This document shows positions 1 to 64,000 of a DNA stretch of 64,000 bases, piece by piece; position 1 is the stretch's first letter, and every line of letters starts with the position of its first letter. A program made the translations under genes and the position numbers. The DNA lies in the IMG/VR virus record IMGVR_UViG_3300030105_001626, positions 1 to 64,000 of that record; one strand, given 5' to 3'. Under the pieces are notes generated by a model. That model saw only the letters and a program-made list of their open reading frames with translations, did no database searches and had not been told where the DNA came from. The stretch is from a virus.

Positions 1-1
1 A

Positions 2-100
2 AAATTGGCACTACAAGAGGCCGATTTAGTGAATGATAGAGGTCAAACTCGCAAACAGATGTCACCTCGTTATGAACAGTTGTGTTATACAGGAGAATAA
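2..100 (+). CDS. C-terminal fragment of an unidentified protein
   Basis: An open frame enters from the window edge and ends with TAA at 98-100. The 32 visible residues are hydrophilic and end in SPRYEQLCYTGE. I do not recognise the family. A membrane-protein gene with a good ribosome binding site follows 2 bases later, so the two are probably one plus-strand transcription unit. Too little is visible to suggest a role. Confidence 0.5.
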   Translation, partial: KLALQEADLVNDRGQTRKQMSPRYEQLCYTGE

Positions 101-102
101 TT

Positions 103-258
103 ATGGAAAAAATAAGAAATAAAATAACAATGGCCATTGGCGTGATGTGTATCGCCGGTGCCTTTGTAAATGAACCAGTAAATGGTTACTTAATCCTATC
201 TGGTATGATACTCATATTCATGTCACTTATGGATATGTTTAAATGGATGGACGATTGA
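103..258 (+). CDS. small two-helix membrane protein
   Basis: This 51-residue protein starts at an ATG with AGGAG 8 bases upstream. It has two hydrophobic stretches (about residues 10-22 and 28-44) and an acidic end (KWMDD). It looks like an inner-membrane peptide of the kind common in T4-like accessory regions. The family is not recognised. It follows the upstream partial gene directly and overlaps the next ORF by 16 bases. Confidence 0.65.
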   Translation: MEKIRNKITMAIGVMCIAGAFVNEPVNGYLILSGMILIFMSLMDMFKWMDD

Positions 259-365
259 GAAACTTCTACATAGTTAATGTAGTGTTGTTTTTGATATCAC
301 TCTATTATATTGGATATATCGTAACAGATGGATTTACATTTCTGTTACCAAGTGTGATGCAGTAA
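243..365 (+). CDS. small single-span membrane protein
   Basis: A 40-residue ORF begins inside the end of the preceding gene and carries one clear membrane segment (about residues 9-27: IVNVVLFLISLYYIGYIV). The ATG has no strong ribosome binding site, so translation may be coupled to the upstream gene. Its TAA (363-365) lies one base from the stop of the first minus-strand gene, which makes this the convergence point of the two transcription directions. Confidence 0.5.
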   Translation: MDGRLRNFYIVNVVLFLISLYYIGYIVTDGFTFLLPSVMQ

Positions 366-366
366 A

Positions 367-675
367 TTACCAGTCTTCGGCTTTAGAATAACCTTCGAAG
401 TCATCCAAATCACGAACATCAGGAACATCTATAGCAAAGTCTTCTGCCTTAACGGCGATGCCTTGTTGTAGGAGTCTAGCGTGGGCCATTCGGTCTGGTT
501 GTTTGTGTTGCTCTCGCATCGATGCTGAGATTTTGTCCTTACCTGCCTGTGGCATTACTTGTACTTTCTTATAAGAACACTCTAGAGAGCAATAAGGACC
601 TTTCTTACGATGTGTCTCTTCACATATAGGACATTCTTTCTCTTTATATCTATCGGTTGGTCTTACCTTAGGCAT
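367..675 (-). CDS. zinc-finger small protein
   Basis: This protein of about 102 residues has a compact N-terminal Cys cluster (CPICEETHRKKGPYCSLEC), so probably one zinc-binding knuckle, followed by a basic stretch and an acidic tail. I chose ATG at 675 (MPKVRPTDRY) over the longer frame starting at 717 because this ATG overlaps the stop of the upstream small ORF, as is usual in this region. The zinc knuckle plus a basic segment resembles nucleic-acid-binding phage proteins. The precise role is unknown. Confidence 0.7.
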   Translation of the reverse strand: MPKVRPTDRYKEKECPICEETHRKKGPYCSLECSYKKVQVMPQAGKDKISASMREQHKQPDRMAHARLLQQGIAVKAEDFAIDVPDVRDLDDFEGYSKAEDW

Positions 676-820
676 TATTAAACACAAACGCAAATGTTTT
701 GTATGCGTACATACCAATGACCATAAATGGGAATATAGCTACAATCACTATTAATATTGTACTGTAAGCCACAATATCAACCACGGTTTCAAGTGTTTTT
801 CTTAACAGTTTCCGAAACAT
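668..820 (-). CDS. small membrane protein, about 50 aa
   Basis: The ORF opens with MFRKLLRKTLETV, a basic N-terminus, followed by a hydrophobic span (about residues 14-36). It overlaps the end of the upstream gene and its stop codon overlaps the ATG of the downstream zinc-finger gene. That tight overlap supports a real, translationally coupled gene. Topology is probably one or two spans with the positive end inside. No family recognised. Confidence 0.6.
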   Translation of the reverse strand: MFRKLLRKTLETVVDIVAYSTILIVIVAIFPFMVIGMYAYKTFAFVFNNA

Positions 821-995
821 CATCTATCTCCAATTGATATATTCTAGTTCTATAATCTTGTAATATGAAATTCAACTTCTTTCTTAGTTCAACATCAGTT
901 ATACCATTTAAATGGGTTCTCATGTCAACGACCATACTATCTACTAATCTATGAAATTTCATATATTGTTTATAATCTATTTTTGTTTTTGGCAT
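789..995 (-). CDS. hypothetical 68-aa protein
   Basis: A charged, helix-predicted small protein (MPKTKIDYKQYMKF...SETVKKNT) with no recognisable motif. It sits in a chain of overlapping minus-strand small genes. Function unknown; accessory phage gene. Confidence 0.6.
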   Translation of the reverse strand: MPKTKIDYKQYMKFHRLVDSMVVDMRTHLNGITDVELRKKLNFILQDYRTRIYQLEIDDVSETVKKNT

Positions 996-1012
996 TGTAT
1001 TGTCTCATATAA

Positions 1013-1231
1013 TTAATGTAATGTATTCCTATGACCCTGACCACGATTAATCATATCATCTATGACATCGATATATTGTCGGTCTTCAAATTCAAGTTGA
1101 GTGTAGTACTGGTGAATTTCTGTAATAAGGACGGAAACCATAGATGGTGAAGTGATATGTAAATTCTCATCTACATATTGTTCCAATAGGTTCATTTTGC
1201 TGTTGATAATATCTCTAATCTTGGTGTCCAT
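1013..1231 (-). CDS. hypothetical 72-aa protein
   Basis: This small acidic, mostly helical protein (MDTKIRDIINSKMNLL...) shows no recognisable motif. It overlaps the end of the upstream DUF6433-like gene by 17 bases, a spacing typical of translational coupling. Function unknown. Confidence 0.6.
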   Translation of the reverse strand: MDTKIRDIINSKMNLLEQYVDENLHITSPSMVSVLITEIHQYYTQLEFEDRQYIDVIDDMINRGQGHRNTLH

Positions 1232-1625
1232 AGAAGCCCGATTCTTTTAGAAATTGTTCTGTTATCTTCGGGTATAATTTACCCAAATTTTGGTCTTTCA
1301 CTGCTAATAAAACTTTTACTTCATCTACATGTATATCTTTTAGTAAATCAACAAAATGCATCTCACGTCTAAAGGATTCCATATTAGGATTCTCTTTTGT
1401 ATAGACATAGAGTTTCTTTATCTCTGCAGTCAATAGACCATTCAGACCAATATTATCGGGATTTGGTTCAAATGGTGGGTCGCCTTCTGGCAACAAAAAC
1501 TTATATTCTGGGTCAAACGCATACTTAAATAAAAGATTGAGTATTGGTTTCTTCTCTTCGTAATCTTTTATTTTAGATGTATCACTATTTATTTCATTTA
1601 AAATCTCTGGAATATATTTTCTCAC
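1215..1625 (-). CDS. DUF6433-like conserved phage protein
   Basis: The body matches, from memory, a protein family widespread in T4-like cyanophages (DUF6433): a YEEKKPILNLLFKYAFDP segment, then LLPEGDPPFEPNPDN, then a LRREMHFVDLL-like helix and LLAVKDQNL near the C-terminus. Its role is unknown. I prefer the GTG start at 1625 (VRKYIPEIL), which overlaps the TGA of the upstream gene, over an ATG at 1646 lying inside that gene. The length (136 aa) fits the family. Confidence 0.75.
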   Translation of the reverse strand: MRKYIPEILNEINSDTSKIKDYEEKKPILNLLFKYAFDPEYKFLLPEGDPPFEPNPDNIGLNGLLTAEIKKLYVYTKENPNMESFRREMHFVDLLKDIHVDEVKVLLAVKDQNLGKLYPKITEQFLKESGFYGHQD

Positions 1626-1843
1626 GAAAACAACCAGATATAACATCCGATTGAATTCAGACCAATGAAATATATGTTCTGTAAGAATAGAGGTAAGTTC
1701 TGATACTTTACACTAAATTCATATGCTAATATTACATGAGCAACAACGAATAATGGAAAACAAAACTTATAGTAGGGTAATTGCAAGGCTAATGCCGTTG
1801 CACCTGTTACTAATAAGCCAGTTGAAATCCATTTAATATCCAT
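1622..1843 (-). CDS. three-span small membrane protein
   Basis: 73 residues, nearly all hydrophobic, with about three predicted membrane spans (residues 5-20, 28-45, 52-72) and short polar turns. It overlaps neighbours at both ends (1843 and 1622-1625), so it is co-translated with them. The family is not recognised. Confidence 0.65.
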   Translation of the reverse strand: MDIKWISTGLLVTGATALALQLPYYKFCFPLFVVAHVILAYEFSVKYQNLPLFLQNIYFIGLNSIGCYIWLFS

Positions 1844-2082
1844 TACTTGGACTGACGTTTAACTATATCAGCTTCTATTTTTTCTAGACGAGCTTTGACC
1901 CATTCATCTTCGTCTTTAAATTTTGTTAGAGTTTTCATTGAAGTTTGAATATGAAATAGTATCTCATACATTTTCTTCTTAGAACTCCAACCTTCTTCTG
2001 GATGGCCTGCATAAAAATCTAGGTCATCTAGATATTCCCATACTGCACCTTCTTGGTCACCTTTGTCAAATGGATTCATCAT
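1843..2082 (-). CDS. hypothetical acidic 79-aa protein
   Basis: An acidic, Trp/Asp-rich N-terminus (residues 1-32) is followed by a basic helical tail ending in KRQSK. No known motif is seen. It sits between the membrane protein and the DsbA-like gene in the same operon-like series. Confidence 0.6.
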   Translation of the reverse strand: MMNPFDKGDQEGAVWEYLDDLDFYAGHPEEGWSSKKKMYEILFHIQTSMKTLTKFKDEDEWVKARLEKIEADIVKRQSK

Positions 2083-2094
2083 AATCTATTTCTC

Positions 2095-2352
2095 CTATCC
2101 TTCGCCTGTTACACGATGATATAATATTACAAACTCATCGTGAGTTGAAACTTCTTCTGCTAAGTTTTGATTGTGATATACTTTCGCCATCTTAGAAATA
2201 ACCTTTTTAGGTATCTCAAATTTTTCATGTAGATTGCTCACAATTTCTTTCATTAAATCTTTCTCAGCACCTGTTCTTAACATACAATTGCTTAACTCTT
2301 GCATTGCACCTGATATTTCTTTCTTATCTGCATCACTAATCGCTGCCATCAT
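2095..2352 (-). CDS. DsbA/gp33-type late-transcription accessory protein (candidate)
   Basis: 85 residues, helical. The C-terminal half (KFEIPKKVISKMAKVYHNQN then VILYHRV) resembles the T4 double-stranded-DNA-binding protein DsbA, in which a similar pattern of basic helix, LALYHKDN-like segment and acidic segment occurs. In T4 this protein is encoded beside gene 33 and assists late transcription. The assignment rests on recalled pattern similarity and is tentative. Start at 2352 or the adjacent ATG at 2349. Confidence 0.45.
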   Translation of the reverse strand: MMAAISDADKKEISGAMQELSNCMLRTGAEKDLMKEIVSNLHEKFEIPKKVISKMAKVYHNQNLAEEVSTHDEFVILYHRVTGEG

Positions 2353-2494
2353 CTAACTCCTTGTTTGATTTCGAATGTTTAATCTTTCTGTTATACTTTG
2401 TCTTGTCTTTCTCAACCTTGTGACCAAATGGCGAATCTATACTAAACAATTCTATTGCTCTTCTAGTCCAAGGTTTAGGTTTCTGAGGTATCAT
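2336..2494 (-). CDS. conserved basic small phage protein, 52 aa
   Basis: The ORF begins MIPQKPKPWTRRAIELFSID and continues SPFGHKVEKDKTKYNRK. Similar short basic proteins with an ELF-x4-SPF core occur, from memory, in T4-like cyanophages. It starts in an ATGA overlap with the upstream gene and ends inside the start of the DsbA-like gene. Function unknown; the basic charge suggests nucleic-acid or protein contact. Confidence 0.6.
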   Translation of the reverse strand: MIPQKPKPWTRRAIELFSIDSPFGHKVEKDKTKYNRKIKHSKSNKELDDGSD

Positions 2495-2769
2495 TGAATG
2501 TCTTCATCATATGGGTCTTCGCCTTCATTATCATCAGACCAACCTCTAGACCAATCAGGAGAGTCATTGAGCCAACCAAATATCTTTTCGTATGCATCGT
2601 GTTCGCTTGATGCTAACACTCTAAACACGGCATCACCATCTACAAATTTAAGTTGAAATGGCATATTCTTTGGTAATTGAAAAGGCTTCTCGATGCTTAC
2701 TTCTATGTCAAAGTATTTCATCGCCTTAATTTTATCAATTGCTTCTGTTACTTGCCAATCGCCTATCAT
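2491..2769 (-). CDS. hypothetical 92-aa protein
   Basis: The N-terminal two thirds look like a small alpha/beta fold (VEVSIEKPFQLP, FQLKFVDGDAVFRVLASSEHDAY), and the tail is very acidic (DDNEGEDPYDEDIQ). No family recognised. It overlaps genes at both ends, so expression is coupled to them. Confidence 0.6.
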   Translation of the reverse strand: MIGDWQVTEAIDKIKAMKYFDIEVSIEKPFQLPKNMPFQLKFVDGDAVFRVLASSEHDAYEKIFGWLNDSPDWSRGWSDDNEGEDPYDEDIQ

Positions 2770-3005
2770 TCTGATTCTGGCTCTATTGGTGTAACTGATG
2801 ATATAAATTCATCAACCTGTTCATCAATCGTTTCAGTTCTATTAAGATTCACTATACCACCTACAACCTTATCTGTAAAACTTGGTTTATCTGCAATGTC
2901 TTTTTCGTCTAATGACCATATTACAGATAGCATTATAACAAAGGCCACTAATAATAGAGGCAATCTTTGTTTCTTGATGTGTTTAATAATCTGGCGCTTA
3001 TTCAT
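2766..3005 (-). CDS. small membrane-anchored protein
   Basis: 79 residues: a basic N-terminus (MNKRQIIKHIKKQR), one membrane span (about residues 15-31), then an acidic soluble domain ending in EPESE. Probably a type II inner-membrane protein. Its start overlaps the stop of the 48-aa ORF upstream. The sequence encoding RLPLLL includes a TTGCCTC box with TATAAT 20 bases on, which may double as a promoter. Confidence 0.6.
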   Translation of the reverse strand: MNKRQIIKHIKKQRLPLLLVAFVIMLSVIWSLDEKDIADKPSFTDKVVGGIVNLNRTETIDEQVDEFISSVTPIEPESE

Positions 3006-3144
3006 TGATAAGAAGTGATACTTGATTAGGTTGGGGTGTGTAGGGTACGACCAGGCTTATTTCTGATGCCTGTGTATCTGCATGATAATGCTCTTCTATT
3101 GTTTCATAGAAAAACATAAATGTGTAAAGTATAACATAGTCCAT
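2998..3144 (-). CDS. hypothetical 48-aa protein
   Basis: This short ORF has GGAG upstream of its ATG and a hydrophobic start (MDYVILYTFMFF), and its stop overlaps the next gene's ATG. The overlap and ribosome binding site support translation. No motif recognised. Confidence 0.5.
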   Translation of the reverse strand: MDYVILYTFMFFYETIEEHYHADTQASEISLVVPYTPQPNQVSLLINE

Positions 3145-3173
3145 AATAACTCCATAATATAAATTAAAATTGC

Positions 3174-3323
3174 TTATTCAGATGAAAAAGCTTCAATCAT
3201 TCTTCTGTTTTTTTCTTTAGTTTCTTTTGTTGCTAACATCTCAGCTTCTTGTTGTTGCTGTTCAAGATTTTGTTGTTGGTTTTCAGCCGCAGCACGGTCA
3301 TCTTGTTGTTGTGTATCAGTCAT
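3174..3323 (-). CDS. glutamine-rich 49-aa peptide
   Basis: The peptide is built of QQQ runs and charged residues (MTDTQQQDDRAAAENQQQNL..., ending MIEAFSSE) and would form a long polar helix or coiled coil. A T4-like late promoter box lies about 55 bases upstream. A structural or scaffold-like role is possible, but nothing in the sequence proves it. Confidence 0.5.
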   Translation of the reverse strand: MTDTQQQDDRAAAENQQQNLEQQQQEAEMLATKETKEKNRRMIEAFSSE

Positions 3324-3375
3324 TTTACCATTCCTTTTGGGATTAGATTAGAAATAAATGCCTTTTGAGCAATTC

Positions 3376-3383
3376 TATTTATG
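3376..3383 (-). promoter_or_regulatory. T4-like late promoter box (CATAAATA)
   Basis: The minus strand reads CATAAATAG in the gap upstream of the 3174-3323 peptide. It is one base from the T4 late consensus TATAAATA, and the gp55 sigma factor that would read such boxes is encoded in this window. Confidence 0.4.
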
Positions 3384-3386
3384 CCT

Positions 3387-3569
3387 TTATTCCGTCCCAG
3401 GTATTCTTTGTTTAGTCTGAGTCAAATGATATCGATATCTTTTCAAATAACTTAACGCTCTTTTTGGTTCGTGTATTGGATTTGGTAAAGGACCAAACAA
3501 TCTGTCCATGTCTTCTACTATCTCTTGAGCTTCTTCATCAGGTATGTGGTCTTCACCTAAAACTATCAA
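3387..3569 (-). CDS. hypothetical 60-aa protein
   Basis: An acidic N-terminal helix (DEEAQEIVEDMDRLF) is followed by a basic, Tyr-rich C-terminus (SYLKRYRYHLTQTK). The start overlaps the stop of the upstream membrane protein. Not recognised. Confidence 0.55.
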   Translation of the reverse strand: MIVLGEDHIPDEEAQEIVEDMDRLFGPLPNPIHEPKRALSYLKRYRYHLTQTKQRIPGTE

Positions 3570-3802
3570 ATGAAAGTTCTCACTACTCCATATCCATATA
3601 ATACCGCCATCATTACATTTATTATGATAACACTTGGTTCACGCCAGAGACTTCCGATGTAAATCCAACCGATACCTGCTACAGTACCTAACCAGACATT
3701 TAGTGGGAACATTTCTAATGCAGATGCTAATGCACAACCGCAGGCAGCTATCGTAGATAACCACTTAACCCAAAATGCAAATGTTGATTGATTTGATATC
3801 AT
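3566..3802 (-). CDS. DUF6552-like small membrane protein
   Basis: 78 residues with three predicted spans. The pattern (FWVKWLSTIAACGCALAS, then FPLNVWLGTVAGIGWIYIGSLW, then IIINVMMAVLYGYGV) matches, from memory, a family of small phage inner-membrane proteins (DUF6552) with a W-x-EPS-x-I-x-x-N core. Role unknown; the family is common in marine T4-like phages. Confidence 0.6.
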   Translation of the reverse strand: MISNQSTFAFWVKWLSTIAACGCALASALEMFPLNVWLGTVAGIGWIYIGSLWREPSVIIINVMMAVLYGYGVVRTFI

Positions 3803-3820
3803 ATTACAAGGAGTATAACA

Positions 3821-4075
3821 CTATTTTGAGTGTTTTTGAGGCGAACTTTGGAGGCCGTAGGTGGATGGGTCTTGATGTAGAACCCAATTGACATAATCAA
3901 CAGCTAAATCTTCATCTTTAAAGTATTTTGTGATTACTTGCCCTGACAATATAGAGCCAACGAAGATAAGTATATTGCCTTTATAGTTAGAAAACTTAAT
4001 CCACCAATAATGTTTTACTATTGGCTTATATGTTCTCAATGAGATTTCAATATCTCTCTTGATATCTTCATTCAT
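3821..4075 (-). CDS. hypothetical 84-aa protein
   Basis: A small protein with an aromatic, partly hydrophobic centre (HYWWIKFSNYKGNILIFVGSIL) and a polar tail. It could be membrane-associated, but the centre also fits a small beta fold. No family recognised. Confidence 0.5.
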   Translation of the reverse strand: MNEDIKRDIEISLRTYKPIVKHYWWIKFSNYKGNILIFVGSILSGQVITKYFKDEDLAVDYVNWVLHQDPSTYGLQSSPQKHSK

Positions 4076-4111
4076 TATAACACTATATCTAGTATGAGTT
4101 GGGCAAACATG

Positions 4112-4582
4112 CTACTTTCTTGGTGAACTTCGGCTATATCCATTGGATTTAGGTGATGAGTTATTATAAGTAATGGTGTCCGGTTTTGATATAAGATTAT
4201 CTTTCCTTATTCGACAAGTGACCCAATCATTATAGTATTCGTGTGTAACTAGAGCATCTCGTGTAAATATCTCGTACGTCTCGAAATAAGATAGTTCTGA
4301 ACGAGTCTTACATAGATGTAGAATTTCTCTCGTAAAATGTTTCTTACCAGCCTTCTGTACATCTTCTTTGATTACTTTGTTTGAACCCCAATATTCTTCC
4401 CAATCAGACTTCACTCTAATTTTTTTCTTCTTACCTTTTACTTGTTTTCTAGAAGCCTTGGTAAAAAACTTCTTACCTACATACTTTCTATTATTCTGTA
4501 AGTTGGTGATTAGGTAAACTATCCCAAAATACTCACCAACATTTTCTTCAGTAAATTCTTTACCTCTAAATGTCCAATTCAA
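4112..4582 (-). CDS. GIY-YIG endonuclease (Seg-like)
   Basis: The N-terminal segment GIVYLITNLQNNRKYVGKKF is the GIY-YIG signature (here GIV-Y and YVG). It is followed by a basic insertion (KKKKIRVKSDWEEYWGS) and the conserved Glu-bearing helix (LSYFETYEIF) of this nuclease fold. At 156 aa it resembles free-standing T4 Seg-type homing nucleases, which cut related phage genomes and promote their own spread. It sits alone among small genes with no intron visible beside it. Confidence 0.85.
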   Translation of the reverse strand: MNWTFRGKEFTEENVGEYFGIVYLITNLQNNRKYVGKKFFTKASRKQVKGKKKKIRVKSDWEEYWGSNKVIKEDVQKAGKKHFTREILHLCKTRSELSYFETYEIFTRDALVTHEYYNDWVTCRIRKDNLISKPDTITYNNSSPKSNGYSRSSPRK

Positions 4583-4598
4583 TATAGATTCAACCTTT

Positions 4599-4769
4599 CT
4601 AATAAGTTACGTTAGGATTATATGGTGCATCATTTTTATTTATGGGCTTTATAGCTAAGTATTCACCACAGAATGGGCAATAAGTAGGTTCATCGTCAGC
4701 TGTCTCTTCACTGTAACTTACTACAAATTCAGATTGACAACTACTACAAGTGTGGTCTAATGTCTTCAC
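4599..4769 (-). CDS. zinc-ribbon small protein, GTG start
   Basis: 56 residues with two Cys pairs, CSSC near the N-terminus and CPFC near residue 31, forming a zinc ribbon around an acidic loop. The start is GTG at 4769 with AAGGA 8 bases upstream; no ATG is available. Similar tiny zinc-ribbon proteins occur in T4-like cyanophages. The role is unknown, possibly contact with RNA polymerase or nucleic acid. Confidence 0.7.
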   Translation of the reverse strand: MKTLDHTCSSCQSEFVVSYSEETADDEPTYCPFCGEYLAIKPINKNDAPYNPNVTY

Positions 4770-4800
4770 TTTTTATTTCCTTTATATTCAACAATTCAAA

Positions 4801-5217
4801 TTATACTGCAACAACTGGAATAGATATTTCCCTTTGTGACTTTTTCTTTTCATAATCAGCCAAGGCACCTTTAATGGCATCTTCAGCTAAAACTGAACAA
4901 TGTATTTTAACTGGCGGCAAAGCTAGTTCTTCTACTATGTCCATATTTTTAATTTCTTGAGCTTGCTCAACAGATTTACCCTTGAGCCAAGTTGTAACAA
5001 GACTACTTGAAGCTATAGCTGAACCACATCCGTATGTTTTGAATTTAGCATCTTCTATAATTCCAGTGTCTTCATTAATTTTTATTTGGAGTTTCATTAC
5101 ATCACCACAAGCAGGAGCGCCAACCATACCAGTTCCTACTGTCGGGTCATTTTTGTCCATTGAGCCCACGTTTCTAGGATTCTCATAATGGTCTAATACA
5201 CCTTTACTATAAGCCAT
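4801..5217 (-). CDS. iscU: IscU-type Fe-S cluster scaffold
   Basis: IscU assembles [2Fe-2S] clusters from iron and IscS-supplied sulfur. All key features are present: Cys37 and Asp39 (GAPACGDV), Cys64 (TYGCGSAIAS), the LPPVK motif at 100-104 that the HscA chaperone recognises, and His106-Cys107. The length (138 aa) is near the host-type 128, with a short unrelated tail after the conserved domain. A strong AAGGAG site precedes the ATG. ErpA-like, NrdB, thioredoxin and NrdA follow upstream on the same strand, which suggests support of host Fe-S assembly during nucleotide synthesis. Confidence 0.92.
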   Translation of the reverse strand: MAYSKGVLDHYENPRNVGSMDKNDPTVGTGMVGAPACGDVMKLQIKINEDTGIIEDAKFKTYGCGSAIASSSLVTTWLKGKSVEQAQEIKNMDIVEELALPPVKIHCSVLAEDAIKGALADYEKKKSQREISIPVVAV

Positions 5218-5218
5218 T

Positions 5219-5278
5219 TTACTTCTCCTTTTTTCTCCGTGTCTTTCTCTTTGTAACTGTTTTTTTTCTTCTAGGCAT
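5219..5278 (-). CDS. 19-aa very basic mini-ORF
   Basis: The ORF encodes MPRRKKTVTKRKTRRKKEK, 12 of 19 residues Lys or Arg. Its ATG overlaps the ErpA stop (TAATG), and its end contains the ribosome binding site of IscU. It may be a translated coupling peptide or simply a purine-rich leader; the sequence alone cannot tell. Confidence 0.3.
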   Translation of the reverse strand: MPRRKKTVTKRKTRRKKEK

Positions 5279-5610
5279 TATACTGCGAAACTACTTCCGC
5301 ATCCACATGAAGATTTAGCAACTGGATTTGATATCTGAAATTGTTCTGCCATTAGAGTTTTAGTATAAGCAACTGTTGAACCTTCTAGATATTGACTAGA
5401 GTGTGCATCGACAATAACTTTTAGTTCTGTGCCTTCTAAATCTAATACAGTAGCATCTTCTTCAATCTTGGATTCCCATGTAAATCCATATTGAAACCCT
5501 GAGCATCCGCCACCCTGTACATACATTCTGAGACCTTTTATATCGGCATCGGTTTCATCCGTATATAGGTCCATAATCTTGTCAATAGCGGACTGTTCAA
5601 TGGTTATCAT
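5278..5610 (-). CDS. A-type Fe-S carrier (ErpA/IscA-like)
   Basis: A-type carriers receive clusters from IscU and pass them to target enzymes. The three cluster-binding cysteines are visible: Cys36 (GGGCSGFQYG) and Cys102, Cys104 (SSCGCGSSF) near the C-terminus. The length (110 aa) is normal for the family. The fold pattern (MITIEQSAIDKI start, LRMYVQGGGCSG) is complete with no truncation. It lies directly upstream of iscU, so the phage carries a scaffold and carrier pair but no desulfurase or chaperone in this window. Confidence 0.9.
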   Translation of the reverse strand: MITIEQSAIDKIMDLYTDETDADIKGLRMYVQGGGCSGFQYGFTWESKIEEDATVLDLEGTELKVIVDAHSSQYLEGSTVAYTKTLMAEQFQISNPVAKSSCGCGSSFAV

Positions 5611-5613
5611 TTT

Positions 5614-5814
5614 TTATTTCTTTGATTTCTTTGCTTGTTCTTTTGTATATAATGTCCAAGCACCATAAACGATAGCGCCAACTGCCGCTACTGATACTAA
5701 TGCATGTGACATTAGAGCAAGAGTGCCAAGTACAATCAAAGCAACTCCGTCCCATGAAGTTCTTTCAGCCCAACGTGCAAGAAGCCAAGCTTTTATAACG
5801 TTTAAATCTAACAT
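5614..5814 (-). CDS. small membrane protein between ErpA and NrdB
   Basis: I start this at ATG 5814 (MLDLNVIKAWLLARWAERTSW), which has AAGGA 8 bases upstream; the longer frame runs into nrdB and is not needed. The 66-residue product has a Trp-rich amphipathic N-terminus, two hydrophobic spans (about residues 22-35 and 38-53) and a basic tail. No family recognised; topology suggests both ends in the cytoplasm. Confidence 0.65.
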   Translation of the reverse strand: MLDLNVIKAWLLARWAERTSWDGVALIVLGTLALMSHALVSVAAVGAIVYGAWTLYTKEQAKKSKK

Positions 5815-5866
5815 AATATTTTCCTTATTTTGATTATAGCGGTAAGCTATTTTATTGTTTTTAACT

Positions 5867-6880
5867 TTAGGTTGCAACTTTCTCATGTTTCTTATCCTCG
5901 GGGTTTCCCCATACATCCTCCCATGAACCTGACAGAGCGCCTTTAGCGTAATCTGTTGCACGATTCTCGAAGAAGTTAGTGTGTGTTGGAGCATTAACCA
6001 TCTCTTCTACCCAAGGCAATGGATTCTTTTTAACTTTATACACGCCTCGAAGTCCTAATGATATCAGCCTTCTATCACAAATATAACGAATATAGTGCTT
6101 AACTTGTGCTGCAGTTAAATCAGGCATATCGCCCATTTCAAATGCTAAATCAATAAATTTATCTTCCAACTCAACCATTTTTTCTGCAATTGAATAAATT
6201 CGAGATTTAAGTGTATCATTCCAAATCTCTTTGTTCTCCTCTATATAGGTTCTGAATAACTTAATCATTGATTCAGTATGCATTGTTTCATCAACAATAG
6301 ACCATGTTATAATCTGTCCCATACCTTTCATCATGCCATGGCGAGGGAAGTTTAGTAACATAATGAATGATGAGAATAATTGCATACCTTCAGTAAATGC
6401 AGAGAAAACTGCAATGTGTGTAGCTGTAGACTGTTTATCGCCGTTACGACTACTAATATCTTTTACATAATCATGTTTATTCTTCATCGACTCATATTCT
6501 AGAAATTCACCATATGTTGAATCAGGCATTCCTAATGTTTCAATTAAATGTGAGTAAGCTGCAATGTGAAGTGCTTCACGAGCGGCAAATCCCATTAACA
6601 TCATTCGAACTTCTGGTTGTGGAAAATATGGTAAATAGTTGTTTACATAACCACCGGCAACATCTACATCACCTTGTGTGAAGAATCTAAAGATGTTTGT
6701 GAGAAAATGTTTTTGTGGTTGAGTCAATACTCGTTGCCAATCTTTTACATCTTCTGCCATAGGAACTTCAGTGTGTAGCCAATGACTTTGCTCATGTTTT
6801 AACCATGCGTTATAGGCCCATGGATAATTAAATGGTTTAAAACTATTTCTGTCTTCCATTAGATTCGAATCTTTTGCCAT
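5867..6880 (-). CDS. nrdB: ribonucleotide reductase class I small subunit
   Basis: NrdB houses the dinuclear metal and radical site that starts reduction of ribonucleotides by NrdA. Visible ligands are Asp71 (FTQGD), Glu102 and His105 (REALHIAAYS), Glu164 (FTEGMQ), and Glu198 and His201 (VDETMH). The radical tyrosine is retained at Tyr109. I use ATG 6880 (MAKDSN), which overlaps the thioredoxin stop as TAATG. The product is 337 aa, close to the usual length. The C-terminal tail needed for docking to NrdA is present. Confidence 0.95.
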   Translation of the reverse strand: MAKDSNLMEDRNSFKPFNYPWAYNAWLKHEQSHWLHTEVPMAEDVKDWQRVLTQPQKHFLTNIFRFFTQGDVDVAGGYVNNYLPYFPQPEVRMMLMGFAAREALHIAAYSHLIETLGMPDSTYGEFLEYESMKNKHDYVKDISSRNGDKQSTATHIAVFSAFTEGMQLFSSFIMLLNFPRHGMMKGMGQIITWSIVDETMHTESMIKLFRTYIEENKEIWNDTLKSRIYSIAEKMVELEDKFIDLAFEMGDMPDLTAAQVKHYIRYICDRRLISLGLRGVYKVKKNPLPWVEEMVNAPTHTNFFENRATDYAKGALSGSWEDVWGNPEDKKHEKVAT

Positions 6881-7125
6881 TATTTTGCCCATTCCTCTAT
6901 TTGTTTAGTTGATAAAATACCTGTGCTTCTTTTTACTTCTGTTTCACCATCTAACATTAATAGAGTTGGTACAGAACGAACTTTCCATTTCATTGCTAAA
7001 TCATCGTCATCATCATCAATATCAATAACCTGTAAAGGCATATCAAACTTGGCTGAATTTAAATTCATTTCTAATCCCTTACATGGTTGACACCAAGTGG
7101 CTGTAAATCTTAATATCTTTTTCAT
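6880..7125 (-). CDS. thioredoxin/glutaredoxin-like reductant
   Basis: This 81-residue thioredoxin-fold protein has the active site Trp11-Cys12-Gln-Pro-Cys15 and the conserved cis-Pro segment (SVPTLL). It lies between nrdA and nrdB and overlaps nrdB by one base, so it probably re-reduces the C-terminal cysteines of NrdA. It is shorter than bacterial thioredoxin (about 105 aa), as is usual for phage versions. A stretch of five Asp residues (DDDDDD at 37-42) sits before the second half of the fold. Confidence 0.9.
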   Translation of the reverse strand: MKKILRFTATWCQPCKGLEMNLNSAKFDMPLQVIDIDDDDDDLAMKWKVRSVPTLLMLDGETEVKRSTGILSTKQIEEWAK

Positions 7126-7137
7126 TGTTATCCTATT

Positions 7138-8934
7138 CTATTCGCAGGCGATACAAATACCGTCATCTTCTGCCATTTTTGTTAAGTCCAGTTCTTGAAT
7201 TACCTGTCGTTCAATTTTTCTTGCCACTTTATCAGCCTTACCAATTTTCTCTGAACGACAATAGTACATCGTTTTAAGTCCACCTTTCCACGCTAAGTAA
7301 TGTATTGCATGTACATATTTAATATTAGCATCTGGTCTAAAGAATACATTCAATGATTGTGCTTGGTCAATCCAGTCTTGTCTATCAACTGCATGTTGAA
7401 TTAACCATCGTTGGTCAATTTCCATTGATGTTTTAAATATATCTCTTTCCCAATCTGACAACTTATCTAAATGTTGTACACTACCGTCATTAGCAATGAT
7501 TGATGACCAAATCTCATCATAATCCATTTTACTATCTGTTTTACATTTATCTTTTATTATTTTATCTAAAAACTTATTCTTATGTAAATGTGAACCAGAC
7601 AATGTATCTTGTCTATAAGCATTTGCACGATATGGTTCTATACTTGGTGAAGTATTGCCCATGATAATAGATGATGAGGCATTTGGTGCTATTGCCATAA
7701 GATGTGAGAATCTTTGACCTGAACCTTCTGCATCTGGAGCTTCACCTCTTGCTTTACCAAGTTCTTGATTAGCTGTATCTAAAGATGTTCTTATGTGTTT
7801 AAATATTTGTTTGTTTTTACTCACGGCCAATGCCGATTCCCATGGAATATTCTTCTTCTGAAGATGAGCGTGCCAACCTAATGCACCAATACCAATACTT
7901 CTTTCACGAGAGGCTGAGAATGCCGCTCTTGCAACAGCTTCTGGTGCATTTTGAATAAAGTATTGTAATACATTATCTAACATCTCAGCAATATCTTTTA
8001 AGAATGAATCATTCTTTTTCCACGCATCATAGTATTCTAAATTTACAGAAGATAAACAACACACGGCTGTTCTATTTTCATCTGTTGGTAAAATAATCTC
8101 TGAACATAGATTCGATTGTTTAATAGATAAACCTAAATCTTTTTGAAACTGTGGCATCTTATCATTAGATATGTCAATGAAATGTAAATAAGGTTCGCCT
8201 GTTTGCATACGAATTTCTAGAATTCTTTGCCATAAGTCTTTAGCTGAAACAACTTCTTTAATCAAACCACTGTTCGGGTCTTTCAATTGCCATGAATCGT
8301 CAGCATCGCCATCTATCATGCTTCTTTCAATAATCTGCATGAAGTCATTTGTAATATTGATGCCATGATGTAGATTCAGACATCTCATGTTCTGGTCACC
8401 TGTAGGTCTTCTCATTTCTAGAAACATCATGATATCAGGATGAGATATATCTAGATACGCTGCATAGGAACCTCTCCTTGTTCGTCCTTGACGGTATGCC
8501 AATGAGGATGCATCATATGTGCGTAAGTGAGGCATTACACCAACAGATTTATCGTCTGATGAACGAATACCAACACCAATGCCGACACCGCCGCCTAGCA
8601 TAGACAGGGAGTTTACTTCTGAGAGTGTTGAGATTAAACCTTCTGATGAATCATCTAGATAAGGTAGAAAACACGATATCGGTAAGCCACGTTTAGAGCG
8701 ACCATACGATAATATAGGAGTTGAATAAGATAACCAATGTTGACTTGCATAGTCATATAATCTTTGTGCATGTTCTTTATTTGAGCCAAACACACTCGAC
8801 ACATATGCGAATCGTTCTTGAGGACTATCTTCTTCCTCCTTCATATAACTTTCTTTTAATCTCTTGAGACCTAACTGGTCAAATAGGGAATCTTTTGTAA
8901 AATCAACTTTAATACCATGAACTATGTTGTCCAT
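7138..8934 (-). CDS. nrdA: ribonucleotide reductase class I large subunit
   Basis: NrdA reduces ribonucleoside diphosphates to deoxy forms. Catalytic features are Cys88 (PISCF), the Asn275-Leu-Cys277-Ser-Glu279 active-site segment, Cys292/Cys293, and the C-terminal redox pair Cys594 and Cys597 (CIAC). The 598-aa length is short (E. coli NrdA is 761 aa) because the N-terminal ATP-cone domain is absent, so overall activity control by dATP is probably lost. The order nrdA-thioredoxin-nrdB runs with the direction of transcription. Confidence 0.95.
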   Translation of the reverse strand: MDNIVHGIKVDFTKDSLFDQLGLKRLKESYMKEEEDSPQERFAYVSSVFGSNKEHAQRLYDYASQHWLSYSTPILSYGRSKRGLPISCFLPYLDDSSEGLISTLSEVNSLSMLGGGVGIGVGIRSSDDKSVGVMPHLRTYDASSLAYRQGRTRRGSYAAYLDISHPDIMMFLEMRRPTGDQNMRCLNLHHGINITNDFMQIIERSMIDGDADDSWQLKDPNSGLIKEVVSAKDLWQRILEIRMQTGEPYLHFIDISNDKMPQFQKDLGLSIKQSNLCSEIILPTDENRTAVCCLSSVNLEYYDAWKKNDSFLKDIAEMLDNVLQYFIQNAPEAVARAAFSASRERSIGIGALGWHAHLQKKNIPWESALAVSKNKQIFKHIRTSLDTANQELGKARGEAPDAEGSGQRFSHLMAIAPNASSSIIMGNTSPSIEPYRANAYRQDTLSGSHLHKNKFLDKIIKDKCKTDSKMDYDEIWSSIIANDGSVQHLDKLSDWERDIFKTSMEIDQRWLIQHAVDRQDWIDQAQSLNVFFRPDANIKYVHAIHYLAWKGGLKTMYYCRSEKIGKADKVARKIERQVIQELDLTKMAEDDGICIACE

Positions 8935-9076
8935 TCATATACTCCAAATAAATTACTTTAAATAAAAAACACTGGGAAATAACTTTACAAACATGAGCCT
9001 TTTTGGTGTTAGCATGAAAATGGCGACTGGCCAATCCGTGTTAGATTACACACTGATTTTTTTTATTAACTTGATA

Positions 9077-10111
9077 CTAGACTTTCTTCCAGTATACTAA
9101 ATTTGTCTCTGCTTCCAAACCTGAAAAGGTATTACTACTTATAATATTTTCTATCTCACTTACACTCATTCCTGAGATAATCATGTCATTAATATCTTTC
9201 TTGCCGTGAAGTGTTGTAGGCCAAATTACGACATTCTGTTGCGAACTTACTGCAACTTGCATCATCTTCACAATCTCTTTGTTTCTTGGTTCATTATCAA
9301 AGATAAGCACTTTACTAGCACATTCAATACTTTTAGATGCTAAGTATAGATTTGCATCGCCAGATGCCAGACAGTTGTCTAAGAATAAACTATCTAGTGG
9401 CCCTTCTACAATCTTTACTGTTTTTGATAAATCAATTCTATCTAAACCAAAAGCTAACTTCTTATCACTTTCAATAACTCTCATTGTGACGTAACGAATG
9501 AGTTTATCATTAGATTCTAATGCACGACCTGACACAGCAATTAAATTATTATACTCATCATAGAAAGGAATTACCAATCTAGCATCATCAACTAATGGTT
9601 TGTCATGATTAGGTATAAGGTCATCAATGAACTGCTTATACTTTGGTGCAAAGAGTAAATGAGACCAGAACTTTTCTGGAATCTTTCTACCTTGTAAATA
9701 CTTAACACACCAATGTTCTACAGATAGTTGATTACACCATTCTGCATTGTCAAATGATTTTTGTTTTTGTATCTTATCAAATCTAGGTGGAGCTATTTCG
9801 AATTCAGGTTTTTTATAATTTGAATTACCAATCTCACCAGCTTTATATCTCTCTAGTATATATTCTTTATGTAGAGTTTCGTCAATAGACTTAATAAGAT
9901 TACCGACAGTAGTGCCTGAGCCACAATTATGACACCTATAAAACAAGTTATTTGCTTTTTGGTATACATAACCTCGAGCTTTAGATTTATTCTTTTGTGA
10001 ATCGCCACAGAAAGGGCAAGAAAAATTAAAGAGATAGTTGTTCTTCTGTTTGAAGTTTCTCAAACGATATGAGACCATCTTGGTATATTTAGAATCTATT
10101 ATTAATGACAT
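9077..10111 (-). CDS. 61: DNA primase (T4 gp61-like)
   Basis: The primase makes RNA primers for lagging-strand synthesis with the gp41 helicase. The N-terminal zinc ribbon is formed by Cys32, Cys35, Cys60 and Cys63 (CPFC, CHNC). A TOPRIM-type core follows (KIVEGPLDSLFLDN with the catalytic Glu, then KVLIFDNEPRN). The length, 344 aa, matches gp61. The ATG lies 6 bases after a TATAAT box with TTGACA 17 bases further upstream, so the mRNA may be leaderless. The 142 bases between this gene and nrdA hold no gene I can support. Confidence 0.93.
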   Translation of the reverse strand: MSLIIDSKYTKMVSYRLRNFKQKNNYLFNFSCPFCGDSQKNKSKARGYVYQKANNLFYRCHNCGSGTTVGNLIKSIDETLHKEYILERYKAGEIGNSNYKKPEFEIAPPRFDKIQKQKSFDNAEWCNQLSVEHWCVKYLQGRKIPEKFWSHLLFAPKYKQFIDDLIPNHDKPLVDDARLVIPFYDEYNNLIAVSGRALESNDKLIRYVTMRVIESDKKLAFGLDRIDLSKTVKIVEGPLDSLFLDNCLASGDANLYLASKSIECASKVLIFDNEPRNKEIVKMMQVAVSSQQNVVIWPTTLHGKKDINDMIISGMSVSEIENIISSNTFSGLEAETNLVYWKKV

Positions 10112-10117
10112 TGTGTA

Positions 10118-10146
10118 ATTATAACAGGTAAGGCTACTTATGTCAA
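10118..10146 (-). promoter_or_regulatory. sigma70-like promoter upstream of primase
   Basis: Minus strand: TTGACA (10146-10141), 17-base spacer, TATAAT (10123-10118). Both hexamers match the sigma70 consensus exactly. The primase ATG is at the expected transcription start. Confidence 0.8.
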
Positions 10147-10147
10147 G

Positions 10148-10564
10148 TTAAAACAGGTCAAATATCTCAAGTTCGCCTAAAAGAAAACCAAGTGCTAACA
10201 CAAAACCTATAAGAAAGTATTTAGCTTTATCGATATCGGCCCACTTTACAAATGGATTTCTATCATCTTTCTTATGCTTGATTAAATCATTTTTTATTTC
10301 GTCTAACTTATCTGTAATACGGTCTTCTATCTGGTCTATTTTTGTATGAATATCTCTAATATCGTCATGTAATCCGTCTGATAGTTTTTCTTGTTGGTCA
10401 AGTCTCTGCTCATGCAAAGAAATCATTTTAACGATATTCTGGTTAGTCTCTTGTATCTTATCTAGAGTTAGTTGAGTTCTATCAAATAAAGATTCACACT
10501 TTTCTGCATCTTTTTTCAACAGTTCAGTGGCTATCTTTAATTCGATTATGTCTTTATCTGACAT
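10148..10564 (-). CDS. coiled-coil protein with C-terminal membrane anchor
   Basis: 138 residues. Residues 1-100 form a continuous heptad-like helix (LDKIQETNQNIVKM, LDEIKNDLIKHK). A membrane span follows at about 113-130 (KYFLIGFVLALGFLLGELEIF). Topology is a tail-anchored cytoplasmic coiled coil. It is followed by other membrane and lysis-type genes. The family is not recognised by name; related proteins occur near primase in T4-like marine phages. Confidence 0.65.
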   Translation of the reverse strand: MSDKDIIELKIATELLKKDAEKCESLFDRTQLTLDKIQETNQNIVKMISLHEQRLDQQEKLSDGLHDDIRDIHTKIDQIEDRITDKLDEIKNDLIKHKKDDRNPFVKWADIDKAKYFLIGFVLALGFLLGELEIFDLF

Positions 10565-10905
10565 TACGAATCTACGTTTTTAGTTTTTTTAGAGTACGCC
10601 TGTGTTCCATAAAATGCGGCTACAATAGCTGCGACTGATACAAAGTATGTAGCTGCCATATCACCTAATATTTTAGCTGCACCATCTAGACTGAGTGCTA
10701 CTGCGAGTACGACTGCGAATGGATATAATAACATACCTCCAAGAGCAAACCACGCCATGTTCCTTTGAGCGTCTTCTCTCTTGTCTTCATTCTCTAATCG
10801 TATTTGTCTTTCTTCCAATTTAAATTCCTCATCGCTAACTACGCCATTATTGTCGGCATCAAACTTTGCATACTTAGATGTCGATTCAAGTTTCTTTGCT
10901 ACCAT
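10564..10905 (-). CDS. EF-hand protein with two membrane spans
   Basis: An N-terminal calcium-binding loop matches the EF-hand consensus: Asp16, Asp18, Asn20, Val22 and the bidentate Glu27 (DADNNGVVSDEEF). A polar helix follows, then two membrane spans (about residues 51-70 and 80-98). It overlaps the coiled-coil gene by one base. Similar EF-hand membrane proteins are known in marine T4-like phages; a holin-like or calcium-sensing role is only a guess from position beside lysis genes. Confidence 0.75.
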   Translation of the reverse strand: MVAKKLESTSKYAKFDADNNGVVSDEEFKLEERQIRLENEDKREDAQRNMAWFALGGMLLYPFAVVLAVALSLDGAAKILGDMAATYFVSVAAIVAAFYGTQAYSKKTKNVDS

Positions 10906-10918
10906 GGTTTCTCCTAAA

Positions 10919-11200
10919 TTAAACTACTAGAGACCCAACAGATATTAATGTAGATATTAAACCATTTAATTTAGTTCTTACTTCAAGTTCACCAGCTGCT
11001 GCTTCTACTACTTTTGTGTTTTCTAAATCAACTAGAAATTCTTTATATTCGTCAAAAGATATTTCTTTTGCTTCAAAAAGTTCTTTAAAGTTTTGTGTTT
11101 CTACTACCAAGTCTACAACAGATACATTGTCTGACTTAAGTAATTCTTCTATTTGTTCTTCTAGACTTTGAAGTCCTTCTGTTATTTTATCAAGACTCAT
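10919..11200 (-). CDS. hypothetical helical protein, 93 aa
   Basis: The N-terminal half is an acidic coiled coil (LDKITEGLQSLEEQIEELL) and the C-terminus is hydrophobic (LNGLISTLISVGSLVV), which could insert in a membrane. Its start overlaps the lipoprotein gene's end region by a few bases. Not recognised. Confidence 0.6.
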   Translation of the reverse strand: MSLDKITEGLQSLEEQIEELLKSDNVSVVDLVVETQNFKELFEAKEISFDEYKEFLVDLENTKVVEAAAGELEVRTKLNGLISTLISVGSLVV

Positions 11201-11598
11201 CGTGGTTTTCCTCCAACTACATTCTGAATTGTTATTGCATTTTTATTCAGTAAATCAAACTTAATGGTACAATACAATTTACTTACTTTTGGGTCAACGT
11301 CATATTTAACGTGTAGACCTTTTGCAATGCCTTTTAATGCTTCAGACATTTTTATTGTCTGTTCATTGTTTGGAATTGAAGCAGAGTAATTATTAAACTC
11401 ATTCACTTTAATCCAAAGACTATTAACTAATGGTTTCGCATACTTAGTGCCACAATGCTCTTCACCTAAAGATGTCGTTGTTCTAATTTGATTTATGATA
11501 TAATATTCATTATTGTCAAATTTTGCCATATTGTAACTATCTATGATAGCACAACCTTGTAATACGAATAGTGCCAATACTATAATTAATTTTTTCAT
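11197..11598 (-). CDS. lipoprotein
   Basis: The N-terminus MKKLIIVLALFVLQGC is a lipoprotein signal with lipobox LQGC and lipidated Cys16. The mature part (about 117 aa) has two further cysteines (HCGTKY and LYCTIKF) that could pair in the periplasm. The preceding secreted nuclease gene overlaps its start by 4 bases. It is predicted to be exported by the host Lol pathway. Function unknown. Confidence 0.75.
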   Translation of the reverse strand: MKKLIIVLALFVLQGCAIIDSYNMAKFDNNEYYIINQIRTTTSLGEEHCGTKYAKPLVNSLWIKVNEFNNYSASIPNNEQTIKMSEALKGIAKGLHVKYDVDPKVSKLYCTIKFDLLNKNAITIQNVVGGKPR

Positions 11599-12041
11599 TT
11601 ACACCAACTCTCCTTTTTTTTACCATAATATTCTCTTGCGTAACCTTTTTCAAGTAATTGTTTTGTTAAACTCTTGCCATCTAGTATAACATCACCAATA
11701 ACTCGGCCTCCATACTTATCCCATTTCATTATAACTACTTTAGTAGTCGTTGCGTTCTTAACTAAAGCCTTTGTAAAGGCAGAAGCTTCTTGTCCTTTCT
11801 TAGCCTCTGATGGGCACTCTGCACGATGTCCTTTCTCAGGAGTATCAACACCATAAACACGAATACTTAGTTCTTGTTTTAGTGGAGCAGGTAGAAAGTT
11901 AGCTTGAAATGCAACAGTATCTCCATCAATAACTCTTGTTATTTTATAATCATATTCCATGCCCACCAACTCTTTAGAAAATACTGATATAGAGGTGAGG
12001 CCTAATATTATGATTGTAACTGCAATGAAGATTTTATTCAT
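11595..12041 (-). CDS. secreted thermonuclease-like nuclease (SNase family)
   Basis: A signal-like N-terminus (residues 1-22, hydrophobic core IFIAVTIIILGLTSISVF) precedes an SNase domain. Active-site features are Asp39 and Asp41 (VIDGDT), Arg61 (IRVYGVDTPE, with Glu69) and Arg113 (GGRVIG). SNase cleaves DNA and RNA with calcium. The export signal would place it in the periplasm, where it could degrade incoming or released DNA. It overlaps the lipoprotein gene by 4 bases. Confidence 0.88.
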   Translation of the reverse strand: MNKIFIAVTIIILGLTSISVFSKELVGMEYDYKITRVIDGDTVAFQANFLPAPLKQELSIRVYGVDTPEKGHRAECPSEAKKGQEASAFTKALVKNATTTKVVIMKWDKYGGRVIGDVILDGKSLTKQLLEKGYAREYYGKKKESWCK

Positions 12042-12134
12042 TTATTTTTTCTTTTTAGTTGGTACTATTTTTAATTTAGGTGCTTTTTTAACTGGTTGTG
12101 TTTCTACAATTGGTTTAGGTCTTAAAATTCTCAT
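12042..12134 (-). CDS. 30-aa basic peptide
   Basis: The ORF (MRILRPKPIVETQPVKK..., ending KKKK) has GGAG 7 bases before its ATG and ends exactly at the ATG of the SNase gene. Proline-lysine repeats dominate. Its translation would couple to the nuclease. Function unknown. Confidence 0.5.
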   Translation of the reverse strand: MRILRPKPIVETQPVKKAPKLKIVPTKKKK

Positions 12135-12155
12135 GTGTTTCTCCTTTGTGAATAT

Positions 12156-12554
12156 CTATTTATCTTGCTTTGGTTCGTAATATTCTTTATATTTAATAAT
12201 AATTGTTTTTTGTGATTTCATATAATTTCTTATTTCAGCCATCGTTATAGACAACTCTTCATATCCATTATCAGTCAATGCGAATAAGACTAAATCAATA
12301 TTCTTATTCTTTAGTTTTTCAAACACCTTTTCTGCATTATCAGGAGTAACAACATACCATTTAGGTGCTCTTGGTTCTAATTGCGGAGGGTTAGGTAGAT
12401 TAAGAGGAACTCTATCTACAGCTACAGACTTAATTTCTATTTGTTTGACATCATTATCATCAAATAAACTAAATGATGCACACCCCTGTAAACTAAGGAG
12501 TAGTAGGGATATAATTAGGATTTGCAATCGATGGGCATTCACGGTTAGTCTCAC
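12156..12554 (-). CDS. outer-membrane spanin-like lipoprotein (Rz1-like)
   Basis: The N-terminus has a signal peptide with lipobox LQGC and Cys25. The mature part contains a proline-rich stretch (VPLNLPNPPQLEPRAPKW), a feature of o-spanins. Its 5' end overlaps the upstream gene, which encodes a single-span coiled-coil protein, as in Rz/Rz1 pairs. Together they would fuse inner and outer membranes at lysis. The mature domain (about 107 aa) is longer than classic Rz1, so another lipoprotein role is possible. Confidence 0.6.
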   Translation of the reverse strand: MRLTVNAHRLQILIISLLLLSLQGCASFSLFDDNDVKQIEIKSVAVDRVPLNLPNPPQLEPRAPKWYVVTPDNAEKVFEKLKNKNIDLVLFALTDNGYEELSITMAEIRNYMKSQKTIIIKYKEYYEPKQDK

Positions 12555-12978
12555 TTGTTAATTTAGCGTTAAGTTCTTTTTCAGTATGTGGAGCACCAGT
12601 TAATAGTTCTAAACATCTAACTGTATTTTTTGTTCCACGGTTAATCAATCTTTCTATTACTTTTGGTTTGACAGCTGCAAGTGTACCAAAATCTCTTTTG
12701 TCTCCATTAGCTTTGACATTAAATTTGTCTGTCAGTTTTTTAATCTCTTTTTGATTCTCTGTATTAAGGTCATTCAATTGTTGATTGATTACTTGAATCG
12801 AAGTAACATCGTCTTGCATTTTATCAACCAAATATTGTTGCTCTTTGATGCCTTCTTCTAACTTGGCACTATTAGCTTCACTGATTGCAAGATTAGCTTT
12901 TAAATTTGAGACGTGCCAAAGGCCGCCTGCAAGTATTAATACAATAATCAATATAGCAATCATCTTCACTGCACCCAT
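12493..12978 (-). CDS. inner-membrane spanin-like protein (Rz-like)
   Basis: 161 residues: one N-terminal membrane span (about residues 5-22), a long periplasmic coiled coil (ISEANSAKLEEGIKEQQYL onward), then a cysteine-containing C-terminus (RCLELL, NRECPS) ending in PNYIPTTP. This is the architecture of an i-spanin. It overlaps the lipoprotein gene downstream by 62 bases. It lies some distance from the endolysin gene at 40119. Confidence 0.65.
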   Translation of the reverse strand: MGAVKMIAILIIVLILAGGLWHVSNLKANLAISEANSAKLEEGIKEQQYLVDKMQDDVTSIQVINQQLNDLNTENQKEIKKLTDKFNVKANGDKRDFGTLAAVKPKVIERLINRGTKNTVRCLELLTGAPHTEKELNAKLTSETNRECPSIANPNYIPTTP

Positions 12979-14006
12979 TATACAGGAGTTTTCCTATTAA
13001 ATGCGGCAAACCCCATAACGGCATCTTTTTTGTTTTTCTTTCTAGGTAACATTACACCTGGTTCGCCTTCTGCTCCAACACCGACTCCTGCAATGGCGCC
13101 GCCACCTGAGGCATTAGCTGGTGCATCTTCATTCTTAGTTTCAGGTTCATTTTCCATGTAATGACCAACACTATTCATATAATCTGCAGCCTTGGTAATC
13201 TTAGATTGAACCCACGCTTCTATATTATAATCAGGACCTTTTGCTTCTAGAGTTTTAATAAGGTCTGTGCCATATTCACACATTGTTTTTAATTGACTAA
13301 CAGCCATAGAAACTTCTCTATCTTCTTTTACCATTTTCTTTTCTTTATCATTATATTCTTTAACATTAGGGTTCATGCCACATGAAGCTTCTTTATATGT
13401 GCTATAATCCATTTTCTTAGGTTGGTCTTTGTATTTTAATTTTATTGGTTTAGGATTCTGAGCATCTTTTATTTTTTGGTCTGCTCTTCCTTTTTCTAAT
13501 TTTTCTTTAGAACCCCAATAGTTAGGTTTAACTTTAGCGCCACCAACTTCTTCTTTAATTTTATCTTTAATAACTGGTGAAAATGTAACTGCAGGTTTCT
13601 TTTTAGGTAGAGGAACTAATGGTTGTTTTGGTCCACCATATTCATTTAGGCCTTTTTGAAATGTATGCCAACTTGACCTATCTTCAGTCATTTTATAAGC
13701 ACCACCAAATTTATTTAATTTAAGACCATGTTTCTTTTCTAAATCTTTCATGGTTTTCGCATGAGTAGTTTGGTCTTTCATTGCTTCAGTATGATTTGGA
13801 CTTGTAGAGTAAGATTTCATTGCTTTCGTAAAAGCTTTATGATGCAACTTTCTTGCAGTGTTATGTTGTTCTACGCCATCTTCAGAGATATCTTGGCCAA
13901 CTTGACCACCAGCAACATCGACTGAATCATCTTTATATTTCTTAATCATGCCTTGCTGTTTTGTTTTAGAAGGCTCTACGTTTGTTTTATTTTTTGTTTC
14001 CATCAA
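12978..14006 (-). CDS. lysine-rich virion-associated protein (candidate)
   Basis: 342 residues, polar and lysine-rich with low-complexity stretches. The segment EAWVQSKITKAADYMNSVGHY near residue 265 is a motif I recall from several T4-like cyanophage structural proteins. A Gly-rich hinge (GGGAIAGVGVGAEGEPG) follows. It belongs to the block of late genes running from here to about 30642. A head-internal or prohead-core role is likely but not proven. Confidence 0.6.
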   Translation of the reverse strand: MMETKNKTNVEPSKTKQQGMIKKYKDDSVDVAGGQVGQDISEDGVEQHNTARKLHHKAFTKAMKSYSTSPNHTEAMKDQTTHAKTMKDLEKKHGLKLNKFGGAYKMTEDRSSWHTFQKGLNEYGGPKQPLVPLPKKKPAVTFSPVIKDKIKEEVGGAKVKPNYWGSKEKLEKGRADQKIKDAQNPKPIKLKYKDQPKKMDYSTYKEASCGMNPNVKEYNDKEKKMVKEDREVSMAVSQLKTMCEYGTDLIKTLEAKGPDYNIEAWVQSKITKAADYMNSVGHYMENEPETKNEDAPANASGGGAIAGVGVGAEGEPGVMLPRKKNKKDAVMGFAAFNRKTPV

Positions 14007-14395
14007 ATTGTCTCTCTTAAAATAATTTCTACTCGTGAATCAATAGGTATATCGGCTGATATAAGGTCAACACCTTGAATACCTATTACCGTATTTGGCA
14101 TTAGGTTAAGAAATGTTAAATAAGTCTTAAGTGCTGAGTAATCTTCAGGTACCATTTTATAAAATAACAATCTAGTTGCTACTACTGGACCAAAAACATT
14201 ACAAAGAACTATTAAATGATTTATTATTAATCGTTCTTTTATTTCACCAACTGACCTATATCGTTTAAATAGTCTCTTAAGATAATTGAATCTCTTCATA
14301 TCATCTTTAAATTCACTCATGACACAATTAGGTCTATCATAAGCTTTTACTGCATACATCATTAAACTATCATGGTTTAAATTATCAAATATCAT
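14003..14395 (-). CDS. conserved phage protein, 130 aa
   Basis: The protein is rich in aromatic and basic residues (MKRFNYLKRLFKRYRSVGEIK; NHLIVLCNVFGPVVATRLLFYKM). Very similar proteins recur, from memory, in T4-like cyanophages (DUF7207-like) within the structural region. Its start overlaps the upstream stop region by 4 bases. Function unknown. Confidence 0.65.
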   Translation of the reverse strand: MIFDNLNHDSLMMYAVKAYDRPNCVMSEFKDDMKRFNYLKRLFKRYRSVGEIKERLIINHLIVLCNVFGPVVATRLLFYKMVPEDYSALKTYLTFLNLMPNTVIGIQGVDLISADIPIDSRVEIILRETI

Positions 14396-14406
14396 ATTAC
14401 TCCAGA

Positions 14407-14841
14407 TTATTCTAGTTCTAGTTCTTCCTCATCTTCTTCATCTGCTAGAATTTCATCCAAAGATTCATTATCAATTGCTTCAGCATAAAAATCATATGTG
14501 CCATCGTCTGCTAGATAATATAAAATATACATTGAATATTCTTCAACTGATAATTCATTACCAAATTGATTTAATTCAATTGTTAATTCGTCTTCTTGTG
14601 GATTAAGGTCATAAAGTGTAGGTATATCTAAAGCGTGTCTACTTAATACTTTACGAACCGTCTGTATGCCCGAATATGGAGACTTAACTTCTACTAATTC
14701 TCTAGAGAGGCGGAGGTTTATGTCCGCTCTAACTCTAGGATTAGATATTGAAGTTGCACCAAGTCCATTTGGCGTGAGTGTTTTAATCGCTTGGCCAGAA
14801 TCTGTAGCTACAGTCTGGCTCAAATATTGTTTAAAGTTCAT
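14407..14841 (-). CDS. hypothetical structural-region protein, 144 aa
   Basis: The N-terminal two thirds look like a compact alpha/beta fold (LSRELVEVKSPYSGIQTVRK), and the C-terminus is an acidic tail (LADEEDEEELELE). It lies between the large beta-rich virion protein and the 130-aa conserved protein. A virion or assembly role is inferred from position. Confidence 0.55.
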   Translation of the reverse strand: MNFKQYLSQTVATDSGQAIKTLTPNGLGATSISNPRVRADINLRLSRELVEVKSPYSGIQTVRKVLSRHALDIPTLYDLNPQEDELTIELNQFGNELSVEEYSMYILYYLADDGTYDFYAEAIDNESLDEILADEEDEEELELE

Positions 14842-14844
14842 TTG

Positions 14845-16419
14845 TTATAAAGGCGTTGCATCACCAGTAATACTACCCATAGCAACTAATGTTTCATAGT
14901 TGACACGACCAGCACGACCGCCTGTACCAATAGTTTCTCTAACCCAACCAGCGTGAGTGATTTGAGAACCGCCAGGACCTGAACCTCTGATTGCCTCTGC
15001 AGTTGCTTGAACTACTGTAGCAGTTAGTGGTATAACAAAGTGTTGAGCATTATTACCTGTGCCTGTAACTTTTGGAATGTCTTCTATTGCATAAGTTAAT
15101 CCAGTCGGAGTACCAGCTGTTGTAACTATTGCAGCATTATTATTAATTTCAGTTAAAGTGAAACCTGTTCTTGATGAAGCAGCGCCGCCTGTTACAGCAG
15201 AAACTCTATAAGATTTAGGTGAACCAGCATATCCTGTGATACTACCACTTCCGCCGAGAGTACCTGATATTGTAATTACATCGTCAACTGCAAGTGCAGT
15301 TGCACCCATTGAGAATACACCAGCTGTATTAGTAATTGCGACAGTGCCTGCAGGATTTGTTATAGTATTTGTTTCTTTAACTTGGAAAGTTGATGCAGAT
15401 AATCCTGTTCCTGTAGCAATAAAGTAAGTTGTACCAGAAGTTAAACCAGTTGCAGTTGTACCACCGCCATTATTATAAACTAAAGAAAAACCAGCTGTAC
15501 TAGGTCTTGTGCCACCAAATGTAAATACACTTGAGTTTACTGCCAAAGCAGATGTAGCAATTGTCATTCTAGGACTATCAATTGTAACTGCTGGAATAGT
15601 TGCGTAATTTGAACCTAAGTTTGTCATTACTGTACCACCTACTACCATACTTCCGCCTGAGAATTGTGCAACAGCCGTTGCAGTTATTCCTTTTAAAGAT
15701 TGATTATTGTTACCTGTTCCTGTAAGAGCTACTTTAGTTCCAGCACCTGAATTAGCTAATGTTGAAGCTAATGCAACTGTTGTTGCTGTAAGTTTGATAA
15801 TAAAATAAGTTGTACCATCAGCTAAACCACCTAATACTGTACCACTATTAGCTAAATATTTAACTGCGGTGCCAGTTGTTGGAACAGCTGCAGCTGCTAA
15901 TGTAATTGTGTCAGTTGCAATTGTAACAGCTGTTGTAGCAAATACTGATTGTCCTGCTCCAGCTATTGTTACAGCCGGTACTTCAGCTGTAGGATATCCT
16001 AAACCTAAATTTATTTCAGATATACCTACAATATTGTCTTCACTTCTTTCAGTTTCTTCTGTATCTATACCAAATACATCCTTTGGATTATTTTCATTAT
16101 GAACAGATGAAGCTGATATTGAACGAGGTTTCTCATTTAGTGTATATTGAGCACCAGTACTGACTGTTGTCATTGTAGAGCCAGGTATTCCTGCTTTTAC
16201 TTTACAACTTGTATTTGATGCTACTGATGTGATTAAATATGAATCAAGATATCCGGCGCCGCCAGTTGTTACGACTATGTAGCCAAATGTTCCTTTACCA
16301 ACAGCGGGTTTTGCTTGTGTCAAAAATGCAGTGCCGCTCCCTGTTACAACACCAGTGCTACCATTAATTGCTATAGTACCTGATGATGGTTTGTCGTCTC
16401 TGTTTCCCCATAAAGCCAT
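14845..16419 (-). CDS. beta-rich virion structural protein
   Basis: 524 residues with very high Thr, Ala, Gly and Val content. The start MALWGNRDDKPSSGTIAIN and the end ITHAGWVRETIGTGGRAGRV are signatures I recall from a T4-like cyanophage virion protein. Between them lie repeated Ig-like beta segments (for example LTGTGNNNQSLKG and VTGTGNNAQHFV). A late promoter box lies 56 bases upstream. It is probably an exposed capsid or tail-surface protein; the expanded repeat middle may adapt to hosts. Confidence 0.75.
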   Translation of the reverse strand: MALWGNRDDKPSSGTIAINGSTGVVTGSGTAFLTQAKPAVGKGTFGYIVVTTGGAGYLDSYLITSVASNTSCKVKAGIPGSTMTTVSTGAQYTLNEKPRSISASSVHNENNPKDVFGIDTEETERSEDNIVGISEINLGLGYPTAEVPAVTIAGAGQSVFATTAVTIATDTITLAAAAVPTTGTAVKYLANSGTVLGGLADGTTYFIIKLTATTVALASTLANSGAGTKVALTGTGNNNQSLKGITATAVAQFSGGSMVVGGTVMTNLGSNYATIPAVTIDSPRMTIATSALAVNSSVFTFGGTRPSTAGFSLVYNNGGGTTATGLTSGTTYFIATGTGLSASTFQVKETNTITNPAGTVAITNTAGVFSMGATALAVDDVITISGTLGGSGSITGYAGSPKSYRVSAVTGGAASSRTGFTLTEINNNAAIVTTAGTPTGLTYAIEDIPKVTGTGNNAQHFVIPLTATVVQATAEAIRGSGPGGSQITHAGWVRETIGTGGRAGRVNYETLVAMGSITGDATPL

Positions 16420-16474
16420 GTGTATCTCCTTATTGTTTCTTTTTTTTGTTTAATTAATATTTTACTTTATAATC

Positions 16475-16482
16475 TATTTATA
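16475..16482 (-). promoter_or_regulatory. T4-like late promoter (TATAAATA)
   Basis: Exact TATAAATA on the minus strand in the gap upstream of the beta-rich virion gene. It matches the consensus read by gp55. Confidence 0.7.
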
Positions 16483-16494
16483 CCATCAACGTGT

Positions 16495-18564
16495 CTAGTT
16501 ACTGTCATTCTTACTGATGTTGTTATTCAAAGTAGGCTCGTTCTGAAAGGTCTCAGGCTTTACTTTCTTATCTTTTTCTTTCTTAGCTGCTTCTTTTACC
16601 GTTTGTACCTTTTTACTTAAATCATATGGTTTATTTCTAGGTCTTTGCGAATAATCAGGAATTTTAGATTTACCAGTCGCAAAACTCTTTTGTGTTTCCA
16701 TATCATTTAATTTCTTAGCAACACGGTCTGAAGCTGAAGATTCTTTTACCACCATACTCTTTAGTTTGTCTTTTCTTTTTGACATGTATCTTGAAGCTGG
16801 AGTACTATCTTTTGCAATTTTTGCTTTTGATTTTGCTATTTTCTTCGCATATCCAGGATTAGTCTTATCTATCATATTAGCAATATCATTATCTTCTTTT
16901 GCTAATTTTTGAGTTGCAGTATGAATGCCTTTCGTTCTTACTTTCATTCGTTGGCTATACATATCTTTCATTTCATTATCTCTTGGTCGAGTTGCATAAG
17001 CTCTACCTTGAGCATTACGACTTAATGAACCTGCAGCTTGTGGTATATAACTTTTTAATGTATTTTTAGATAACTCATCTAAAGACTCATTCTTTGGTTT
17101 AGTTAAAGCTTGTTCATTAGGACCATAACCTTTTGGTGTTACATCTGTAGTTTTAAAACTATTTGCTGGCATATTTTTCTTAGCAACTCGTTTCATTAGT
17201 TGTTGAATATGTGGAGGTAATTCTTTCTTCTTAGCGGGTTTAGAATTAGCAAGTCTCGCATCTTCTTTTCTATTTGTATCTATATTTTTATAGTAACCTT
17301 CTTTGATATCTCTAACAGTAGGTCTTAAAAGTGCAGCTACTTCTTCATTCTTAAATGAACCAGGTGATGAGACTGAATCAGAACCCATTGTGTCTGCCCA
17401 TTGACTTGTGTTTGGTTTTTTGTGTTTAGATGGTGCATTTTTTAAAGTACTTGCAAGTCTCTGATTATCTGTTTTGCCTTTAGGTTCACCTCCATATTCT
17501 CTTTGAGTCTTTTGTTGTGTTACAATCTTATTAGCTCTTTGGCGATTAGATTCTTTTGTTCTAGCTAACTTCTCTGCAGGTGTCTCTTCAATCATTCTTT
17601 GTGGTTCTTTAGTGTGAAGATGAACATCAATACCTTTAGTGTCTTTTGCACCAAATTGTTTTGCTGCATTTTTAGCTGCATCATATGATGATGTGCCTTT
17701 AACTTTTCTTGTACCATGTTTAACATGAACAGCTGTGTAATCTCTATTTTCTTTAGTTAATTTATCTGTAGCTCTATTAATACCTTTTCTTCGATTGAAA
17801 ATTGTTCTTTGTCTAGCCATACGCTCTGCTCGAGTATCATCAAAAGAAGCTTCTGGTTCATTATCTCTCACATGGTCAGTAGCATCTTTATGTGCTTTCT
17901 TAATATAAGAACCCATTGTTTTTGGTGCTAACTCATTTAATTCTATCTGTTGTAAACGAAAGTCTGTAATTTCTGAATCTGTCATTTCTGATATAGCGAT
18001 AATTAAGTCATTTCTATAGCTTTCTGTAGCTTCTATTCTACTGCCGCCTTTGTAATCACCACTTCTATCTACATTAGTTTCAGTAAAAGAATCTACATAA
18101 GATTTATTAGTGTTTCGTTTGCGGCCTCCAGCAGTACTTTCTCTTTCTTTTGTTTTTTTCATTGGACCAATATATGCTTTTTTGCTTGGGTCTTTTCTCA
18201 TTCCTGCAGTTTTAACTTCTTTAGCACCTGCAAAAGGAAGTGAATCTTCTTTCACACAATTATTTACACGCTTGCCTGTGTTTTTGCCAGTTCCTGGTTT
18301 TGTGCCTTTTTTTCTATAGCCGTCCCAACACTTATCATATCCATCCACAGCATCCGCTTCTTTCATGATATTGTCATGATTAGCAATTGCATATTCATTA
18401 GCATCCTTTTCGTTATCAAATTCTTTAGCAATACTACCACTGTTGTTGTAGACACAATATGTTCCATCTTTATGTCTCGTAACGTGGTCTTTAGGGTCCA
18501 TTTCTTCGTTTTGAGTAAAAGATTCAAGTGCCTTTCGTTTTTGTTCTTTCAGTGTTATTGCCAT
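16495..18564 (-). CDS. large lysine-rich virion/head-internal protein with duplicated module
   Basis: 689 residues, strongly basic. The N-terminus carries the motif DGYDKCWDGYRKKGTKPGTG, common in T4-like cyanophage structural proteins. A module of about 60 residues occurs twice: residues about 207-270 (ELAPKTMGSYIKKAHK to KGINRATDKLTKE) and about 487-550 (ELSKNTLKSYIPQAAG to KGIHTATQKLAKE). Such modules recur in phage-head proteins. The role could be DNA-binding internal protein or core scaffold; no enzymatic motif is seen. Confidence 0.6.
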   Translation of the reverse strand: MAITLKEQKRKALESFTQNEEMDPKDHVTRHKDGTYCVYNNSGSIAKEFDNEKDANEYAIANHDNIMKEADAVDGYDKCWDGYRKKGTKPGTGKNTGKRVNNCVKEDSLPFAGAKEVKTAGMRKDPSKKAYIGPMKKTKERESTAGGRKRNTNKSYVDSFTETNVDRSGDYKGGSRIEATESYRNDLIIAISEMTDSEITDFRLQQIELNELAPKTMGSYIKKAHKDATDHVRDNEPEASFDDTRAERMARQRTIFNRRKGINRATDKLTKENRDYTAVHVKHGTRKVKGTSSYDAAKNAAKQFGAKDTKGIDVHLHTKEPQRMIEETPAEKLARTKESNRQRANKIVTQQKTQREYGGEPKGKTDNQRLASTLKNAPSKHKKPNTSQWADTMGSDSVSSPGSFKNEEVAALLRPTVRDIKEGYYKNIDTNRKEDARLANSKPAKKKELPPHIQQLMKRVAKKNMPANSFKTTDVTPKGYGPNEQALTKPKNESLDELSKNTLKSYIPQAAGSLSRNAQGRAYATRPRDNEMKDMYSQRMKVRTKGIHTATQKLAKEDNDIANMIDKTNPGYAKKIAKSKAKIAKDSTPASRYMSKRKDKLKSMVVKESSASDRVAKKLNDMETQKSFATGKSKIPDYSQRPRNKPYDLSKKVQTVKEAAKKEKDKKVKPETFQNEPTLNNNISKNDSN

Positions 18565-18584
18565 TTTTACTTCCTTAATTTGAA

Positions 18585-20144
18585 TTATCGTTGGTTGTCA
18601 CTCATGTATTGTGCTTTAGCTCTAGCTCTATTTGCATCTGATGATTTTTTCTGTGCTTTTGATAACTTCGGTTCTTTAGACTTGATTTTTTTAGAAGCAT
18701 TCATCATTCCATAAGAAGCATTTACTTTCCCATAAGACTCATTCTTCTGTCTTGCTAAATCTTTGTCTAATTCTTTCTTATCTTTATAATCATCTTTCTG
18801 AGCAAGTTTAGTAGCAGTAGCATACATTACATTTTTTGCATCTTTACCATATGTGTCTTTAAATGATTTAAGATTCTTTTTCATGCCTTTAACGATATAC
18901 TCTTTATGTTCGTCCTCATCATCGGTCATTTTCTTTTCGTCTAATACCACATTGTCAAAATAAGCATCTTTTTCGGTAACTGGTTCTAAACCACTCATGC
19001 CTTTTTTCTTCATTGCAACGGTGTCTTTCATTACATGATGTTTCATGTTTGCTTTGTAATCATCGTCAGCTGTTTTGTTATTATCATAACCTTGTTCTGC
19101 ATTTTCTTTCTTCATGGCACGAAGTTTTTTAAAGTCTTTACCATCAATTTTATCATCATCATGAACATCAATTGATTGTTGTGCAGGAGTTAATTCTTTT
19201 GCTGATTTTAATACTCTAACGCCGCCATTGAAACTAGATGGATACATTTCATCAAGTTCTTGATGTATATCATCATTAGTAACAGTTGACATTGGTGCAG
19301 ATTCGTTTCTAACTGTAACTCTAATGTTTGAAGGTACTGTACCAGATGCTGCTTCTTCTTCAGAATCTTTTCTTTGTGACATGAATTTTTGATTCTTTTT
19401 CATCTCAGCTTCATATTGGTCTTGATTCTTTTCAGTAGCACTTCTAGTGTTATCTGTTTGATGGTCTACACCTGATGTTTGCTTATCAGCATAGAAAGCT
19501 GGTTTAGCAGATTGACCAGGAGTTACTGATAGATTATTATACATTGCTTGTAGAGCTGGTAGCCCATTTTGTGCATAATCTTCACGCATCTGGCTAAATG
19601 GTTTTTTAGAATCAACCATTACGCCTCTCATTTTGTTTATTTTTGCAACATTTGATTTTGGTTTTGTATCTAGTTTTTTGTTTCTATCTATTTTTGATAG
19701 GTCTTTACTAGAAGGTCCATCGACCTCTGTTTCTTTTTCTTTAGTAGAAGCGCCATATGATTTACCTGTAACACGAGTAACACCGCCTGAACCGGGAGAA
19801 TATTCATTTAGTTTTTCATCTTCATACATCTTCTTAGCTACTTTAGAGCCTTTACCTTTAGGAGCAAGCATCATGTTTTCTTTTTGCATTGCTTTTTTCT
19901 TCCTATCAGCTTCAGCTTTCTTCATGCCCATTTGAGCAAGAGACTTAGCTCTATCTATTCCGCCAGAAGGACCTGGATGATTTTTAGAATCAGCACCAGT
20001 ATATGATACAGTAGTGACGCCGTTTTTAACTGTACGAGTTATTGCTTCGTCTAGTGTATCTTGAGTTTTGTCTTCAGATTTTTTTATAATCTCAAGAACG
20101 GTGTCAGAAACACCTTTTAACTTGTTTATTTCATTATTGAACAA
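18585..20144 (-). CDS. lysine-rich virion-associated protein, 519 aa
   Basis: Polar, low-complexity protein with many Lys, Asp and Met residues. The segment GMKKNLKSFKDTYGKDAKN followed by VMYATATKLAQK is a motif I know from T4-like phage structural proteins, where it occurs in several paralogues of the head region. The same motif style links it to the 689-aa neighbour. Role inferred as head-internal. Confidence 0.6.
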   Translation of the reverse strand: MFNNEINKLKGVSDTVLEIIKKSEDKTQDTLDEAITRTVKNGVTTVSYTGADSKNHPGPSGGIDRAKSLAQMGMKKAEADRKKKAMQKENMMLAPKGKGSKVAKKMYEDEKLNEYSPGSGGVTRVTGKSYGASTKEKETEVDGPSSKDLSKIDRNKKLDTKPKSNVAKINKMRGVMVDSKKPFSQMREDYAQNGLPALQAMYNNLSVTPGQSAKPAFYADKQTSGVDHQTDNTRSATEKNQDQYEAEMKKNQKFMSQRKDSEEEAASGTVPSNIRVTVRNESAPMSTVTNDDIHQELDEMYPSSFNGGVRVLKSAKELTPAQQSIDVHDDDKIDGKDFKKLRAMKKENAEQGYDNNKTADDDYKANMKHHVMKDTVAMKKKGMSGLEPVTEKDAYFDNVVLDEKKMTDDEDEHKEYIVKGMKKNLKSFKDTYGKDAKNVMYATATKLAQKDDYKDKKELDKDLARQKNESYGKVNASYGMMNASKKIKSKEPKLSKAQKKSSDANRARAKAQYMSDNQR

Positions 20145-20177
20145 TTTATTTCTCCTGTTTTAAATCTTTGTAAGTTA

Positions 20178-20468
20178 TTAACAATTCCATCTTCGTAATG
20201 CTTTATTAATTGGTGAGTCCGGATTTCTAGCATTCTTTGGATTCGTCAATTTCTTTTTCATGCCCTTCATTCTTCTACAAAAAGATAATCGTCTTTTAGC
20301 ACGTTTACCTCCTGCTTTAGGTTTCTTCTCTGTCACAGCTGTCTTTAACTTTGAACCTGGGTTCTCACTGCGATATGCTTTAACTGCAGCTCTACTTAGG
20401 CCATCTGTTTTATCAGCTTTATTTATTTTCTGCCAATCTTCTTTAATGAATGTGGTTAGTGATTTCAA
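20178..20468 (-). CDS. DUF6321-like basic protein
   Basis: 96 residues, with a C-terminal domain of the pattern GLSRAAVKAYRSENPGSKLK, then RRLSFCRRMKGMKKKLTNP, then ARNPDSPINKALRRWNC. This matches, from memory, DUF6321 found in T4-like cyanophage structural loci, including the conserved Cys and RWNC end. It overlaps the upstream gene by 4 bases. Basic charge suggests nucleic-acid contact in the head. Confidence 0.75.
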   Translation of the reverse strand: MKSLTTFIKEDWQKINKADKTDGLSRAAVKAYRSENPGSKLKTAVTEKKPKAGGKRAKRRLSFCRRMKGMKKKLTNPKNARNPDSPINKALRRWNC

Positions 20469-22609
20469 CCTATTCCACCTCCACCCATACTTGTAATTCC
20501 TTTAAAGTTACCAAGTGCATTTCTTGCCTTCCATGTTGCTAATCTAATACCTTGATTATGTAATTTTTGGTTATTATTAGCAGATATTGATTCTATTCCA
20601 TCTGCTGTACCTTCTTGAGATACTGGGTCAATCTTATTTCCATCTGCAGAAACTGTAAATGGTTTTTTTGGTTTTGCTATTTTAACATCACCTTGCATTC
20701 CTTGTTTATCTTTTGCAACATCATCTGGAAATGCTTCATCTTTTGTCTTATTTATTTTACCTTGTGGTATTCTCTTTTTAGGTCCAAAGTTAGAATTAAA
20801 AGACATATTAGGGTCTTTACCCCAAGATTCAGGTGCGGCTGTATGACCTAATGACATACCAGCTTCTGGAAATCCAGGTGCAACAGATTCTTTTAATTCA
20901 ACACAATAACCAGGTCCTTTATCATTTAGATGAACCTTGCCTTGTATCTTATGAGCTTCTCGTGCAGCTGCAGCTCTAACTACAAACACCTTGCGTTTGC
21001 CGTTTTGCATAAGGTATTTAGTCATTCTTTTACTCTCAACCTTTTCAGTAAACATATCTTCAAATGATGCATTTAACTCTTCTTGCACTGAAGGTTGTTT
21101 GTTATCTGTAGTAACAGGAACTAGTGTATCATGAACTACACGATGAGATACTTTATTGTCTGTACCATATCTACCAAAGCCATAATAGTCTAATCCTAAT
21201 CTTCCAGCTTCTTCTTTTGCTTTTGAATTTGGATGAGGGTGTTTTCCAGAATCAGGCACTTTTGTTAGTGTATGTGATGTGTCTTTACCTTGTAATTCTC
21301 CAGCAATCCATGATTGTGCCACTTCATTTTCTGGTTTCTGTTCAATGAAATTACTAGCAAATTTAAATATCTCTTGCATTTCATCTTTCTTGCGTTTTAC
21401 GTCATCAGGACTTGATTTTCTTAAGTCTAGTGAATTATCAAATTCAACATAATTTTGACCAAACATTTCAGCTAATTTAGGTCTAGACCTTTGAACATGT
21501 TCCCATTTTGCTTTTCTGACTTCTTCTGGCACTGTACGACCGCCACTTTGGCCTCTTTCAATATTTCTTTCTGCTGATATATTATCTTCAGTATTAACCA
21601 TAACCATTGCAGAAGTATAACCTAACTTTTCAAGAGCATCTTTAATGCGAGATATCTTCTCAACGTCTTCGCCTGTGCCATTAATAATAAGACCATTTCG
21701 TCCCATTAAAGCAAGTTTCTGTTTTAGTTCTGTAATTGATTTGGCTTTGCCTCTCACTGCATCTCTTTTACCTTTTTCAGATATCTTATCTGACATGATT
21801 TTAGACATGTTATTTTTATCTAATAGATATTCAAATGCTTTATCTGAGTTTATTTCTGTTAATCCTAGTCCGTCTAATGTATTTGATAATACATAGTCTT
21901 TACCAGAACCAGGTCCACCTGCAAGAAACATTGCTTTGAATATTGCTTTATCATGTACACCTTCTATTAATATTTGTTCGAACTTGGTATCTATATCTTC
22001 TCTTACTCTCATACCACTCCTTAAATCTTTGTATAGTTCTCTTGCATGTTGGTCTGTTACATGCTTAGGAACGCCTTGTCTAAATTTATTGTAGTTGCCT
22101 GCGGTTGCATGACCTCTAAGTTTACTTGCAGACATTCCTGCAGTACCTTTTGCATCAGGGTCTCTAGCGCCAGCATTGTGTAATTTTATTTGTTTAAAAT
22201 TAAACATAGCACCTTTGTGTGTGCCATTATATTTGTTTAATAATCTTTTGAATTCTGGTATTCTATCGCCACCTGCAATCATATGCAAATGTGTGTTACC
22301 AGCTTTGTGTAATTTTCTCGCTTGGTGCAAAAAAGTAGGATGTTCTCTTGATGATGTTGTTATATTTGTTCTAGGGAAGAATCTCTTAGCGTGTTTTACT
22401 TTTTGTGCAGCTGTCAGAGGATTTGATTTTGCATCATTAGTATGTGATAATACAACATGATGAGTTGCTTTGTATCTTGCGGCTACACTTTTAACTTTAT
22501 CAACTAACTTGGCGTGACCTGTTGTAGGTGGTTGCAGACGACCAAATGCCATAGCGGCATGACGCTCTTGTGCTTCAACTATTACATCTATGAATTCTTT
22601 AAATTTCAT
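20465..22609 (-). CDS. nucleotidyltransferase plus P-loop kinase fused to virion-type tail
   Basis: Three parts. Residues about 15-200 form a HxGH-class nucleotidyltransferase: FGRLQPPTTGH (Thr30-Gly-His32 in the HxGH position) and MSASKLR at 159-165 in the place of ISSTxxR. Residues about 225-440 form a P-loop domain with GGPGSGKD (231-238), similar to zeta-toxin or NadR-type kinases. The C-terminal 270 residues are polar and lysine-rich with no enzyme motif. A NadM/NadR-like role in NAD metabolism is suggested by the pairing but not shown; it sits among virion genes. Confidence 0.7.
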   Translation of the reverse strand: MKFKEFIDVIVEAQERHAAMAFGRLQPPTTGHAKLVDKVKSVAARYKATHHVVLSHTNDAKSNPLTAAQKVKHAKRFFPRTNITTSSREHPTFLHQARKLHKAGNTHLHMIAGGDRIPEFKRLLNKYNGTHKGAMFNFKQIKLHNAGARDPDAKGTAGMSASKLRGHATAGNYNKFRQGVPKHVTDQHARELYKDLRSGMRVREDIDTKFEQILIEGVHDKAIFKAMFLAGGPGSGKDYVLSNTLDGLGLTEINSDKAFEYLLDKNNMSKIMSDKISEKGKRDAVRGKAKSITELKQKLALMGRNGLIINGTGEDVEKISRIKDALEKLGYTSAMVMVNTEDNISAERNIERGQSGGRTVPEEVRKAKWEHVQRSRPKLAEMFGQNYVEFDNSLDLRKSSPDDVKRKKDEMQEIFKFASNFIEQKPENEVAQSWIAGELQGKDTSHTLTKVPDSGKHPHPNSKAKEEAGRLGLDYYGFGRYGTDNKVSHRVVHDTLVPVTTDNKQPSVQEELNASFEDMFTEKVESKRMTKYLMQNGKRKVFVVRAAAAREAHKIQGKVHLNDKGPGYCVELKESVAPGFPEAGMSLGHTAAPESWGKDPNMSFNSNFGPKKRIPQGKINKTKDEAFPDDVAKDKQGMQGDVKIAKPKKPFTVSADGNKIDPVSQEGTADGIESISANNNQKLHNQGIRLATWKARNALGNFKGITSMGGGGIG

Positions 22610-22646
22610 TCCCGCCTCTGCAGCAGTTAGTTAATGTGGTATTTAG

Positions 22647-22654
22647 TATTTATA
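22647..22654 (-). promoter_or_regulatory. T4-like late promoter (TATAAATA)
   Basis: Exact TATAAATA on the minus strand, 38 bases upstream of the nucleotidyltransferase-kinase gene, and just after the stop of the methyltransferase gene. It would let the virion genes be read separately from the glycan cassette. Confidence 0.7.
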
Positions 22655-22670
22655 CCTTTTTGGAGTGAAA

Positions 22671-23309
22671 TTATTCAGCTACAATAAAGGCATTACCAAA
22701 TGGGTGTTCTCCTGTCCAATTTTCTTTTAGATGGCCATATTCATAATCAAAATACTTAATTTTAAACCCAGCTTCTACGATAGTGGTTAACCACCATTCT
22801 TCTGATTCTCTAGTAACATGTGTGATATCCATTTCATACTCACGAATACGATATCTCTCGCCATCACCTAAAGGAACTGCAACAAATATAGATTTGCATC
22901 TAGCTCTTAATGATTTTAATACAGATAGTATTTCATCTTTTGGTATATGTTCTAATACATCTTTAGCAATGATTAAGTCCCAACCACCTTTGATATCTTC
23001 TACTGCTTCAATTTTAGATACATAATCTTTAACTTTTGGGTGGCACTTTTCAACTGCATATTCAGATACATCGACACCAAATGCTTCTTTACCTAATAAT
23101 CTTAAGGCATGAACCATAAATCCTTTAGCACAACCAAAATCTAATACATTTTTAAATTCAATGTTGTTTATAATAGATGAGGCTTCACGAATACTTCTTT
23201 CTGGCATCCAACGATATTGTTCATAAGCACTAACTCTCTTACGGACTCCATCTTCATAGTAATCTTCATTAAAAACTTCATATTTTTGTGTCTTATCAAT
23301 ATAACTCAT
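22671..23309 (-). CDS. class I SAM-dependent methyltransferase
   Basis: Motif I reads VLDFGCAKGFMVHAL, with acidic motif II (FGVDVSEYAVEK) and motif IV (WDLIIAKDVLEHI). This is a small-molecule type Rossmann methyltransferase of 212 aa. It is the last gene of a five-gene cassette (22671-26744) with a radical SAM enzyme, a second methyltransferase and two glycosyltransferase-like proteins, so a sugar or similar small group is the likely substrate. Confidence 0.85.
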   Translation of the reverse strand: MSYIDKTQKYEVFNEDYYEDGVRKRVSAYEQYRWMPERSIREASSIINNIEFKNVLDFGCAKGFMVHALRLLGKEAFGVDVSEYAVEKCHPKVKDYVSKIEAVEDIKGGWDLIIAKDVLEHIPKDEILSVLKSLRARCKSIFVAVPLGDGERYRIREYEMDITHVTRESEEWWLTTIVEAGFKIKYFDYEYGHLKENWTGEHPFGNAFIVAE

Positions 23310-23317
23310 AATATCCT

Positions 23318-24433
23318 TTAAGCAAATTCATTGTGTCGTGTTGGCATTAAAACATCATCTATTAATTCATTTTGCATTGCATACTTACAGTATGAACAAT
23401 CGTGTTGTCTTGTAAAGTTATCTACACCTTCTTGTGTGTTATAGAACTCTGTAATACCTTCAATATCACATAGTTTAAATTCATCATTCACACGATATAG
23501 ATTTTCTGGTGCTAATTCTGCTGATGGACAAACATAAACATTTCCATCAGTGAATACAAATGGTTTAACACCGTGCATATAACAATTACTATTTCTTCTC
23601 TCGCCTTTGAAGTTGAAATCCGATAAGAAAGCGTATTGCAATTTACCAAATTCTTTTTCGTGGACTTTTATTAGACTTCTTATTTTTTCAATGTCTTGTT
23701 CTACAATCTTTGTTGCTTTGATAGCATTGAAAGCTATTCTAGTCGGTATTTTATTTTCTTCTACCCACATTAACATCTTTAAGAAGTTCTCTTCTTTATA
23801 ATCATTTGATTTTAGTCTTCTTGCTTTATCATCGGACCATTCACCAGTTACATTTGGATTAGTTGATGTCTCCATTGCTCCGTCCCAAACATAGGCAGCT
23901 GAAATCTCGACATCATCAAGACCATCAAAAACTTCAAGATTATATTCATAAGGTTTTTCTTCGTCCCATGCATACATGCCCAATCTTACCCATGAAAACA
24001 TATGCCAAGTCTTTATCTTTTTAAGTAAAGAACCATTTGTGCATATACCAATCTTCATACCTTTGTTGTAAGCGTATTCCACTACTTCATCTAATTTTGG
24101 ATGAAGAGTCGGTTCACCTCCGCCAGTAAATTCTAATCCCTCTGCACCAAGAGCGTGAAATTGGTCAATCGCAGACTTCATCTGGTCAACTGTAAGCATT
24201 TCTTTCATTGCTCTATTGGCAAAACAACAGAATGAACATGTGAGATTACAAGGATTACATGGTGACATGTGAATCATTATTGGTTTAGGTTTCTTACCTT
24301 GTTGTAAGTCGACCAATCTATCCATATGTTTTAGTAATTTGCTTGTATTACTAGAATAGCTTCGCCCTTTAATTTGAGCATCATTATCTGATTTTTTCTT
24401 TACAAATTTTATTGTTTGTGTCAAATCAATCAA
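23318..24433 (-). CDS. radical SAM enzyme
   Basis: The cluster motif CxxxCxxC is Cys62, Cys66 and Cys69 (CNLTCSFC), binding a [4Fe-4S] cluster for SAM cleavage. GGGEPTL-type residues follow (FTGGGEPTLHPKL). The C-terminus has further cysteines (CPSAE and CSYCKY) that suggest an auxiliary-cluster (SPASM or twitch-like) domain. Length 371 aa is normal. Its substrate is unknown; the glycan-type neighbours suggest modification of a sugar, lipid or peptide. I see no specific PqqE signature. Confidence 0.85.
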   Translation of the reverse strand: MIDLTQTIKFVKKKSDNDAQIKGRSYSSNTSKLLKHMDRLVDLQQGKKPKPIMIHMSPCNPCNLTCSFCCFANRAMKEMLTVDQMKSAIDQFHALGAEGLEFTGGGEPTLHPKLDEVVEYAYNKGMKIGICTNGSLLKKIKTWHMFSWVRLGMYAWDEEKPYEYNLEVFDGLDDVEISAAYVWDGAMETSTNPNVTGEWSDDKARRLKSNDYKEENFLKMLMWVEENKIPTRIAFNAIKATKIVEQDIEKIRSLIKVHEKEFGKLQYAFLSDFNFKGERRNSNCYMHGVKPFVFTDGNVYVCPSAELAPENLYRVNDEFKLCDIEGITEFYNTQEGVDNFTRQHDCSYCKYAMQNELIDDVLMPTRHNEFA

Positions 24434-25226
24434 TCCTTAATTCATCAGATTCTCTAAGTGTAACTTCGTGTAATTTATATTCTGGTTCAAAACTCTTAAT
24501 ATCTTCATCATAAACTTCTTTCATGAATTTAGGATAAACATCAGAGAATATATGTGCCATTTCTTTATTTGCATCTGTAACATCATAGGTTGTGTGTCTA
24601 CCTGGATGATACATTGAAGCTGCATGTATTACACCACATTTTTCTTTAGTGATTGAGGATAATATCCAATCAAATCCATATCCACTTTTTACGTCATGAT
24701 ATTCCATAAACTTTAATATTTTAGGTATCAGTGATGAATGAATAAACACTGCCATGCCTTCATTAAAATTAGTTAAACTATATTTCATTGAAGTATCTTG
24801 ATGAAGTATATTGTGACTACACTCTGAACCATGCATTGTAGATAACTGAAATATTTTAATATTTTCTTCTTTAGCAATCTCTAAACCACGATTCACATTT
24901 TTAATGTCAGTAACTAAGTCATCGTCCCAAAAACCAATATATTCATAGTCACGATAATCATAAGTCTCAAGAAAATGTTTTACCATCTCCCACTTAAATC
25001 CTGTGTCTTTTTGGATTATATCATAACTATCATCTTCAACCGGACAATCATTGTAACTATAAGCTACAACTGAATAGTCTCTTTCTTCTCCTTTTGTAGA
25101 ACGCCAATGATTATCTTTATCATAATTCTCATGATAGTTTAGTGGTATTCCTACTGGAACAACTATTACATTCTTAGAATTTATGAATGTTTCTGCACCT
25201 GGTTTAGGCTGTTTCATTTTGTTCAT
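24426..25226 (-). CDS. glycosyltransferase-like protein with DDD motif
   Basis: 266 residues. The centre reads YIGFWDDDLVTDIKN, a DxD-type metal and nucleotide-sugar site, in the setting seen in DUF707-like glycosyltransferases. The following segment (FQLSTMHGSECSHN) and the late HPGRHTTYD segment resemble such enzymes. Overlaps neighbours by 8 and 4 bases. Transfer of a sugar in virion or host-surface glycan modification is inferred. Confidence 0.6.
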   Translation of the reverse strand: MNKMKQPKPGAETFINSKNVIVVPVGIPLNYHENYDKDNHWRSTKGEERDYSVVAYSYNDCPVEDDSYDIIQKDTGFKWEMVKHFLETYDYRDYEYIGFWDDDLVTDIKNVNRGLEIAKEENIKIFQLSTMHGSECSHNILHQDTSMKYSLTNFNEGMAVFIHSSLIPKILKFMEYHDVKSGYGFDWILSSITKEKCGVIHAASMYHPGRHTTYDVTDANKEMAHIFSDVYPKFMKEVYDEDIKSFEPEYKLHEVTLRESDELRID

Positions 25227-25888
25227 TTGTAGCTTCCACCTTTTGCAATAAATAAATTTGTATTAGTTTCAATAAGTTCATCTGTTATTGTGAATGGTGT
25301 CTTATAATCATTACTCTTGAAAAATTCTTTTGCGGCCATGTCATGGTTAATAAAAAACATACTATTCTTAGCAACCAAGTCCGCATCACTAGTTTTAGAT
25401 ATTTCATCTGATATATCTTTTTTATATTCTAGGCCATATTCATTAAATCTATCAATCCAATAATCTTTCGGTTTACAATTTACATGATGATGTCCTGGCT
25501 GACCAGGAACTGCAGCCGTACACCAGATATATTTTGCTTGCTTAAAGGTTGATATAAAGTTTTTGATGTATTTTTCTTCTACATGTTCTAAAAATTCAGT
25601 TGAATATGCCAAATCAAATGATTCAGTAGAGTTATATTCACCTAAAGTATAATCATGTATGTGTATATACTCTTTATTATTTTTGATTGTCTCATCACCA
25701 TCAACACCAATAGAATATATTCCAATATGGTTTGCGTACTCAACCATTCCGCCTGGTCCACATCCAATATCAATCATAGACTTTATATCATATTTTTGTT
25801 TAATTAAATCTAAGGTTGGTTTTAACATCGAGGTGAAATCATAATGTCCACCTAAGTGTGGTGGTAAAATAAATTGTTTATTTGCCAT
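25223..25888 (-). CDS. class I SAM-dependent methyltransferase
   Basis: Motif I is SMIDIGCGPGGMVEYA, followed by the acidic loop (YSIGVDGDET) and FDLAYSTEFLEHV. I use ATG 25888 (MANKQFILPPHLGG), which overlaps the upstream gene's end; the longer frame would extend 48 bases into that gene. About 221 aa. It belongs with the glycan-type cassette; the substrate is unknown. Confidence 0.8.
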   Translation of the reverse strand: MANKQFILPPHLGGHYDFTSMLKPTLDLIKQKYDIKSMIDIGCGPGGMVEYANHIGIYSIGVDGDETIKNNKEYIHIHDYTLGEYNSTESFDLAYSTEFLEHVEEKYIKNFISTFKQAKYIWCTAAVPGQPGHHHVNCKPKDYWIDRFNEYGLEYKKDISDEISKTSDADLVAKNSMFFINHDMAAKEFFKSNDYKTPFTITDELIETNTNLFIAKGGSYK

Positions 25889-26744
25889 CTTTAAATTTCC
25901 TCTCAATAGATTCTTTCCATTCTGGTACTCTGTCATATTGATGTACTAATGCAAAAGGTTTTCCCTCTGAGGTACAAACCATTCCATCTTTCATAATAGG
26001 AGATTGTTCAAGAAGTTTATCGCCATATTCTTTTGCTATTTGTGGTCCTGTTGTGCCTAATTGTGCAGCCCAACCATCCTCACTATTTGCAAAATTTGTA
26101 ATATCTTGATATGTCTTCATTTGTAATAATACATTTAGTGCAGCTTGGTCTGGACCACCACCGCCTTCTATATTATGATTAGTACTATTTGATAACATGT
26201 ATATATTCAAAAACAAATCAACCATAGTATCGAATTTGCCAGAGATTGTACCTGCATTGTATATAGGATTATTAACACATTCTTCATGTACTAATGGACC
26301 AAAAGATTTCATTAGATTATTTGTTCCCCACTGCTCATCTTTATATGCAATAGATTCACAAGCAACATTGATTTCTTTATCACCAAGGTTCTCATCTAAC
26401 CAAATTGATGGATTAGTTTGAAAGATAACATCTTTAACATCAGTTGTGATGATTCGATTATATTGACCTTTCATTCGTTTGAGTAAATACCATAGATGCA
26501 AGAATCGTTCTACAACAATCTGAAATTCTTCTTTAGGGTATTTGAATGTTTCTTTTTCTTCGTCTTTGCCAAATGCGAGAATTGAATAATCTCTTTTGAC
26601 TAATTCATCAACTGTTTTATAATCTATGTTGTAGCAAATCATAGCTTTTGTTCCAGTAAAACCAGAACGGTCTAAAGAATTGACCCAAGGTTTGATTTTC
26701 TCAAAATTGTATCCTGTAATACAACCAATCACCATGTCTTTCAT
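25878..26744 (-). CDS. glycosyltransferase-like protein (TTDVKDV motif)
   Basis: 288 residues. The segment RIITTDVKDVIFQTNP is a DxD-type motif as seen in nucleotide-sugar transferases acting with a metal. Near residue 195 a GGGGPDQAALN segment resembles the acceptor side of such enzymes. It is the first gene of the cassette in the direction of transcription. No exact family recognised. Confidence 0.6.
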   Translation of the reverse strand: MKDMVIGCITGYNFEKIKPWVNSLDRSGFTGTKAMICYNIDYKTVDELVKRDYSILAFGKDEEKETFKYPKEEFQIVVERFLHLWYLLKRMKGQYNRIITTDVKDVIFQTNPSIWLDENLGDKEINVACESIAYKDEQWGTNNLMKSFGPLVHEECVNNPIYNAGTISGKFDTMVDLFLNIYMLSNSTNHNIEGGGGPDQAALNVLLQMKTYQDITNFANSEDGWAAQLGTTGPQIAKEYGDKLLEQSPIMKDGMVCTSEGKPFALVHQYDRVPEWKESIERKFKDGK

Positions 26745-26782
26745 ATAAATTTCCTTATATAATAAATATTAAAACTTCATTT

Positions 26783-27607
26783 TTACAGACTGCCAAACCC
26801 ATTTGGATTATGACCTGAACCAGCATCTTGAACTGTTCGTCCGTCTTTACCTCTGTTTACACCTTTTGCTATCTTCTTCCATGTTTTAAAACTTCCTTTA
26901 GAAGTAGAGTAAGGTGTATCTTTCTTGTATTTATTCACCAACTCCGTAGTACCTATTTCGCCAGCGCCATACTCTTCTTTAATTGTTTTTACTGTACCAT
27001 CTTTATTAGCAAGCCAAGCTTCAAACTTAATCTCTGGAAACATTCTTTGTAATTTTAAGAACTCACTTAGATTAGGTAAACTATCATCAAACAATCTTAC
27101 ACGACTGAACTGACCAGTCTTTAAATAATTATATATGATAATTGCTTTTGCTCTTGTTGTTGCTACGCCTTTTAATTTGCCAGCTCTTTCAACACGAACT
27201 TTATCAATATTAAAACCATGTTTTCTAAAAGTATCTAAGAACACTTTTTTATTATTCATATCTTGTCTAGCAGTTACAATGATAACTTTACTCTTTGGTG
27301 TAGCTAAAGAATTCTTAAGAATAATCTTGGCTTTTGCCATCATTCTTTTAATTGGTCTAGATTCTTTATTAAACTTCTCTGCATCTTTCATTTCAGAGAA
27401 ATCAAATGACTCACCAGCTTTTAATTTATATTTAGAATAGGTGCCAGTCTCTAATCTTTTTACTAATTTCTTACCTTTTCTGACTAAGACATTAGCTGTA
27501 GTTTCAAATAGAGTATCATCTATATCAAATATAGTCAGTCCACCTAAAGCCTCAGTTTTCTCTGCAAGTAAGTTTTCTGTTAAGAAGGCGTCAAATTTTA
27601 GCAACAA
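26783..27607 (-). CDS. HAD-superfamily phosphatase
   Basis: Residues 25-33 read TIFDIDDTL, the HAD motif I with nucleophile Asp28 and acid Asp30. Motif II is VIIVTARQD, and motif IV follows (RLFDDSLPN). The C-terminal 60 residues (EEYGAGEIGTTELVNKYKK) are of the lysine-rich type seen in the virion proteins nearby. The domain probably removes a phosphate from a nucleotide or polynucleotide; a link to virion assembly is suggested by the tail. Confidence 0.8.
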   Translation of the reverse strand: MLLKFDAFLTENLLAEKTEALGGLTIFDIDDTLFETTANVLVRKGKKLVKRLETGTYSKYKLKAGESFDFSEMKDAEKFNKESRPIKRMMAKAKIILKNSLATPKSKVIIVTARQDMNNKKVFLDTFRKHGFNIDKVRVERAGKLKGVATTRAKAIIIYNYLKTGQFSRVRLFDDSLPNLSEFLKLQRMFPEIKFEAWLANKDGTVKTIKEEYGAGEIGTTELVNKYKKDTPYSTSKGSFKTWKKIAKGVNRGKDGRTVQDAGSGHNPNGFGSL

Positions 27608-27608
27608 A

Positions 27609-27917
27609 CTATCCTCGTGTCAATGTAAGTATTTTTTGGATTTGTTGCTCAACTGATTCTTTACGTTTTGGCCAATATATGTATTCTTTATCGGCAGTTT
27701 TAAGTAGTTTGCTAAAGAATGGTAATACTAGTTTCTCTAGGTCTGCTAACTTCTCTTCATATTCCTCGACTGTTGAATTCTTTTCTCTTTGTGATTGTGT
27801 AGCTACATCTTCAATTACTTTTTTGTAATCTTTTTCAGATACAGTATCAAACACTGAACTGAAGCCGAAATCATCGTCTCCATATTCTGCTATAATTGCA
27901 TTAATATCATATGCCAT
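27609..27917 (-). CDS. conserved small phage protein, 102 aa
   Basis: Acidic N-terminus (MAYDINAIIAEYGDDDFGFSS) and a C-terminal segment YIYWPKRKESVEQQIQKIL that I recall as well conserved in T4-like marine phages. A coiled coil lies between. It ends one base before the HAD gene. Function unknown. Confidence 0.7.
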   Translation of the reverse strand: MAYDINAIIAEYGDDDFGFSSVFDTVSEKDYKKVIEDVATQSQREKNSTVEEYEEKLADLEKLVLPFFSKLLKTADKEYIYWPKRKESVEQQIQKILTLTRG

Positions 27918-27919
27918 CT

Positions 27920-29170
27920 TTATTTACTCCAATTTTTGGCAGCATTAAAATTAGATTGACTAAACTCTAATCTATCTACTAATTTAACTGCATTACCTTT
28001 TAAGTGGTCAACTGCAACGAAACCTTCTGGTGCAGTTATTCTATAACCTGAATCTGTTTTAATAAATGTTCTCGCTACTTGGTCTACTGATTGTAGTTTA
28101 TTAATTATCATCAGTTTAGCCTCAGTAACTCCATTTTGTATATCGAATATTCTTTTTAGTTCAACTGCATTATTACGGAAGAATCGCATCACTTCAGATT
28201 TCTTTAACTGGCGATTTCTTTTTGTTTCTGCTCGTTTAGCTTCTAATATCTCAGCATTCATTTGTTTTTCAACATCGAGAATGAGTTGTCTAGTATGTTG
28301 CATTGTATCTCGAATTGTTTGGCCTTCTCTAACTTTTTTATTATTGAATACTTTAATGTATTGTCTTATCACTGAATTGTCTTTAATTCTATTCATTACT
28401 GATGGACTTGCCTGTCTAAACAATTGACCAACATCAGACAATATTCTAGTGATTGCTTTAGTTTCTTGTATTGTAAATGTAGCTGTACCAGATGTATCAG
28501 TAAAGTCTGCATCACGAAACCAAACATCTTTAGTTGTACTTAAATTTTTAATATCTATATTGAAACTTGCTTTCATTTGTTCCATTGTTTGACCTGCATA
28601 TGAGGTATGAAATACAATTCCTACATGAGCAGCTCTCATACTACTGGCTAATTTTGAATCAGCTGGTACTGCATATGTAATAGTATTTGGTGTAAATGTA
28701 ATAAACTTTTCGCCTGAAATTGATTCAGTTCTTATATCACCTTTAGTAAACATCATATCACCTTGTAAGATGCCTTTGATACCAAGTTTTGGTAAATATC
28801 TTAATGATGTTTTTAGTTTCTTATTGAGACCTTCAGCAGGATGATTTTTATCTATATCTGCATTTGTATAATTTAGTTTAGCGTTCTTTGTAAAGACACT
28901 CTTTGTTCCAACAAAAAACTTTTTGTTCTCTGGATTAATACCAACAAATATTGCAGGAGCGCCGTCCCACTTTGTAGTGATATTAACTTTTGACGTAGAG
29001 TTTCCCGCCAACATATCTCTTAATGATTGTAAGAAGTTTATAGCTTCACGAGTACCTGCTACACCATTATCTAACACGATGTCTTCAAGATGTTCAAGAT
29101 GTAAATTCTTACCTGAACTAGCTTCAGTAAGAACTTCTATTTGTTTTATTTTATCATTAAATTTATACAT
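27920..29170 (-). CDS. DUF6267-like protein with nucleotidyltransferase (ligase-type) motifs
   Basis: Residues 63-75 read NITTKWDGAPAIF, with Lys67-x-Asp-Gly70 matching motif I of the covalent nucleotidyltransferase superfamily (DNA and RNA ligases, capping enzymes), in which the Lys takes the AMP. Near residues 380-400 APEGFVAVDHLKGNAVKLV fits motifs IV and V (Glu-Gly-Phe-Val and Lys-Leu-Val). A middle segment GILQGDMMF may be motif III. The family is annotated as of unknown function in cyanophages. An RNA or DNA ligase role is a reasoned guess. Confidence 0.6.
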   Translation of the reverse strand: MYKFNDKIKQIEVLTEASSGKNLHLEHLEDIVLDNGVAGTREAINFLQSLRDMLAGNSTSKVNITTKWDGAPAIFVGINPENKKFFVGTKSVFTKNAKLNYTNADIDKNHPAEGLNKKLKTSLRYLPKLGIKGILQGDMMFTKGDIRTESISGEKFITFTPNTITYAVPADSKLASSMRAAHVGIVFHTSYAGQTMEQMKASFNIDIKNLSTTKDVWFRDADFTDTSGTATFTIQETKAITRILSDVGQLFRQASPSVMNRIKDNSVIRQYIKVFNNKKVREGQTIRDTMQHTRQLILDVEKQMNAEILEAKRAETKRNRQLKKSEVMRFFRNNAVELKRIFDIQNGVTEAKLMIINKLQSVDQVARTFIKTDSGYRITAPEGFVAVDHLKGNAVKLVDRLEFSQSNFNAAKNWSK

Positions 29171-29189
29171 TTGTTCTCTTTATGGGTCC

Positions 29190-29218
29190 ATTATAACACA
29201 ATAAGCAAGAAAAGTCAA
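29190..29218 (-). promoter_or_regulatory. sigma70-like promoter
   Basis: Minus strand: TTGACT (29218-29213), 17-base spacer, TATAAT (29195-29190). The expected start lies about 13 bases before the ATG at 29170, with AAAGAGAAC upstream as ribosome binding site. Confidence 0.8.
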
Positions 29219-29244
29219 GCATTTGTTTGGTTCTATTTATCTCA

Positions 29245-30642
29245 TTAAAATAACTTACCAAAGGGGCCAAATCGAGCGCCTTTTTTCTCTGCAAGATATA
29301 ACATATCAGTTAATAATTCATTTCTTTTAGAATTTGTTAAATTGATAATATAACACACAAAATCTAATTGTTGCAATTTAGATGTAGATACACCATTACT
29401 TTGGTCTGCTGAATTAAATGATTTAGTCATATTATCAATAAACTTATTGTTAGTAATACCTGTATCTATATTATCTTGAAACTTTTGTTTATTAACCATA
29501 ATAAATTTATCTAAATATTTCTTTTCTACATTTTTAAACTCATCAGCTGTTTGTGGGTATAATCGCCAGTTATTTTTAAAATCTTTAATACCATATTCTG
29601 GCAATAATGCTGCTAACATATCTAATGGTACTTTACCTAATCTGGCTGCGCCAGCACCTATCTTTGTTGGTTCAAACTTTAAATTATTAAAACCTTTAGA
29701 GTTTTGTCTTAACTGAAACTTGGCACCTGCTGTGCCTGATTTAATTGTAATTACTGTATCTGTAGTGCTTAATGTACCATCTGGTTTAGAAGTCATTATC
29801 ATTCTAATGCTATCTAATTCAAGTTTATCAGCTTTTGGTATATTAGAAACCATATTTACATCTTCCCACCTAGCAGTTTTACCTGTAACAGCTTTTAATG
29901 ATACACCTACAAGTGTCTTGTTTTTATACATCAACCTCATAGTATCGTTCAATTTACTTATACTAGGATTACTACCTTCAACACTTTCTTCTATTTCATT
30001 TTTAATCATCCAAATATCAGCAGGATTCCATGAATCTTTTTTAGAGATGCCAAATTTTTCTATGATTAGTTTCGTTATGAAGTCCATAAAACCACCATCT
30101 CTATTAATTTCTGTAAAACCAGAACCTGCATATAAAGATTTTATCTTTAAACCTTGTGCATATAAACCTTGTAACCAATTATCATTGATTTGAGGATATA
30201 CTTTTACCAATCTATTAAAGAATGGTTCATCTTTGGCTATTGCTTCAGGTGAGTTGTATGTTTTATTTTCTTGTAAAACTCTTTTCACCATCTCTAGTGA
30301 AGCTCGTTCTTGCATGGCAGTTGTAAATCCGTCTGAGGCATTAACTGAAATTTTACCTGTTTCTAAAAATCTTAATGTACCTACACCAAAGTCAACAACA
30401 GAAGACTTTTTACCACCACTAGTAACGATTTTAGCTTTATCATCGTTTTTTAATAAAGTTCCAATAGCCAAAAAGTTTTTAGTAGATACTTTTACAATAT
30501 GAATTTTTGAAGGTGAAAATTTAGTATCATCAGCAAAAAAAGCACCTTCTTGCATTTTGTCAAAATAAGGTTTACTGCTTTTGAATAAATCAGGGGTGAA
30601 GTGTTTTTTTATTCCAAGTTTTGTGGTTATATTGAAAGCCAT
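29245..30642 (-). CDS. conserved phage protein, 465 aa, structural region
   Basis: I start at ATG 30642 (MAFNITTKLGIKKHF), which has AAAGGAG 6 bases upstream; the frame extends 42 bases further without a ribosome site. The protein is mostly alpha/beta and globular, with no enzyme motif. Homologues, from memory, occur beside the DUF6267-type gene in marine T4-like phages. Function unknown; co-occurrence with the ligase-like protein could mean they act together. Confidence 0.6.
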   Translation of the reverse strand: MAFNITTKLGIKKHFTPDLFKSSKPYFDKMQEGAFFADDTKFSPSKIHIVKVSTKNFLAIGTLLKNDDKAKIVTSGGKKSSVVDFGVGTLRFLETGKISVNASDGFTTAMQERASLEMVKRVLQENKTYNSPEAIAKDEPFFNRLVKVYPQINDNWLQGLYAQGLKIKSLYAGSGFTEINRDGGFMDFITKLIIEKFGISKKDSWNPADIWMIKNEIEESVEGSNPSISKLNDTMRLMYKNKTLVGVSLKAVTGKTARWEDVNMVSNIPKADKLELDSIRMIMTSKPDGTLSTTDTVITIKSGTAGAKFQLRQNSKGFNNLKFEPTKIGAGAARLGKVPLDMLAALLPEYGIKDFKNNWRLYPQTADEFKNVEKKYLDKFIMVNKQKFQDNIDTGITNNKFIDNMTKSFNSADQSNGVSTSKLQQLDFVCYIINLTNSKRNELLTDMLYLAEKKGARFGPFGKLF

Positions 30643-30665
30643 ACTTCTCCTTTGTATTAGTCTAT

Positions 30666-30681
30666 TTATGCTATAGCATAA
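30666..30681. promoter_or_regulatory. 16-bp perfect palindrome overlapping a late promoter-like box
   Basis: TTATGCTATAGCATAA reads the same on both strands. On the minus strand its end continues as CATAAATAG, one base from the late consensus. It lies 25 bases upstream of the ATG at 30642, so it could be an operator or a small hairpin at the 5' end of the transcript. Confidence 0.4.
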
Positions 30682-30686
30682 CACAC

Positions 30687-31805
30687 TTATCGGATGATGT
30701 CAATCTCTTTTTCGCCTGTCCACACTTCTATATCATTTCTTAATCTATTATCTTTCTTTAGATTCTCATATCGATTACTAGCTTTCTTCTTCCACCATTC
30801 AATGATATTTTCTAGATTATGTTTTTCATAATTTTCTTTATCTTTGATTATCTTATCAGTTTTGCCTGTAACGATATCTATGAAGTTCTTGATACCATAA
30901 TTTGAGACATAGTATCTTTTCTTTTCAGTTAGATTCAATGCGTTCTTAATAGTATTCTCGAAGCCTTCATATTCTGGTGTGCCTTTAAGTGCAACTTTCG
31001 TTAATGACATTATCTTATTTGATATCTTCAATTTACGAGATGTAGCATCAGCTGGCACCAAAGGTTCGCCAATGGCAGCTTCAACATATTTCTTTAAATC
31101 TTCATATATTGGTCCATGCATCATGGGAAGAAAAGCAGAATCAGTCAAACCTTTGAATCTTATTAATGGTTTCATACCATCATACTGTGAGGACGCCTTG
31201 GAACTGCCATACAAACTTGTTGTTTCAAACATACAGGTGTTCATTTTATATTTGGCGTTAAGCCTTTCACGAACCCAATGCGAACAACATATAGCGGCCA
31301 ATAATTTGCCACCAAGATAATTAAAACCGAATGGTTGCGATGGCACAATCACAAAACCCATCATAGTGGTTTTATTAAATGCTGAAGCTCCTTCTGCAGT
31401 TTGCGAGAAGACCGACTCCAACATCTGGTTTCTTGGTTTCATATTAATTACTGGAGAACCAAGGCGTATAAACCCGACCCATTTCTGAGTATTTTTTTCT
31501 AATACAGCCAACCTTAAACATCTACCAGGAATACTGGTCATATTAGAGTGAGACGAAATCATATTGAGATAGATGTCCCATTTGTCTTGTGGTAATTCCA
31601 CAATTTCTAAATCCATATCTCTTGGATGAATACTAAAATCTGTAAATAAATCTTCTTCTGGTCCCATGCCTGGTAAAACAAAAGGCCTATCAGCCAAAGA
31701 GTTTAGTTTCTGGTCACGAATGTAGTCATCAATTCTTTCAAATCGGTCAAAGTAATCTGAATAAACTTTTGCACAATGAACTGCCTGTTCTTTGGTTAAT
31801 CTCAT
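30687..31805 (-). CDS. DUF4338-like protein, copy A
   Basis: 372 residues. The middle (about 100-235) has the pattern WVGFIRLGSP, then GFVIVPSQPFGFNYLGGKLLAA, then ETTSLYG and a terminal SQYDGMKPLIRFKG. The same pattern occurs in the protein at 50243-51523, so they are paralogues. It resembles my memory of the DUF4338 fold, known also from DruA of Druantia defence systems. It overlaps the gp41 gene by 4 bases, as in many T4-like marine phages. Function unknown. Confidence 0.6.
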   Translation of the reverse strand: MRLTKEQAVHCAKVYSDYFDRFERIDDYIRDQKLNSLADRPFVLPGMGPEEDLFTDFSIHPRDMDLEIVELPQDKWDIYLNMISSHSNMTSIPGRCLRLAVLEKNTQKWVGFIRLGSPVINMKPRNQMLESVFSQTAEGASAFNKTTMMGFVIVPSQPFGFNYLGGKLLAAICCSHWVRERLNAKYKMNTCMFETTSLYGSSKASSQYDGMKPLIRFKGLTDSAFLPMMHGPIYEDLKKYVEAAIGEPLVPADATSRKLKISNKIMSLTKVALKGTPEYEGFENTIKNALNLTEKKRYYVSNYGIKNFIDIVTGKTDKIIKDKENYEKHNLENIIEWWKKKASNRYENLKKDNRLRNDIEVWTGEKEIDIIR

Positions 31806-33199
31806 ATTTTAAAATCACCATATCCATTTTTACTACTCTCACGACTGCCAAATGTATTTACTGGTTTATCTGCCTGTGTACCAGTATCTAATAGTTCAAG
31901 TTGTGCTGATGGTTCTGCATCATACAATCTCATTTTAGCTCTATCAATACCTACAACGAATCTTTTATAATAAGAAGGGTCATTGTATCTATTCTTTAAT
32001 TGTTTAACCATGATTTGACCAAGGCCTTCAAGTTCTTCATTATTAATTAAAGCAAACATAAAGTCAGCAGTTGCTGGCAAGCCAAATGATTCTGAAGTAT
32101 CTTCTAGACCAGGGTCTGAACTAGTAAAGCCACCTCTTGTGGTTTGTGTAGCAGACATTATTGGAACATTTGCTTCTACAGCCAAACCTCTTAGTTCTTC
32201 TGCAATCGATTTAATATATGAATAACTATTTACATTAGAACCTGGTCTTATACGAGCAGATGTACATATATTTAAATAATCAATAAAGATAATTTCTGGT
32301 TTGAAACTCTTCTTTAAAGCAAGTTCATTGATAAGAGCTCTGAAGTGTAATGCAGAAGCAGCCGCAGTAGGATATTCTTTGATGATTAATTTACCATGAG
32401 TTTTACTTTTTAAGTTCTCAAATTTAACATTAAAATCTTTCTTACTTAATGTATGTAAATCGGTCATTGTAACATCTAATAAGTTAGCATCAATTCTTTC
32501 TGCAATCTTTTCTTCTGACATTTCTAAAGTAATGTATAAAACATTTTGGCCTTGAGATAAACAATTTGCAGCCATGTGACACATGAATAATGATTTACCA
32601 ACACCAGTACCAGCAAGAGCAATGTTTAGAGTCTTGACTGGAAGACCGCCTTTAGTAATCTTATTGAATAGGTCTAAATCAAACTTAACTTTGTTTTCTA
32701 CTTTATGCATCATCTCAAATCTGGCATCTTGGTCTTCAGTGTAATCGTGACCAACATGGCTATCAAAAGATACACCAAGGGCATCTGATAGTAGTTTTGG
32801 TATTTCACCTTTTGGTTTTTTGTGTTCTTTGTCATCAAGTATTTGAACTGAATCCATAATAGCATTATAGATTGCTTTGTCTTGACAGAACTTTTCGGTC
32901 TCATTAATTAACCATGCTGTATCAGTTGGTTCATTCTTAGTGAGATGAATTTGTTTTAGAAGTTCAATAGATTCAGAAACTTGAGTTTCATTCAAGTCCT
33001 TCTTCTCTGTAAAATTAATTACAAGAGCTTCATGTGTTGGTGGGTTTTTGTACTGTTGAATAAAATCAAAGACTTCTTTGAAGACTATCTTTTCAGAATT
33101 GTCAGCAAAGTATTCAGGTCTTATGAATGGTAAAACTTTTCTTGCATATTCATCATTGTATATTAGGTTCTTCAGTATTGTCGATTCTAGTCTGTTCAT
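31802..33199 (-). CDS. 41: replicative DNA helicase (T4 gp41-like)
   Basis: A DnaB-type hexameric helicase that unwinds DNA 5' to 3' on the lagging strand with the gp61 primase. The N-terminal domain is followed by the RecA-like core: Walker A NIALAGTGVGKSLF and Walker B IIFIDYLNI. The arginine finger region and final LLDTGTQAD tail are present. 465 aa, equal to T4 gp41 in size. The gene order uvsX, small gene, 41 resembles T4. Confidence 0.95.
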   Translation of the reverse strand: MNRLESTILKNLIYNDEYARKVLPFIRPEYFADNSEKIVFKEVFDFIQQYKNPPTHEALVINFTEKKDLNETQVSESIELLKQIHLTKNEPTDTAWLINETEKFCQDKAIYNAIMDSVQILDDKEHKKPKGEIPKLLSDALGVSFDSHVGHDYTEDQDARFEMMHKVENKVKFDLDLFNKITKGGLPVKTLNIALAGTGVGKSLFMCHMAANCLSQGQNVLYITLEMSEEKIAERIDANLLDVTMTDLHTLSKKDFNVKFENLKSKTHGKLIIKEYPTAAASALHFRALINELALKKSFKPEIIFIDYLNICTSARIRPGSNVNSYSYIKSIAEELRGLAVEANVPIMSATQTTRGGFTSSDPGLEDTSESFGLPATADFMFALINNEELEGLGQIMVKQLKNRYNDPSYYKRFVVGIDRAKMRLYDAEPSAQLELLDTGTQADKPVNTFGSRESSKNGYGDFKI

Positions 33200-33509
33200 G
33201 TTTTTGTTGTGCCATTATAATGTCGGATAGAATTTCACCCATAATTTCTTCAAATTCTCCGTCTTTCTGTAGTTCATCTATATCATGTGTGCCTGGGGAT
33301 AATATAGTGAAACCAAATTGTAGTCGGGCGCCTTCGCCTTCTTCAACTACCCTCGCTTTATGATAATGATATAGAACACCTTCATATTCTGGTATCATTA
33401 AACCAATTGCTGTCACTGGTGCATCTTCAAAAGTTGCACCATCTGGATTGACATATTGCCAATCCAAATCTTTTTTATACTTTGTCTGTTTCTGTTTTTT
33501 TGGATTCAT
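33153..33509 (-). CDS. conserved protein between uvsX and 41
   Basis: I use ATG 33509 (MNPKKQKQTKYKKDLDW); the longer frame starts inside uvsX. The 118-residue protein has an acidic C-terminus and the segment FGFTILSPGTHDIDELQKD. It overlaps both uvsX and 41. In T4 this place holds gene 40, a head-assembly factor, but I see no sequence similarity to it. Marine T4-like phages carry a comparable gene. Function unknown. Confidence 0.65.
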   Translation of the reverse strand: MNPKKQKQTKYKKDLDWQYVNPDGATFEDAPVTAIGLMIPEYEGVLYHYHKARVVEEGEGARLQFGFTILSPGTHDIDELQKDGEFEEIMGEILSDIIMAQQKHEQTRIDNTEEPNIQ

Positions 33510-34569
33510 TGTTGTCCAAAACATCTGAAGATAATAAGCTACTCTCTCCCAAAATGTTAGAATAGGCAATTTCATATTTTTTACTCACATAATCAGTGAA
33601 CTCTGGATTACTTAAAATAGATTTCATAAACTCTTCTGTTTGAGTGTCAGCTAATCTTACTTTATCTTCAATTTCACCAGTTGTTCGGTCAATTTTAGCA
33701 TACCATCCTGGACTTGGTTTAGAAACAAACCCACCTTCTATTGCTAGAGGAATTAAACCAGAATATTTCTGTATACCACCTTCCCATGATACTGTTATAG
33801 GAATCTTACTCTTCTCTTTTACATATCTAGATTTTTCTACATTAATAATAAAGTTATATCCTGTAACTTCTTTTCCCTCTTTTTCTTGTTGACGACCAAC
33901 AATGTATATACTATCAGCTGAGTAATAAGAACCTGTACCACCACCAACAATATCTTTAGGGAACATACCAATTTCTTTGTAAGTATGATTAACTACAACC
34001 ATTGGAATATCTTTAAGATTCAAATGCGGAGTAATCATTCTGAATAGAGACTTAACTTGTTTAGCACGAGACATATCTGCCACTGATTTGCCATCCATTG
34101 CATCATCAACTTCTTTCTTCGAAGCAAGATTACCAATAGAATCAATTAGAATAATAATTTTATCACCACGTTCAATAGACTCTAGTTGTTTCATAATATC
34201 AAACTTGAGTTCTTCAATGTTAGTTAGAGGAGTATGTAACACTCTTCCCATATCAATATTAAATGTCTCAAAGTATTTCTTTGGCGTACCAAACTCTGAA
34301 TCATAAAATAATAACACTGCATCAGGATATTTGTCTAGATATGATTTTGCCATCAATAAACTAAATGCAGTTTTAAAATGTTTAGATGGACCGGCCCACA
34401 TCGTAAGACCTGGTGTTAATCCGCCATCTATTCTTCCAGATAATGCCACATTAACCATTGGTATTTCAGTGGATATCATATCTTTTGCATTAAAGAATTT
34501 AGAACTAGAAAGAATTGAACTTTCTTTGATGGTTGAATTGCTTTTTATTCTATCAAGTATACTGCTCAT
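33475..34569 (-). CDS. uvsX: UvsX RecA-like recombinase
   Basis: UvsX forms filaments on single-stranded DNA and drives strand exchange in T4 recombination-dependent replication. Walker A reads GPSKHFKT, a known T4-like variant, and Walker B is KIIILIDSIGNL. The ATP-binding loop and DNA-binding loop (GGGTGSYYSADSI) are present. 364 aa compares with 391 in T4. Partner genes uvsY and uvsW are elsewhere in the window. Confidence 0.95.
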   Translation of the reverse strand: MSSILDRIKSNSTIKESSILSSSKFFNAKDMISTEIPMVNVALSGRIDGGLTPGLTMWAGPSKHFKTAFSLLMAKSYLDKYPDAVLLFYDSEFGTPKKYFETFNIDMGRVLHTPLTNIEELKFDIMKQLESIERGDKIIILIDSIGNLASKKEVDDAMDGKSVADMSRAKQVKSLFRMITPHLNLKDIPMVVVNHTYKEIGMFPKDIVGGGTGSYYSADSIYIVGRQQEKEGKEVTGYNFIINVEKSRYVKEKSKIPITVSWEGGIQKYSGLIPLAIEGGFVSKPSPGWYAKIDRTTGEIEDKVRLADTQTEEFMKSILSNPEFTDYVSKKYEIAYSNILGESSLLSSDVLDNNESKKTETDKV

Positions 34570-34583
34570 AATTTGTGCCGTCC

Positions 34584-35519
34584 TTACATTTTCATAATTG
34601 ATGATTTAGGAATAAGTTTATTGTTCTTATCAAGGGTGGATGGTACTACATTTTCATGGTCTTTGTCAAGGTTTAATCGGTTCTTTGCCTGTCTATATGA
34701 CATGTTTGATGCTACCAATAATAATACAGCCAAAGGGTCAAAAACAAAAATAATAATAAGTATAACAAGTCTTACCGCCTTATCGATGATGTCTTTATCG
34801 GAATATCCATAAACCAATTCTGCAACATATTTAATAGGACCAATCTCAGCAGATAGTTTATTTTCTTCAGATAAAAGTGGAAGTCTTTCTGTAATTAGAA
34901 CTTCTAGTTCTTTTTGTGTTGATAGTACAAGTGCATTAGTTTTTCTACTAATTTTCTCAGGGTCATCACCTGCTTTTTTAAGCAAGTATTGAAGTTTATT
35001 GTTTAACAGATATTCTCTCTGGTCAAGCATTTGTATTTTAACTTGATTAGAACCTATCATTATATTAGTATCAATGTGAGCCTTTGATAGAAAACCAAAA
35101 ATGCCCATTGAAGTAATTAACATAAGCAATACAATAGCTAACAAGAAATATGTCTTCATGAGTAATGCAGTTTCTTTCCAGTTATTATATAACCAAGATG
35201 CAGTTACTAATTTAGCAACCTCTAATGCACCACCCATAATAACAATTGGCCAAAAAGCACCAGGAAAGATTTGTGCTAAACCAATAATAGAATAATAAGC
35301 AGCTATCGATGATAGGCCTATTGCTGTAAAAAATGGTATTAAATAATTTGTTTTCATTGGCGATTTCTCTGGCAAGCTTTGAAATTCTTCTGGCACGATT
35401 GCGACCATATCTTTTGATACATCAGGTACTGTATTAATATTGCTTAACAGTTCTGGTTGTTTAGAATGAGGTTCTTGAACCTTATCTTTTTGTGGTAGTA
35501 TGTTTTTAAATATGCCCAT
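34584..35519 (-). CDS. four-span membrane protein
   Basis: A soluble N-terminus (about 55 aa), three spans between residues 58 and 148 (SIIGLAQIFPGAFWPIVIMGG; YFLLAIVLLMLITSMGIFGFL), a long charged helix (residues 150-230), and a last span (VILIIIFVFDPLAVLLLVA). The pattern resembles DUF4407-like phage membrane proteins that sit beside polymerase in marine T4-like phages. Function unknown; a role at the membrane such as superinfection control is possible. Confidence 0.6.
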   Translation of the reverse strand: MGIFKNILPQKDKVQEPHSKQPELLSNINTVPDVSKDMVAIVPEEFQSLPEKSPMKTNYLIPFFTAIGLSSIAAYYSIIGLAQIFPGAFWPIVIMGGALEVAKLVTASWLYNNWKETALLMKTYFLLAIVLLMLITSMGIFGFLSKAHIDTNIMIGSNQVKIQMLDQREYLLNNKLQYLLKKAGDDPEKISRKTNALVLSTQKELEVLITERLPLLSEENKLSAEIGPIKYVAELVYGYSDKDIIDKAVRLVILIIIFVFDPLAVLLLVASNMSYRQAKNRLNLDKDHENVVPSTLDKNNKLIPKSSIMKM

Positions 35520-35533
35520 GATTATTTATACAC

Positions 35534-38077
35534 TTAACCAAAGAATGATTCTAATGAGTTTGATTTCTCTACTTCCCAACCAATTGAATCTAGAATAATT
35601 CTGAGTGGGTCGACAAATGATTTCTGAAATTGTAATTCATAATCCACATAATCTTCGATATTAAATTCTTTTGGACAACTATTAGTGAATGATATAACAT
35701 CAGTATGAAAGTTGTTTGGTTGTTTGAGATATATGAATTTAATCTTCTCGCCTTCTTGAATTCTTTGATGTCTTTTCTTGAGACCTAGTTTATCGAGTTG
35801 ATGATTATATACTAATGCACCACGAACATGTATAGGTGTTCCTTTACCCCATATAGATTTATTACAACTATATTGTTTGAGACCATTCATTGACCTTGGA
35901 AATGCAATATCTTCTACTGGTAGTTTTTTGAATTCATCTTTGAACGCAGCTATATATTCTTGGACTTGTTCTTGTTCGCCAAGTACTAGAAGTTTTAATG
36001 CAGACTTAATCTTTTCACGACAAGCGCCAGGCGTAGATGATTTAATCGCCTCTAGACCTTGAATCTTCATTTGAGGTTCAGTGTATTGAACGCCTTCTGA
36101 ATTATATACATTTAGAATATATCTTTTCTTTGCAGTCCATATTGCTTTGTCAGCCAAGACTTCTCTTTTCATTACCATCTTTTGTGAATATGAATTAAGA
36201 TAAGTTGCGAGTTCAGTATAACTTTCATCAATAAAAGGTTGAAGCTTTTCTTCGCAGAATTTATCCATGACTTCTATTGCTTTTTGTTTACTATATTCTT
36301 TTTCGCCAAATACTTTATTGATAAGCAATTCAAGATTAAGATATACTGAATCTGTATCTGATGCTAGAACATAATCAAATGCATTTGTCTGTAATACTTT
36401 ATTTAGATATTGATTTAGTTTCTTTTCAATCCATCGAATAGATAATTGACCTGCCATAGTAATGCCTTCTGCTTGTCTCACATCAAAGAATCTAAAGTAT
36501 TGATTACCTAGAGCACCATAAGCTGAGTTCAGACATTCTTTCTTAGTTAGTTGCAAGTTTGCATATCGAGATACGAGAGCTGCATAATTACTTTTTTCTT
36601 CTGGCGTAGTTGCATCTTCAAACTTTTGTTGAGCAGCAAGCATTTTCTTTTTATATACAGTTCTGTCATTATACATCTTCTCAAGAATCTCTGGTAAGAA
36701 ACCTTGTTTAGTTTTCTTGAAGAATTGTCCGTTTGGAGTAAATGCTACATCTGTTACTTTAGTTAAGTCAACTTCTTTAGCAATTAACTTATCAATGTTT
36801 ACACCATCATTAAGAACTTCTCGCATATCTTTTGTATATTTGTCAGGTTCAACAATCGTGTCTGGTGATATATTATATTGCATCATCAAATGTGGATATA
36901 GTGAGTTTAAATCAAACGATGCTACCCAATTGAACATTCCGATTTGAGGGCTTTTTACATAAGCACCTTCATAAGCTGCATTTTTACTTGAGAAACTTTT
37001 AGGCGGAATTGCAATCTTCTTTTGATATAGATAATTATGTACAATTGTGTCCCACATACGAACTTGTGTAAATATCTCATCATAGTTTACTTTTGAATCA
37101 TAAGCAATTGTAATTGCCATTTCTAACAATCGACCTTTCTCATTCAACTTTTCTACAAGTTCTACATCTCGAATATTATACTCAATGAATAGTTGATGAT
37201 TCTTTTTATACAAATCAAACAGACCATCATATTCAGAATAGGCTATCTTTTTACCAACGCCTTCTGATTGAGCAATTGTATCTAATCGATAATTATCTTG
37301 TGAACGACTTGTAGAGAATCTTCTGAACAATCTCATGTAATCTAAAGTTGCAACACCTGATATATTACCAATTTGTATTGCACGACCATAGAATGTTTCA
37401 TCTCGAATTGAAACATATCCCCAAGGAGATAATTGTTTCATTGTGTCTTCGCCTGCTATTTTAGCAAATCTATTAATGATGTAAGGTATATCAAAACCAT
37501 AAACATTCCAACCAGTGATTGCATCAGGATAATTATTAGTCCAGACTTGCATGAACATTTTAATTAAATGATACTCATCTTCACATTGAAACCATTCAAC
37601 ATCTTCTCTATGCTTTTTGTAATCACCGATACCAAACACATAATACTTATCTTTGTTTGAGAATTTTACAGTGATTGCAGTGATAGGTTCAGCTGCTGCT
37701 CTTGGTTCAGGAAATCCATTCTCAGAACCAACTTCGATATCAATATTAGCAATGCATAGGTCTTTATAGTCCCATGCAATTACTTCTTCTGGATTGTTTT
37801 CTGCGATAAATGGATATTCGAATCTATCATTACCATAGACTTTGAAGTTACTGACATCTTTATATTTCTTAAGAAAGTCTTTAGCTTCTCGAATTGAATT
37901 GAACTTCATAGGGTCGAGTGACTCACCATGAAATGTTTTCCATTCAGTTTGTTTATTTGAAGGAACAAATAATGTTGGAGAGTATGTTATTTTTTCACGA
38001 TGTCTTACACCGTTTTTAACACCTCGATAATATATATTGTTTCCTACGACTCTTACATCAGTATAATATTTTGACAT
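35534..38077 (-). CDS. 43: family B DNA polymerase (T4 gp43-like)
   Basis: Replicative polymerase with proofreading. Exonuclease motifs: CIANIDIEVGSE, NVYGFDIPYI and the late YNIRDVELV. Polymerase motifs: A, FDLNSLYPHLM; B, KKECLNSAYGALGN; C, ASDTDSVYLN with the metal-binding Asp pair. 847 aa against 898 in T4. The ATG lies 6 bases after a TATAAT box preceded by a TTGCCTCTATT box, so the mRNA may be leaderless. No intein or intron is seen. Confidence 0.97.
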   Translation of the reverse strand: MSKYYTDVRVVGNNIYYRGVKNGVRHREKITYSPTLFVPSNKQTEWKTFHGESLDPMKFNSIREAKDFLKKYKDVSNFKVYGNDRFEYPFIAENNPEEVIAWDYKDLCIANIDIEVGSENGFPEPRAAAEPITAITVKFSNKDKYYVFGIGDYKKHREDVEWFQCEDEYHLIKMFMQVWTNNYPDAITGWNVYGFDIPYIINRFAKIAGEDTMKQLSPWGYVSIRDETFYGRAIQIGNISGVATLDYMRLFRRFSTSRSQDNYRLDTIAQSEGVGKKIAYSEYDGLFDLYKKNHQLFIEYNIRDVELVEKLNEKGRLLEMAITIAYDSKVNYDEIFTQVRMWDTIVHNYLYQKKIAIPPKSFSSKNAAYEGAYVKSPQIGMFNWVASFDLNSLYPHLMMQYNISPDTIVEPDKYTKDMREVLNDGVNIDKLIAKEVDLTKVTDVAFTPNGQFFKKTKQGFLPEILEKMYNDRTVYKKKMLAAQQKFEDATTPEEKSNYAALVSRYANLQLTKKECLNSAYGALGNQYFRFFDVRQAEGITMAGQLSIRWIEKKLNQYLNKVLQTNAFDYVLASDTDSVYLNLELLINKVFGEKEYSKQKAIEVMDKFCEEKLQPFIDESYTELATYLNSYSQKMVMKREVLADKAIWTAKKRYILNVYNSEGVQYTEPQMKIQGLEAIKSSTPGACREKIKSALKLLVLGEQEQVQEYIAAFKDEFKKLPVEDIAFPRSMNGLKQYSCNKSIWGKGTPIHVRGALVYNHQLDKLGLKKRHQRIQEGEKIKFIYLKQPNNFHTDVISFTNSCPKEFNIEDYVDYELQFQKSFVDPLRIILDSIGWEVEKSNSLESFFG

Positions 38078-38083
38078 GTACCT

Positions 38084-38115
38084 ATTATACTACTTTTTAT
38101 CACGAATAGAGGCAA
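38084..38115 (-). promoter_or_regulatory. TTGCCTC-N20-TATAAT promoter before gp43
   Basis: TTGCCTCTATT begins at 38115 on the minus strand, and TATAAT is at 38089-38084, 20 bases after TTGCCT. Same spacing and box as four other sites in the window. It is partly inside the end of the upstream gene. Confidence 0.55.
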
Positions 38116-38410
38116 GGTCCGTAACTGATGCTTGTTGTATGCCTGAACCAAATACAGTGTTGTATTGATTTAGAACTTCTTTAACAGGCGATGTTAAACA
38201 TAGAACTGACTCTACAGGAATATCTATTCCGGTTGCAAATTCAGCTGAGAACTCCAAGAATGGAGCAAATCCCACACTAGAAGAACCGTCTTTTTGCATT
38301 TCTGAGTACAGTTGTACTGGTTTTTTGATTTGATATTTATCACCTTTCTCTTCAATCTGAGCTATGATTGTTTGATTCGTTTTAAATGTCAATATTTTTA
38401 TATCTGCCAT
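38090..38410 (-). CDS. Sm-like fold phage protein, copy A
   Basis: 106 residues. An opening beta strand (DIKILTFKTNQTIIAQI), a turn with KKPVQLYSEMQKDG, then GFAPFLEFS and an acidic region. The protein at 56393-56824 shares this order (GEDVIADI, RPMVLMV, PWLPIEII) and both look like members of a phage Sm/Lsm-like family. It might bind RNA or another small phage protein. Located just upstream of gp43, which suggests early/middle expression. Confidence 0.6.
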   Translation of the reverse strand: MADIKILTFKTNQTIIAQIEEKGDKYQIKKPVQLYSEMQKDGSSSVGFAPFLEFSAEFATGIDIPVESVLCLTSPVKEVLNQYNTVFGSGIQQASVTDLASIRDKK

Positions 38411-38438
38411 GATGTATTTCTCCGCTAATTAAGTGTCT

Positions 38439-38471
38439 ATTATACTATAAATGATGTGTAAATTGAGGCAA
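38439..38471 (-). promoter_or_regulatory. TTGCCTC-N21-TATAAT promoter
   Basis: In the 64-base intergenic gap: TTGCCTCAATT begins at 38471 on the minus strand and TATAAT lies at 38444-38439. The gene at 38410 has GGAG upstream of its ATG. Confidence 0.5.
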
Positions 38472-38474
38472 TTA

Positions 38475-39005
38475 TTAAAAGTAATCGCCAATTCCACCAC
38501 TTAAAGAACCAGTTTGAACTGGCTTTTCTGCAGGAGTTTCTACCGGTGCTTTTGGTCCACTTCCCATAGAATATCCACTTTCATCTTCTACTGGATATGA
38601 TGATTGTTTTGTTTCAAATTCCCAACCTTCTTTTACAAATTGTTGAAAGTTTGGTGGTGTCCATGTTGTAGGTTTTAGAATCTTACCATCTTCTCTCTTT
38701 GTTACCAATCCAGTTTCTTTATTAATCTTAATTAAATTATTTGCAGCACCTTCTTTCCAGATACCATCAACATTTAATCCTAATGAATTCATGTAGCCAA
38801 GAATAACCCATATTGAATCAAAACAAGCATCAATGATTTCTGGTTTATCGCCAATAGCCATGCTTGTGTGTAATTCTGCAATCTCTTCTTTTATAAGATT
38901 ATAATATAGGTCAGATTGTGGTTGATTAACCGTTGTTGTGGTTTGTCCTGCAGCTTTCATAAAGGTCTTTACATCTTTATTAAAATTTGTGATTGCTTTA
39001 GTCAT
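38475..39005 (-). CDS. MazG/HisE-like NTP pyrophosphohydrolase
   Basis: The N-terminal 130 residues show the all-alpha NTP pyrophosphatase pattern: EEIAEL then EIIDACFDSIWVILGYM, with metal-binding Glu and Asp residues. The segment NNLIKINKETGLVTKREDGKIL follows as in related phage proteins. The enzyme would hydrolyse nucleotide triphosphates to monophosphates, tuning nucleotide pools. A disordered, proline-rich C-terminus (residues 140-176) is added. MazG-type genes are common in marine phages. Confidence 0.75.
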   Translation of the reverse strand: MTKAITNFNKDVKTFMKAAGQTTTTVNQPQSDLYYNLIKEEIAELHTSMAIGDKPEIIDACFDSIWVILGYMNSLGLNVDGIWKEGAANNLIKINKETGLVTKREDGKILKPTTWTPPNFQQFVKEGWEFETKQSSYPVEDESGYSMGSGPKAPVETPAEKPVQTGSLSGGIGDYF

Positions 39006-39490
39006 AATATTTTCCTTGATTTATAATATTTTTTCATTCCTTCTGATATCTTAGTCTTTGTTTCGTCACTATGCCATTCTAGTTCTTTTGCCTTTTGATT
39101 AGCAACACGAGAGGCACGATTGTTTCTAGCGTGTTCGGCAGTTCTTACTTTACCACTTGCAGACTTAGACATTTTTCTTTTGGTCTCTTCAGAATGTTTT
39201 TTGCCAATCTTACTTGCAATCATTCTAGCTTTGCCTTCTGGTGACATTCTATTTTTCATACTCCCACCAATTGAGCGTGCCATGAAAAGCGCCTCGTCCT
39301 TATTCATTTGACCTTTTAGCATATGCCAGGCCATAAAATCTTCTTGTTTTCCATGTTGTTCGTATAATTTCTTATGAGCGAGACTATGGTCTTCAACTGA
39401 AAGTTCTATAAGATTGGATGGTTCGTCTGTTCCACCCATGTGCTTAGGTATTATGTGATGTTTATGTTTCATACATCTATTTAGTAGCAT
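39002..39490 (-). CDS. HNH endonuclease next to an intron-split gene
   Basis: The N-terminus HKHHIIPKHMGG, then NLIELSVEDHSLAH, is the HNH nuclease fold with metal-binding histidines. Two C-terminal NUMOD3-like segments follow (KHSEETKRKMSKS; HSDETKTKISEGMKKYYKS), which bind DNA. The gene starts 31 bases past the pqqA terminator and reads in the same direction. This is the layout of collaborative homing, in which a free-standing nuclease cuts an intron-less target to help a neighbouring group I intron spread. The start may be Met1 or Met7. Confidence 0.9.
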   Translation of the reverse strand: MLLNRCMKHKHHIIPKHMGGTDEPSNLIELSVEDHSLAHKKLYEQHGKQEDFMAWHMLKGQMNKDEALFMARSIGGSMKNRMSPEGKARMIASKIGKKHSEETKRKMSKSASGKVRTAEHARNNRASRVANQKAKELEWHSDETKTKISEGMKKYYKSRKIL

Positions 39491-39520
39491 CGTGAGTTCA
39501 AACCTAACTCTTTGCCCAAC

Positions 39521-39543
39521 AAAAAACCCTCTTGCGAGGGTTT
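39521..39543 (-). terminator. Rho-independent terminator after pqqA
   Basis: Minus strand: stem AAACCCTC, GCAA loop, GAGGGTTT (39543-39524), ending in a run of T to 39521. It lies 63 bases after the pqqA stop codon and before the HNH gene, so pqqA ends in a transcript of its own. Confidence 0.9.
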
Positions 39544-39605
39544 AATGATTTTACTATTCTGATAAAGCGTTTGTAATTTGTAACAACTTTATATATTGTG
39601 AATAA

Positions 39606-39955
39606 TTATCTATTCATAACATACATAGTCACTTCAACGTAGTGGTGGCAGGCGTTCCAGAGTATTCGTCTTTTTGCCTGTTGCCTTGTTATCGATGTGG
39701 CTCTTTATCCTCACCTTCAATATATCACTATATTGTCCAGACTATATCATCAAGACTTGTTGTCTTGCCGGGCACTCGTGTCATCTTCATCACTGTTCTA
39801 GTGGTATGATGTTAGTCGTTGAACCTTCTCATAATCCCTTATGAGCTTGGATGCTGATTGTCTCGAAAGATGTCCCAGCAGTTCACCCGGTTTTAATTGG
39901 GCCTAAATCAAATTAACCCAAAACGCATTTCAGTTGCTGATGGAGTTGTCCACAT
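39606..39955 (-). CDS. pqqA: PqqA, PQQ precursor peptide, split by a group I intron
   Basis: PqqA is the peptide whose conserved Glu and Tyr are cross-linked (by PqqE with PqqD) and cut out to make pyrroloquinoline quinone, a cofactor of periplasmic dehydrogenases. Exon 1 is 39955-39916 (MWTTPSATEMRFG plus the first base of the next codon). Exon 2 is 39637-39606 (FEVTMYVMNR, stop TAA). The joined 23-aa product has the usual length and the Glu15-x3-Tyr19 motif. AAGGA lies 9 bases before the ATG. Without splicing, translation would stop two codons after the exon 1 end, before the functional motif. No pqqB-E genes are seen in the window, so host enzymes would be needed. Confidence 0.9.
39638..39915 (-). 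ncRNA. group I intron (278 nt) in pqqA
   Basis: Minus strand, 5' to 3'. Exon end TTGGGT pairs with internal guide GGCCCAA, leaving the required U-G pair at the splice site (P1). P3: CCGGGT (39890-39885) with GCCCGG (39773-39768). P4: TGCTG with CAGCA. P6: CTCATAA with TTATGAG. P7: GTTCAACGACTA (39824-39813) with GATATAGTC (within 39748-39737), the conserved R and S elements. P7.1: CATCA with TGATG. P8: CAAGAC with GTCTTG. P9: CAATATA with TATATTG. The intron ends in G at 39638. The extra helix between P7 and P3 places it in the subgroup IA type seen in T4 td. It has no internal ORF. Confidence 0.92.
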
Positions 39956-40033
39956 AGTATTGATTCCTTTTTAAAAAGTTATATTAAAGAACCAGGTCAA
40001 CAGAGAGTATTTCTACAAAGTCTGCCTTGAGAT

Positions 40034-40070
40034 TTAACAAACAATTTCTATTTGTTAAAGGTATTTTATA
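40034..40070 (-). promoter_or_regulatory. candidate promoter and 5' hairpin of pqqA
   Basis: TATAAAATA (40070-40062 on the minus strand) is close to the T4 late consensus. TTGCTTTT lies 13 bases before it, resembling a T4 MotA box. An 8-base inverted repeat (TTAACAAA at 40058-40051 with TTTGTTAA at 40041-40034) would form a hairpin near the mRNA 5' end. The remaining leader up to the ATG at 39955 shows nothing else I can name. Confidence 0.5.
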
Positions 40071-40118
40071 CTACTTGACAGCTAAAAGCAATAGAGAAAA
40101 TCATTAAATTGTTCTAGA

Positions 40119-40583
40119 CTATTTTATTAGTCCTACCTTGTATACAGTTTTGCCATTTTCTTTCATAGCAGTTAAAGCTCTTTTACGGTTGCTACCATCT
40201 GTTTTGTGACTTACATGAACCCAACCAGAGTCATCAATACCTGGAGTATAAAACTCCAATATTACTTGGTCGAAGTCGAGGTTGTCTACAATATACTGAG
40301 CCAGGTCTGCATTGGCGACACCAGGACACTCTATGTCGGCAGCTTCACCGTGACAGTGTTGTGATTTAGATGAACCGCCTACTGCTTTGTTAAGTTCTGG
40401 ACCACGATATCCTGAATTGATTGTTGTTACGCCAAAATGGTCTCTGACCTTTTGCACAACATTATCGAATAAGGCTTTTGCATTTTCTAGATGACCATCA
40501 TCTGGAGTATTATCAATGTCCATTCGAATTGCTGTTTGGCTTTTAGTAAATTCTTGTAGTGTAAAGTTTTCAGATAGTTTCAA
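40119..40583 (-). CDS. M15-family peptidase, probable endolysin
   Basis: 154 residues. The zinc ligands are His76/His78 and Asp83 in the GSSKSQHCHGEAADIE segment and His123 in GWVHVSHK, with Tyr59-Arg60 in SGYRGPEL. This is a peptidase_M15_3 (D-Ala-D-Ala carboxypeptidase-like) fold, which cleaves peptidoglycan stem peptides. No signal peptide is seen, so a holin would be required for release. It is followed downstream by the pqqA unit and preceded by a 64-aa gene. Confidence 0.88.
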   Translation of the reverse strand: MKLSENFTLQEFTKSQTAIRMDIDNTPDDGHLENAKALFDNVVQKVRDHFGVTTINSGYRGPELNKAVGGSSKSQHCHGEAADIECPGVANADLAQYIVDNLDFDQVILEFYTPGIDDSGWVHVSHKTDGSNRKRALTAMKENGKTVYKVGLIK

Positions 40584-40585
40584 TT

Positions 40586-40780
40586 TTATTCTCCCATTGC
40601 TTTAACCTTGCGGTTGCTTGTTCGAACGCCAGTAGCAAGTGCATCAACGATTGCGTTTTTAAAGACGTAATCTTTTGTGCCAGTCATACCACTTGACATT
40701 GTTTTAAATTGTTTGTGTAACTTGAAACTTGGACCAGTTTTTTTATGAGCCTTTTTTCTATAATCTATATCTGCCATCAT
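40586..40780 (-). CDS. hypothetical basic protein, 64 aa
   Basis: Starts MADIDYRKKAHKKTGPSFK after an optional Met. Lys-rich with small hydrophobic C-terminal part. It ends two bases before the endolysin gene and so is probably co-expressed. Not recognised. Confidence 0.55.
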   Translation of the reverse strand: MMADIDYRKKAHKKTGPSFKLHKQFKTMSSGMTGTKDYVFKNAIVDALATGVRTSNRKVKAMGE

Positions 40781-40794
40781 ATATCTCCAATGTT

Positions 40795-40822
40795 AAAAAA
40801 GTGGGAGTTTAGGAACTCCCAC
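40795..40822 (-). terminator. Rho-independent terminator after the Hsp20 gene
   Basis: Minus strand: GTGGGAGTT, CCTA loop, AACTCCCAC, then TTTTTT. The perfect 9-bp stem lies 3 bases after the Hsp20 stop. Confidence 0.92.
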
Positions 40823-40825
40823 CAT

Positions 40826-41341
40826 TCATTTACGTTTACCTGTTTTACTTTCATTTAATAGTTCTGGCTTAAATAAATTAAGCGATTCGTCACTAATTTC
40901 AATATTGCGAGGTTTCTTATGTTCAGGAATTACATTCTCTAAACCTATTCGTAAGATGCCATCTGTATATTCGGCACCACGAACTTCCACCGTATCAGCA
41001 ATTTTGACTGTTTTGGTAAAAGAACGAAGACCAATACCTCGATGTAAATATTCAATATCTGATAAATCTACATTTTTGGATTGTTCGTCTTTATTGCCCT
41101 TAATTATCAAATGGCCATCATCAACCGTAATATCAATCTCAGACTTATTATATCCAGCCACAGCGAGTTCTACCACATAATGGTATTCATCGACTTTAAC
41201 GATGTTGTGAGGTGGAAATGAGGTTTGAGTATTGTTGTTAGGTGTTGATGCTAGCATCTGTTCAACTTCACCGAATAGTTGTTCGAATCCAAGTGTAGAG
41301 TTATATAGAGGGCTAAATGAAAAGCGTTGACTTAATGTCAT
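40826..41341 (-). CDS. small heat-shock protein (Hsp20/IbpA-like)
   Basis: The alpha-crystallin domain is clear: HYVVELAVAGYNKSEIDITVDD, GHLIIKGNKDE, RSFTKTVKIADTVEVRGAEYTDGILRIGLENV. Length 171 aa. It would hold unfolding proteins during infection. Many marine T4-like phages carry it. A strong AAGGAG precedes the ATG; it is bracketed by a terminator upstream and one downstream, so it has its own transcription control. Confidence 0.95.
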   Translation of the reverse strand: MTLSQRFSFSPLYNSTLGFEQLFGEVEQMLASTPNNNTQTSFPPHNIVKVDEYHYVVELAVAGYNKSEIDITVDDGHLIIKGNKDEQSKNVDLSDIEYLHRGIGLRSFTKTVKIADTVEVRGAEYTDGILRIGLENVIPEHKKPRNIEISDESLNLFKPELLNESKTGKRK

Positions 41342-41367
41342 GTTGTTTCTCCTTGTTAAGCGAGTTT

Positions 41368-41394
41368 CAAAAAGATGACCCCGAAGGCATCATC
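41368..41394 (-). terminator. terminator-like hairpin upstream of Hsp20
   Basis: Minus strand: GATGATGCC, TTCG tetraloop, GGGTCATC, then TTTTT. It lies between a late promoter box (41433) and the Hsp20 ATG. It may end the regA transcript or attenuate the hsp20 transcript. Confidence 0.65.
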
Positions 41395-41432
41395 AAAGTG
41401 ACAGTTTTAAACTGGTCTGCCAACCAGATTCT

Positions 41433-41440
41433 TATTTATA
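41433..41440 (-). promoter_or_regulatory. T4-like late promoter (TATAAATA)
   Basis: Exact TATAAATA on the minus strand after regA and about 90 bases before the Hsp20 ATG. Confidence 0.65.
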
Positions 41441-41454
41441 ACCTTTTGGTTATA

Positions 41455-41862
41455 TTATTCATGCTCCATAGGTTTTTTGCCTATATTATATTTTGCAATT
41501 AATTCCCAATCATCTTTTTCTTTATATGAGATAATCTTTATTTGATGTAGAGGTGCCACATTATCTTCTAATGGTTTTGGATTTAGAATTTTAACTAAAG
41601 CCCATTCCTCTAATAATTTTGCTATTGCATTTCTTCTTTGTATATCATTCTCAGATATATTGGATGGTTTTCCATCCAGTCCAAACAATTCCTTGAAATG
41701 TACAATATAATATCTACCTTGCTTGTGTAATATATGACAAGATTGATATAGAATCTTTTCTTTACGAGAAGATACACCTATTCGTGTGAGTGTCTCACGA
41801 ACTTTTAAAAAGTCATCTTGATGATTAAGAGTGACCTCAATGAAATCGTTTAAATCTACCAT
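41455..41862 (-). CDS. regA: RegA translational repressor
   Basis: The sequence follows T4 RegA closely: DDFLKVRETLTRIGVSS, LYQSCHILHKQGRYYIVHFKE, then RRNAIAKLLEEWALVKI and a KYNIGKK end. RegA binds early mRNAs near their start codons and lowers their translation, including clamp and clamp-loader genes. The gene lies directly after gp62, as in T4. 135 aa against 122 in T4. Confidence 0.95.
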   Translation of the reverse strand: MVDLNDFIEVTLNHQDDFLKVRETLTRIGVSSRKEKILYQSCHILHKQGRYYIVHFKELFGLDGKPSNISENDIQRRNAIAKLLEEWALVKILNPKPLEDNVAPLHQIKIISYKEKDDWELIAKYNIGKKPMEHE

Positions 41863-41866
41863 ACAT

Positions 41867-42259
41867 TTATCCCTTCTTACCTAAACCGCCAGTGTTGGCT
41901 GAATTGGCTAATTCTTCTAGTTGCGTTTTCGTGAGGGTTGAGAGGACTTCTCTCGCTTTGGAATTTGAGATATTATAGACCTGTTTGATACATTCTATAT
42001 TTGCAATCTTCTCAGTTTTCACCCACTTAGCAAACGGCCTTTTGCTCTTTCTAACTATATTTAGTAAAAAGTCATTCTGCAACCTAGATTCTAGGTGATG
42101 ATGTTGATTCATCTCGTTGGCATAAAATATACAGTCTTTATGGTAGGATAAAGTCCGATTAATTAAGAATGGTTTATAACCAAGTTCAGTTATATCATCA
42201 ACAATTAATTGTTTGCCGCCGTATAATATTTGGTTTGAGTAATCGAATGGGCTACTCAT
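41867..42259 (-). CDS. 62: clamp loader small subunit (gp62-like)
   Basis: 130 aa, immediately after gene 44. N-terminus FDYSNQILYGGKQLIVDD, then a basic alpha-helical part (NIVRKSKRPFAKWVKTEKIA). With gp44 it forms the loader that opens the gp45 clamp onto DNA. Sequence conservation is weak in this family, so the call relies on gene order 45-44-62-regA as in T4. The end has an extra Gly-rich tail. Confidence 0.85.
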   Translation of the reverse strand: MSSPFDYSNQILYGGKQLIVDDITELGYKPFLINRTLSYHKDCIFYANEMNQHHHLESRLQNDFLLNIVRKSKRPFAKWVKTEKIANIECIKQVYNISNSKAREVLSTLTKTQLEELANSANTGGLGKKG

Positions 42260-43191
42260 TATTTAAATTCGCAGTTAGCCATCAATTCAGTTAAACATGC
42301 AACTAAATTAATTTCTGAATCAGCTACAAAAGCATTCTTGTATTGATAGTCTGCAATAATTAATACTGCTTGAGGTATCGATTCTTTCTTCATCATATCA
42401 TAAAGAGCTTCATAAACTTGTCTGAACACCGTATTAGAATCTATGTCAGTAGTTGCAACCCATTTACGAATTGAATTAAAGTTCTTCTCTTTTAGATATT
42501 GTGTAATCTGGTCAATTTGAACATTACCAATATGAGCCAAAATGCCAGTATCAATCTTACCAAATTGTGAGTATCTTTGTAACTCATTAATTACTCTTCT
42601 GAAATCAGGGAAATGTTTCTTAATCAATTCAGCAATCACAGCTTTCTCAAATTCAACTTTTTCTGTTACCAGAACTGATTCGATTCTCTGCATAAACTGA
42701 GTTGCCATTTGAGACTTCTCATTTCCTTTAAGAGAGAATTCAACACCAGCACATCTAGAATGTAATGGTTCAATAATACGATTCTTATAATTACAAGTAA
42801 ATATGAATGAACAGTTTCCTGCAAATTCTTCTATTGCATTACGAAGAGCGGGTTGAGTTGAGTTTGGATTTAGATAGTCTGCTTCATCCATGATAATAAC
42901 TTTTCTGCCACCAACAAGTGACATCGAAGAAGCATAGTTCTTGATTTTAGTTCTGAATGTATCAATACCACTTTCATCAGAACCATTAATGACTAGATAG
43001 TCACAACCAATTTCTTCACACATAGCTTTTGCAACAGTTGTTTTACCAACACCTGCACCACCAGATAAAAGAAGATTGGGAATACTTTTCTGATTGACAT
43101 ACTCTTGAAAAGGTTTCTTTAACCTTTCAGGTAATATACAATCTGCAATTGTTACTGGCCTATACTTTTCCGTCCATAATAAATGTTCCAT
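42259..43191 (-). CDS. 44: clamp loader large subunit (gp44-like)
   Basis: An AAA+ ATPase of the clamp-loader class. Walker A SGGAGVGKTTVAKA, Walker B KVIIMDEADYLN, sensor 1 FIFTCNYKNRIIEPL and an arginine-finger SRC motif (LHSRCAG). 310 aa compares with 319 in T4. It ends in a 1-base overlap with gp62, reflecting their fixed ratio in the complex. Confidence 0.96.
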   Translation of the reverse strand: MEHLLWTEKYRPVTIADCILPERLKKPFQEYVNQKSIPNLLLSGGAGVGKTTVAKAMCEEIGCDYLVINGSDESGIDTFRTKIKNYASSMSLVGGRKVIIMDEADYLNPNSTQPALRNAIEEFAGNCSFIFTCNYKNRIIEPLHSRCAGVEFSLKGNEKSQMATQFMQRIESVLVTEKVEFEKAVIAELIKKHFPDFRRVINELQRYSQFGKIDTGILAHIGNVQIDQITQYLKEKNFNSIRKWVATTDIDSNTVFRQVYEALYDMMKKESIPQAVLIIADYQYKNAFVADSEINLVACLTELMANCEFK

Positions 43192-43223
43192 TTTTCACAT
43201 ACCTCATAATATAATATAATAAA

Positions 43224-43901
43224 TTAAGATTCAAACTTAGAACCTTGTTCAGTTGTCACCCAATATTGTAAATCAATATCTTTGTTTTTGAAATGCGAAA
43301 TACCTTTTGATGAAATATTTACATCATAGCTACCTGGTAATAGTTTAGATAAGTTTTCTGTTTTGAAAATCATTTTATAAACTTTAGTATCGCCGTCAGC
43401 AATTTCAAGAGTGTTTGTATGTGAAGAATCGTTAGAAGTATCTAGAGTAGCAAGACTAATTTTCGTGCCATTAGATTCAACTGCGATTTGTGGAGAAGAT
43501 AGAACTGCAGCTGTTCTCATGATATCACTAAAATCATCGGCTGATAAAGATATTGATATTTCTGGTTCAGGCATTACAAGTTCTTTTTCTGGAGGAGTAA
43601 CAATCATTGTTGGTTCACAAAAACGATATTTTGTTTTTGAACGACCTTTGTTACTAACAATAATTACATTTTTATCTTCAAATTCAAATGTCGGGTCAGT
43701 GCCTAACGAGATGACGGATAAAAAGTTGTTGAGGTCATAAACGCCAAATTCTGCAGGAACTTCTTCAGCAATATTCACTTGTGCTAGAATATTCTTATGA
43801 GAAGATACAGTCTTTAATGTCTTACCTGCTTTAAATAAAATACCTTGGTTGATTGCACCAAAGTTTTTCAATATCGATAATGTTTCATTCGAAAGTTTCA
43901 T
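43224..43901 (-). CDS. 45: sliding clamp (gp45-like)
   Basis: 225 aa, matching T4 gp45 (228). The pattern LSNETLSILKNFGAINQGILFKAG and the two-domain beta structure fit. It tethers gp43 to DNA and couples late transcription through gp33/gp55. First gene of the 45-44-62-regA operon, followed by a 32-base gap before gene 44. Confidence 0.94.
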   Translation of the reverse strand: MKLSNETLSILKNFGAINQGILFKAGKTLKTVSSHKNILAQVNIAEEVPAEFGVYDLNNFLSVISLGTDPTFEFEDKNVIIVSNKGRSKTKYRFCEPTMIVTPPEKELVMPEPEISISLSADDFSDIMRTAAVLSSPQIAVESNGTKISLATLDTSNDSSHTNTLEIADGDTKVYKMIFKTENLSKLLPGSYDVNISSKGISHFKNKDIDLQYWVTTEQGSKFES

Positions 43902-44003
43902 AATATAGTTTCACCTTATAATAATAAATTTTGTTTCTTTTCACTTACTTTAACATCCTACTACAAATATTCATAGAAAAGAGGTAAACTTTATTTGTTT
44001 TCC

Positions 44004-44228
44004 TCATTTTAATGAATTCATCTGTTCAATTCTTTCTAGTCTAATTTTCTCGAAGGCTATCTTTTTTTCTTCTGGAGTTAAGCTGTCATAGTCTACTTCT
44101 GTAGTATATTCAGATTTTGGTTTTTCACATAAGAAGTTACAACTTATCTTATATATTATTTGATACCATATTGTAAAAAAGAGTATGATACAGAACCAAA
44201 GTATTATCTTATTGAAATAATATCTCAC
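44004..44228 (-). CDS. small membrane protein, 74 aa
   Basis: One strong span at about residues 8-30 (ILWFCIILFFTIWYQIIY), then a charged cytoplasmic part (EKPKSEYTTEVDYDS, EEKKIAFEKIRLERIEQ). It overlaps the dNMP kinase gene by one base. No family recognised. Confidence 0.6.
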   Translation of the reverse strand: MRYYFNKIILWFCIILFFTIWYQIIYKISCNFLCEKPKSEYTTEVDYDSLTPEEKKIAFEKIRLERIEQMNSLK

Positions 44229-44869
44229 TATCTTGCCATGAAAATATCATTATCCAACATTCTAAGAACTTCAGTTTCTAGTTCAGCAATAGTGCCATTG
44301 TTTTCAATTGTATAATCAATATGACATCCAACCCAATCAAATTCAGAGGAATGAATTTTAAGTTCTTGCATCCTCATGCAGGCCATTGACCAACGATAGT
44401 TTTTCTTAGGACCTTTATTCACATTTACAGCATCTTCAAACCATTTTACTTCAGGTCCTCTGATTATTCTTACAATTTTACCACCTTGTTTATGAATCAT
44501 TTCAATTTCATTGCGAAATCTTACATCAGTAACAACAGTGTTGGTATCTTGAGCTCTTTTCATAAGAGAATGAACCCATATATCTTTGTGAAAGACATTG
44601 CGACCACCTTCTGTACCTAATAATTGTAAGGCTTCTCTTGGTGTAAATTGGCGACCAAAGGCTTTTGACCAATACTCATCGGGAAGTTCTCGCCAGTTTC
44701 TGGACTCTTCTGAATCCCCCTCAAGTAATCTTCTATCCCATGCAAATATTTCAGCACAAGCATCTTTTAATGGCTTAGCAAAACTGTCTTTGTTATATCC
44801 TTGTTTTTGGATAATATCACCAACTGTTCCTTTGCCAGACCCCATGAATCCGACAACGCCAATTAACAT
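44228..44869 (-). CDS. 1: deoxynucleoside monophosphate kinase (T4 gp1-like)
   Basis: P-loop GFMGSGKGTVGD near the N-terminus and the gp1 pattern (SFAKPLKDACAEIFAWDR, ELPDEYWSKAFG, FTPREALQLLGTEGGR, VVTDVRFRNE). The enzyme phosphorylates dNMPs, including modified ones, for phage DNA synthesis. 213 aa. It overlaps genes on both sides by a base. Confidence 0.93.
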   Translation of the reverse strand: MLIGVVGFMGSGKGTVGDIIQKQGYNKDSFAKPLKDACAEIFAWDRRLLEGDSEESRNWRELPDEYWSKAFGRQFTPREALQLLGTEGGRNVFHKDIWVHSLMKRAQDTNTVVTDVRFRNEIEMIHKQGGKIVRIIRGPEVKWFEDAVNVNKGPKKNYRWSMACMRMQELKIHSSEFDWVGCHIDYTIENNGTIAELETEVLRMLDNDIFMAR

Positions 44870-45684
44870 TATAATTTACCTGTGTATTTTGCGACTGCAC
44901 CCATATCGCCGGTAAAGGCATAAGTTCCAATATGGTGAGTTTTCATCCAAGGACATAACCAAATTTTACCACCAGTCTTTCGCCACATTTGGCAGAACAT
45001 ATAATCTTCTGATAGATATCGGTCAGTACCACCGCCAGTATAACTATCTTTTGTATCAATGATTGTATCAAAGAAAGCATGAATATAATTCTTTCCATCA
45101 AAATGTTTTTGACCAACATGGTCTGGTTTATATCTAATTAAAGGAAATTCTTCTTGCATCTTCTCGAACACTCGGCGTTTAATCATCATGTGTCCTGTGC
45201 CAATTTCCATTACTTCAATCGGGTCTGTTACTGTAAATTGTTTTGTGCCTTTAACGACATTAAATACATATTCGCCAACCACTTTATTCAATTCATTAAC
45301 ATCCATATCAGGATGTTTTCTTGCTGTTTCAGCAATATTTTTCCAATTCATTGACTTTTTAGGATAAGGTCCGCCAACAATATCTTTATCTAGTGCCAAT
45401 AAAGCAACGATATCTTGTGGGTTGAATTGAACATCTGCATCAATAAACATCAAGTGAGTATATCCTGACCTTAAGAATTCATCTGCAAGGTAGTTTCTAG
45501 CACGAGTGATTAAAGATTCGTTGAATAGAAAAGAAAACTTAGTTTCGATTCCGTATTTCATCATTTGGGTTTGTAGGTCTAATGCGGCTTTGGCATAAAG
45601 ACCAAAACATTGACCACCATACATTGGTGTTGCTATAAAAAGTTTACACTTTTTCAGTTCATCTACATTAATTTTGAGTTCCAT
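44869..45684 (-). CDS. glycosyltransferase-like protein
   Basis: 271 residues. TPMYGGQCFGLYAKAALDL opens the domain; THLMFIDADVQFNPQDIVALL carries the DxD site; KDIVGGPYPKK and MMIKRRVFEKM follow. This is a GT2-type anchor protein known in marine T4-like phages. It may add sugar to DNA or a surface. Its position beside dNMP kinase could suggest base modification, but this is only neighbour evidence. Confidence 0.75.
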   Translation of the reverse strand: MELKINVDELKKCKLFIATPMYGGQCFGLYAKAALDLQTQMMKYGIETKFSFLFNESLITRARNYLADEFLRSGYTHLMFIDADVQFNPQDIVALLALDKDIVGGPYPKKSMNWKNIAETARKHPDMDVNELNKVVGEYVFNVVKGTKQFTVTDPIEVMEIGTGHMMIKRRVFEKMQEEFPLIRYKPDHVGQKHFDGKNYIHAFFDTIIDTKDSYTGGGTDRYLSEDYMFCQMWRKTGGKIWLCPWMKTHHIGTYAFTGDMGAVAKYTGKL

Positions 45685-45706
45685 AATATATCCATTAGAG
45701 TTAAAT

Positions 45707-45739
45707 AAAAAAAAGGAGCAATATTATTTATATCGCTCC
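45707..45739 (-). terminator. Rho-independent terminator containing a late box
   Basis: Minus strand: GGAGCGATAT, AAAT loop, AATATTGCTCC, then eight T. It ends the transcript of the HTH gene. The hairpin top also reads TATAAATA (45732-45725), an exact late promoter box. Confidence 0.8.
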
Positions 45740-45761
45740 AATTTTAAGTCAAAGCTATACT

Positions 45762-46046
45762 CTAAGCAAAAGCTTTTTCGCCACGAAGGCGTAAATACTC
45801 AACACCGGCAGCAACAACTTTTCTAGTTGGTGTACCCATGCGATAGAATGTAACTTTCTTTCCATTTACCGTTTTGGCATTCGTGTAAATTGCATGACCT
45901 TCTTTGCGAAGTTCATCTACTCTGGCAGCAACATTTTTAATACCAAATGTTGATTGAGCCTTAGCTACGGTTAACGTATTGTAACCTGTTGGTTTTGAAA
46001 GGTAACCTAAGATTTTAGCTTTACCTGATTTTGATACTCTAGTCAT
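45762..46046 (-). CDS. small winged-helix-like DNA-binding protein
   Basis: I start at ATG 46046 (MTRVSKSGKAKIL) with GGAG 7 bases before it. 94 residues: a helix-turn-helix pattern (NTLTVAKAQSTFGIKNVAARVDELRKEG) followed by a beta wing (AIYTNAKTVNGKKVTFYRM). A conserved small phage DNA-binding protein, possibly a transcription factor for the middle or late genes. The call rests on predicted fold. Confidence 0.65.
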   Translation of the reverse strand: MTRVSKSGKAKILGYLSKPTGYNTLTVAKAQSTFGIKNVAARVDELRKEGHAIYTNAKTVNGKKVTFYRMGTPTRKVVAAGVEYLRLRGEKAFA

Positions 46047-46118
46047 AAAAAACTCCATGATGTATTTGATTGCATTACAAAAAACAATCAAGCGTGCAAT
46101 CTTTCACTTGATTGTATA

Positions 46119-46150
46119 ATTATATCAGAAAACTAGACTGAATGAGGCAA
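46119..46150 (-). promoter_or_regulatory. TTGCCTC-N20-TATAAT promoter
   Basis: In the intergenic gap: TTGCCTCATT begins at 46150 and TATAAT lies at 46124-46119 on the minus strand. It would drive the HTH gene. An overlapping hairpin (ACAATCAAG with CTTGATTGT, then TTTTT) may be the terminator of the upstream AAA gene. Confidence 0.5.
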
Positions 46151-46178
46151 ACTTAACCTCTATTGCCTAGTATTCTAT

Positions 46179-47420
46179 TTAAGTAAGTTGTGATGGATGT
46201 AATTCATTATCACTTTTAAGCTCTTCTAATATCTCTTCATCTGTTTTTTCTTCTTCTGTATTTTCAACAGTGAAAGCATCATCGCCAGCATCGACCTTTG
46301 TGTAAAGGTCAAGGAACGAAATCTTGGTTTCATCATCGAATCTATTTAAACATAGTTCTAATGATTTGGTTTTATCACCAAAGATACTTAAAGTCTCAAC
46401 GACTTGAACCAATCTTCTAGTTGAAACAACTTCGTCACAACCACCCTCAGCGAAAGTTTTTCTAATCGCATCAGCCCATGTAACAAGTTTAGTGGCAAAA
46501 TCATCATCTTTTAAACCGCTCTTAGCAAGTTCTCCGATAATAATTTTTTTCTCAACAGAAGCAGGTGGCCATTCTTGTTCGTAAGTATTTCTAAATCTTT
46601 CTAAGAACGCTTCGTTAAGAATGTTTGTAAACATATAACGGCCGTCATCAGAACCTTTACCTTTTGTATTCGCAGTGGCGAAGACCGTGAACCCAGGAGA
46701 GGGAGCAACCAATTCGCCTTTTTTCTTAAGCAAAAATGGTTTACCTTCTAGCACACGTTGAAGACATGAAAGATTCTGAGCGCCGTAATCAATTTCATCA
46801 ATACATAATACTGCACCTTGTCTAGCAGCAGTAGTAACAGGACCATCTCTCCATTCCATCTGACCATTGATTAACACATAGTTACCAAGTAAGTCTGATT
46901 CATCAGTTTCAGGTGTCATTGAAACAATTACACACTTACGCTTTAGTTTAGCACAAGCTTGCTCAATAGACATTGTTTTACCATTACCAGAATGGCCTGA
47001 AACGAACACAGGAAAGAATTTGCCTGATTTAACAATTGAAAGAATATCTGCAAAGTTGCCGAAAGGCACATAGTTGTCATAGACATCTGGAACTAAATTT
47101 GTAATAGCAAGTTCAGTCGTAACATTTGCAATACGACTTCCTGAATCTTCTATCTCAATTTTAGTAGGCACAAAAGGAATAACTTTTGCAGAGGAAACTT
47201 TTAATCTAGCTCCGCCTGGTTGTAATGCAATTGAAATATCTTCTGGCACTTTATACTGGCCTCTAGATAATTTATTTACATCTTTTTTTGTAAACCAACC
47301 GAAACTTTTTAGACCAACTTCTTGGCCTAGTTTGTTTAGTTCTGTTCTTGACACCGAATCTTTCCCGGTATCTTTGAGCTTCTGAAGAAACTCTTTTCGT
47401 ATCACATTTAAATCACTCAT
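46179..47420 (-). CDS. MoxR/CobS-like AAA+ ATPase
   Basis: 413 residues. Walker A FVSGHSGNGKTMSIEQ, Walker B AVLCIDEIDYG, sensor FTVFATANTKGKG and an arginine-finger segment FLERFRNTYE. It matches the CobS/MoxR branch, whose members act with a von Willebrand A partner, here the next gene. Marine T4-like phages often carry a cobS-like gene. Whether it is truly a cobaltochelatase subunit is unproven; chaperone function is as likely. Confidence 0.88.
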   Translation of the reverse strand: MSDLNVIRKEFLQKLKDTGKDSVSRTELNKLGQEVGLKSFGWFTKKDVNKLSRGQYKVPEDISIALQPGGARLKVSSAKVIPFVPTKIEIEDSGSRIANVTTELAITNLVPDVYDNYVPFGNFADILSIVKSGKFFPVFVSGHSGNGKTMSIEQACAKLKRKCVIVSMTPETDESDLLGNYVLINGQMEWRDGPVTTAARQGAVLCIDEIDYGAQNLSCLQRVLEGKPFLLKKKGELVAPSPGFTVFATANTKGKGSDDGRYMFTNILNEAFLERFRNTYEQEWPPASVEKKIIIGELAKSGLKDDDFATKLVTWADAIRKTFAEGGCDEVVSTRRLVQVVETLSIFGDKTKSLELCLNRFDDETKISFLDLYTKVDAGDDAFTVENTEEEKTDEEILEELKSDNELHPSQLT

Positions 47421-47482
47421 AATATACTTTCTCCTAATTTCACTCAGTGGTTTTTCACTGTTATTACTTAATTTCTACAACC

Positions 47483-47510
47483 ATTATAACACAACCGGAC
47501 CAAAAGTCAA
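47483..47510 (-). promoter_or_regulatory. sigma70-like promoter
   Basis: Minus strand: TTGACT (47510-47505), 16-base spacer, TATAAT (47488-47483). The upstream block CTCGAAAGTGC is shared with the promoter at 49953-49980. Confidence 0.8.
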
Positions 47511-47524
47511 GCACTTTCGAGCAT

Positions 47525-49945
47525 TTAAGCAGCAATTTTATCAATAAATTTACTCACCAGAACTCTGTTAATAACCTTTGATTTATTCACTTTCATAAAT
47601 GCATTTTTTAATTTGTTAGCAGTTACTTTTCCTGATACTTCAACTTCTTTGTCAGCAGCATTTAAGTCTTTGCCTCCAAGAATCATGTAGAAATCATCAT
47701 AGTTTGGTTTTTGAGAAACCAATAATTTTTCTTTTCTAAATATTTTAACAATATTCTTTTGATATTCCCACTTCTCGTATCCTTTATCACTAACAGTTTG
47801 ACCATCTTCATTTACATATTGTCTGTAAATAGCATCTTTAACTTCTCTTGAATTTGGAGCAACAATATAGAAACCAATAATTTTAGAACCGGTTAACTTT
47901 TTAAACCAATCCATAGTATTAAGAAATACTTGATTTGTATTATAATGTCCTTGTTTAATTCTAGATGTAAATCTTATTGAATCATCTTTAATCACTATGT
48001 TAGTTTCTTGAGTGTCCATTCTTTTAGTATGTTCATGTGGAAAATGTTCTTCTTTAGGCATATATTTATTTTTTAAGTTATGGTCATTTGGATATTTTTG
48101 ATATTCATTCAGTCCAAAAGCAGTGTAGTCATGACAATAGTCAGCATCGCCATCATGTATAATAATTAAATTAACAATGTCAAGACCTCTAGAAGCTTTG
48201 AACTCGTTAGTATATTTACCAAGAGCAACTAATGCTTGAAGCAGTGGAGTATTTGTTAATCTTTCACTCTTTGGAGTATAAGGTCTATTCACTGAATCAT
48301 ATCTAAGATTGTGGTCATATGATTTTGCTAACAGTAACATGTTTTGAACTGCTTTAGTATACTCAGCTTTATTCATATTTGAATTAAGATATTCTCTTAA
48401 GACAACATTTTCTAATTTTAATGTACCAACTTTAGTTTCAAAAGATGAAACATCTTCAAGTCCATCTTTATAAGTTTTACTGTCAAATTCTATATCTCTA
48501 TCCATATACCAAGTTGTACTTGTATCTGAAAATGTTTGAACTGTAAATGGAATATTTACTTTTCTACAAAAACTAGAAAGTATTAATACTTGCTCAATAG
48601 CACCTTGAATATTATCCCACATTGAACCAGAATAATCTAATAACAGAATCAGTCCGTGAGATTTACCTTTAGGTATAATCATCATCTTTTTGAAAATGTC
48701 ATCATTGAATTTATAAGAAGCAAGTTTGTTAATATCTAAATCACCAGTACTTGCAGTTCTTCTCTTGCCATAAACTTTGGCAGCTTTTTTCATTTCGAAT
48801 TCTTTAGCAAGTAAAGCTACAAACTTATCATTTTTCTTTTTAAAGTCATTATAGATTTCATCTTTGTAACCTTTCTTAAAATATCCTGCAACTTCTTGGT
48901 TTTGAAAATCGTTAGATAATAATTCTTGAACTTTTTTAGCAGGAGTGATAATATTTTTCATGATAGGTTTAGGAAAGTCAAGGTAAATAAACTCTTTACT
49001 TTCTTCGTCAACTAATGAGTTCTCATTATTTCTATAATTTTCATCAGTTTCACATCTTGGTCCATCATCAACTTCTGATTCTTCGTAACCTGAATCTTTA
49101 AATCTATTTAATCCTGTAATTTCGCCATTTTCATCTGATTCTTCTGAATCATCATCATCATCGCAATTTGTTTTATTTTCATTTTCGTCTTCACCTTCTT
49201 CTGAATCATCATCTGAATTATTTTCAGAATTATTGCCGTCTTTACCGTCATCATCTTGAGAATCATCATTTTCATATTCATCATAACCTGAATCTTCATC
49301 ATCAGGGTCTTCAGAAAAGTATTGCTCTTCTTGTGACATCATCTCGTCCTGATAATCTAATTGCTCTTCAGTTGAATATGCATATATATCATTCGTAACA
49401 TTAACAACATCTGACCATGATTCTGTAGTCTTAACTCTTTCTAATAATTTAGTTTCTTCTTCATTAAAATCAAGAGCCATAGTATATTGTGATTTAGTAT
49501 AAAGATTTAGTCTATCGATAAAAGCTAATTTGTTAGCGTCTCTACCTTGAAGACCAAAGAAATCTTTTTCTCTTAAATCAGCATATGCTGTTTTGAATGA
49601 TTTTTTTAGACCTGGATATTTTCTTTGTACACGCTTCTCGATTCTAGCATCTTCAATTACATTTAAAAAGTTTTTATAATTCTTACCTTTATTATTAATT
49701 GTAACTGCATCATGCCATCCTTCAGCAGGTGTATACAGAGCATGGCCAACTTCATGTCCACAAAGTAAATCATAAGTTGTACCTATCATATCAGTCCAGA
49801 TTGGAAGATATAATATTCTGTTTTTAGGGTCGAACTTTGCAGTAGAAATCTTCTGATGTTCGATTGTTAGATTTTCATTAGCCATCAGTTTTGCTAACTG
49901 AGACTTCTGTTCTTGTAATAAATTGTCTTCTTTTTTCACTATCAT
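47525..49945 (-). CDS. CobT-like VWA protein with HExxH motif
   Basis: 806 residues from the ATG at 49945 (MIVKKEDNLLQEQ). Residues about 64-68 are His-Glu-Val-Gly-His (GHEVGHALYT), a metallopeptidase-like motif. Residues about 195-280 form a very acidic linker (DEDEDD runs). The C-terminal half is a von Willebrand A domain with MIDAS LLLDYSGSMWD. With the AAA partner it forms a CobS/CobT- or MoxR-VWA-type pair. I reject the longer start because the promoter's -10 box lies inside it. Confidence 0.8.
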   Translation of the reverse strand: MIVKKEDNLLQEQKSQLAKLMANENLTIEHQKISTAKFDPKNRILYLPIWTDMIGTTYDLLCGHEVGHALYTPAEGWHDAVTINNKGKNYKNFLNVIEDARIEKRVQRKYPGLKKSFKTAYADLREKDFFGLQGRDANKLAFIDRLNLYTKSQYTMALDFNEEETKLLERVKTTESWSDVVNVTNDIYAYSTEEQLDYQDEMMSQEEQYFSEDPDDEDSGYDEYENDDSQDDDGKDGNNSENNSDDDSEEGEDENENKTNCDDDDDSEESDENGEITGLNRFKDSGYEESEVDDGPRCETDENYRNNENSLVDEESKEFIYLDFPKPIMKNIITPAKKVQELLSNDFQNQEVAGYFKKGYKDEIYNDFKKKNDKFVALLAKEFEMKKAAKVYGKRRTASTGDLDINKLASYKFNDDIFKKMMIIPKGKSHGLILLLDYSGSMWDNIQGAIEQVLILSSFCRKVNIPFTVQTFSDTSTTWYMDRDIEFDSKTYKDGLEDVSSFETKVGTLKLENVVLREYLNSNMNKAEYTKAVQNMLLLAKSYDHNLRYDSVNRPYTPKSERLTNTPLLQALVALGKYTNEFKASRGLDIVNLIIIHDGDADYCHDYTAFGLNEYQKYPNDHNLKNKYMPKEEHFPHEHTKRMDTQETNIVIKDDSIRFTSRIKQGHYNTNQVFLNTMDWFKKLTGSKIIGFYIVAPNSREVKDAIYRQYVNEDGQTVSDKGYEKWEYQKNIVKIFRKEKLLVSQKPNYDDFYMILGGKDLNAADKEVEVSGKVTANKLKNAFMKVNKSKVINRVLVSKFIDKIAA

Positions 49946-49952
49946 GTAATCC

Positions 49953-49980
49953 ATTATACAGATTTCCATGCAAAAGTCAA
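49953..49980 (-). promoter_or_regulatory. sigma70-like promoter, start at ATG
   Basis: Minus strand: TTGACT (49980-49975), 16-base spacer, TATAAT (49958-49953). The ATG at 49945 is 7 bases past the box, so a leaderless mRNA is likely. Upstream block CTCGAAAGTGC as at 47483. Confidence 0.75.
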
Positions 49981-50043
49981 GCACTTTCGAGCTTTATTTT
50001 AGCAATTTAATGATAAGTTTTACTTATTAAAGAACTCAATAAG

Positions 50044-50112
50044 TGGAGCGGAGATTAGGATTCGCACCTAAAGAATTGACTGGAAGCCATTTCTGTTCTA
50101 CTACTTCTCCGC
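50044..50112 (-). tRNA. tRNA-Gly-like (UCC anticodon), short D arm
   Basis: 69 nt including encoded CCA. Acceptor GCGGAGA pairs with TCTCCGC (7 bp); discriminator U. T arm TTAGG, loop TGCGAAU, CCTAA. Anticodon loop CUUCCAG gives UCC. The D region is only about 14 nt and cannot form a normal arm. The T loop has G instead of U at position 55. The anticodon stem has one mismatch. The body is about 7 nt shorter than a standard tRNA. Confidence 0.6.
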
Positions 50113-50118
50113 AAAAAG

Positions 50119-50187
50119 TGGAGCGGTGTGTCAGATTCGCACTGACTGATTAAACGGGAAGAATAATCTGTTCTACTAACCCACCGC
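50119..50187 (-). tRNA. tRNA-Gly-like paralogue (UCC-type loop)
   Basis: Same length and layout as its neighbour, 6 bases apart: acceptor GCGGTGG with ACACCGC (6 of 7 pairs), T arm GTCAG, TGCGAAU, CTGAC, encoded CCA, U discriminator. The AGTAGAACAG block is identical in both. The anticodon loop CUUCCCG has UCC but a weak stem (two mismatches). It may be a diverging or non-translational copy. Confidence 0.55.
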
Positions 50188-50199
50188 AATTAAGTAACC

Positions 50200-50227
50200 A
50201 TTATACATGATTGACATCACAAGTCAA
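50200..50227 (-). promoter_or_regulatory. strong sigma70-like promoter for the tRNA pair
   Basis: Minus strand: TTGACT (50227-50222), 16-base spacer, TATAAT (50205-50200). The first tRNA base is 13 bases past the box, so the pair has a dedicated transcript start. Confidence 0.8.
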
Positions 50228-50242
50228 GCATTATATCCATTA

Positions 50243-51523
50243 TTACCGACCAACTTGGTCTAGATAATAATCTTTAGTTTCTTCCCACGATAACACCGTT
50301 AAGTTATCATAGAATAATGTTTCTGTAGAAACTCGGTCTGATTCTTTTAAATTTCTAATTCTCTTTGTTGCATATCTTTCTTTCCATAAAGTTACCAGAG
50401 CTTCAGTCGAAGTATCAAATGATTTTACTAATTTGTCTTCAGTAATATCACCTCTTAAGAACTCGGCTGAATTATTGTATAAAGGAGAAAAGTATATACC
50501 TCTGGCATGAGCTGATTGTGTTAATGCTTTATCCATTTTCATTTGTGAATATGCAAATGATAGTGACCTATTCTTATGGTCTCTTTTGTGTGGTTGCCCA
50601 CTTGGTTTCTTTGCAACATACCATTCAAAGTATTTTCTGGTATGATTTTTCTTTATCCAATCATTAATTTTATTTCTAGTCACTCTTCTTGGTTCAAACT
50701 TAACTGAACCTGCAGTGAATCCCATTTTCTTCCAGTGTTTAAGTCTATCGTATTGTGATAGTCCATGAAGTTTCGCTTTACCATATAAGGATGTAGTTGT
50801 AACGCCTATTAGCGTGTCACCATACAATTCTTTCCATAGTTTCTGTATCTTATCATCTAAACATAATAATGCTAATAACTTACCACCTGTGTAGTTGTAA
50901 CCTAAAGGTTGTAAAGGAACAATCGTAGAACCAATCGCTGTATGATTAATCATTGAACCTTGTGTTTTAAGTTCTCTACTCCATCCAATAAAATTATCTC
51001 TAGGCGTTAAGTCTAGAAAGTCTGAAGAAATACAAATAACACCAAGATATTTTTTAGTTGGTTTATCTCTGACAATGAAGTTAAGATTACGACCAATATT
51101 AGAATTGTTTTTCATTGTAGATGAGAATGTTCTAATTACATTCCATAGTTCTGGCAAGTCTTCTTGTTTGTTTGCATATATGAGTTCAGGTTCTATATTC
51201 ATAAACTCATCTAAGTCTTGTGGATTCCAAACATTATTTTTAACTTCTTCAATAGCTATTCTTTGTTTATCGTTGGCTAGAACTTTCTTCTCGCCTTCCC
51301 ATAAATCATTAACCATAGTGAATGGATATTTTTCTTGTACTTCACACCACTTTTGATACAATGTATATTCTTTTACGTCCATCTTTGAAACAAATTCAAG
51401 GTCTGTAATCGTCTCTTGTTTAATTTGTTCAAAGTCAGGGTCATCCATATCTTCTACAGGATTAGCCTCTGACCATTTTTCCCACTGAACTTCTACATCA
51501 TCTTTTGTATAATCAATTGCCAT
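50243..51523 (-). CDS. DUF4338-like protein, copy B
   Basis: 426 residues. The core (about 145-265) reads KKYLGVICISSDFLDLTPRDNFIGW, AIGSTIVPLQPLGYNYTGGKLLA, VTTTSLYGKAK and LSQYDRLKHWKKMG, the same order as in the protein at 30687-31805. The N-terminus is an added charged helix region. The start is directly followed by peptide deformylase upstream, and the tRNA pair follows downstream. Function unknown. Confidence 0.6.
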   Translation of the reverse strand: MAIDYTKDDVEVQWEKWSEANPVEDMDDPDFEQIKQETITDLEFVSKMDVKEYTLYQKWCEVQEKYPFTMVNDLWEGEKKVLANDKQRIAIEEVKNNVWNPQDLDEFMNIEPELIYANKQEDLPELWNVIRTFSSTMKNNSNIGRNLNFIVRDKPTKKYLGVICISSDFLDLTPRDNFIGWSRELKTQGSMINHTAIGSTIVPLQPLGYNYTGGKLLALLCLDDKIQKLWKELYGDTLIGVTTTSLYGKAKLHGLSQYDRLKHWKKMGFTAGSVKFEPRRVTRNKINDWIKKNHTRKYFEWYVAKKPSGQPHKRDHKNRSLSFAYSQMKMDKALTQSAHARGIYFSPLYNNSAEFLRGDITEDKLVKSFDTSTEALVTLWKERYATKRIRNLKESDRVSTETLFYDNLTVLSWEETKDYYLDQVGR

Positions 51524-52195
51524 TTACATTTCGTTCCATTTAAATTTGTTTTTCTGTTTTCTTGTTTCAGTCTTCATTAGTTTATTCTGCTTCTTCTTTG
51601 CTAAGGATAACACAAGATTGGACACCTGTGAGGTAAACTTTATTCCGTTCATATGGTCTAATTCGTGTTGAAAACATCGTGCTAACATTCCATCTAAATG
51701 TTTATTTACAGTCTCGCCATTTTCATCTTGATATTCAACGTCAATCTCTTCGTATCTCTTTATAGAAAGAATTAAACCAGGATAAGATAAACAACCTTCA
51801 TCTAGCTTAATATCATTTTGGCCAAATGCAATCAATTTAGGATTAACACAAACCATCTCTTCACCTAGATGTGTCATTATAAACATTCTTGTTGACACAT
51901 TACATTGATTAGCTGATAATCCAATACCACCAAACTTTCTCATGGTCATTTTCATTCTCGCTATGAGTGTTCTCATGTTAGCATTAGGTAAAGCTTCATC
52001 ATAAACAGGCATTGTTTCACTTAACAATGGAAGTTGGTCGTCATATAAATCTAATGGTTCTTCTCTGAGTTTTTTTATCTCTTCAGTTGGGTTTTCTTTT
52101 GTTTCTGGTCCAAGGCCTTCTGCTGTGCTATAGTTAAATGTCATGCCTGGTTCAGTAACTACTGTTGTATCATCAAATTGTTTAATATCACTCAT
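51524..52195 (-). CDS. def: peptide deformylase
   Basis: Removes the formyl group from new proteins. All three motifs are present: GIGLSANQ (residues 90-97), EGCLSYPG with Cys135, and HELDH with His177 and His181 and catalytic Glu178. The 223-aa form has an N-terminal extension of about 40 residues and a Lys-rich C-terminal tail. Phage deformylases are known in marine T4-like phages. It overlaps gp46 by 8 bases. Confidence 0.95.
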   Translation of the reverse strand: MSDIKQFDDTTVVTEPGMTFNYSTAEGLGPETKENPTEEIKKLREEPLDLYDDQLPLLSETMPVYDEALPNANMRTLIARMKMTMRKFGGIGLSANQCNVSTRMFIMTHLGEEMVCVNPKLIAFGQNDIKLDEGCLSYPGLILSIKRYEEIDVEYQDENGETVNKHLDGMLARCFQHELDHMNGIKFTSQVSNLVLSLAKKKQNKLMKTETRKQKNKFKWNEM

Positions 52196-53906
52196 GTTTT
52201 TCTATCCTTGAAAAGTTCTTAACTTTACTAAATTTAATTATATTTTGAAATTTATCTTGTAGTATATCGCCTTTATGTGATATCACAAAAATATTCACAT
52301 CATCTAGTTCATGTAGAATCTTAAGTAACTCATCAACGCCTGTAGCGTCTAGTGATGAATCGAATGTTTCATCTAGTATGAGTAGATTGGTGTTAGTAGA
52401 ATTCTTTAGTCTAGCAACGGCACGCCAAGTTAGCATAAGTGCCATGTCAATTCTTTGTTTTTCGCCTTGTGAGAAGTTATTATATGTAAAGTCATCTCTG
52501 AATCTAGATTTAATTGATTCTTTAAATGATTCGTCAAGGGTAAAGTTTACAAAGAAATCTAATTTAGCCAAATAACTATTTACTAATTTGTTTATTACAG
52601 GTAAGTATTGTTTTATAATCTTTGTTTTAATACCAGTGTCTTTAAGTAAAGCACTAGCTACTTCAAAGTATTCTTTATCATCAAGTAATTTTTTAAACTC
52701 AGTTTCTTTGTCTTCAATCTCTTTTTTGAGTTCACTTAACTTCAACTCTTCTATGTCTGAAACTGTTTTTGTGTTTTGTAATTCTTCAATACTTGTTTTG
52801 ATTCGAGTGATGTATCTATTAATTTCAGTTATTGATGTTGTATTTGTTGCCGTCTTAATCTGTAATGCTTGTATCTCTAATTGTTTTACTGAGATAGTAT
52901 TAAGCTTAGTCTGTTCTTCGGTTACTTTAGTATCAAGTTCAACTAGACCTGTGTCACAACCAGTAATCTTATCGGTAAGTGTTACAATTTGTTCTGACTT
53001 AAAATCAGATTCAATTCCTTGCCTACATGTTGGACAGTCATCATTGTGTTCAAAGAAATTAACATCTTTTTTATATTTCGATAGATTAGTTTCTATTTGA
53101 GATTCTAGATGATGGTACTGTTTTACTCGTTGTTCGATTTCGAGTTTGTTTGTAACAACCTTTTGAATTTCAGCGACTTGTAATCCAATGCTCTCAATTT
53201 CTTCAGTGAGATTGTTAATATTAGTTTCGTTGGTAGAAATATCTGTTTCGTATTCATCTATTTTGTCTTCATTGTTTTGTTTTAAATCGCCTATTCGTTT
53301 TTCTTCAAATTCATATTTCTGTTGTGTCAATTGAATCGTGTGTCTTTTGTCGTTGAGTAAATCTTTGTTATTACCCAATCGTTCTCTTGTAAGTTTATTC
53401 ATTACCGAGAATATTTGTATATCTAATAAGTCTTCAATTATAGCACGTCTATCATTATTTGATAGTTGCATAAACGGAGTAAATGCGGCTGAACCTAGTA
53501 CCACTATTTGTGTGAAAGATTTATAGTTCATTTTTAATATGAACTTCTCAAGTTGTTCTTGATAATCTCTTATAGCTGCATCTTGGTTTAATAACTCACC
53601 ATCGATATATATTTCAAATTTATTAGGTTTGATAGTACGAACAACTCTATATGATTTATTGTTTGTATCAAACTCTACTTCTACTTCACAGTTTTTACCA
53701 TTAATCGAGTTAGTTAGATTGCCTTTTGGAATACTACGAAATGGTTTACCAAATAATCCAAAACACAAAGCATCAAGCAACGTAGACTTGCCTGAACCAT
53801 TGACACCAACAATTAATGTATTGATGTTCTTATCTAAATTAATTTCTGAAAAATGATTACCTGTACTTAATAGGTTTTTCCATTTTACTTTTCTAAATAT
53901 AATCAA
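52188..53906 (-). CDS. 46: recombination nuclease subunit gp46 (Rad50-like)
   Basis: ABC-type ATPase of the SMC/Rad50 class. Walker A IVGVNGSGKSTLLDA, a coiled coil with central Cys hook (CPTCRQG), signature FSQGEKQRIDMA and Walker B NLLILDETFDS. With gp47 it processes DNA ends for recombination-dependent replication. 572 aa, as in T4 (560). It overlaps gp47 by 4 bases. Confidence 0.96.
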   Translation of the reverse strand: MIIFRKVKWKNLLSTGNHFSEINLDKNINTLIVGVNGSGKSTLLDALCFGLFGKPFRSIPKGNLTNSINGKNCEVEVEFDTNNKSYRVVRTIKPNKFEIYIDGELLNQDAAIRDYQEQLEKFILKMNYKSFTQIVVLGSAAFTPFMQLSNNDRRAIIEDLLDIQIFSVMNKLTRERLGNNKDLLNDKRHTIQLTQQKYEFEEKRIGDLKQNNEDKIDEYETDISTNETNINNLTEEIESIGLQVAEIQKVVTNKLEIEQRVKQYHHLESQIETNLSKYKKDVNFFEHNDDCPTCRQGIESDFKSEQIVTLTDKITGCDTGLVELDTKVTEEQTKLNTISVKQLEIQALQIKTATNTTSITEINRYITRIKTSIEELQNTKTVSDIEELKLSELKKEIEDKETEFKKLLDDKEYFEVASALLKDTGIKTKIIKQYLPVINKLVNSYLAKLDFFVNFTLDESFKESIKSRFRDDFTYNNFSQGEKQRIDMALMLTWRAVARLKNSTNTNLLILDETFDSSLDATGVDELLKILHELDDVNIFVISHKGDILQDKFQNIIKFSKVKNFSRIEKHE

Positions 53907-54973
53907 TCAGTTTCTTCCGTATGTAATGCTTCAACATATAATTCTCTCATTAGTGTTTTGAGTTTTTCATTCTCAACATTGAGAGATAGTCCATCAATAT
54001 ACTTGGACAATATGGTCATTGTATCTTCAGCTTGATTAATTATATCATCGTCATTTAATATAAGGTCATCATTGAAGTCCTCAACAATTGCTATGTCAGC
54101 TGCACCAGCTTTATATAAGTTATCGGTTAAATAATCAAACAAAAATGGATTCTGTTTGTGTAGTACAACTACTTTTACATAACTATCTTGGTATTGTTTA
54201 AAATCAAAACTTTTAAAGTCTTCAATACTTTTGTCTCTATCATCATAACTTATCTTATGAAATATTTCAAATGGGTTCTGTATGAACTCTAATTCTCTTG
54301 TGTTCGTATCAAAGATATGAAAACCTCTTGGGTCTTTATAATCTGCCCATGTCATTTGACCTGGAGTTCCAACGTAAAATATTTGGCCATCATCTGACTT
54401 GTGATGGAAGTGTCCAGATAAAACCATATCATACTTGGATAAAAGTGATTTATCAATACCTGTTTGTGAAACTGTGCCTTTGTCCATCTCAAACCCTCGT
54501 ATCTCAAAATGTCCAATACAAAGTTGTGACCGACTATTCTTTATTGATTCTTTTATACCTTCTTCGTTGTCATCACATAACCAAGGAACAATGTCTATTG
54601 GAATGCCATCAAATTCTTTTGTGACAAACTCATCAAAGATTGTAATGTTGTCATATTCGTTTAGTAGTAATTGTGATGAATTAATTTCTAATGTATTACG
54701 ATAGGTAATGTCATGATTACCTAGAATAGAATAGAACGTAATGTTATTTTCTTTTAGTTTATTAAAGAAGTATCTACGACATAGATACAGGGAGTTGTAA
54801 TTGATAAACTTGCGGCGGTCAAATAAGTCGCCCATTTGGAATACCGTATCGATGTTATTTTCTTTCAGATACGGAAAGAATACTGTTTCATAAAACTTCT
54901 CATAGTGTTTATGGAAGATAACAGAATCGCCACGCATACCGAAGTGGGTATCGCCTAATATACACATTCTCAT
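53903..54973 (-). CDS. 47: recombination nuclease subunit gp47 (Mre11-like)
   Basis: Calcineurin-type phosphoesterase fold. Metal-binding segments: LGDTHFGMRGD, FQMGDLFDRR, ILGNHD and GHFEIRG then LSGHFHHK. 356 aa, close to T4 gp47 (339). It forms a nuclease with gp46, encoded directly downstream in an overlapping frame. Confidence 0.96.
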   Translation of the reverse strand: MRMCILGDTHFGMRGDSVIFHKHYEKFYETVFFPYLKENNIDTVFQMGDLFDRRKFINYNSLYLCRRYFFNKLKENNITFYSILGNHDITYRNTLEINSSQLLLNEYDNITIFDEFVTKEFDGIPIDIVPWLCDDNEEGIKESIKNSRSQLCIGHFEIRGFEMDKGTVSQTGIDKSLLSKYDMVLSGHFHHKSDDGQIFYVGTPGQMTWADYKDPRGFHIFDTNTRELEFIQNPFEIFHKISYDDRDKSIEDFKSFDFKQYQDSYVKVVVLHKQNPFLFDYLTDNLYKAGAADIAIVEDFNDDLILNDDDIINQAEDTMTILSKYIDGLSLNVENEKLKTLMRELYVEALHTEETD

Positions 54974-54976
54974 AAT

Positions 54977-55144
54977 CTAGTCTTCTTTTAGTTTTACTAT
55001 TTCATCTTTCATTTGTAATTTTTCTTGTTTCATTTTTACCATAAGTTCATCAGAAAGATATCTTGAATGTGCTTCTTTTATTTTAGAATCAAGGTCTCTA
55101 TGTTTGGCTTCGAGATGTTTAATTTTATCTTCTATCAATTCCAT
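54977..55144 (-). CDS. DUF465/YdcH-like small coiled-coil protein
   Basis: 55 residues: LEAKHRDLDSKIKEA, then EKLQMKDEIVKLKED. This matches the YdcH (DUF465) pattern, in which a Leu-x3-His-x2-Leu-Asp segment precedes LKxxKLxLKD. Small helical proteins of this type occur in many bacteria. GGAG lies before the ATG. Function unknown. Confidence 0.7.
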   Translation of the reverse strand: MELIEDKIKHLEAKHRDLDSKIKEAHSRYLSDELMVKMKQEKLQMKDEIVKLKED

Positions 55145-55275
55145 TCTCCATAAACAAGTTTAATACTGTCACAATTTTCTTTCATGTCATAGTTGCACTC
55201 TTTCAAGAAACCTCCATAACCACATGATGATATTATACAAGAAACTAGTATCAATAGAGGCAATTGTTTAAGCAT
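55135..55275 (-). CDS. 46-aa small lipoprotein-like protein
   Basis: N-terminus MLKQLPLLILVSCIISSCG is a short lipoprotein signal (lipobox Cys at 13 or 18). The mature part has two further cysteines (KECNY, ENCDS). Its ATG overlaps the gp55 stop, and its own end overlaps the start of the DUF465-like gene. The same DNA contains a TTGCCTCTATT box with TATAAT 20 bases on. Confidence 0.6.
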   Translation of the reverse strand: MLKQLPLLILVSCIISSCGYGGFLKECNYDMKENCDSIKLVYGEWN

Positions 55276-55885
55276 CTTTTGTGGCTGCGGCATCTGGTTC
55301 AACAAACTTTTCTAAGCCTTTTATCTTCTCCTCTTTCTTCTTTCTTTTTGCTTCTTCGAAGTTAAATATAAACTCAGATATGTTTTCATAAAGTTCAAAT
55401 TGTCTTGTATTCCCTTCGCTGTCTTCTAACATCTCAAACTCATCTAAAATACCTATTTGCTCAGTAGCTTTATATTTTACATATAGTTGTTTTTTCTCTC
55501 TAGTAATTCTTCTGAGAAAAGCATAATAGATAATTTGGGTAAAGTAAGCGAATGGATTCTTTGACTTTTCGGGGTTAAAGTTTCTAAAATACATCATACA
55601 ATTCTCAATTCCATCGGCAATCATCTCATCTCTAAATGAGTACGATGCGAAGTTAGGTTTGTGTGATAAATGTTCTGCAATCTTAAGAAAACATTCACCA
55701 ATATAATTAGGAACTTGTGGTTGAATCTCTTTAGCTTTATCTGCAACGTCACATAACCGTTTGTATTCAACAAGTCCTGCTAAAAAGTCAGCATTGTTTA
55801 CATAGTGTTTTTGACGTTTCTTTGCTGGCGCTTTAGCAACAACTTTCTTTTCTTTTGGGACTTTTGCTTCTGTTTTTTTAGTCAT
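55268..55885 (-). CDS. 55: late sigma factor gp55
   Basis: Directs host RNA polymerase to late promoters (TATAAATA), with gp33 and the gp45 clamp. The pattern YVNNADFLAGLVEYKRLC, then FRDEMIADGIENCMMYFRNF and PFAYFTQIIYYAFLRRI is the sigma region 2-like core of gp55. 205 aa (T4: 185), with a Lys-rich N-terminal extension. Late boxes are seen at several places in the window, consistent with its use. Confidence 0.93.
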   Translation of the reverse strand: MTKKTEAKVPKEKKVVAKAPAKKRQKHYVNNADFLAGLVEYKRLCDVADKAKEIQPQVPNYIGECFLKIAEHLSHKPNFASYSFRDEMIADGIENCMMYFRNFNPEKSKNPFAYFTQIIYYAFLRRITREKKQLYVKYKATEQIGILDEFEMLEDSEGNTRQFELYENISEFIFNFEEAKRKKKEEKIKGLEKFVEPDAAATKDA

Positions 55886-55989
55886 AATATACCTTTCGTT
55901 CCAAGTTTGCCTTCATTTCGCTTGACAAAGTGCTTGACAAGAGTTATGGTAGCGGTGTTCCGTTTGATTAATGAATGAATAGCTACTCC

Positions 55990-56391
55990 TTACCATCCTT
56001 TCTGAAACCCTAAATCGTATGTTACTTTATCTAAAAGTGATAACACTCTTTTTCGATAATCAAATCCTAACATACCCGATTTTGTTCCGTTTTCATAAGG
56101 AGGAGTTCTATTGAATTTCGTATATTGTTGTGAAGTTAAATCAATTATCTTTCCATCAGTGTCGACACACCACCAATGATAGATGTTTTCATCATCTAAA
56201 GCTCGATTCAATTTTAATGTTTTTGTTCCAAATATTTTCTGTAAACAACCAGAGGCTGTGTGACAATGCCCAAACATTGGATTAGATTTATTTCTTTCGA
56301 CCCACTTCTTAGGTAACATGTCTTCCGATAAATTATTATATATCGCTTTAGATACCATCTTCAAATTCTTTTCATTATATTCTATTGTCAT
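55990..56391 (-). CDS. YunG-like small protein
   Basis: 133 aa. The pattern MFGHCHTASGCLQKIFG, then HWWCVDTDGKIIDLTSQQY contains a Cys, a His and an Asp in an order resembling small cysteine-hydrolase-like families (YunG). Similar proteins occur in T4-like cyanophages. The active role is unknown. It overlaps nothing but lies 2 bases after the Sm-like copy B gene. Confidence 0.55.
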   Translation of the reverse strand: MTIEYNEKNLKMVSKAIYNNLSEDMLPKKWVERNKSNPMFGHCHTASGCLQKIFGTKTLKLNRALDDENIYHWWCVDTDGKIIDLTSQQYTKFNRTPPYENGTKSGMLGFDYRKRVLSLLDKVTYDLGFQKGW

Positions 56392-56392
56392 A

Positions 56393-56824
56393 TTAATGTA
56401 GTTTACTTTTATCCGGTTTATTTACAGTATTTAAATAATCATCCATCACTGATGCATCATCATCATAGTATTCTTCAATCTCAGATTCTGTTTGTGTTCT
56501 CAAATTAAAGTCTTCGAGAACTCCGTTTGAGTTATTAGCTTCACGAGTTACAGTTTCAATTGCATTTAAATAATACTCGACTAGACTATTTTTAGGATTA
56601 GTAAAGGTAACAATCTCCCTGTTATTTAATGTGGCCATATTATCAGATATTATCTCAATTGGCAACCATGGGACCATCATCATTACCGAGCCTTTAGCTG
56701 AGCGTCTCACCATAAGGACCATAGGTCTGTTTAGTATTGTTGATTCAGAATCAGAAGTGATATCGGCGATAACATCTTCGCCAGATTGAAGTCTCACTAA
56801 TTTAATGTTTAATTGATTATCCAT
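56393..56824 (-). CDS. Sm-like fold phage protein, copy B
   Basis: 143 aa. The order LVRLQSGEDVIADIT, RPMVLMVRR, MVPWLPIEIIS and NSLVEYYLNAI parallels the protein at 38090-38410, so they are paralogues. The C-terminus is acidic (EEYYDDDASVMDDYLN). It overlaps uvsW by 8 bases. RNA binding or a scaffold role is possible. Confidence 0.6.
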   Translation of the reverse strand: MDNQLNIKLVRLQSGEDVIADITSDSESTILNRPMVLMVRRSAKGSVMMMVPWLPIEIISDNMATLNNREIVTFTNPKNSLVEYYLNAIETVTREANNSNGVLEDFNLRTQTESEIEEYYDDDASVMDDYLNTVNKPDKSKLH

Positions 56825-58286
56825 TTTTTAGCTCGATGTTGTAAAATTTATATTTGAACTTCTCGTCATCATATATTTTCATTCTTTCAATAAAATGTTT
56901 TAATGTATAATTGGTAAATTTACCAACTCTAAAATCATCCGCAATATCAAATAATGTTGCTGCTCTTTTGTCATCACCTACTCTAAGGCCTCGACCAATT
57001 GATTGTAAATTACGAATACGAGATTTACTTGGTGATGCAAAGATAATGTTGTGTAAGTTCCTTATATTTATGCCTGTCGAAAAAGTACCATATGATGCAA
57101 CAATAATAGCATCCTTTTCTTTCTCTGTAATTCCTCGAATAGCTTCTCTTGTTTCCGTATCAGTTCCTCCAAATACAAAAAAAACCTTTCTTTTTTTCGC
57201 ATGGTCTTTTATGTTAGCATATAAAGCTTTACCATGTTTCTCAACAAATTGGAATAGTATAAGTGAATTGCCGTTAAGTGATAACGCTAAGTTTCGTATA
57301 AAATCATTTCGGGCATTGTTCTTAACAATAAAATCAATTTCTTGTTGATAGTCCCACGTTTTGCATTGTTTACAAAGTGGCTCAGGATACTTTAACACTA
57401 AACACTTTATATTAAAATCAGATAAATGTTTCTTTGCAATTAAATCTGCAGTTGTTGTTGCACGATAAACAGGACCAAAAAGTCCTTCTAACACCAAACG
57501 ATGTGTTTGTGTGCCGTCTAATGTGCCTGTTGTTCCTATTCTATATCTAGCATTTGTACAAGCAGACATAATTGTTGCCAGTGACTTGGCTTTAAATTGA
57601 TGTGCTTCATCGCCGAGTACAAAATCAAATTGTTCAAAGTAATCGGGTGGGTTTTTATAAACAGATTGCCATGTGGTAATCGTTAAGAAATTATTTGTAT
57701 GTTTGTCTTTACCAGAGTATTGTCTATGGCAATATTTTTCAGAATCAAATCCATAAGACTTAAAATCTGTATACATTTGTTCAACAAGAGATGTTGTTGG
57801 AACGATTAGAAGACCTTTCTGCAGCTCATTTGTTAAGAGATGTCTGACTATCAAGTATAATATCAAAGACTTACCAGACGCTGTTGGAGACAACAGGAGA
57901 AGCCTTTTATTGCGTATAGCAGTGATGAATGATTTTAGTTGGTAGTCTCTAACTACATGAGGGAGATTCAATGTATCTACGAAAGCTTTAGCCTCGACCA
58001 CTGAAAATACATCAGTTGAATTGACATCATCATCTATCAAACATTCATAGTTACGTTCAACACAAAACTCTTTAATGTATGGAGTAAGACCGTGATAAAT
58101 TTGAAAGTTTCTTAAGTCGAGCAACCTTATTTTTCCATCCCAAATTCTTGACTTATATGCAGGAGTATATTGATAACCTGGAACATGAAAGGTAAAATGG
58201 TCAGATAGCTCTTGAGCAAGGCCTCTTTCACATTCAACTTTAATGAACGACTCGTTTAATTTATGAAGTTGTATTGTATCAGTCAT
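56817..58286 (-). CDS. uvsW: UvsW helicase
   Basis: Superfamily 2 helicase. Motif I LLLSPTASGKSLI, DEAH-type motif FVLGDEAHQFK, motif III TGTLDGTQ, motif VI QSIGRGLRVGDD. It unwinds branched DNA and helps switch from origin to recombination-dependent replication. 489 aa (T4: 503). Confidence 0.95.
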   Translation of the reverse strand: MTDTIQLHKLNESFIKVECERGLAQELSDHFTFHVPGYQYTPAYKSRIWDGKIRLLDLRNFQIYHGLTPYIKEFCVERNYECLIDDDVNSTDVFSVVEAKAFVDTLNLPHVVRDYQLKSFITAIRNKRLLLLSPTASGKSLILYLIVRHLLTNELQKGLLIVPTTSLVEQMYTDFKSYGFDSEKYCHRQYSGKDKHTNNFLTITTWQSVYKNPPDYFEQFDFVLGDEAHQFKAKSLATIMSACTNARYRIGTTGTLDGTQTHRLVLEGLFGPVYRATTTADLIAKKHLSDFNIKCLVLKYPEPLCKQCKTWDYQQEIDFIVKNNARNDFIRNLALSLNGNSLILFQFVEKHGKALYANIKDHAKKRKVFFVFGGTDTETREAIRGITEKEKDAIIVASYGTFSTGINIRNLHNIIFASPSKSRIRNLQSIGRGLRVGDDKRAATLFDIADDFRVGKFTNYTLKHFIERMKIYDDEKFKYKFYNIELKNG

Positions 58287-58721
58287 TTATACGCCTTGAA
58301 TGAATTTTTCCCAATCAATAAACGATTTCAACTGAAACGTTCTACTATGAAGTTCTTTCATAATAGTTTCACATACAGTGACTATCTCTTCGTGAAGAGC
58401 TTTAGATGCTTTATACTTGTTGATGTCTTCATCACTATCAAGATATGTAGTTATCTCAGATTTAAGAACATATGGAAATGGTTCCCATCCATGCTTACTT
58501 AAATCTTCATCATCTAATTTACCTGTATAATATTCCCACTTCAATCGTTTCATGCGATTTAATTTAAAATCAACATCTTTAACGAGCAATCTATGGTGAG
58601 AAAGTATGTTTAAATATTTACTATGATGTAGTGGAATCTTTGTGAGTTCTTTACCTGGCTCTGTTCGGTCAAGGTCAGAATCTTTTCTCCACATCTCAAG
58701 TAACTCTTCTAGTTGTTTCAT
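58287..58721 (-). CDS. uvsY: UvsY recombination mediator
   Basis: I start at ATG 58721 (MKQLEELLEMWRKD) with GGAG 8 bases before it. The core LKWEYYTGKLDDEDL and the C-terminal ALHEEIVTVCETIMKELHSR then FQLKSFIDWEKF match UvsY, which loads UvsX on gp32-covered DNA. 144 aa (T4: 137). It lies directly upstream of uvsW, as in T4. Confidence 0.92.
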   Translation of the reverse strand: MKQLEELLEMWRKDSDLDRTEPGKELTKIPLHHSKYLNILSHHRLLVKDVDFKLNRMKRLKWEYYTGKLDDEDLSKHGWEPFPYVLKSEITTYLDSDEDINKYKASKALHEEIVTVCETIMKELHSRTFQLKSFIDWEKFIQGV

Positions 58722-58745
58722 AATATAATTCTCCAATTAATTTGG

Positions 58746-58774
58746 ATTATAACAGGTTGGCATTCTGTTGTCAA
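58746..58774 (-). promoter_or_regulatory. sigma70-like promoter for uvsY
   Basis: Minus strand: TTGACA (58774-58769), 17-base spacer, TATAAT (58751-58746). It lies 25 bases before the ATG at 58721 and partly within the preceding gap after the tail gene. Confidence 0.8.
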
Positions 58775-58779
58775 GCGTT

Positions 58780-59319
58780 TTAGTAAAGTTTTTCTATATC
58801 GAAGTATGTGTACCGAAAAGTAGCATCTGCAGTCAACAGTTCATCTGGACCAGAAGACGATGACATAATAAATGTGGAAAGAGTGGTTGGGAAAGCATCT
58901 TTAAAATGAATTTTAACATAAGGAATATTAGACGATGATAAAAGAGTTAGTGTTGCATCAGAATATTGAGGAGTTTTAGTCTGAGTTAATGTAGCGGCTT
59001 TGTTAAGTCTACTGAGACCTTTATAATCTTCAAAATCTTCTGGAAATGTCATAGCACGAATCCAATCATGAACTTCAATCCATGAACCCATTCTCTCATC
59101 AATCAAAAATGTTACATTGAATATATCGTAAATTGCTTTATCACCAGGTGCAAAGATGTCTACGAAGGGAGTAGATTGAGGAGTTTCAGACATTGAGATG
59201 CCTGGAACTGAAACAGATTGACAGAAATATGACATATTTGGTAGTCTATCAAAATTCAAAACATACTTGTTTGGTTGAAGAAAATTAGGATTAACTGGAT
59301 TTCTATCTGTAGCTGCCAT
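58780..59319 (-). CDS. tail tube-like protein (gp19/gp54 type)
   Basis: 179 aa. The pattern NPNFLQPNKYVLNFDRLPN, then VSVPGISMSE, then STPFVDIFAPGDK and VTFLIDERMGSW is typical of T4-like cyanophage tube or baseplate proteins that share the gp19 fold. A late promoter-like box (CATAAATA, 59360-59353) lies upstream. Whether it is the tube itself or a baseplate end protein is unclear. Confidence 0.7.
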   Translation of the reverse strand: MAATDRNPVNPNFLQPNKYVLNFDRLPNMSYFCQSVSVPGISMSETPQSTPFVDIFAPGDKAIYDIFNVTFLIDERMGSWIEVHDWIRAMTFPEDFEDYKGLSRLNKAATLTQTKTPQYSDATLTLLSSSNIPYVKIHFKDAFPTTLSTFIMSSSSGPDELLTADATFRYTYFDIEKLY

Positions 59320-59370
59320 TTAATTTGTCCATACTATTATTATTATATTATCTATTTATGCTAGTTATTT

Positions 59371-59444
59371 TGTTGTTATTTTTGCAGTCATTATTAACAA
59401 CAAACTGAATTGTTGTTATTTTAGCAGTCATTATTAACAACAAA
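59371..59444. repeat. tandem 40-bp repeat with hairpins
   Basis: The unit from TGTTGTTATTTT to TTATTAACAACAAA occurs twice, 40 bases apart (59371-59404 and 59411-59444), differing at one base. Each copy contains the inverted repeat TGTTGTTA/TAACAACA. It sits between the gp23 terminator and the tail tube gene. Confidence 0.85.
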
Positions 59445-59452
59445 TAGCAGAC

Positions 59453-59480
59453 AAAAAAATACCCACTATTTCTAGTGGGT
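59453..59480 (-). terminator. Rho-independent terminator after gp23
   Basis: Minus strand: ACCCACTA, GAAA loop, TAGTGGGT, then a run of seven T. Strong stem, 50 bases after the gp23 stop. Confidence 0.95.
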
Positions 59481-59532
59481 ACCTTTTCGTGAATCTTCAT
59501 TACTACTCACAAATAAATGTGAGTCAAAGTGA

Positions 59533-60873
59533 CTACATTAAGTTAGAAACTTTGAATGAACGGTAATAAACATTTGCTACAGCAGCTCCGACACCAGAAC
59601 CAGCAGCAGCAGTGCCAGCTGAGAATGGATTTCTTTGCATACCATATCGTGTTTTGAAACCGATTTTAGGTTGGAATGTACCAGTATCAACTGCACGAAC
59701 CATTTGTAATGGAACATACGGACAATAGAACAGACCAGCATCATAAGCGTTTGAGCCTTTATAACCAACAACTGCAAACTCTTTAGATGTAGTACTTGTG
59801 ATAGCATATGGGTCTATATAGACTTTAATTCTACCGAATAACATGCCTGCATATGTATTACCTGAATCATCTACAGTTAAGTTAGTTTGTGCTTGTAAAG
59901 CAGGATTGTAGTCTAAAAGACCAGACATTGCAAGAGCAGAAGCTACGTCAGAAGTAACAAGGATGAAATTACCTTTTCCTCTACGAGTTTCTTTAGCAAT
60001 CTGATTAGCTTCTCTTTCTAATTGAAAAGCAAGTCCTTTAATTTTCTCTACCATCCAACGACCGTTTGAATCAGTATCTAAATCAAAATTACCAGCAGAT
60101 GTTGTTCCTACTTGACAACCAATTTTAGCAGTCTTGTAGATAGTTCTAACAACTTCTCTGTTAATTTCTGCAAGAATTTCAGCAGAAAGGATATTAGCTA
60201 ATTCTGTTTCAGCGTCAAGACCGTGAACTGCTTTTAAGTCTTGTGCTAATTCGATAGAGTATTCTGCTTTAAGTGCTCTTGATACAGCAGTAACAGTTAC
60301 TTTTTCGATTTTAAATGCCATTTCAGCAAATGTGTTTGCAGCGATACCAGCTTCTGCCTGAGCAGTAGTCATACCAGTTGGTGCCATACCTGCAGCAGCA
60401 TTATTTGTGAATGTTCTAGCATCGTTACCACCAGCAGCTGCAGTAGCATCTACTTGTAGAGGAGAATTAACAACAGCATTACCAGAGAAACCAGATTGAA
60501 CTTCGTTGTAGAAGTTTTCATTGCCGCCTTGTGTAGTATATGTAGAACGCATTGCAAAGATAAGACCAGTAGGTCCTGTCATTGGCTGAACGCCACATAT
60601 ATCATATGCGATTAAGTTAGGTAAAGAACGTCTAACTAGTGAGATTAAGATTGGGTCAAAGTTACCGATGTTAGCGCCGGTTGAATTAGCTGGTGCAACT
60701 TCGTCAAGTTGTTGCATGCTAGTAGAACCAGTTTGGTCTTTTGACATTTCGTTATACTGATTTTCAAGAATAACAGCAGTAACTGCTTTCTTGTATGGGT
60801 CAGCAATAGGTGCTAAATCTGGATGATTTAGTACGCCTTCCCATTTTGTTTGTAGTGATTCGGACAAATACAT
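59533..60873 (-). CDS. 23: major capsid protein (gp23-like)
   Basis: 446 aa. RRSLPNLIAYDICGVQPMTGP is the signature of gp23 in marine T4-like phages. The C-terminal MQRNPF and YYRSFKVSNL segments fit. Residues 56-58 read Leu-Asp-Glu before VAPANSTG, a likely gp21 cleavage site (Leu-x-Glu). The gene is followed by a strong terminator. Confidence 0.97.
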   Translation of the reverse strand: MYLSESLQTKWEGVLNHPDLAPIADPYKKAVTAVILENQYNEMSKDQTGSTSMQQLDEVAPANSTGANIGNFDPILISLVRRSLPNLIAYDICGVQPMTGPTGLIFAMRSTYTTQGGNENFYNEVQSGFSGNAVVNSPLQVDATAAAGGNDARTFTNNAAAGMAPTGMTTAQAEAGIAANTFAEMAFKIEKVTVTAVSRALKAEYSIELAQDLKAVHGLDAETELANILSAEILAEINREVVRTIYKTAKIGCQVGTTSAGNFDLDTDSNGRWMVEKIKGLAFQLEREANQIAKETRRGKGNFILVTSDVASALAMSGLLDYNPALQAQTNLTVDDSGNTYAGMLFGRIKVYIDPYAITSTTSKEFAVVGYKGSNAYDAGLFYCPYVPLQMVRAVDTGTFQPKIGFKTRYGMQRNPFSAGTAAAGSGVGAAVANVYYRSFKVSNLM

Positions 60874-60898
60874 TGTGTACTCCTAATTGTTTATATTA

Positions 60899-62068
60899 TT
60901 ATTTCTTTGTATTACTAATTGCAGAAGTTACAGCATTAACAAATGGGTCAAATGACTTTTGTTTTGCTGTTGAAGCCGCAGCTTCTTCCGCAGATTCTAT
61001 TTCTTCATGTAACATTTCTTCACCTGGTTTCTTAATTCCTGTAGGGAAGTAGTTCTCACGGATTGATTCAAGTTTATCTTTGTATTCATCCTCTGTGGAG
61101 AATTCAACGCTCTCTGCGAGTGTTTTAATTTTTGCAACTTGAGTATCAATAAGACCTTCTGTCACTTGATGAGCAATTTCGTTTTTACGAGATTCAGTTA
61201 GTTCTTTTTTATATTCAATACCTCTTTCGATTTCTTCGTCAAGTTTGCTTTCAAGTTCTTCAACTTTAGTAGCTAACTCGTCAACTAAATCAACTTTTTC
61301 TGCAGGAACATCAATATAATGTTCAGCAAATAAATTTCTCATTCCTGAGATAAATTCTTCAGTTAGTTCTGAGCGTAAACCAGATTCAATAGCAATTTCG
61401 TTATCGCCCATCCACTGTTCTACAACATACGAAAGATAGCCGTCAACTTTTTCTGTTAAGTCTACTTTAATAGCATCAACAGTTTCTTCTAATTGACCAG
61501 CATACTTAGCTTCAATTTCTTCTTCAATCTGAACAACACGGTCAAGAACACGAGCTTCAAAGATTGTAGATGCCTTAGCACGGAAATCTTCTGAAATTGT
61601 CTTATCATCAGCAAATAGTGCATCGATATCTTCTTTCATTTTTTCTTTCCTTTTTTCATCTTCCTCTTCGTCATCATCATCGTCATCGTCATCATCGTCT
61701 GAATCATCTTTAGAGTGTTTTTTATCTTTTTTATCTTCGTCATCATGCTCTTCAGCTTCAATAACTACTGTTTCATCTTCAACAGGTTCTAAAACCTCTT
61801 CGTCTTCTACAGTATCTTCATTTTTCTGACTAGCAGATGCAGCTGATGGATGCATTTTGTAGTCTGCAACATTTTTGGCGTGATTGCCCTTTTCGTCTGT
61901 AGCTTTAACTTTGATAGAATCTCCAGGATTAGTGGCTGTTTTATTATCCATTCCTCCTAAATCTTCGACCTCTGAGCCAGCCATTTTTTGCATTGGCATA
62001 GAGCCTGCGTTACGCTTGCTTTGAGCAAGAATATCTGCAGCCGCTTCCATTAATTTGTTTATTGCCAT
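60899..62068 (-). CDS. 22: prohead scaffold core protein (gp22-like)
   Basis: 389 aa with a central very acidic stretch (DDSDDDDDDDDDDEEEDEKR) and long charged helices after it. AAGGAG precedes the ATG. Between gp21 and gp23 it fits gp22, the main scaffold that gp21 degrades on head maturation. Length is longer than T4 gp22 (269). Confidence 0.88.
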   Translation of the reverse strand: MAINKLMEAAADILAQSKRNAGSMPMQKMAGSEVEDLGGMDNKTATNPGDSIKVKATDEKGNHAKNVADYKMHPSAASASQKNEDTVEDEEVLEPVEDETVVIEAEEHDDEDKKDKKHSKDDSDDDDDDDDDDEEEDEKRKEKMKEDIDALFADDKTISEDFRAKASTIFEARVLDRVVQIEEEIEAKYAGQLEETVDAIKVDLTEKVDGYLSYVVEQWMGDNEIAIESGLRSELTEEFISGMRNLFAEHYIDVPAEKVDLVDELATKVEELESKLDEEIERGIEYKKELTESRKNEIAHQVTEGLIDTQVAKIKTLAESVEFSTEDEYKDKLESIRENYFPTGIKKPGEEMLHEEIESAEEAAASTAKQKSFDPFVNAVTSAISNTKK

Positions 62069-62093
62069 TAGAATTTCTCCTTGTGTATTTTTC

Positions 62094-62101
62094 TATTTAT
62101 A
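62094..62101 (-). promoter_or_regulatory. T4-like late promoter (TATAAATA)
   Basis: Exact TATAAATA on the minus strand between gp21 and gp22, 26 bases before the gp22 ATG. Fits the known late expression of capsid genes. Confidence 0.75.
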
Positions 62102-62104
62102 ATT

Positions 62105-62755
62105 TTAAAGTTTTCGTAAATATGATTCGAATAAATTTAAAGCAACCGCTTCGATTTCTCTAGCAGAAGCTCTCTTTATTGTTCGTTTAGCATGGTCAAA
62201 ATCTGATTCAACAAATCGTCCTTCAACAAACATCCATTCTTTATTTTCCATTATGCCATTAACAAAAGCACCTGGAGCTGAGGGGTCAGCAACAATATCA
62301 GCTGCGGTTGCAAGTTTTAAATCATCTTGCACTAAATTATATCCTTCTTTAGATTGTACCACAGAGCCTAAAGCTCTCGATGATACTCCGACACTAACGT
62401 CATTATCTATAAAGTTTTTAACAATCTCTCCATAGGGTGTTTCTAAAATTTGTGCTTTGCCGTAGAATGTATTACCATCTTCTTCTAATTTTACAATTTT
62501 ATGTGATACTCTTTCAAGATTAATTGTTGGTGTGTCAGGATGTCCTAGTTCACCTAATGCACGATTAGTTTTAATGTAATCTTCATTATAACGTTTAACT
62601 TCGTTTCGAAGTGTGTCCATTTTATACATTCGATTATTACGATTTACTGTGTCGCCAACCAAAAAGGTGCCTTCAATAAATAACTGTTTTTTGCCTTCTT
62701 TTGTTTCTTCAGTTAGATATTTAACATCCTCTACGGTTTCTCTTATTAGTTTCAT
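62105..62755 (-). CDS. 21: prohead protease (gp21-like)
   Basis: 216 aa. Catalytic His72 (LGELGHPD) and Ser125 (VSVGVSSRALG) are in the order of the herpesvirus-assemblin-like fold. The pattern FLVGDTVNRNNRMYKMDTL opens the domain. It cleaves gp22 and the N-terminus of gp23 in the prohead. Confidence 0.95.
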   Translation of the reverse strand: MKLIRETVEDVKYLTEETKEGKKQLFIEGTFLVGDTVNRNNRMYKMDTLRNEVKRYNEDYIKTNRALGELGHPDTPTINLERVSHKIVKLEEDGNTFYGKAQILETPYGEIVKNFIDNDVSVGVSSRALGSVVQSKEGYNLVQDDLKLATAADIVADPSAPGAFVNGIMENKEWMFVEGRFVESDFDHAKRTIKRASAREIEAVALNLFESYLRKL

Positions 62756-62759
62756 TCTA

Positions 62760-63353
62760 TTATTCTCCGAGAGCTATTTTTGTACCAAGACAAGGACTGG
62801 CCGCATAAATTTTATCATCATATTCTTTAACTACATACATTATCGGTTCAGCAAAATTATTGGGATTCATTGTAAACGAACCTTTAATAGCACCAGTAGC
62901 TGTCGTTACTGTAATTTTATTTGTCGCATCATGAGTATTAATAAGTCTTACTCGTCTCGCATAATTAATATTTTGAGGACTACCATTAACTTTAAATGTT
63001 AAACCTGTTGTAGTACCAGCAACTGTAACAACTGGTGTGCCATCTGTATTTTCAAGTTGAGCTGTTAATGAAAGTGGCCATGCCTGTACATCTGTCTCAT
63101 TTCCACTAACGAGTTGACCAGTAACCTGTTTAACTCTATAGAAATTATTTGCACCATTATTATATCCTACGATACGACCAGCTGGTTGTGTACCAGTTAC
63201 TACTATTGTATCGCCAACATTAACTGGAGCACCAGTTGATATTGTTATCTCAAAAGCTGTATCTGCTACAGCAACTGTACCGATTGTTGGACTGGCTGCA
63301 CCAAGAACTGTTAAAGTCACTTCGGCCGATTGTACTTGTATATTCTGTGTCAT
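62760..63353 (-). CDS. beta-rich virion protein, 197 aa
   Basis: Repeated beta segments (VGDTIVVTGTQPAGR, VVTVAGTTTGLTFKV, KITVTTATGAIKG) resemble those in the 524-aa virion protein at 14845. It is placed between gp68-like and gp21 genes, so a capsid-associated role (decoration or core) is likely. No named family. Confidence 0.55.
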   Translation of the reverse strand: MTQNIQVQSAEVTLTVLGAASPTIGTVAVADTAFEITISTGAPVNVGDTIVVTGTQPAGRIVGYNNGANNFYRVKQVTGQLVSGNETDVQAWPLSLTAQLENTDGTPVVTVAGTTTGLTFKVNGSPQNINYARRVRLINTHDATNKITVTTATGAIKGSFTMNPNNFAEPIMYVVKEYDDKIYAASPCLGTKIALGE

Positions 63354-63354
63354 T

Positions 63355-63816
63355 TTATTTTAATCCCATTGCACTTCTTCTACGCAAAGACATCCTTCTT
63401 TTAATGAGAGAGCGGCGCAGTTTCGCTCTTCTTGTCGTTTTCCATGCTCTTCTTAATAGTCTAGCTTTCTTCAATCTTGTTGTGGCAGGTATTCTTCTTA
63501 CCGTATTTCCAGAAATCTTATAGCCTTTAAGTCTAGACCGCCTTCTATTCTTCTGAACTGTAATTCTACCTTTTTTATTACGTCTTATTCTTTTACGAAT
63601 TCTTCTGACACGACCCATATTAATTATGTTTGGGTTTCTTTTAGCAACTTCATCTAACTCTTCAATTGAAGGTTCTTCAATAAGGTCAAATCTATCAGCT
63701 GCAGCATACTTTTTTGCTTCTTCTAGATACTTAGATGATATCTCATTCAGTCTAGCAACAATTAAATCTTTTGCTTCGTCTAATTTATTAGATATAAGTA
63801 AGTCTAAAAAACTCAT
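63355..63816 (-). CDS. prohead core protein, gp68-like
   Basis: 153 aa. The N-terminal helix MSFLDLLISNKLDEAKDLI resembles T4-like prohead core proteins. The C-terminal 85 residues are extremely Arg/Lys-rich (RRIRKRIRRNKKGR, RRRSRLKG). In T4 gene 68 lies just upstream of 21 and is a small basic core protein. The call rests on position and charge. Confidence 0.6.
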   Translation of the reverse strand: MSFLDLLISNKLDEAKDLIVARLNEISSKYLEEAKKYAAADRFDLIEEPSIEELDEVAKRNPNIINMGRVRRIRKRIRRNKKGRITVQKNRRRSRLKGYKISGNTVRRIPATTRLKKARLLRRAWKTTRRAKLRRSLIKRRMSLRRRSAMGLK

Positions 63817-64000
63817 TTTGCATCTTTAGCTTTATTACCACCAGCAGAGCTGTGGGCTTTAAATGCGAAGTCAGAACCTTTTCTAAAGTGTTCAGGACTT
63901 TTATGTACCATGTCTGCATATTTCTTTTTATTAACATCATTTAAAGACTTATGTACATTTGTCATAGCACTTGCTGTATAGTGGTCAACCTTTTGTGATT
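63813..64000 (-). CDS. C-terminal part of a head-region protein (truncated by window edge)
   Basis: The visible 61 residues include VDHYTASAMTNVHKSLND, then KYADMVHKSPEHFRKG and an SSAGGNKAKDAK end. It stops in an ATGA overlap with the gp68-like gene. The rest lies beyond 64000. In T4 this neighbourhood is genes 20, 67 and 68; the basic content does not match gp67. Family not recognised. Confidence 0.55.
   Translation of the reverse strand, partial: SQKVDHYTASAMTNVHKSLNDVNKKKYADMVHKSPEHFRKGSDFAFKAHSSAGGNKAKDAK

Follow-up and report, generated by a model that had tools for sequence, protein, structure and literature searches.

How did a gene of only 23 codons, which encodes the precursor of a bacterial cofactor, come to be interrupted in a phage genome, and can it still serve the metabolism of the host? 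These questions are raised by a stretch of 64,000 nucleotides (hereafter the window; positions 1 to 64,000 of IMG/VR record IMGVR_UViG_3300030105_001626), taken from a virus record 77.6 kb in length. The cofactor is PQQ, and its peptide precursor PqqA is consumed once per PQQ. In the window, pqqA lies in a T4-like replication block together with gp44-like, clamp loader A, RegA, Hsp20 and M15 peptidase genes and is followed by an HNH gene, past which are encoded a PRA-PH (MazG-like) protein, DUF6561 and a DNA polymerase that is 49% identical to cyanophage gp43.

The gene occupies positions 39955-39606 of the minus strand and consists of two exons and an intron. Exon 1 (39916..39955, minus strand, 40 nt), which is supported by the sequence, Pfam and NCBIfam, starts with the ATG at 39955 and encodes MWTTPSATEMRFG and extends one base into codon 14; the intron is inserted after that base (39916). 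Exon 2 (39606..39637, minus strand, 32 nt), recognized from the sequence and from exon patterns, encodes FEVTMYVMNR followed by TAA and bears Glu15 and Tyr19. Without splicing, the reading frame meets a stop two codons past MWTTPSATEMRFG and ends in MWTTPSATEMRFGLI, while the spliced product is the 23-aa peptide MWTTPSATEMRFGFEVTMYVMNR. This peptide matches the PqqA profiles of Pfam (PF08042; 41.3 bits, 1.4e-10, cut-off 21.1) and NCBIfam (TIGR02107; 38.5 bits, cut-off 20), and in shuffled windows the exon-like patterns are expected 0 times by chance. A Shine-Dalgarno-like AAGGA (39965..39969, minus strand), read directly and found also in the aligned leaders of relatives, stands 9 nt before the ATG, and a consensus scan places an intrinsic-terminator-like hairpin 3' of the gene (39524..39543, minus strand). 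An initial annotation, made from the letters of the window, had already proposed a pqqA gene split by a group I intron. Its boundaries (39955-39916, 39915-39638 and 39637-39606, minus strand) proved exact, and its identification of PqqA holds, as the profile search it had suggested gave matches above both curated cut-offs, the relatives agree, and the Glu15 and Tyr19 it had pointed out are both found in the spliced product. It overlooked the HNH gene, which lies outside its coordinates, as well as the intact relatives of the gene and a leader RNA.

The intron (39638..39915, minus strand) is 278 nt long, lacks an open reading frame of its own and ends in the final G. Scanned alone, the small region that contains it matches Rfam Intron_gpI (RF00028) with 65.3 bits and E 1.9e-16, above the gathering score of 50; a default scan of the whole window at the gathering threshold gave no match and thus missed it. 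The intron may resemble the td-like subgroup IA2 of phage T4. The internal guide sequence GCCCAA (39897..39902, minus strand) pairs as P1 with UUGGGU of exon 1 (39921-39916), with a U.G at the splice site, and the P10 strand UUUAG (39903..39907, minus strand) pairs with UUGAA of exon 2 (39637-39633); both helices are paired in 100% of cells. A scan of IMG/VR revealed the same split at the identical site in 13 further contigs, 11 of which (L140 among them) contain the complete split gene. Their introns measure 231-278 nt and fall into two groups with differing sequences, and those of L129 (70.0 bits) and L130 (95.8 bits) match the Rfam group I family independently of the window.

To examine the structure, nine distinct introns were aligned together with the adjoining exon ends. 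In the classical group I fold, 99.6% of cells are paired and 16 pairs have changed on both sides, a level of covariation reached in 0/500 shuffles, and pairing drops to 33-43% once the helix partners are slid. The U.G of P1 at the 5' splice site, the final G, P10 and the P3/P7 pseudoknot are present with all helices paired; covariation is seen in P1, P3, P6a, P8 and P9, whereas P7 is invariant. The pairing of P10 with exon 2 occurs in all aligned introns. P1 is the most telling helix, for the relatives vary at the third base of the Gly13 codon and the guide base changes along with it (G-C, U-A, A-U). On the side of the exons, all split alleles with a full exon 2 splice to an intact PqqA with open frame, Glu15, Tyr19 and stop, and E15 and Y19, the E-x3-Y residues of the PqqE cross-link, are present in every complete spliced allele that was read. 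Because of this structure and exon conservation, the intron, which is inserted just before the Glu15 codon, is predicted to remove itself from the pqqA mRNA. The group I intron of the initial annotation is thus upheld by the Rfam match, the relatives and the covariation.

Directly downstream of the split gene lies a free-standing NUMOD3/HNH gene (39002..39490, minus strand; likely true start ATG 39472). Its product matches NUMOD3 (PF07460, 2.9e-7) and HNH (PF01844, 1.8e-4) of Pfam above the cut-offs and PHROG 655 'homing endonuclease' with 9.2e-21, and in an alignment of its homologues (A2) both the start and the HH...N...H residues are conserved, so that we regard it as a putative homing endonuclease. 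The same gene follows split pqqA in L129, L130, L132-L136 and L140, and intact pqqA in L071 and L097, while L131, L137 and L138 contain the intron without the HNH gene. When viral contigs were searched with the HNH alignment, pqqA was found beside the gene in 27 of 77 related loci, in either orientation, and was undetected nearby in the remaining 50. The pairs of HNH gene and pqqA extend to large contigs (221-355 kb) and to very different phages; in a 229-kb phage contig (L279:3093-3227, minus strand), a convergent HNH gene comes after two tandem intact pqqA genes. In L006 and L055, an intact pqqA with Leu18 is adjoined by a gene of a second HNH family (HNH_3, PF13392). The phage of the window itself encodes a second putative homing endonuclease, a SegE-like GIY-YIG protein (4112-4582, minus strand).

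Four natural states occur among the contigs: intron and HNH gene, intron only, HNH gene only, and neither. L035 has neither and L129 has both. Over 4,064 nt downstream these contigs are 99.975% identical and in 600 nt upstream they have 2 differences, yet there are 8 in the 72-nt pqqA, and exon 1 of L129 equals that of L132. Because the flanks are near-identical while pqqA is divergent and exon 1 is that of L132, exons, intron and HNH gene appear to have moved together; they differ between L035 and L129 as a single block, as recent homing accompanied by co-conversion would produce. Another such pair is the window and L138, which are 98-99.8% identical, the HNH block being absent from L138. We propose that the free-standing HNH enzyme cuts intronless pqqA at the intron site and that repair from a carrier would copy the exon along with the intron and the endonuclease gene, a process known as collaborative homing, with the intron shielding the carrier's own pqqA from the cut.

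Carriers of the HNH gene that lack the intron would escape the cut through changed codons around the site. Among intact pqqA clusters of the EMRFG type, a residue other than Met at position 18 occurs in 6 of the 8 that have the HNH gene vs 3 of the 89 that lack it (Fisher 2e-6), an association possibly inflated by shared ancestry and by the way in which the loci were found; two of the three exceptional clusters without the HNH gene have a member of the HNH_3 family next door. L279 and L285 contain the HNH gene and the standard amino acids, and at the site they use the rare synonymous codons GGG TTY GAA GTC ACG. Together these patterns strongly suggest that codons 12-18 of pqqA contain the HNH target, and the altered target sequences of the intronless carriers seem protective. 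It could be argued instead that the intron is a neutral, immobile passenger and the HNH gene an unrelated hitchhiker whose target is not pqqA, which would suit the three contigs with an intron only and the 50 HNH loci without a pqqA detected nearby. We consider this unlikely, as it fits poorly with the adjacency of the two genes in 27 loci from very different phages and in either orientation, with the variation of intron and HNH gene as one block between near-identical phages, and with the altered site codons of intronless carriers.

Intact pqqA was found in at least 119 IMG/VR contigs, in T4-like and in several unrelated phage neighborhoods. A tblastn search of a phage collection located intact PqqA in nine records of cultured Methylophilales/Methylophilaceae phages (P19250A, Venkman, MEP301, MEP401, MEP402 and four Melnitz), a count that does not include MEP431-434, HIM624-A and Venkman EXVC038S, which are in the taxonomy and were not among the matches. 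The same search found PqqA in one uncultured podovirus. A pqqA assigned to 'Acinetobacter phage MD-2021a' (CAKLQF020000010.1) was excluded, as the contig carries ppk, pqqB and pqqC, with pqqB/pqqC downstream of pqqA, and is most likely bacterial. In the phage records that were viewed, pqqA is unannotated or hidden under a small opposite-strand ORF; in Melnitz-1 (MZ577095.1, 74848-74943), for example, what is annotated over intact pqqA is a small hypothetical ORF that runs the other way. A motif search of the IMG/VR viral contigs for PqqA of the DLRIG type, which belongs to non-methylotrophs, gave no match.

The same PqqA motif occurs in host genomes, and among the matches listed nearly all have Methylophilales titles, the rest being generic betaproteobacterial or unclassified. 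The commonest phage PqqA peptide is also the commonest host PqqA peptide. We infer that the host of the window phage belongs to the Methylophilaceae and is probably marine OM43. The initial annotation had considered the gene a candidate auxiliary metabolic gene and had advised looking for the other PQQ genes in candidate hosts; a search for PqqE found it above the cut-off in 9 of 10 host genomes examined, and together with the pqqA of cultured phages and the host-identical peptides this leaves the idea well supported. With phage PqqA, the PqqB-E of the host would be able to go on supplying the methanol dehydrogenase cofactor while infection proceeds; no methanol dehydrogenase was seen among the window ORFs profiled. 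Host genomes have 1-12 copies of pqqA, with 12 in Methylotenera mobilis 13 (G018), 6 in Methylophilus methylotrophus (G019) and usually 3 in marine OM43. Since each PQQ uses up one PqqA, gene dosage may plausibly explain the multiple host copies as well as carriage by phages. The window also contains genes for iron-sulphur assembly of the IscU/NifU_N (4801-5217, minus strand) and IscA/HesB types (5278-5610, minus strand), and a link of these to PQQ is conceivable because PqqE is an iron-sulphur radical SAM enzyme. That the hosts own several copies, so that one more is not obviously limiting, would also suit a different role of phage PqqA, either as a regulator or as a decoy that occupies PqqE/PqqD and blocks PQQ synthesis by the host. 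Such a role is improbable, however: many of the phage peptides equal host PqqA letter for letter, and the two residues that are cross-linked are retained, whereas the loss of Glu15 or Tyr19 would be expected in a decoy.

A further link between phage and host is found in the 5' UTR of the gene. The leader RNA of pqqA (39993..40035, minus strand; 54.8 bits with model R1) consists of CUCAAR, a covarying 6-bp stem and YGAYCUG. In a pattern search of 2.46 Mb of phage and host loci, for CUCAAR, a stem of 5-6 bp and YGAYCUG ahead of a Shine-Dalgarno sequence, 31 of 31 matches lay directly upstream of pqqA. The stem is paired in 100% of cells, with a covariation score of 0.72 vs 0.31 in shuffled alignments and 0/500 shuffles as high, although most of the sequences behind these statistics were selected by requiring the stem. 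Of 120 Methylophilaceae genomes, 14 gave a match to the covariance model, each exactly one and always before a tandem pair of pqqA genes; these 14 genomes measure 1.2-1.4 Mb. The model also matches the window once and, among 89 other viral loci, L039 once, where by its coordinates the match is just upstream of pqqA. Besides the window, the leader loci are L154, L157, L212, L217, L232 and L341-L354. Rfam scans of the window and of the leader region gave no match for the leader RNA, and the Rfam matches near the motif were dismissed as being at chance level. The leader suggests a tie of the window phage to OM43-type hosts and a regulated production of PqqA. More tentatively, the leader may represent a regulatory RNA class of marine methylotrophs that is new, perhaps a riboswitch for PQQ or a methylotrophy signal, and that was captured by phages with the gene; a single phage gene would then combine a regulatory RNA from the host, a self-splicing intron and an endonuclease target. 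That the split pqqA is a dead gene with a non-splicing intron and relic exons is scarcely credible, since in all alleles with a full exon 2 the spliced frame is open and Glu15, Tyr19 and the stop are retained. No sequence lacks the pairing of P1 or of P10, the covariation in P1 involves an exon position that is synonymous, and the leader RNA and terminator have been kept.

Taken together, comparative sequence evidence makes it highly probable that this pqqA functions as an auxiliary metabolic gene in a T4-like methylotroph phage and has been invaded by a mobile intron that homes in collaboration with the HNH endonuclease. pqqA would then be the second auxiliary metabolic gene, after psbA, to be parasitized by an intron-endonuclease pair, and the natural contigs seem to catch the transfer of the intron almost in the act. 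The gene is widespread in methylotroph phages and invisible to gene callers, as it has 23 codons and is sometimes split. Such wide carriage would make the supply of PQQ a general target of phages of methanol-oxidizing marine bacteria, and the leader RNA offers a testable regulatory element common to host and phage.

Phage pqqA itself has already been reported once, in the Lake Baikal virus VP_266, for which PqqA was proposed as an auxiliary metabolic gene (PMC7678222). VP_266 thus has a virus-encoded PqqA and a Methylophilaceae host in common with our phage; unlike the window, it has no reported intron or endonuclease. VP_266 also encodes methanol dehydrogenase (PMC7678222). The cultured phages P19250A, Venkman, MEP301, MEP401, MEP402 and Melnitz contain pqqA of the same type, but in these the gene is intact, intronless and, where viewed, not annotated as pqqA. 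Published accounts of MEP301 and MEP401/402 do not mention pqq, and the Melnitz publication names PQQ solely as a medium additive. The intron, its association with the endonuclease, the wide occurrence of the gene and the leader are unreported in the literature searched, which took in a minority of the subscription journals. The pqqA introns have the core P3-P9, the U.G at the 5' splice site, the final G and P10 in common with the group I introns of RF00028, among which they are set apart by their short length (231-278 nt), the absence of an internal ORF and their location in pqqA. The closest parallel is the psbA intron of cyanophage S-PM2 with the endonuclease F-CphI, where it was shown that the intronless allele is cut and that the intron is protective (PMC6083498, PMC5931967). 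In both systems a T4-like phage has an auxiliary metabolic gene that is split by a group I intron and adjoins a free-standing homing endonuclease gene, both have intronless relatives, and in both the intron interrupts the endonuclease target, as demonstrated for F-CphI and inferred for pqqA. They differ in the interrupted gene, which here is a 23-codon cofactor precursor, and in the enzyme, as F-CphI belongs to the DHHRN/Endo VII family whereas the neighbor of pqqA is a NUMOD3-HNH protein by Pfam. Unlike in psbA/F-CphI, some intronless carriers here seem to be protected by codon changes.
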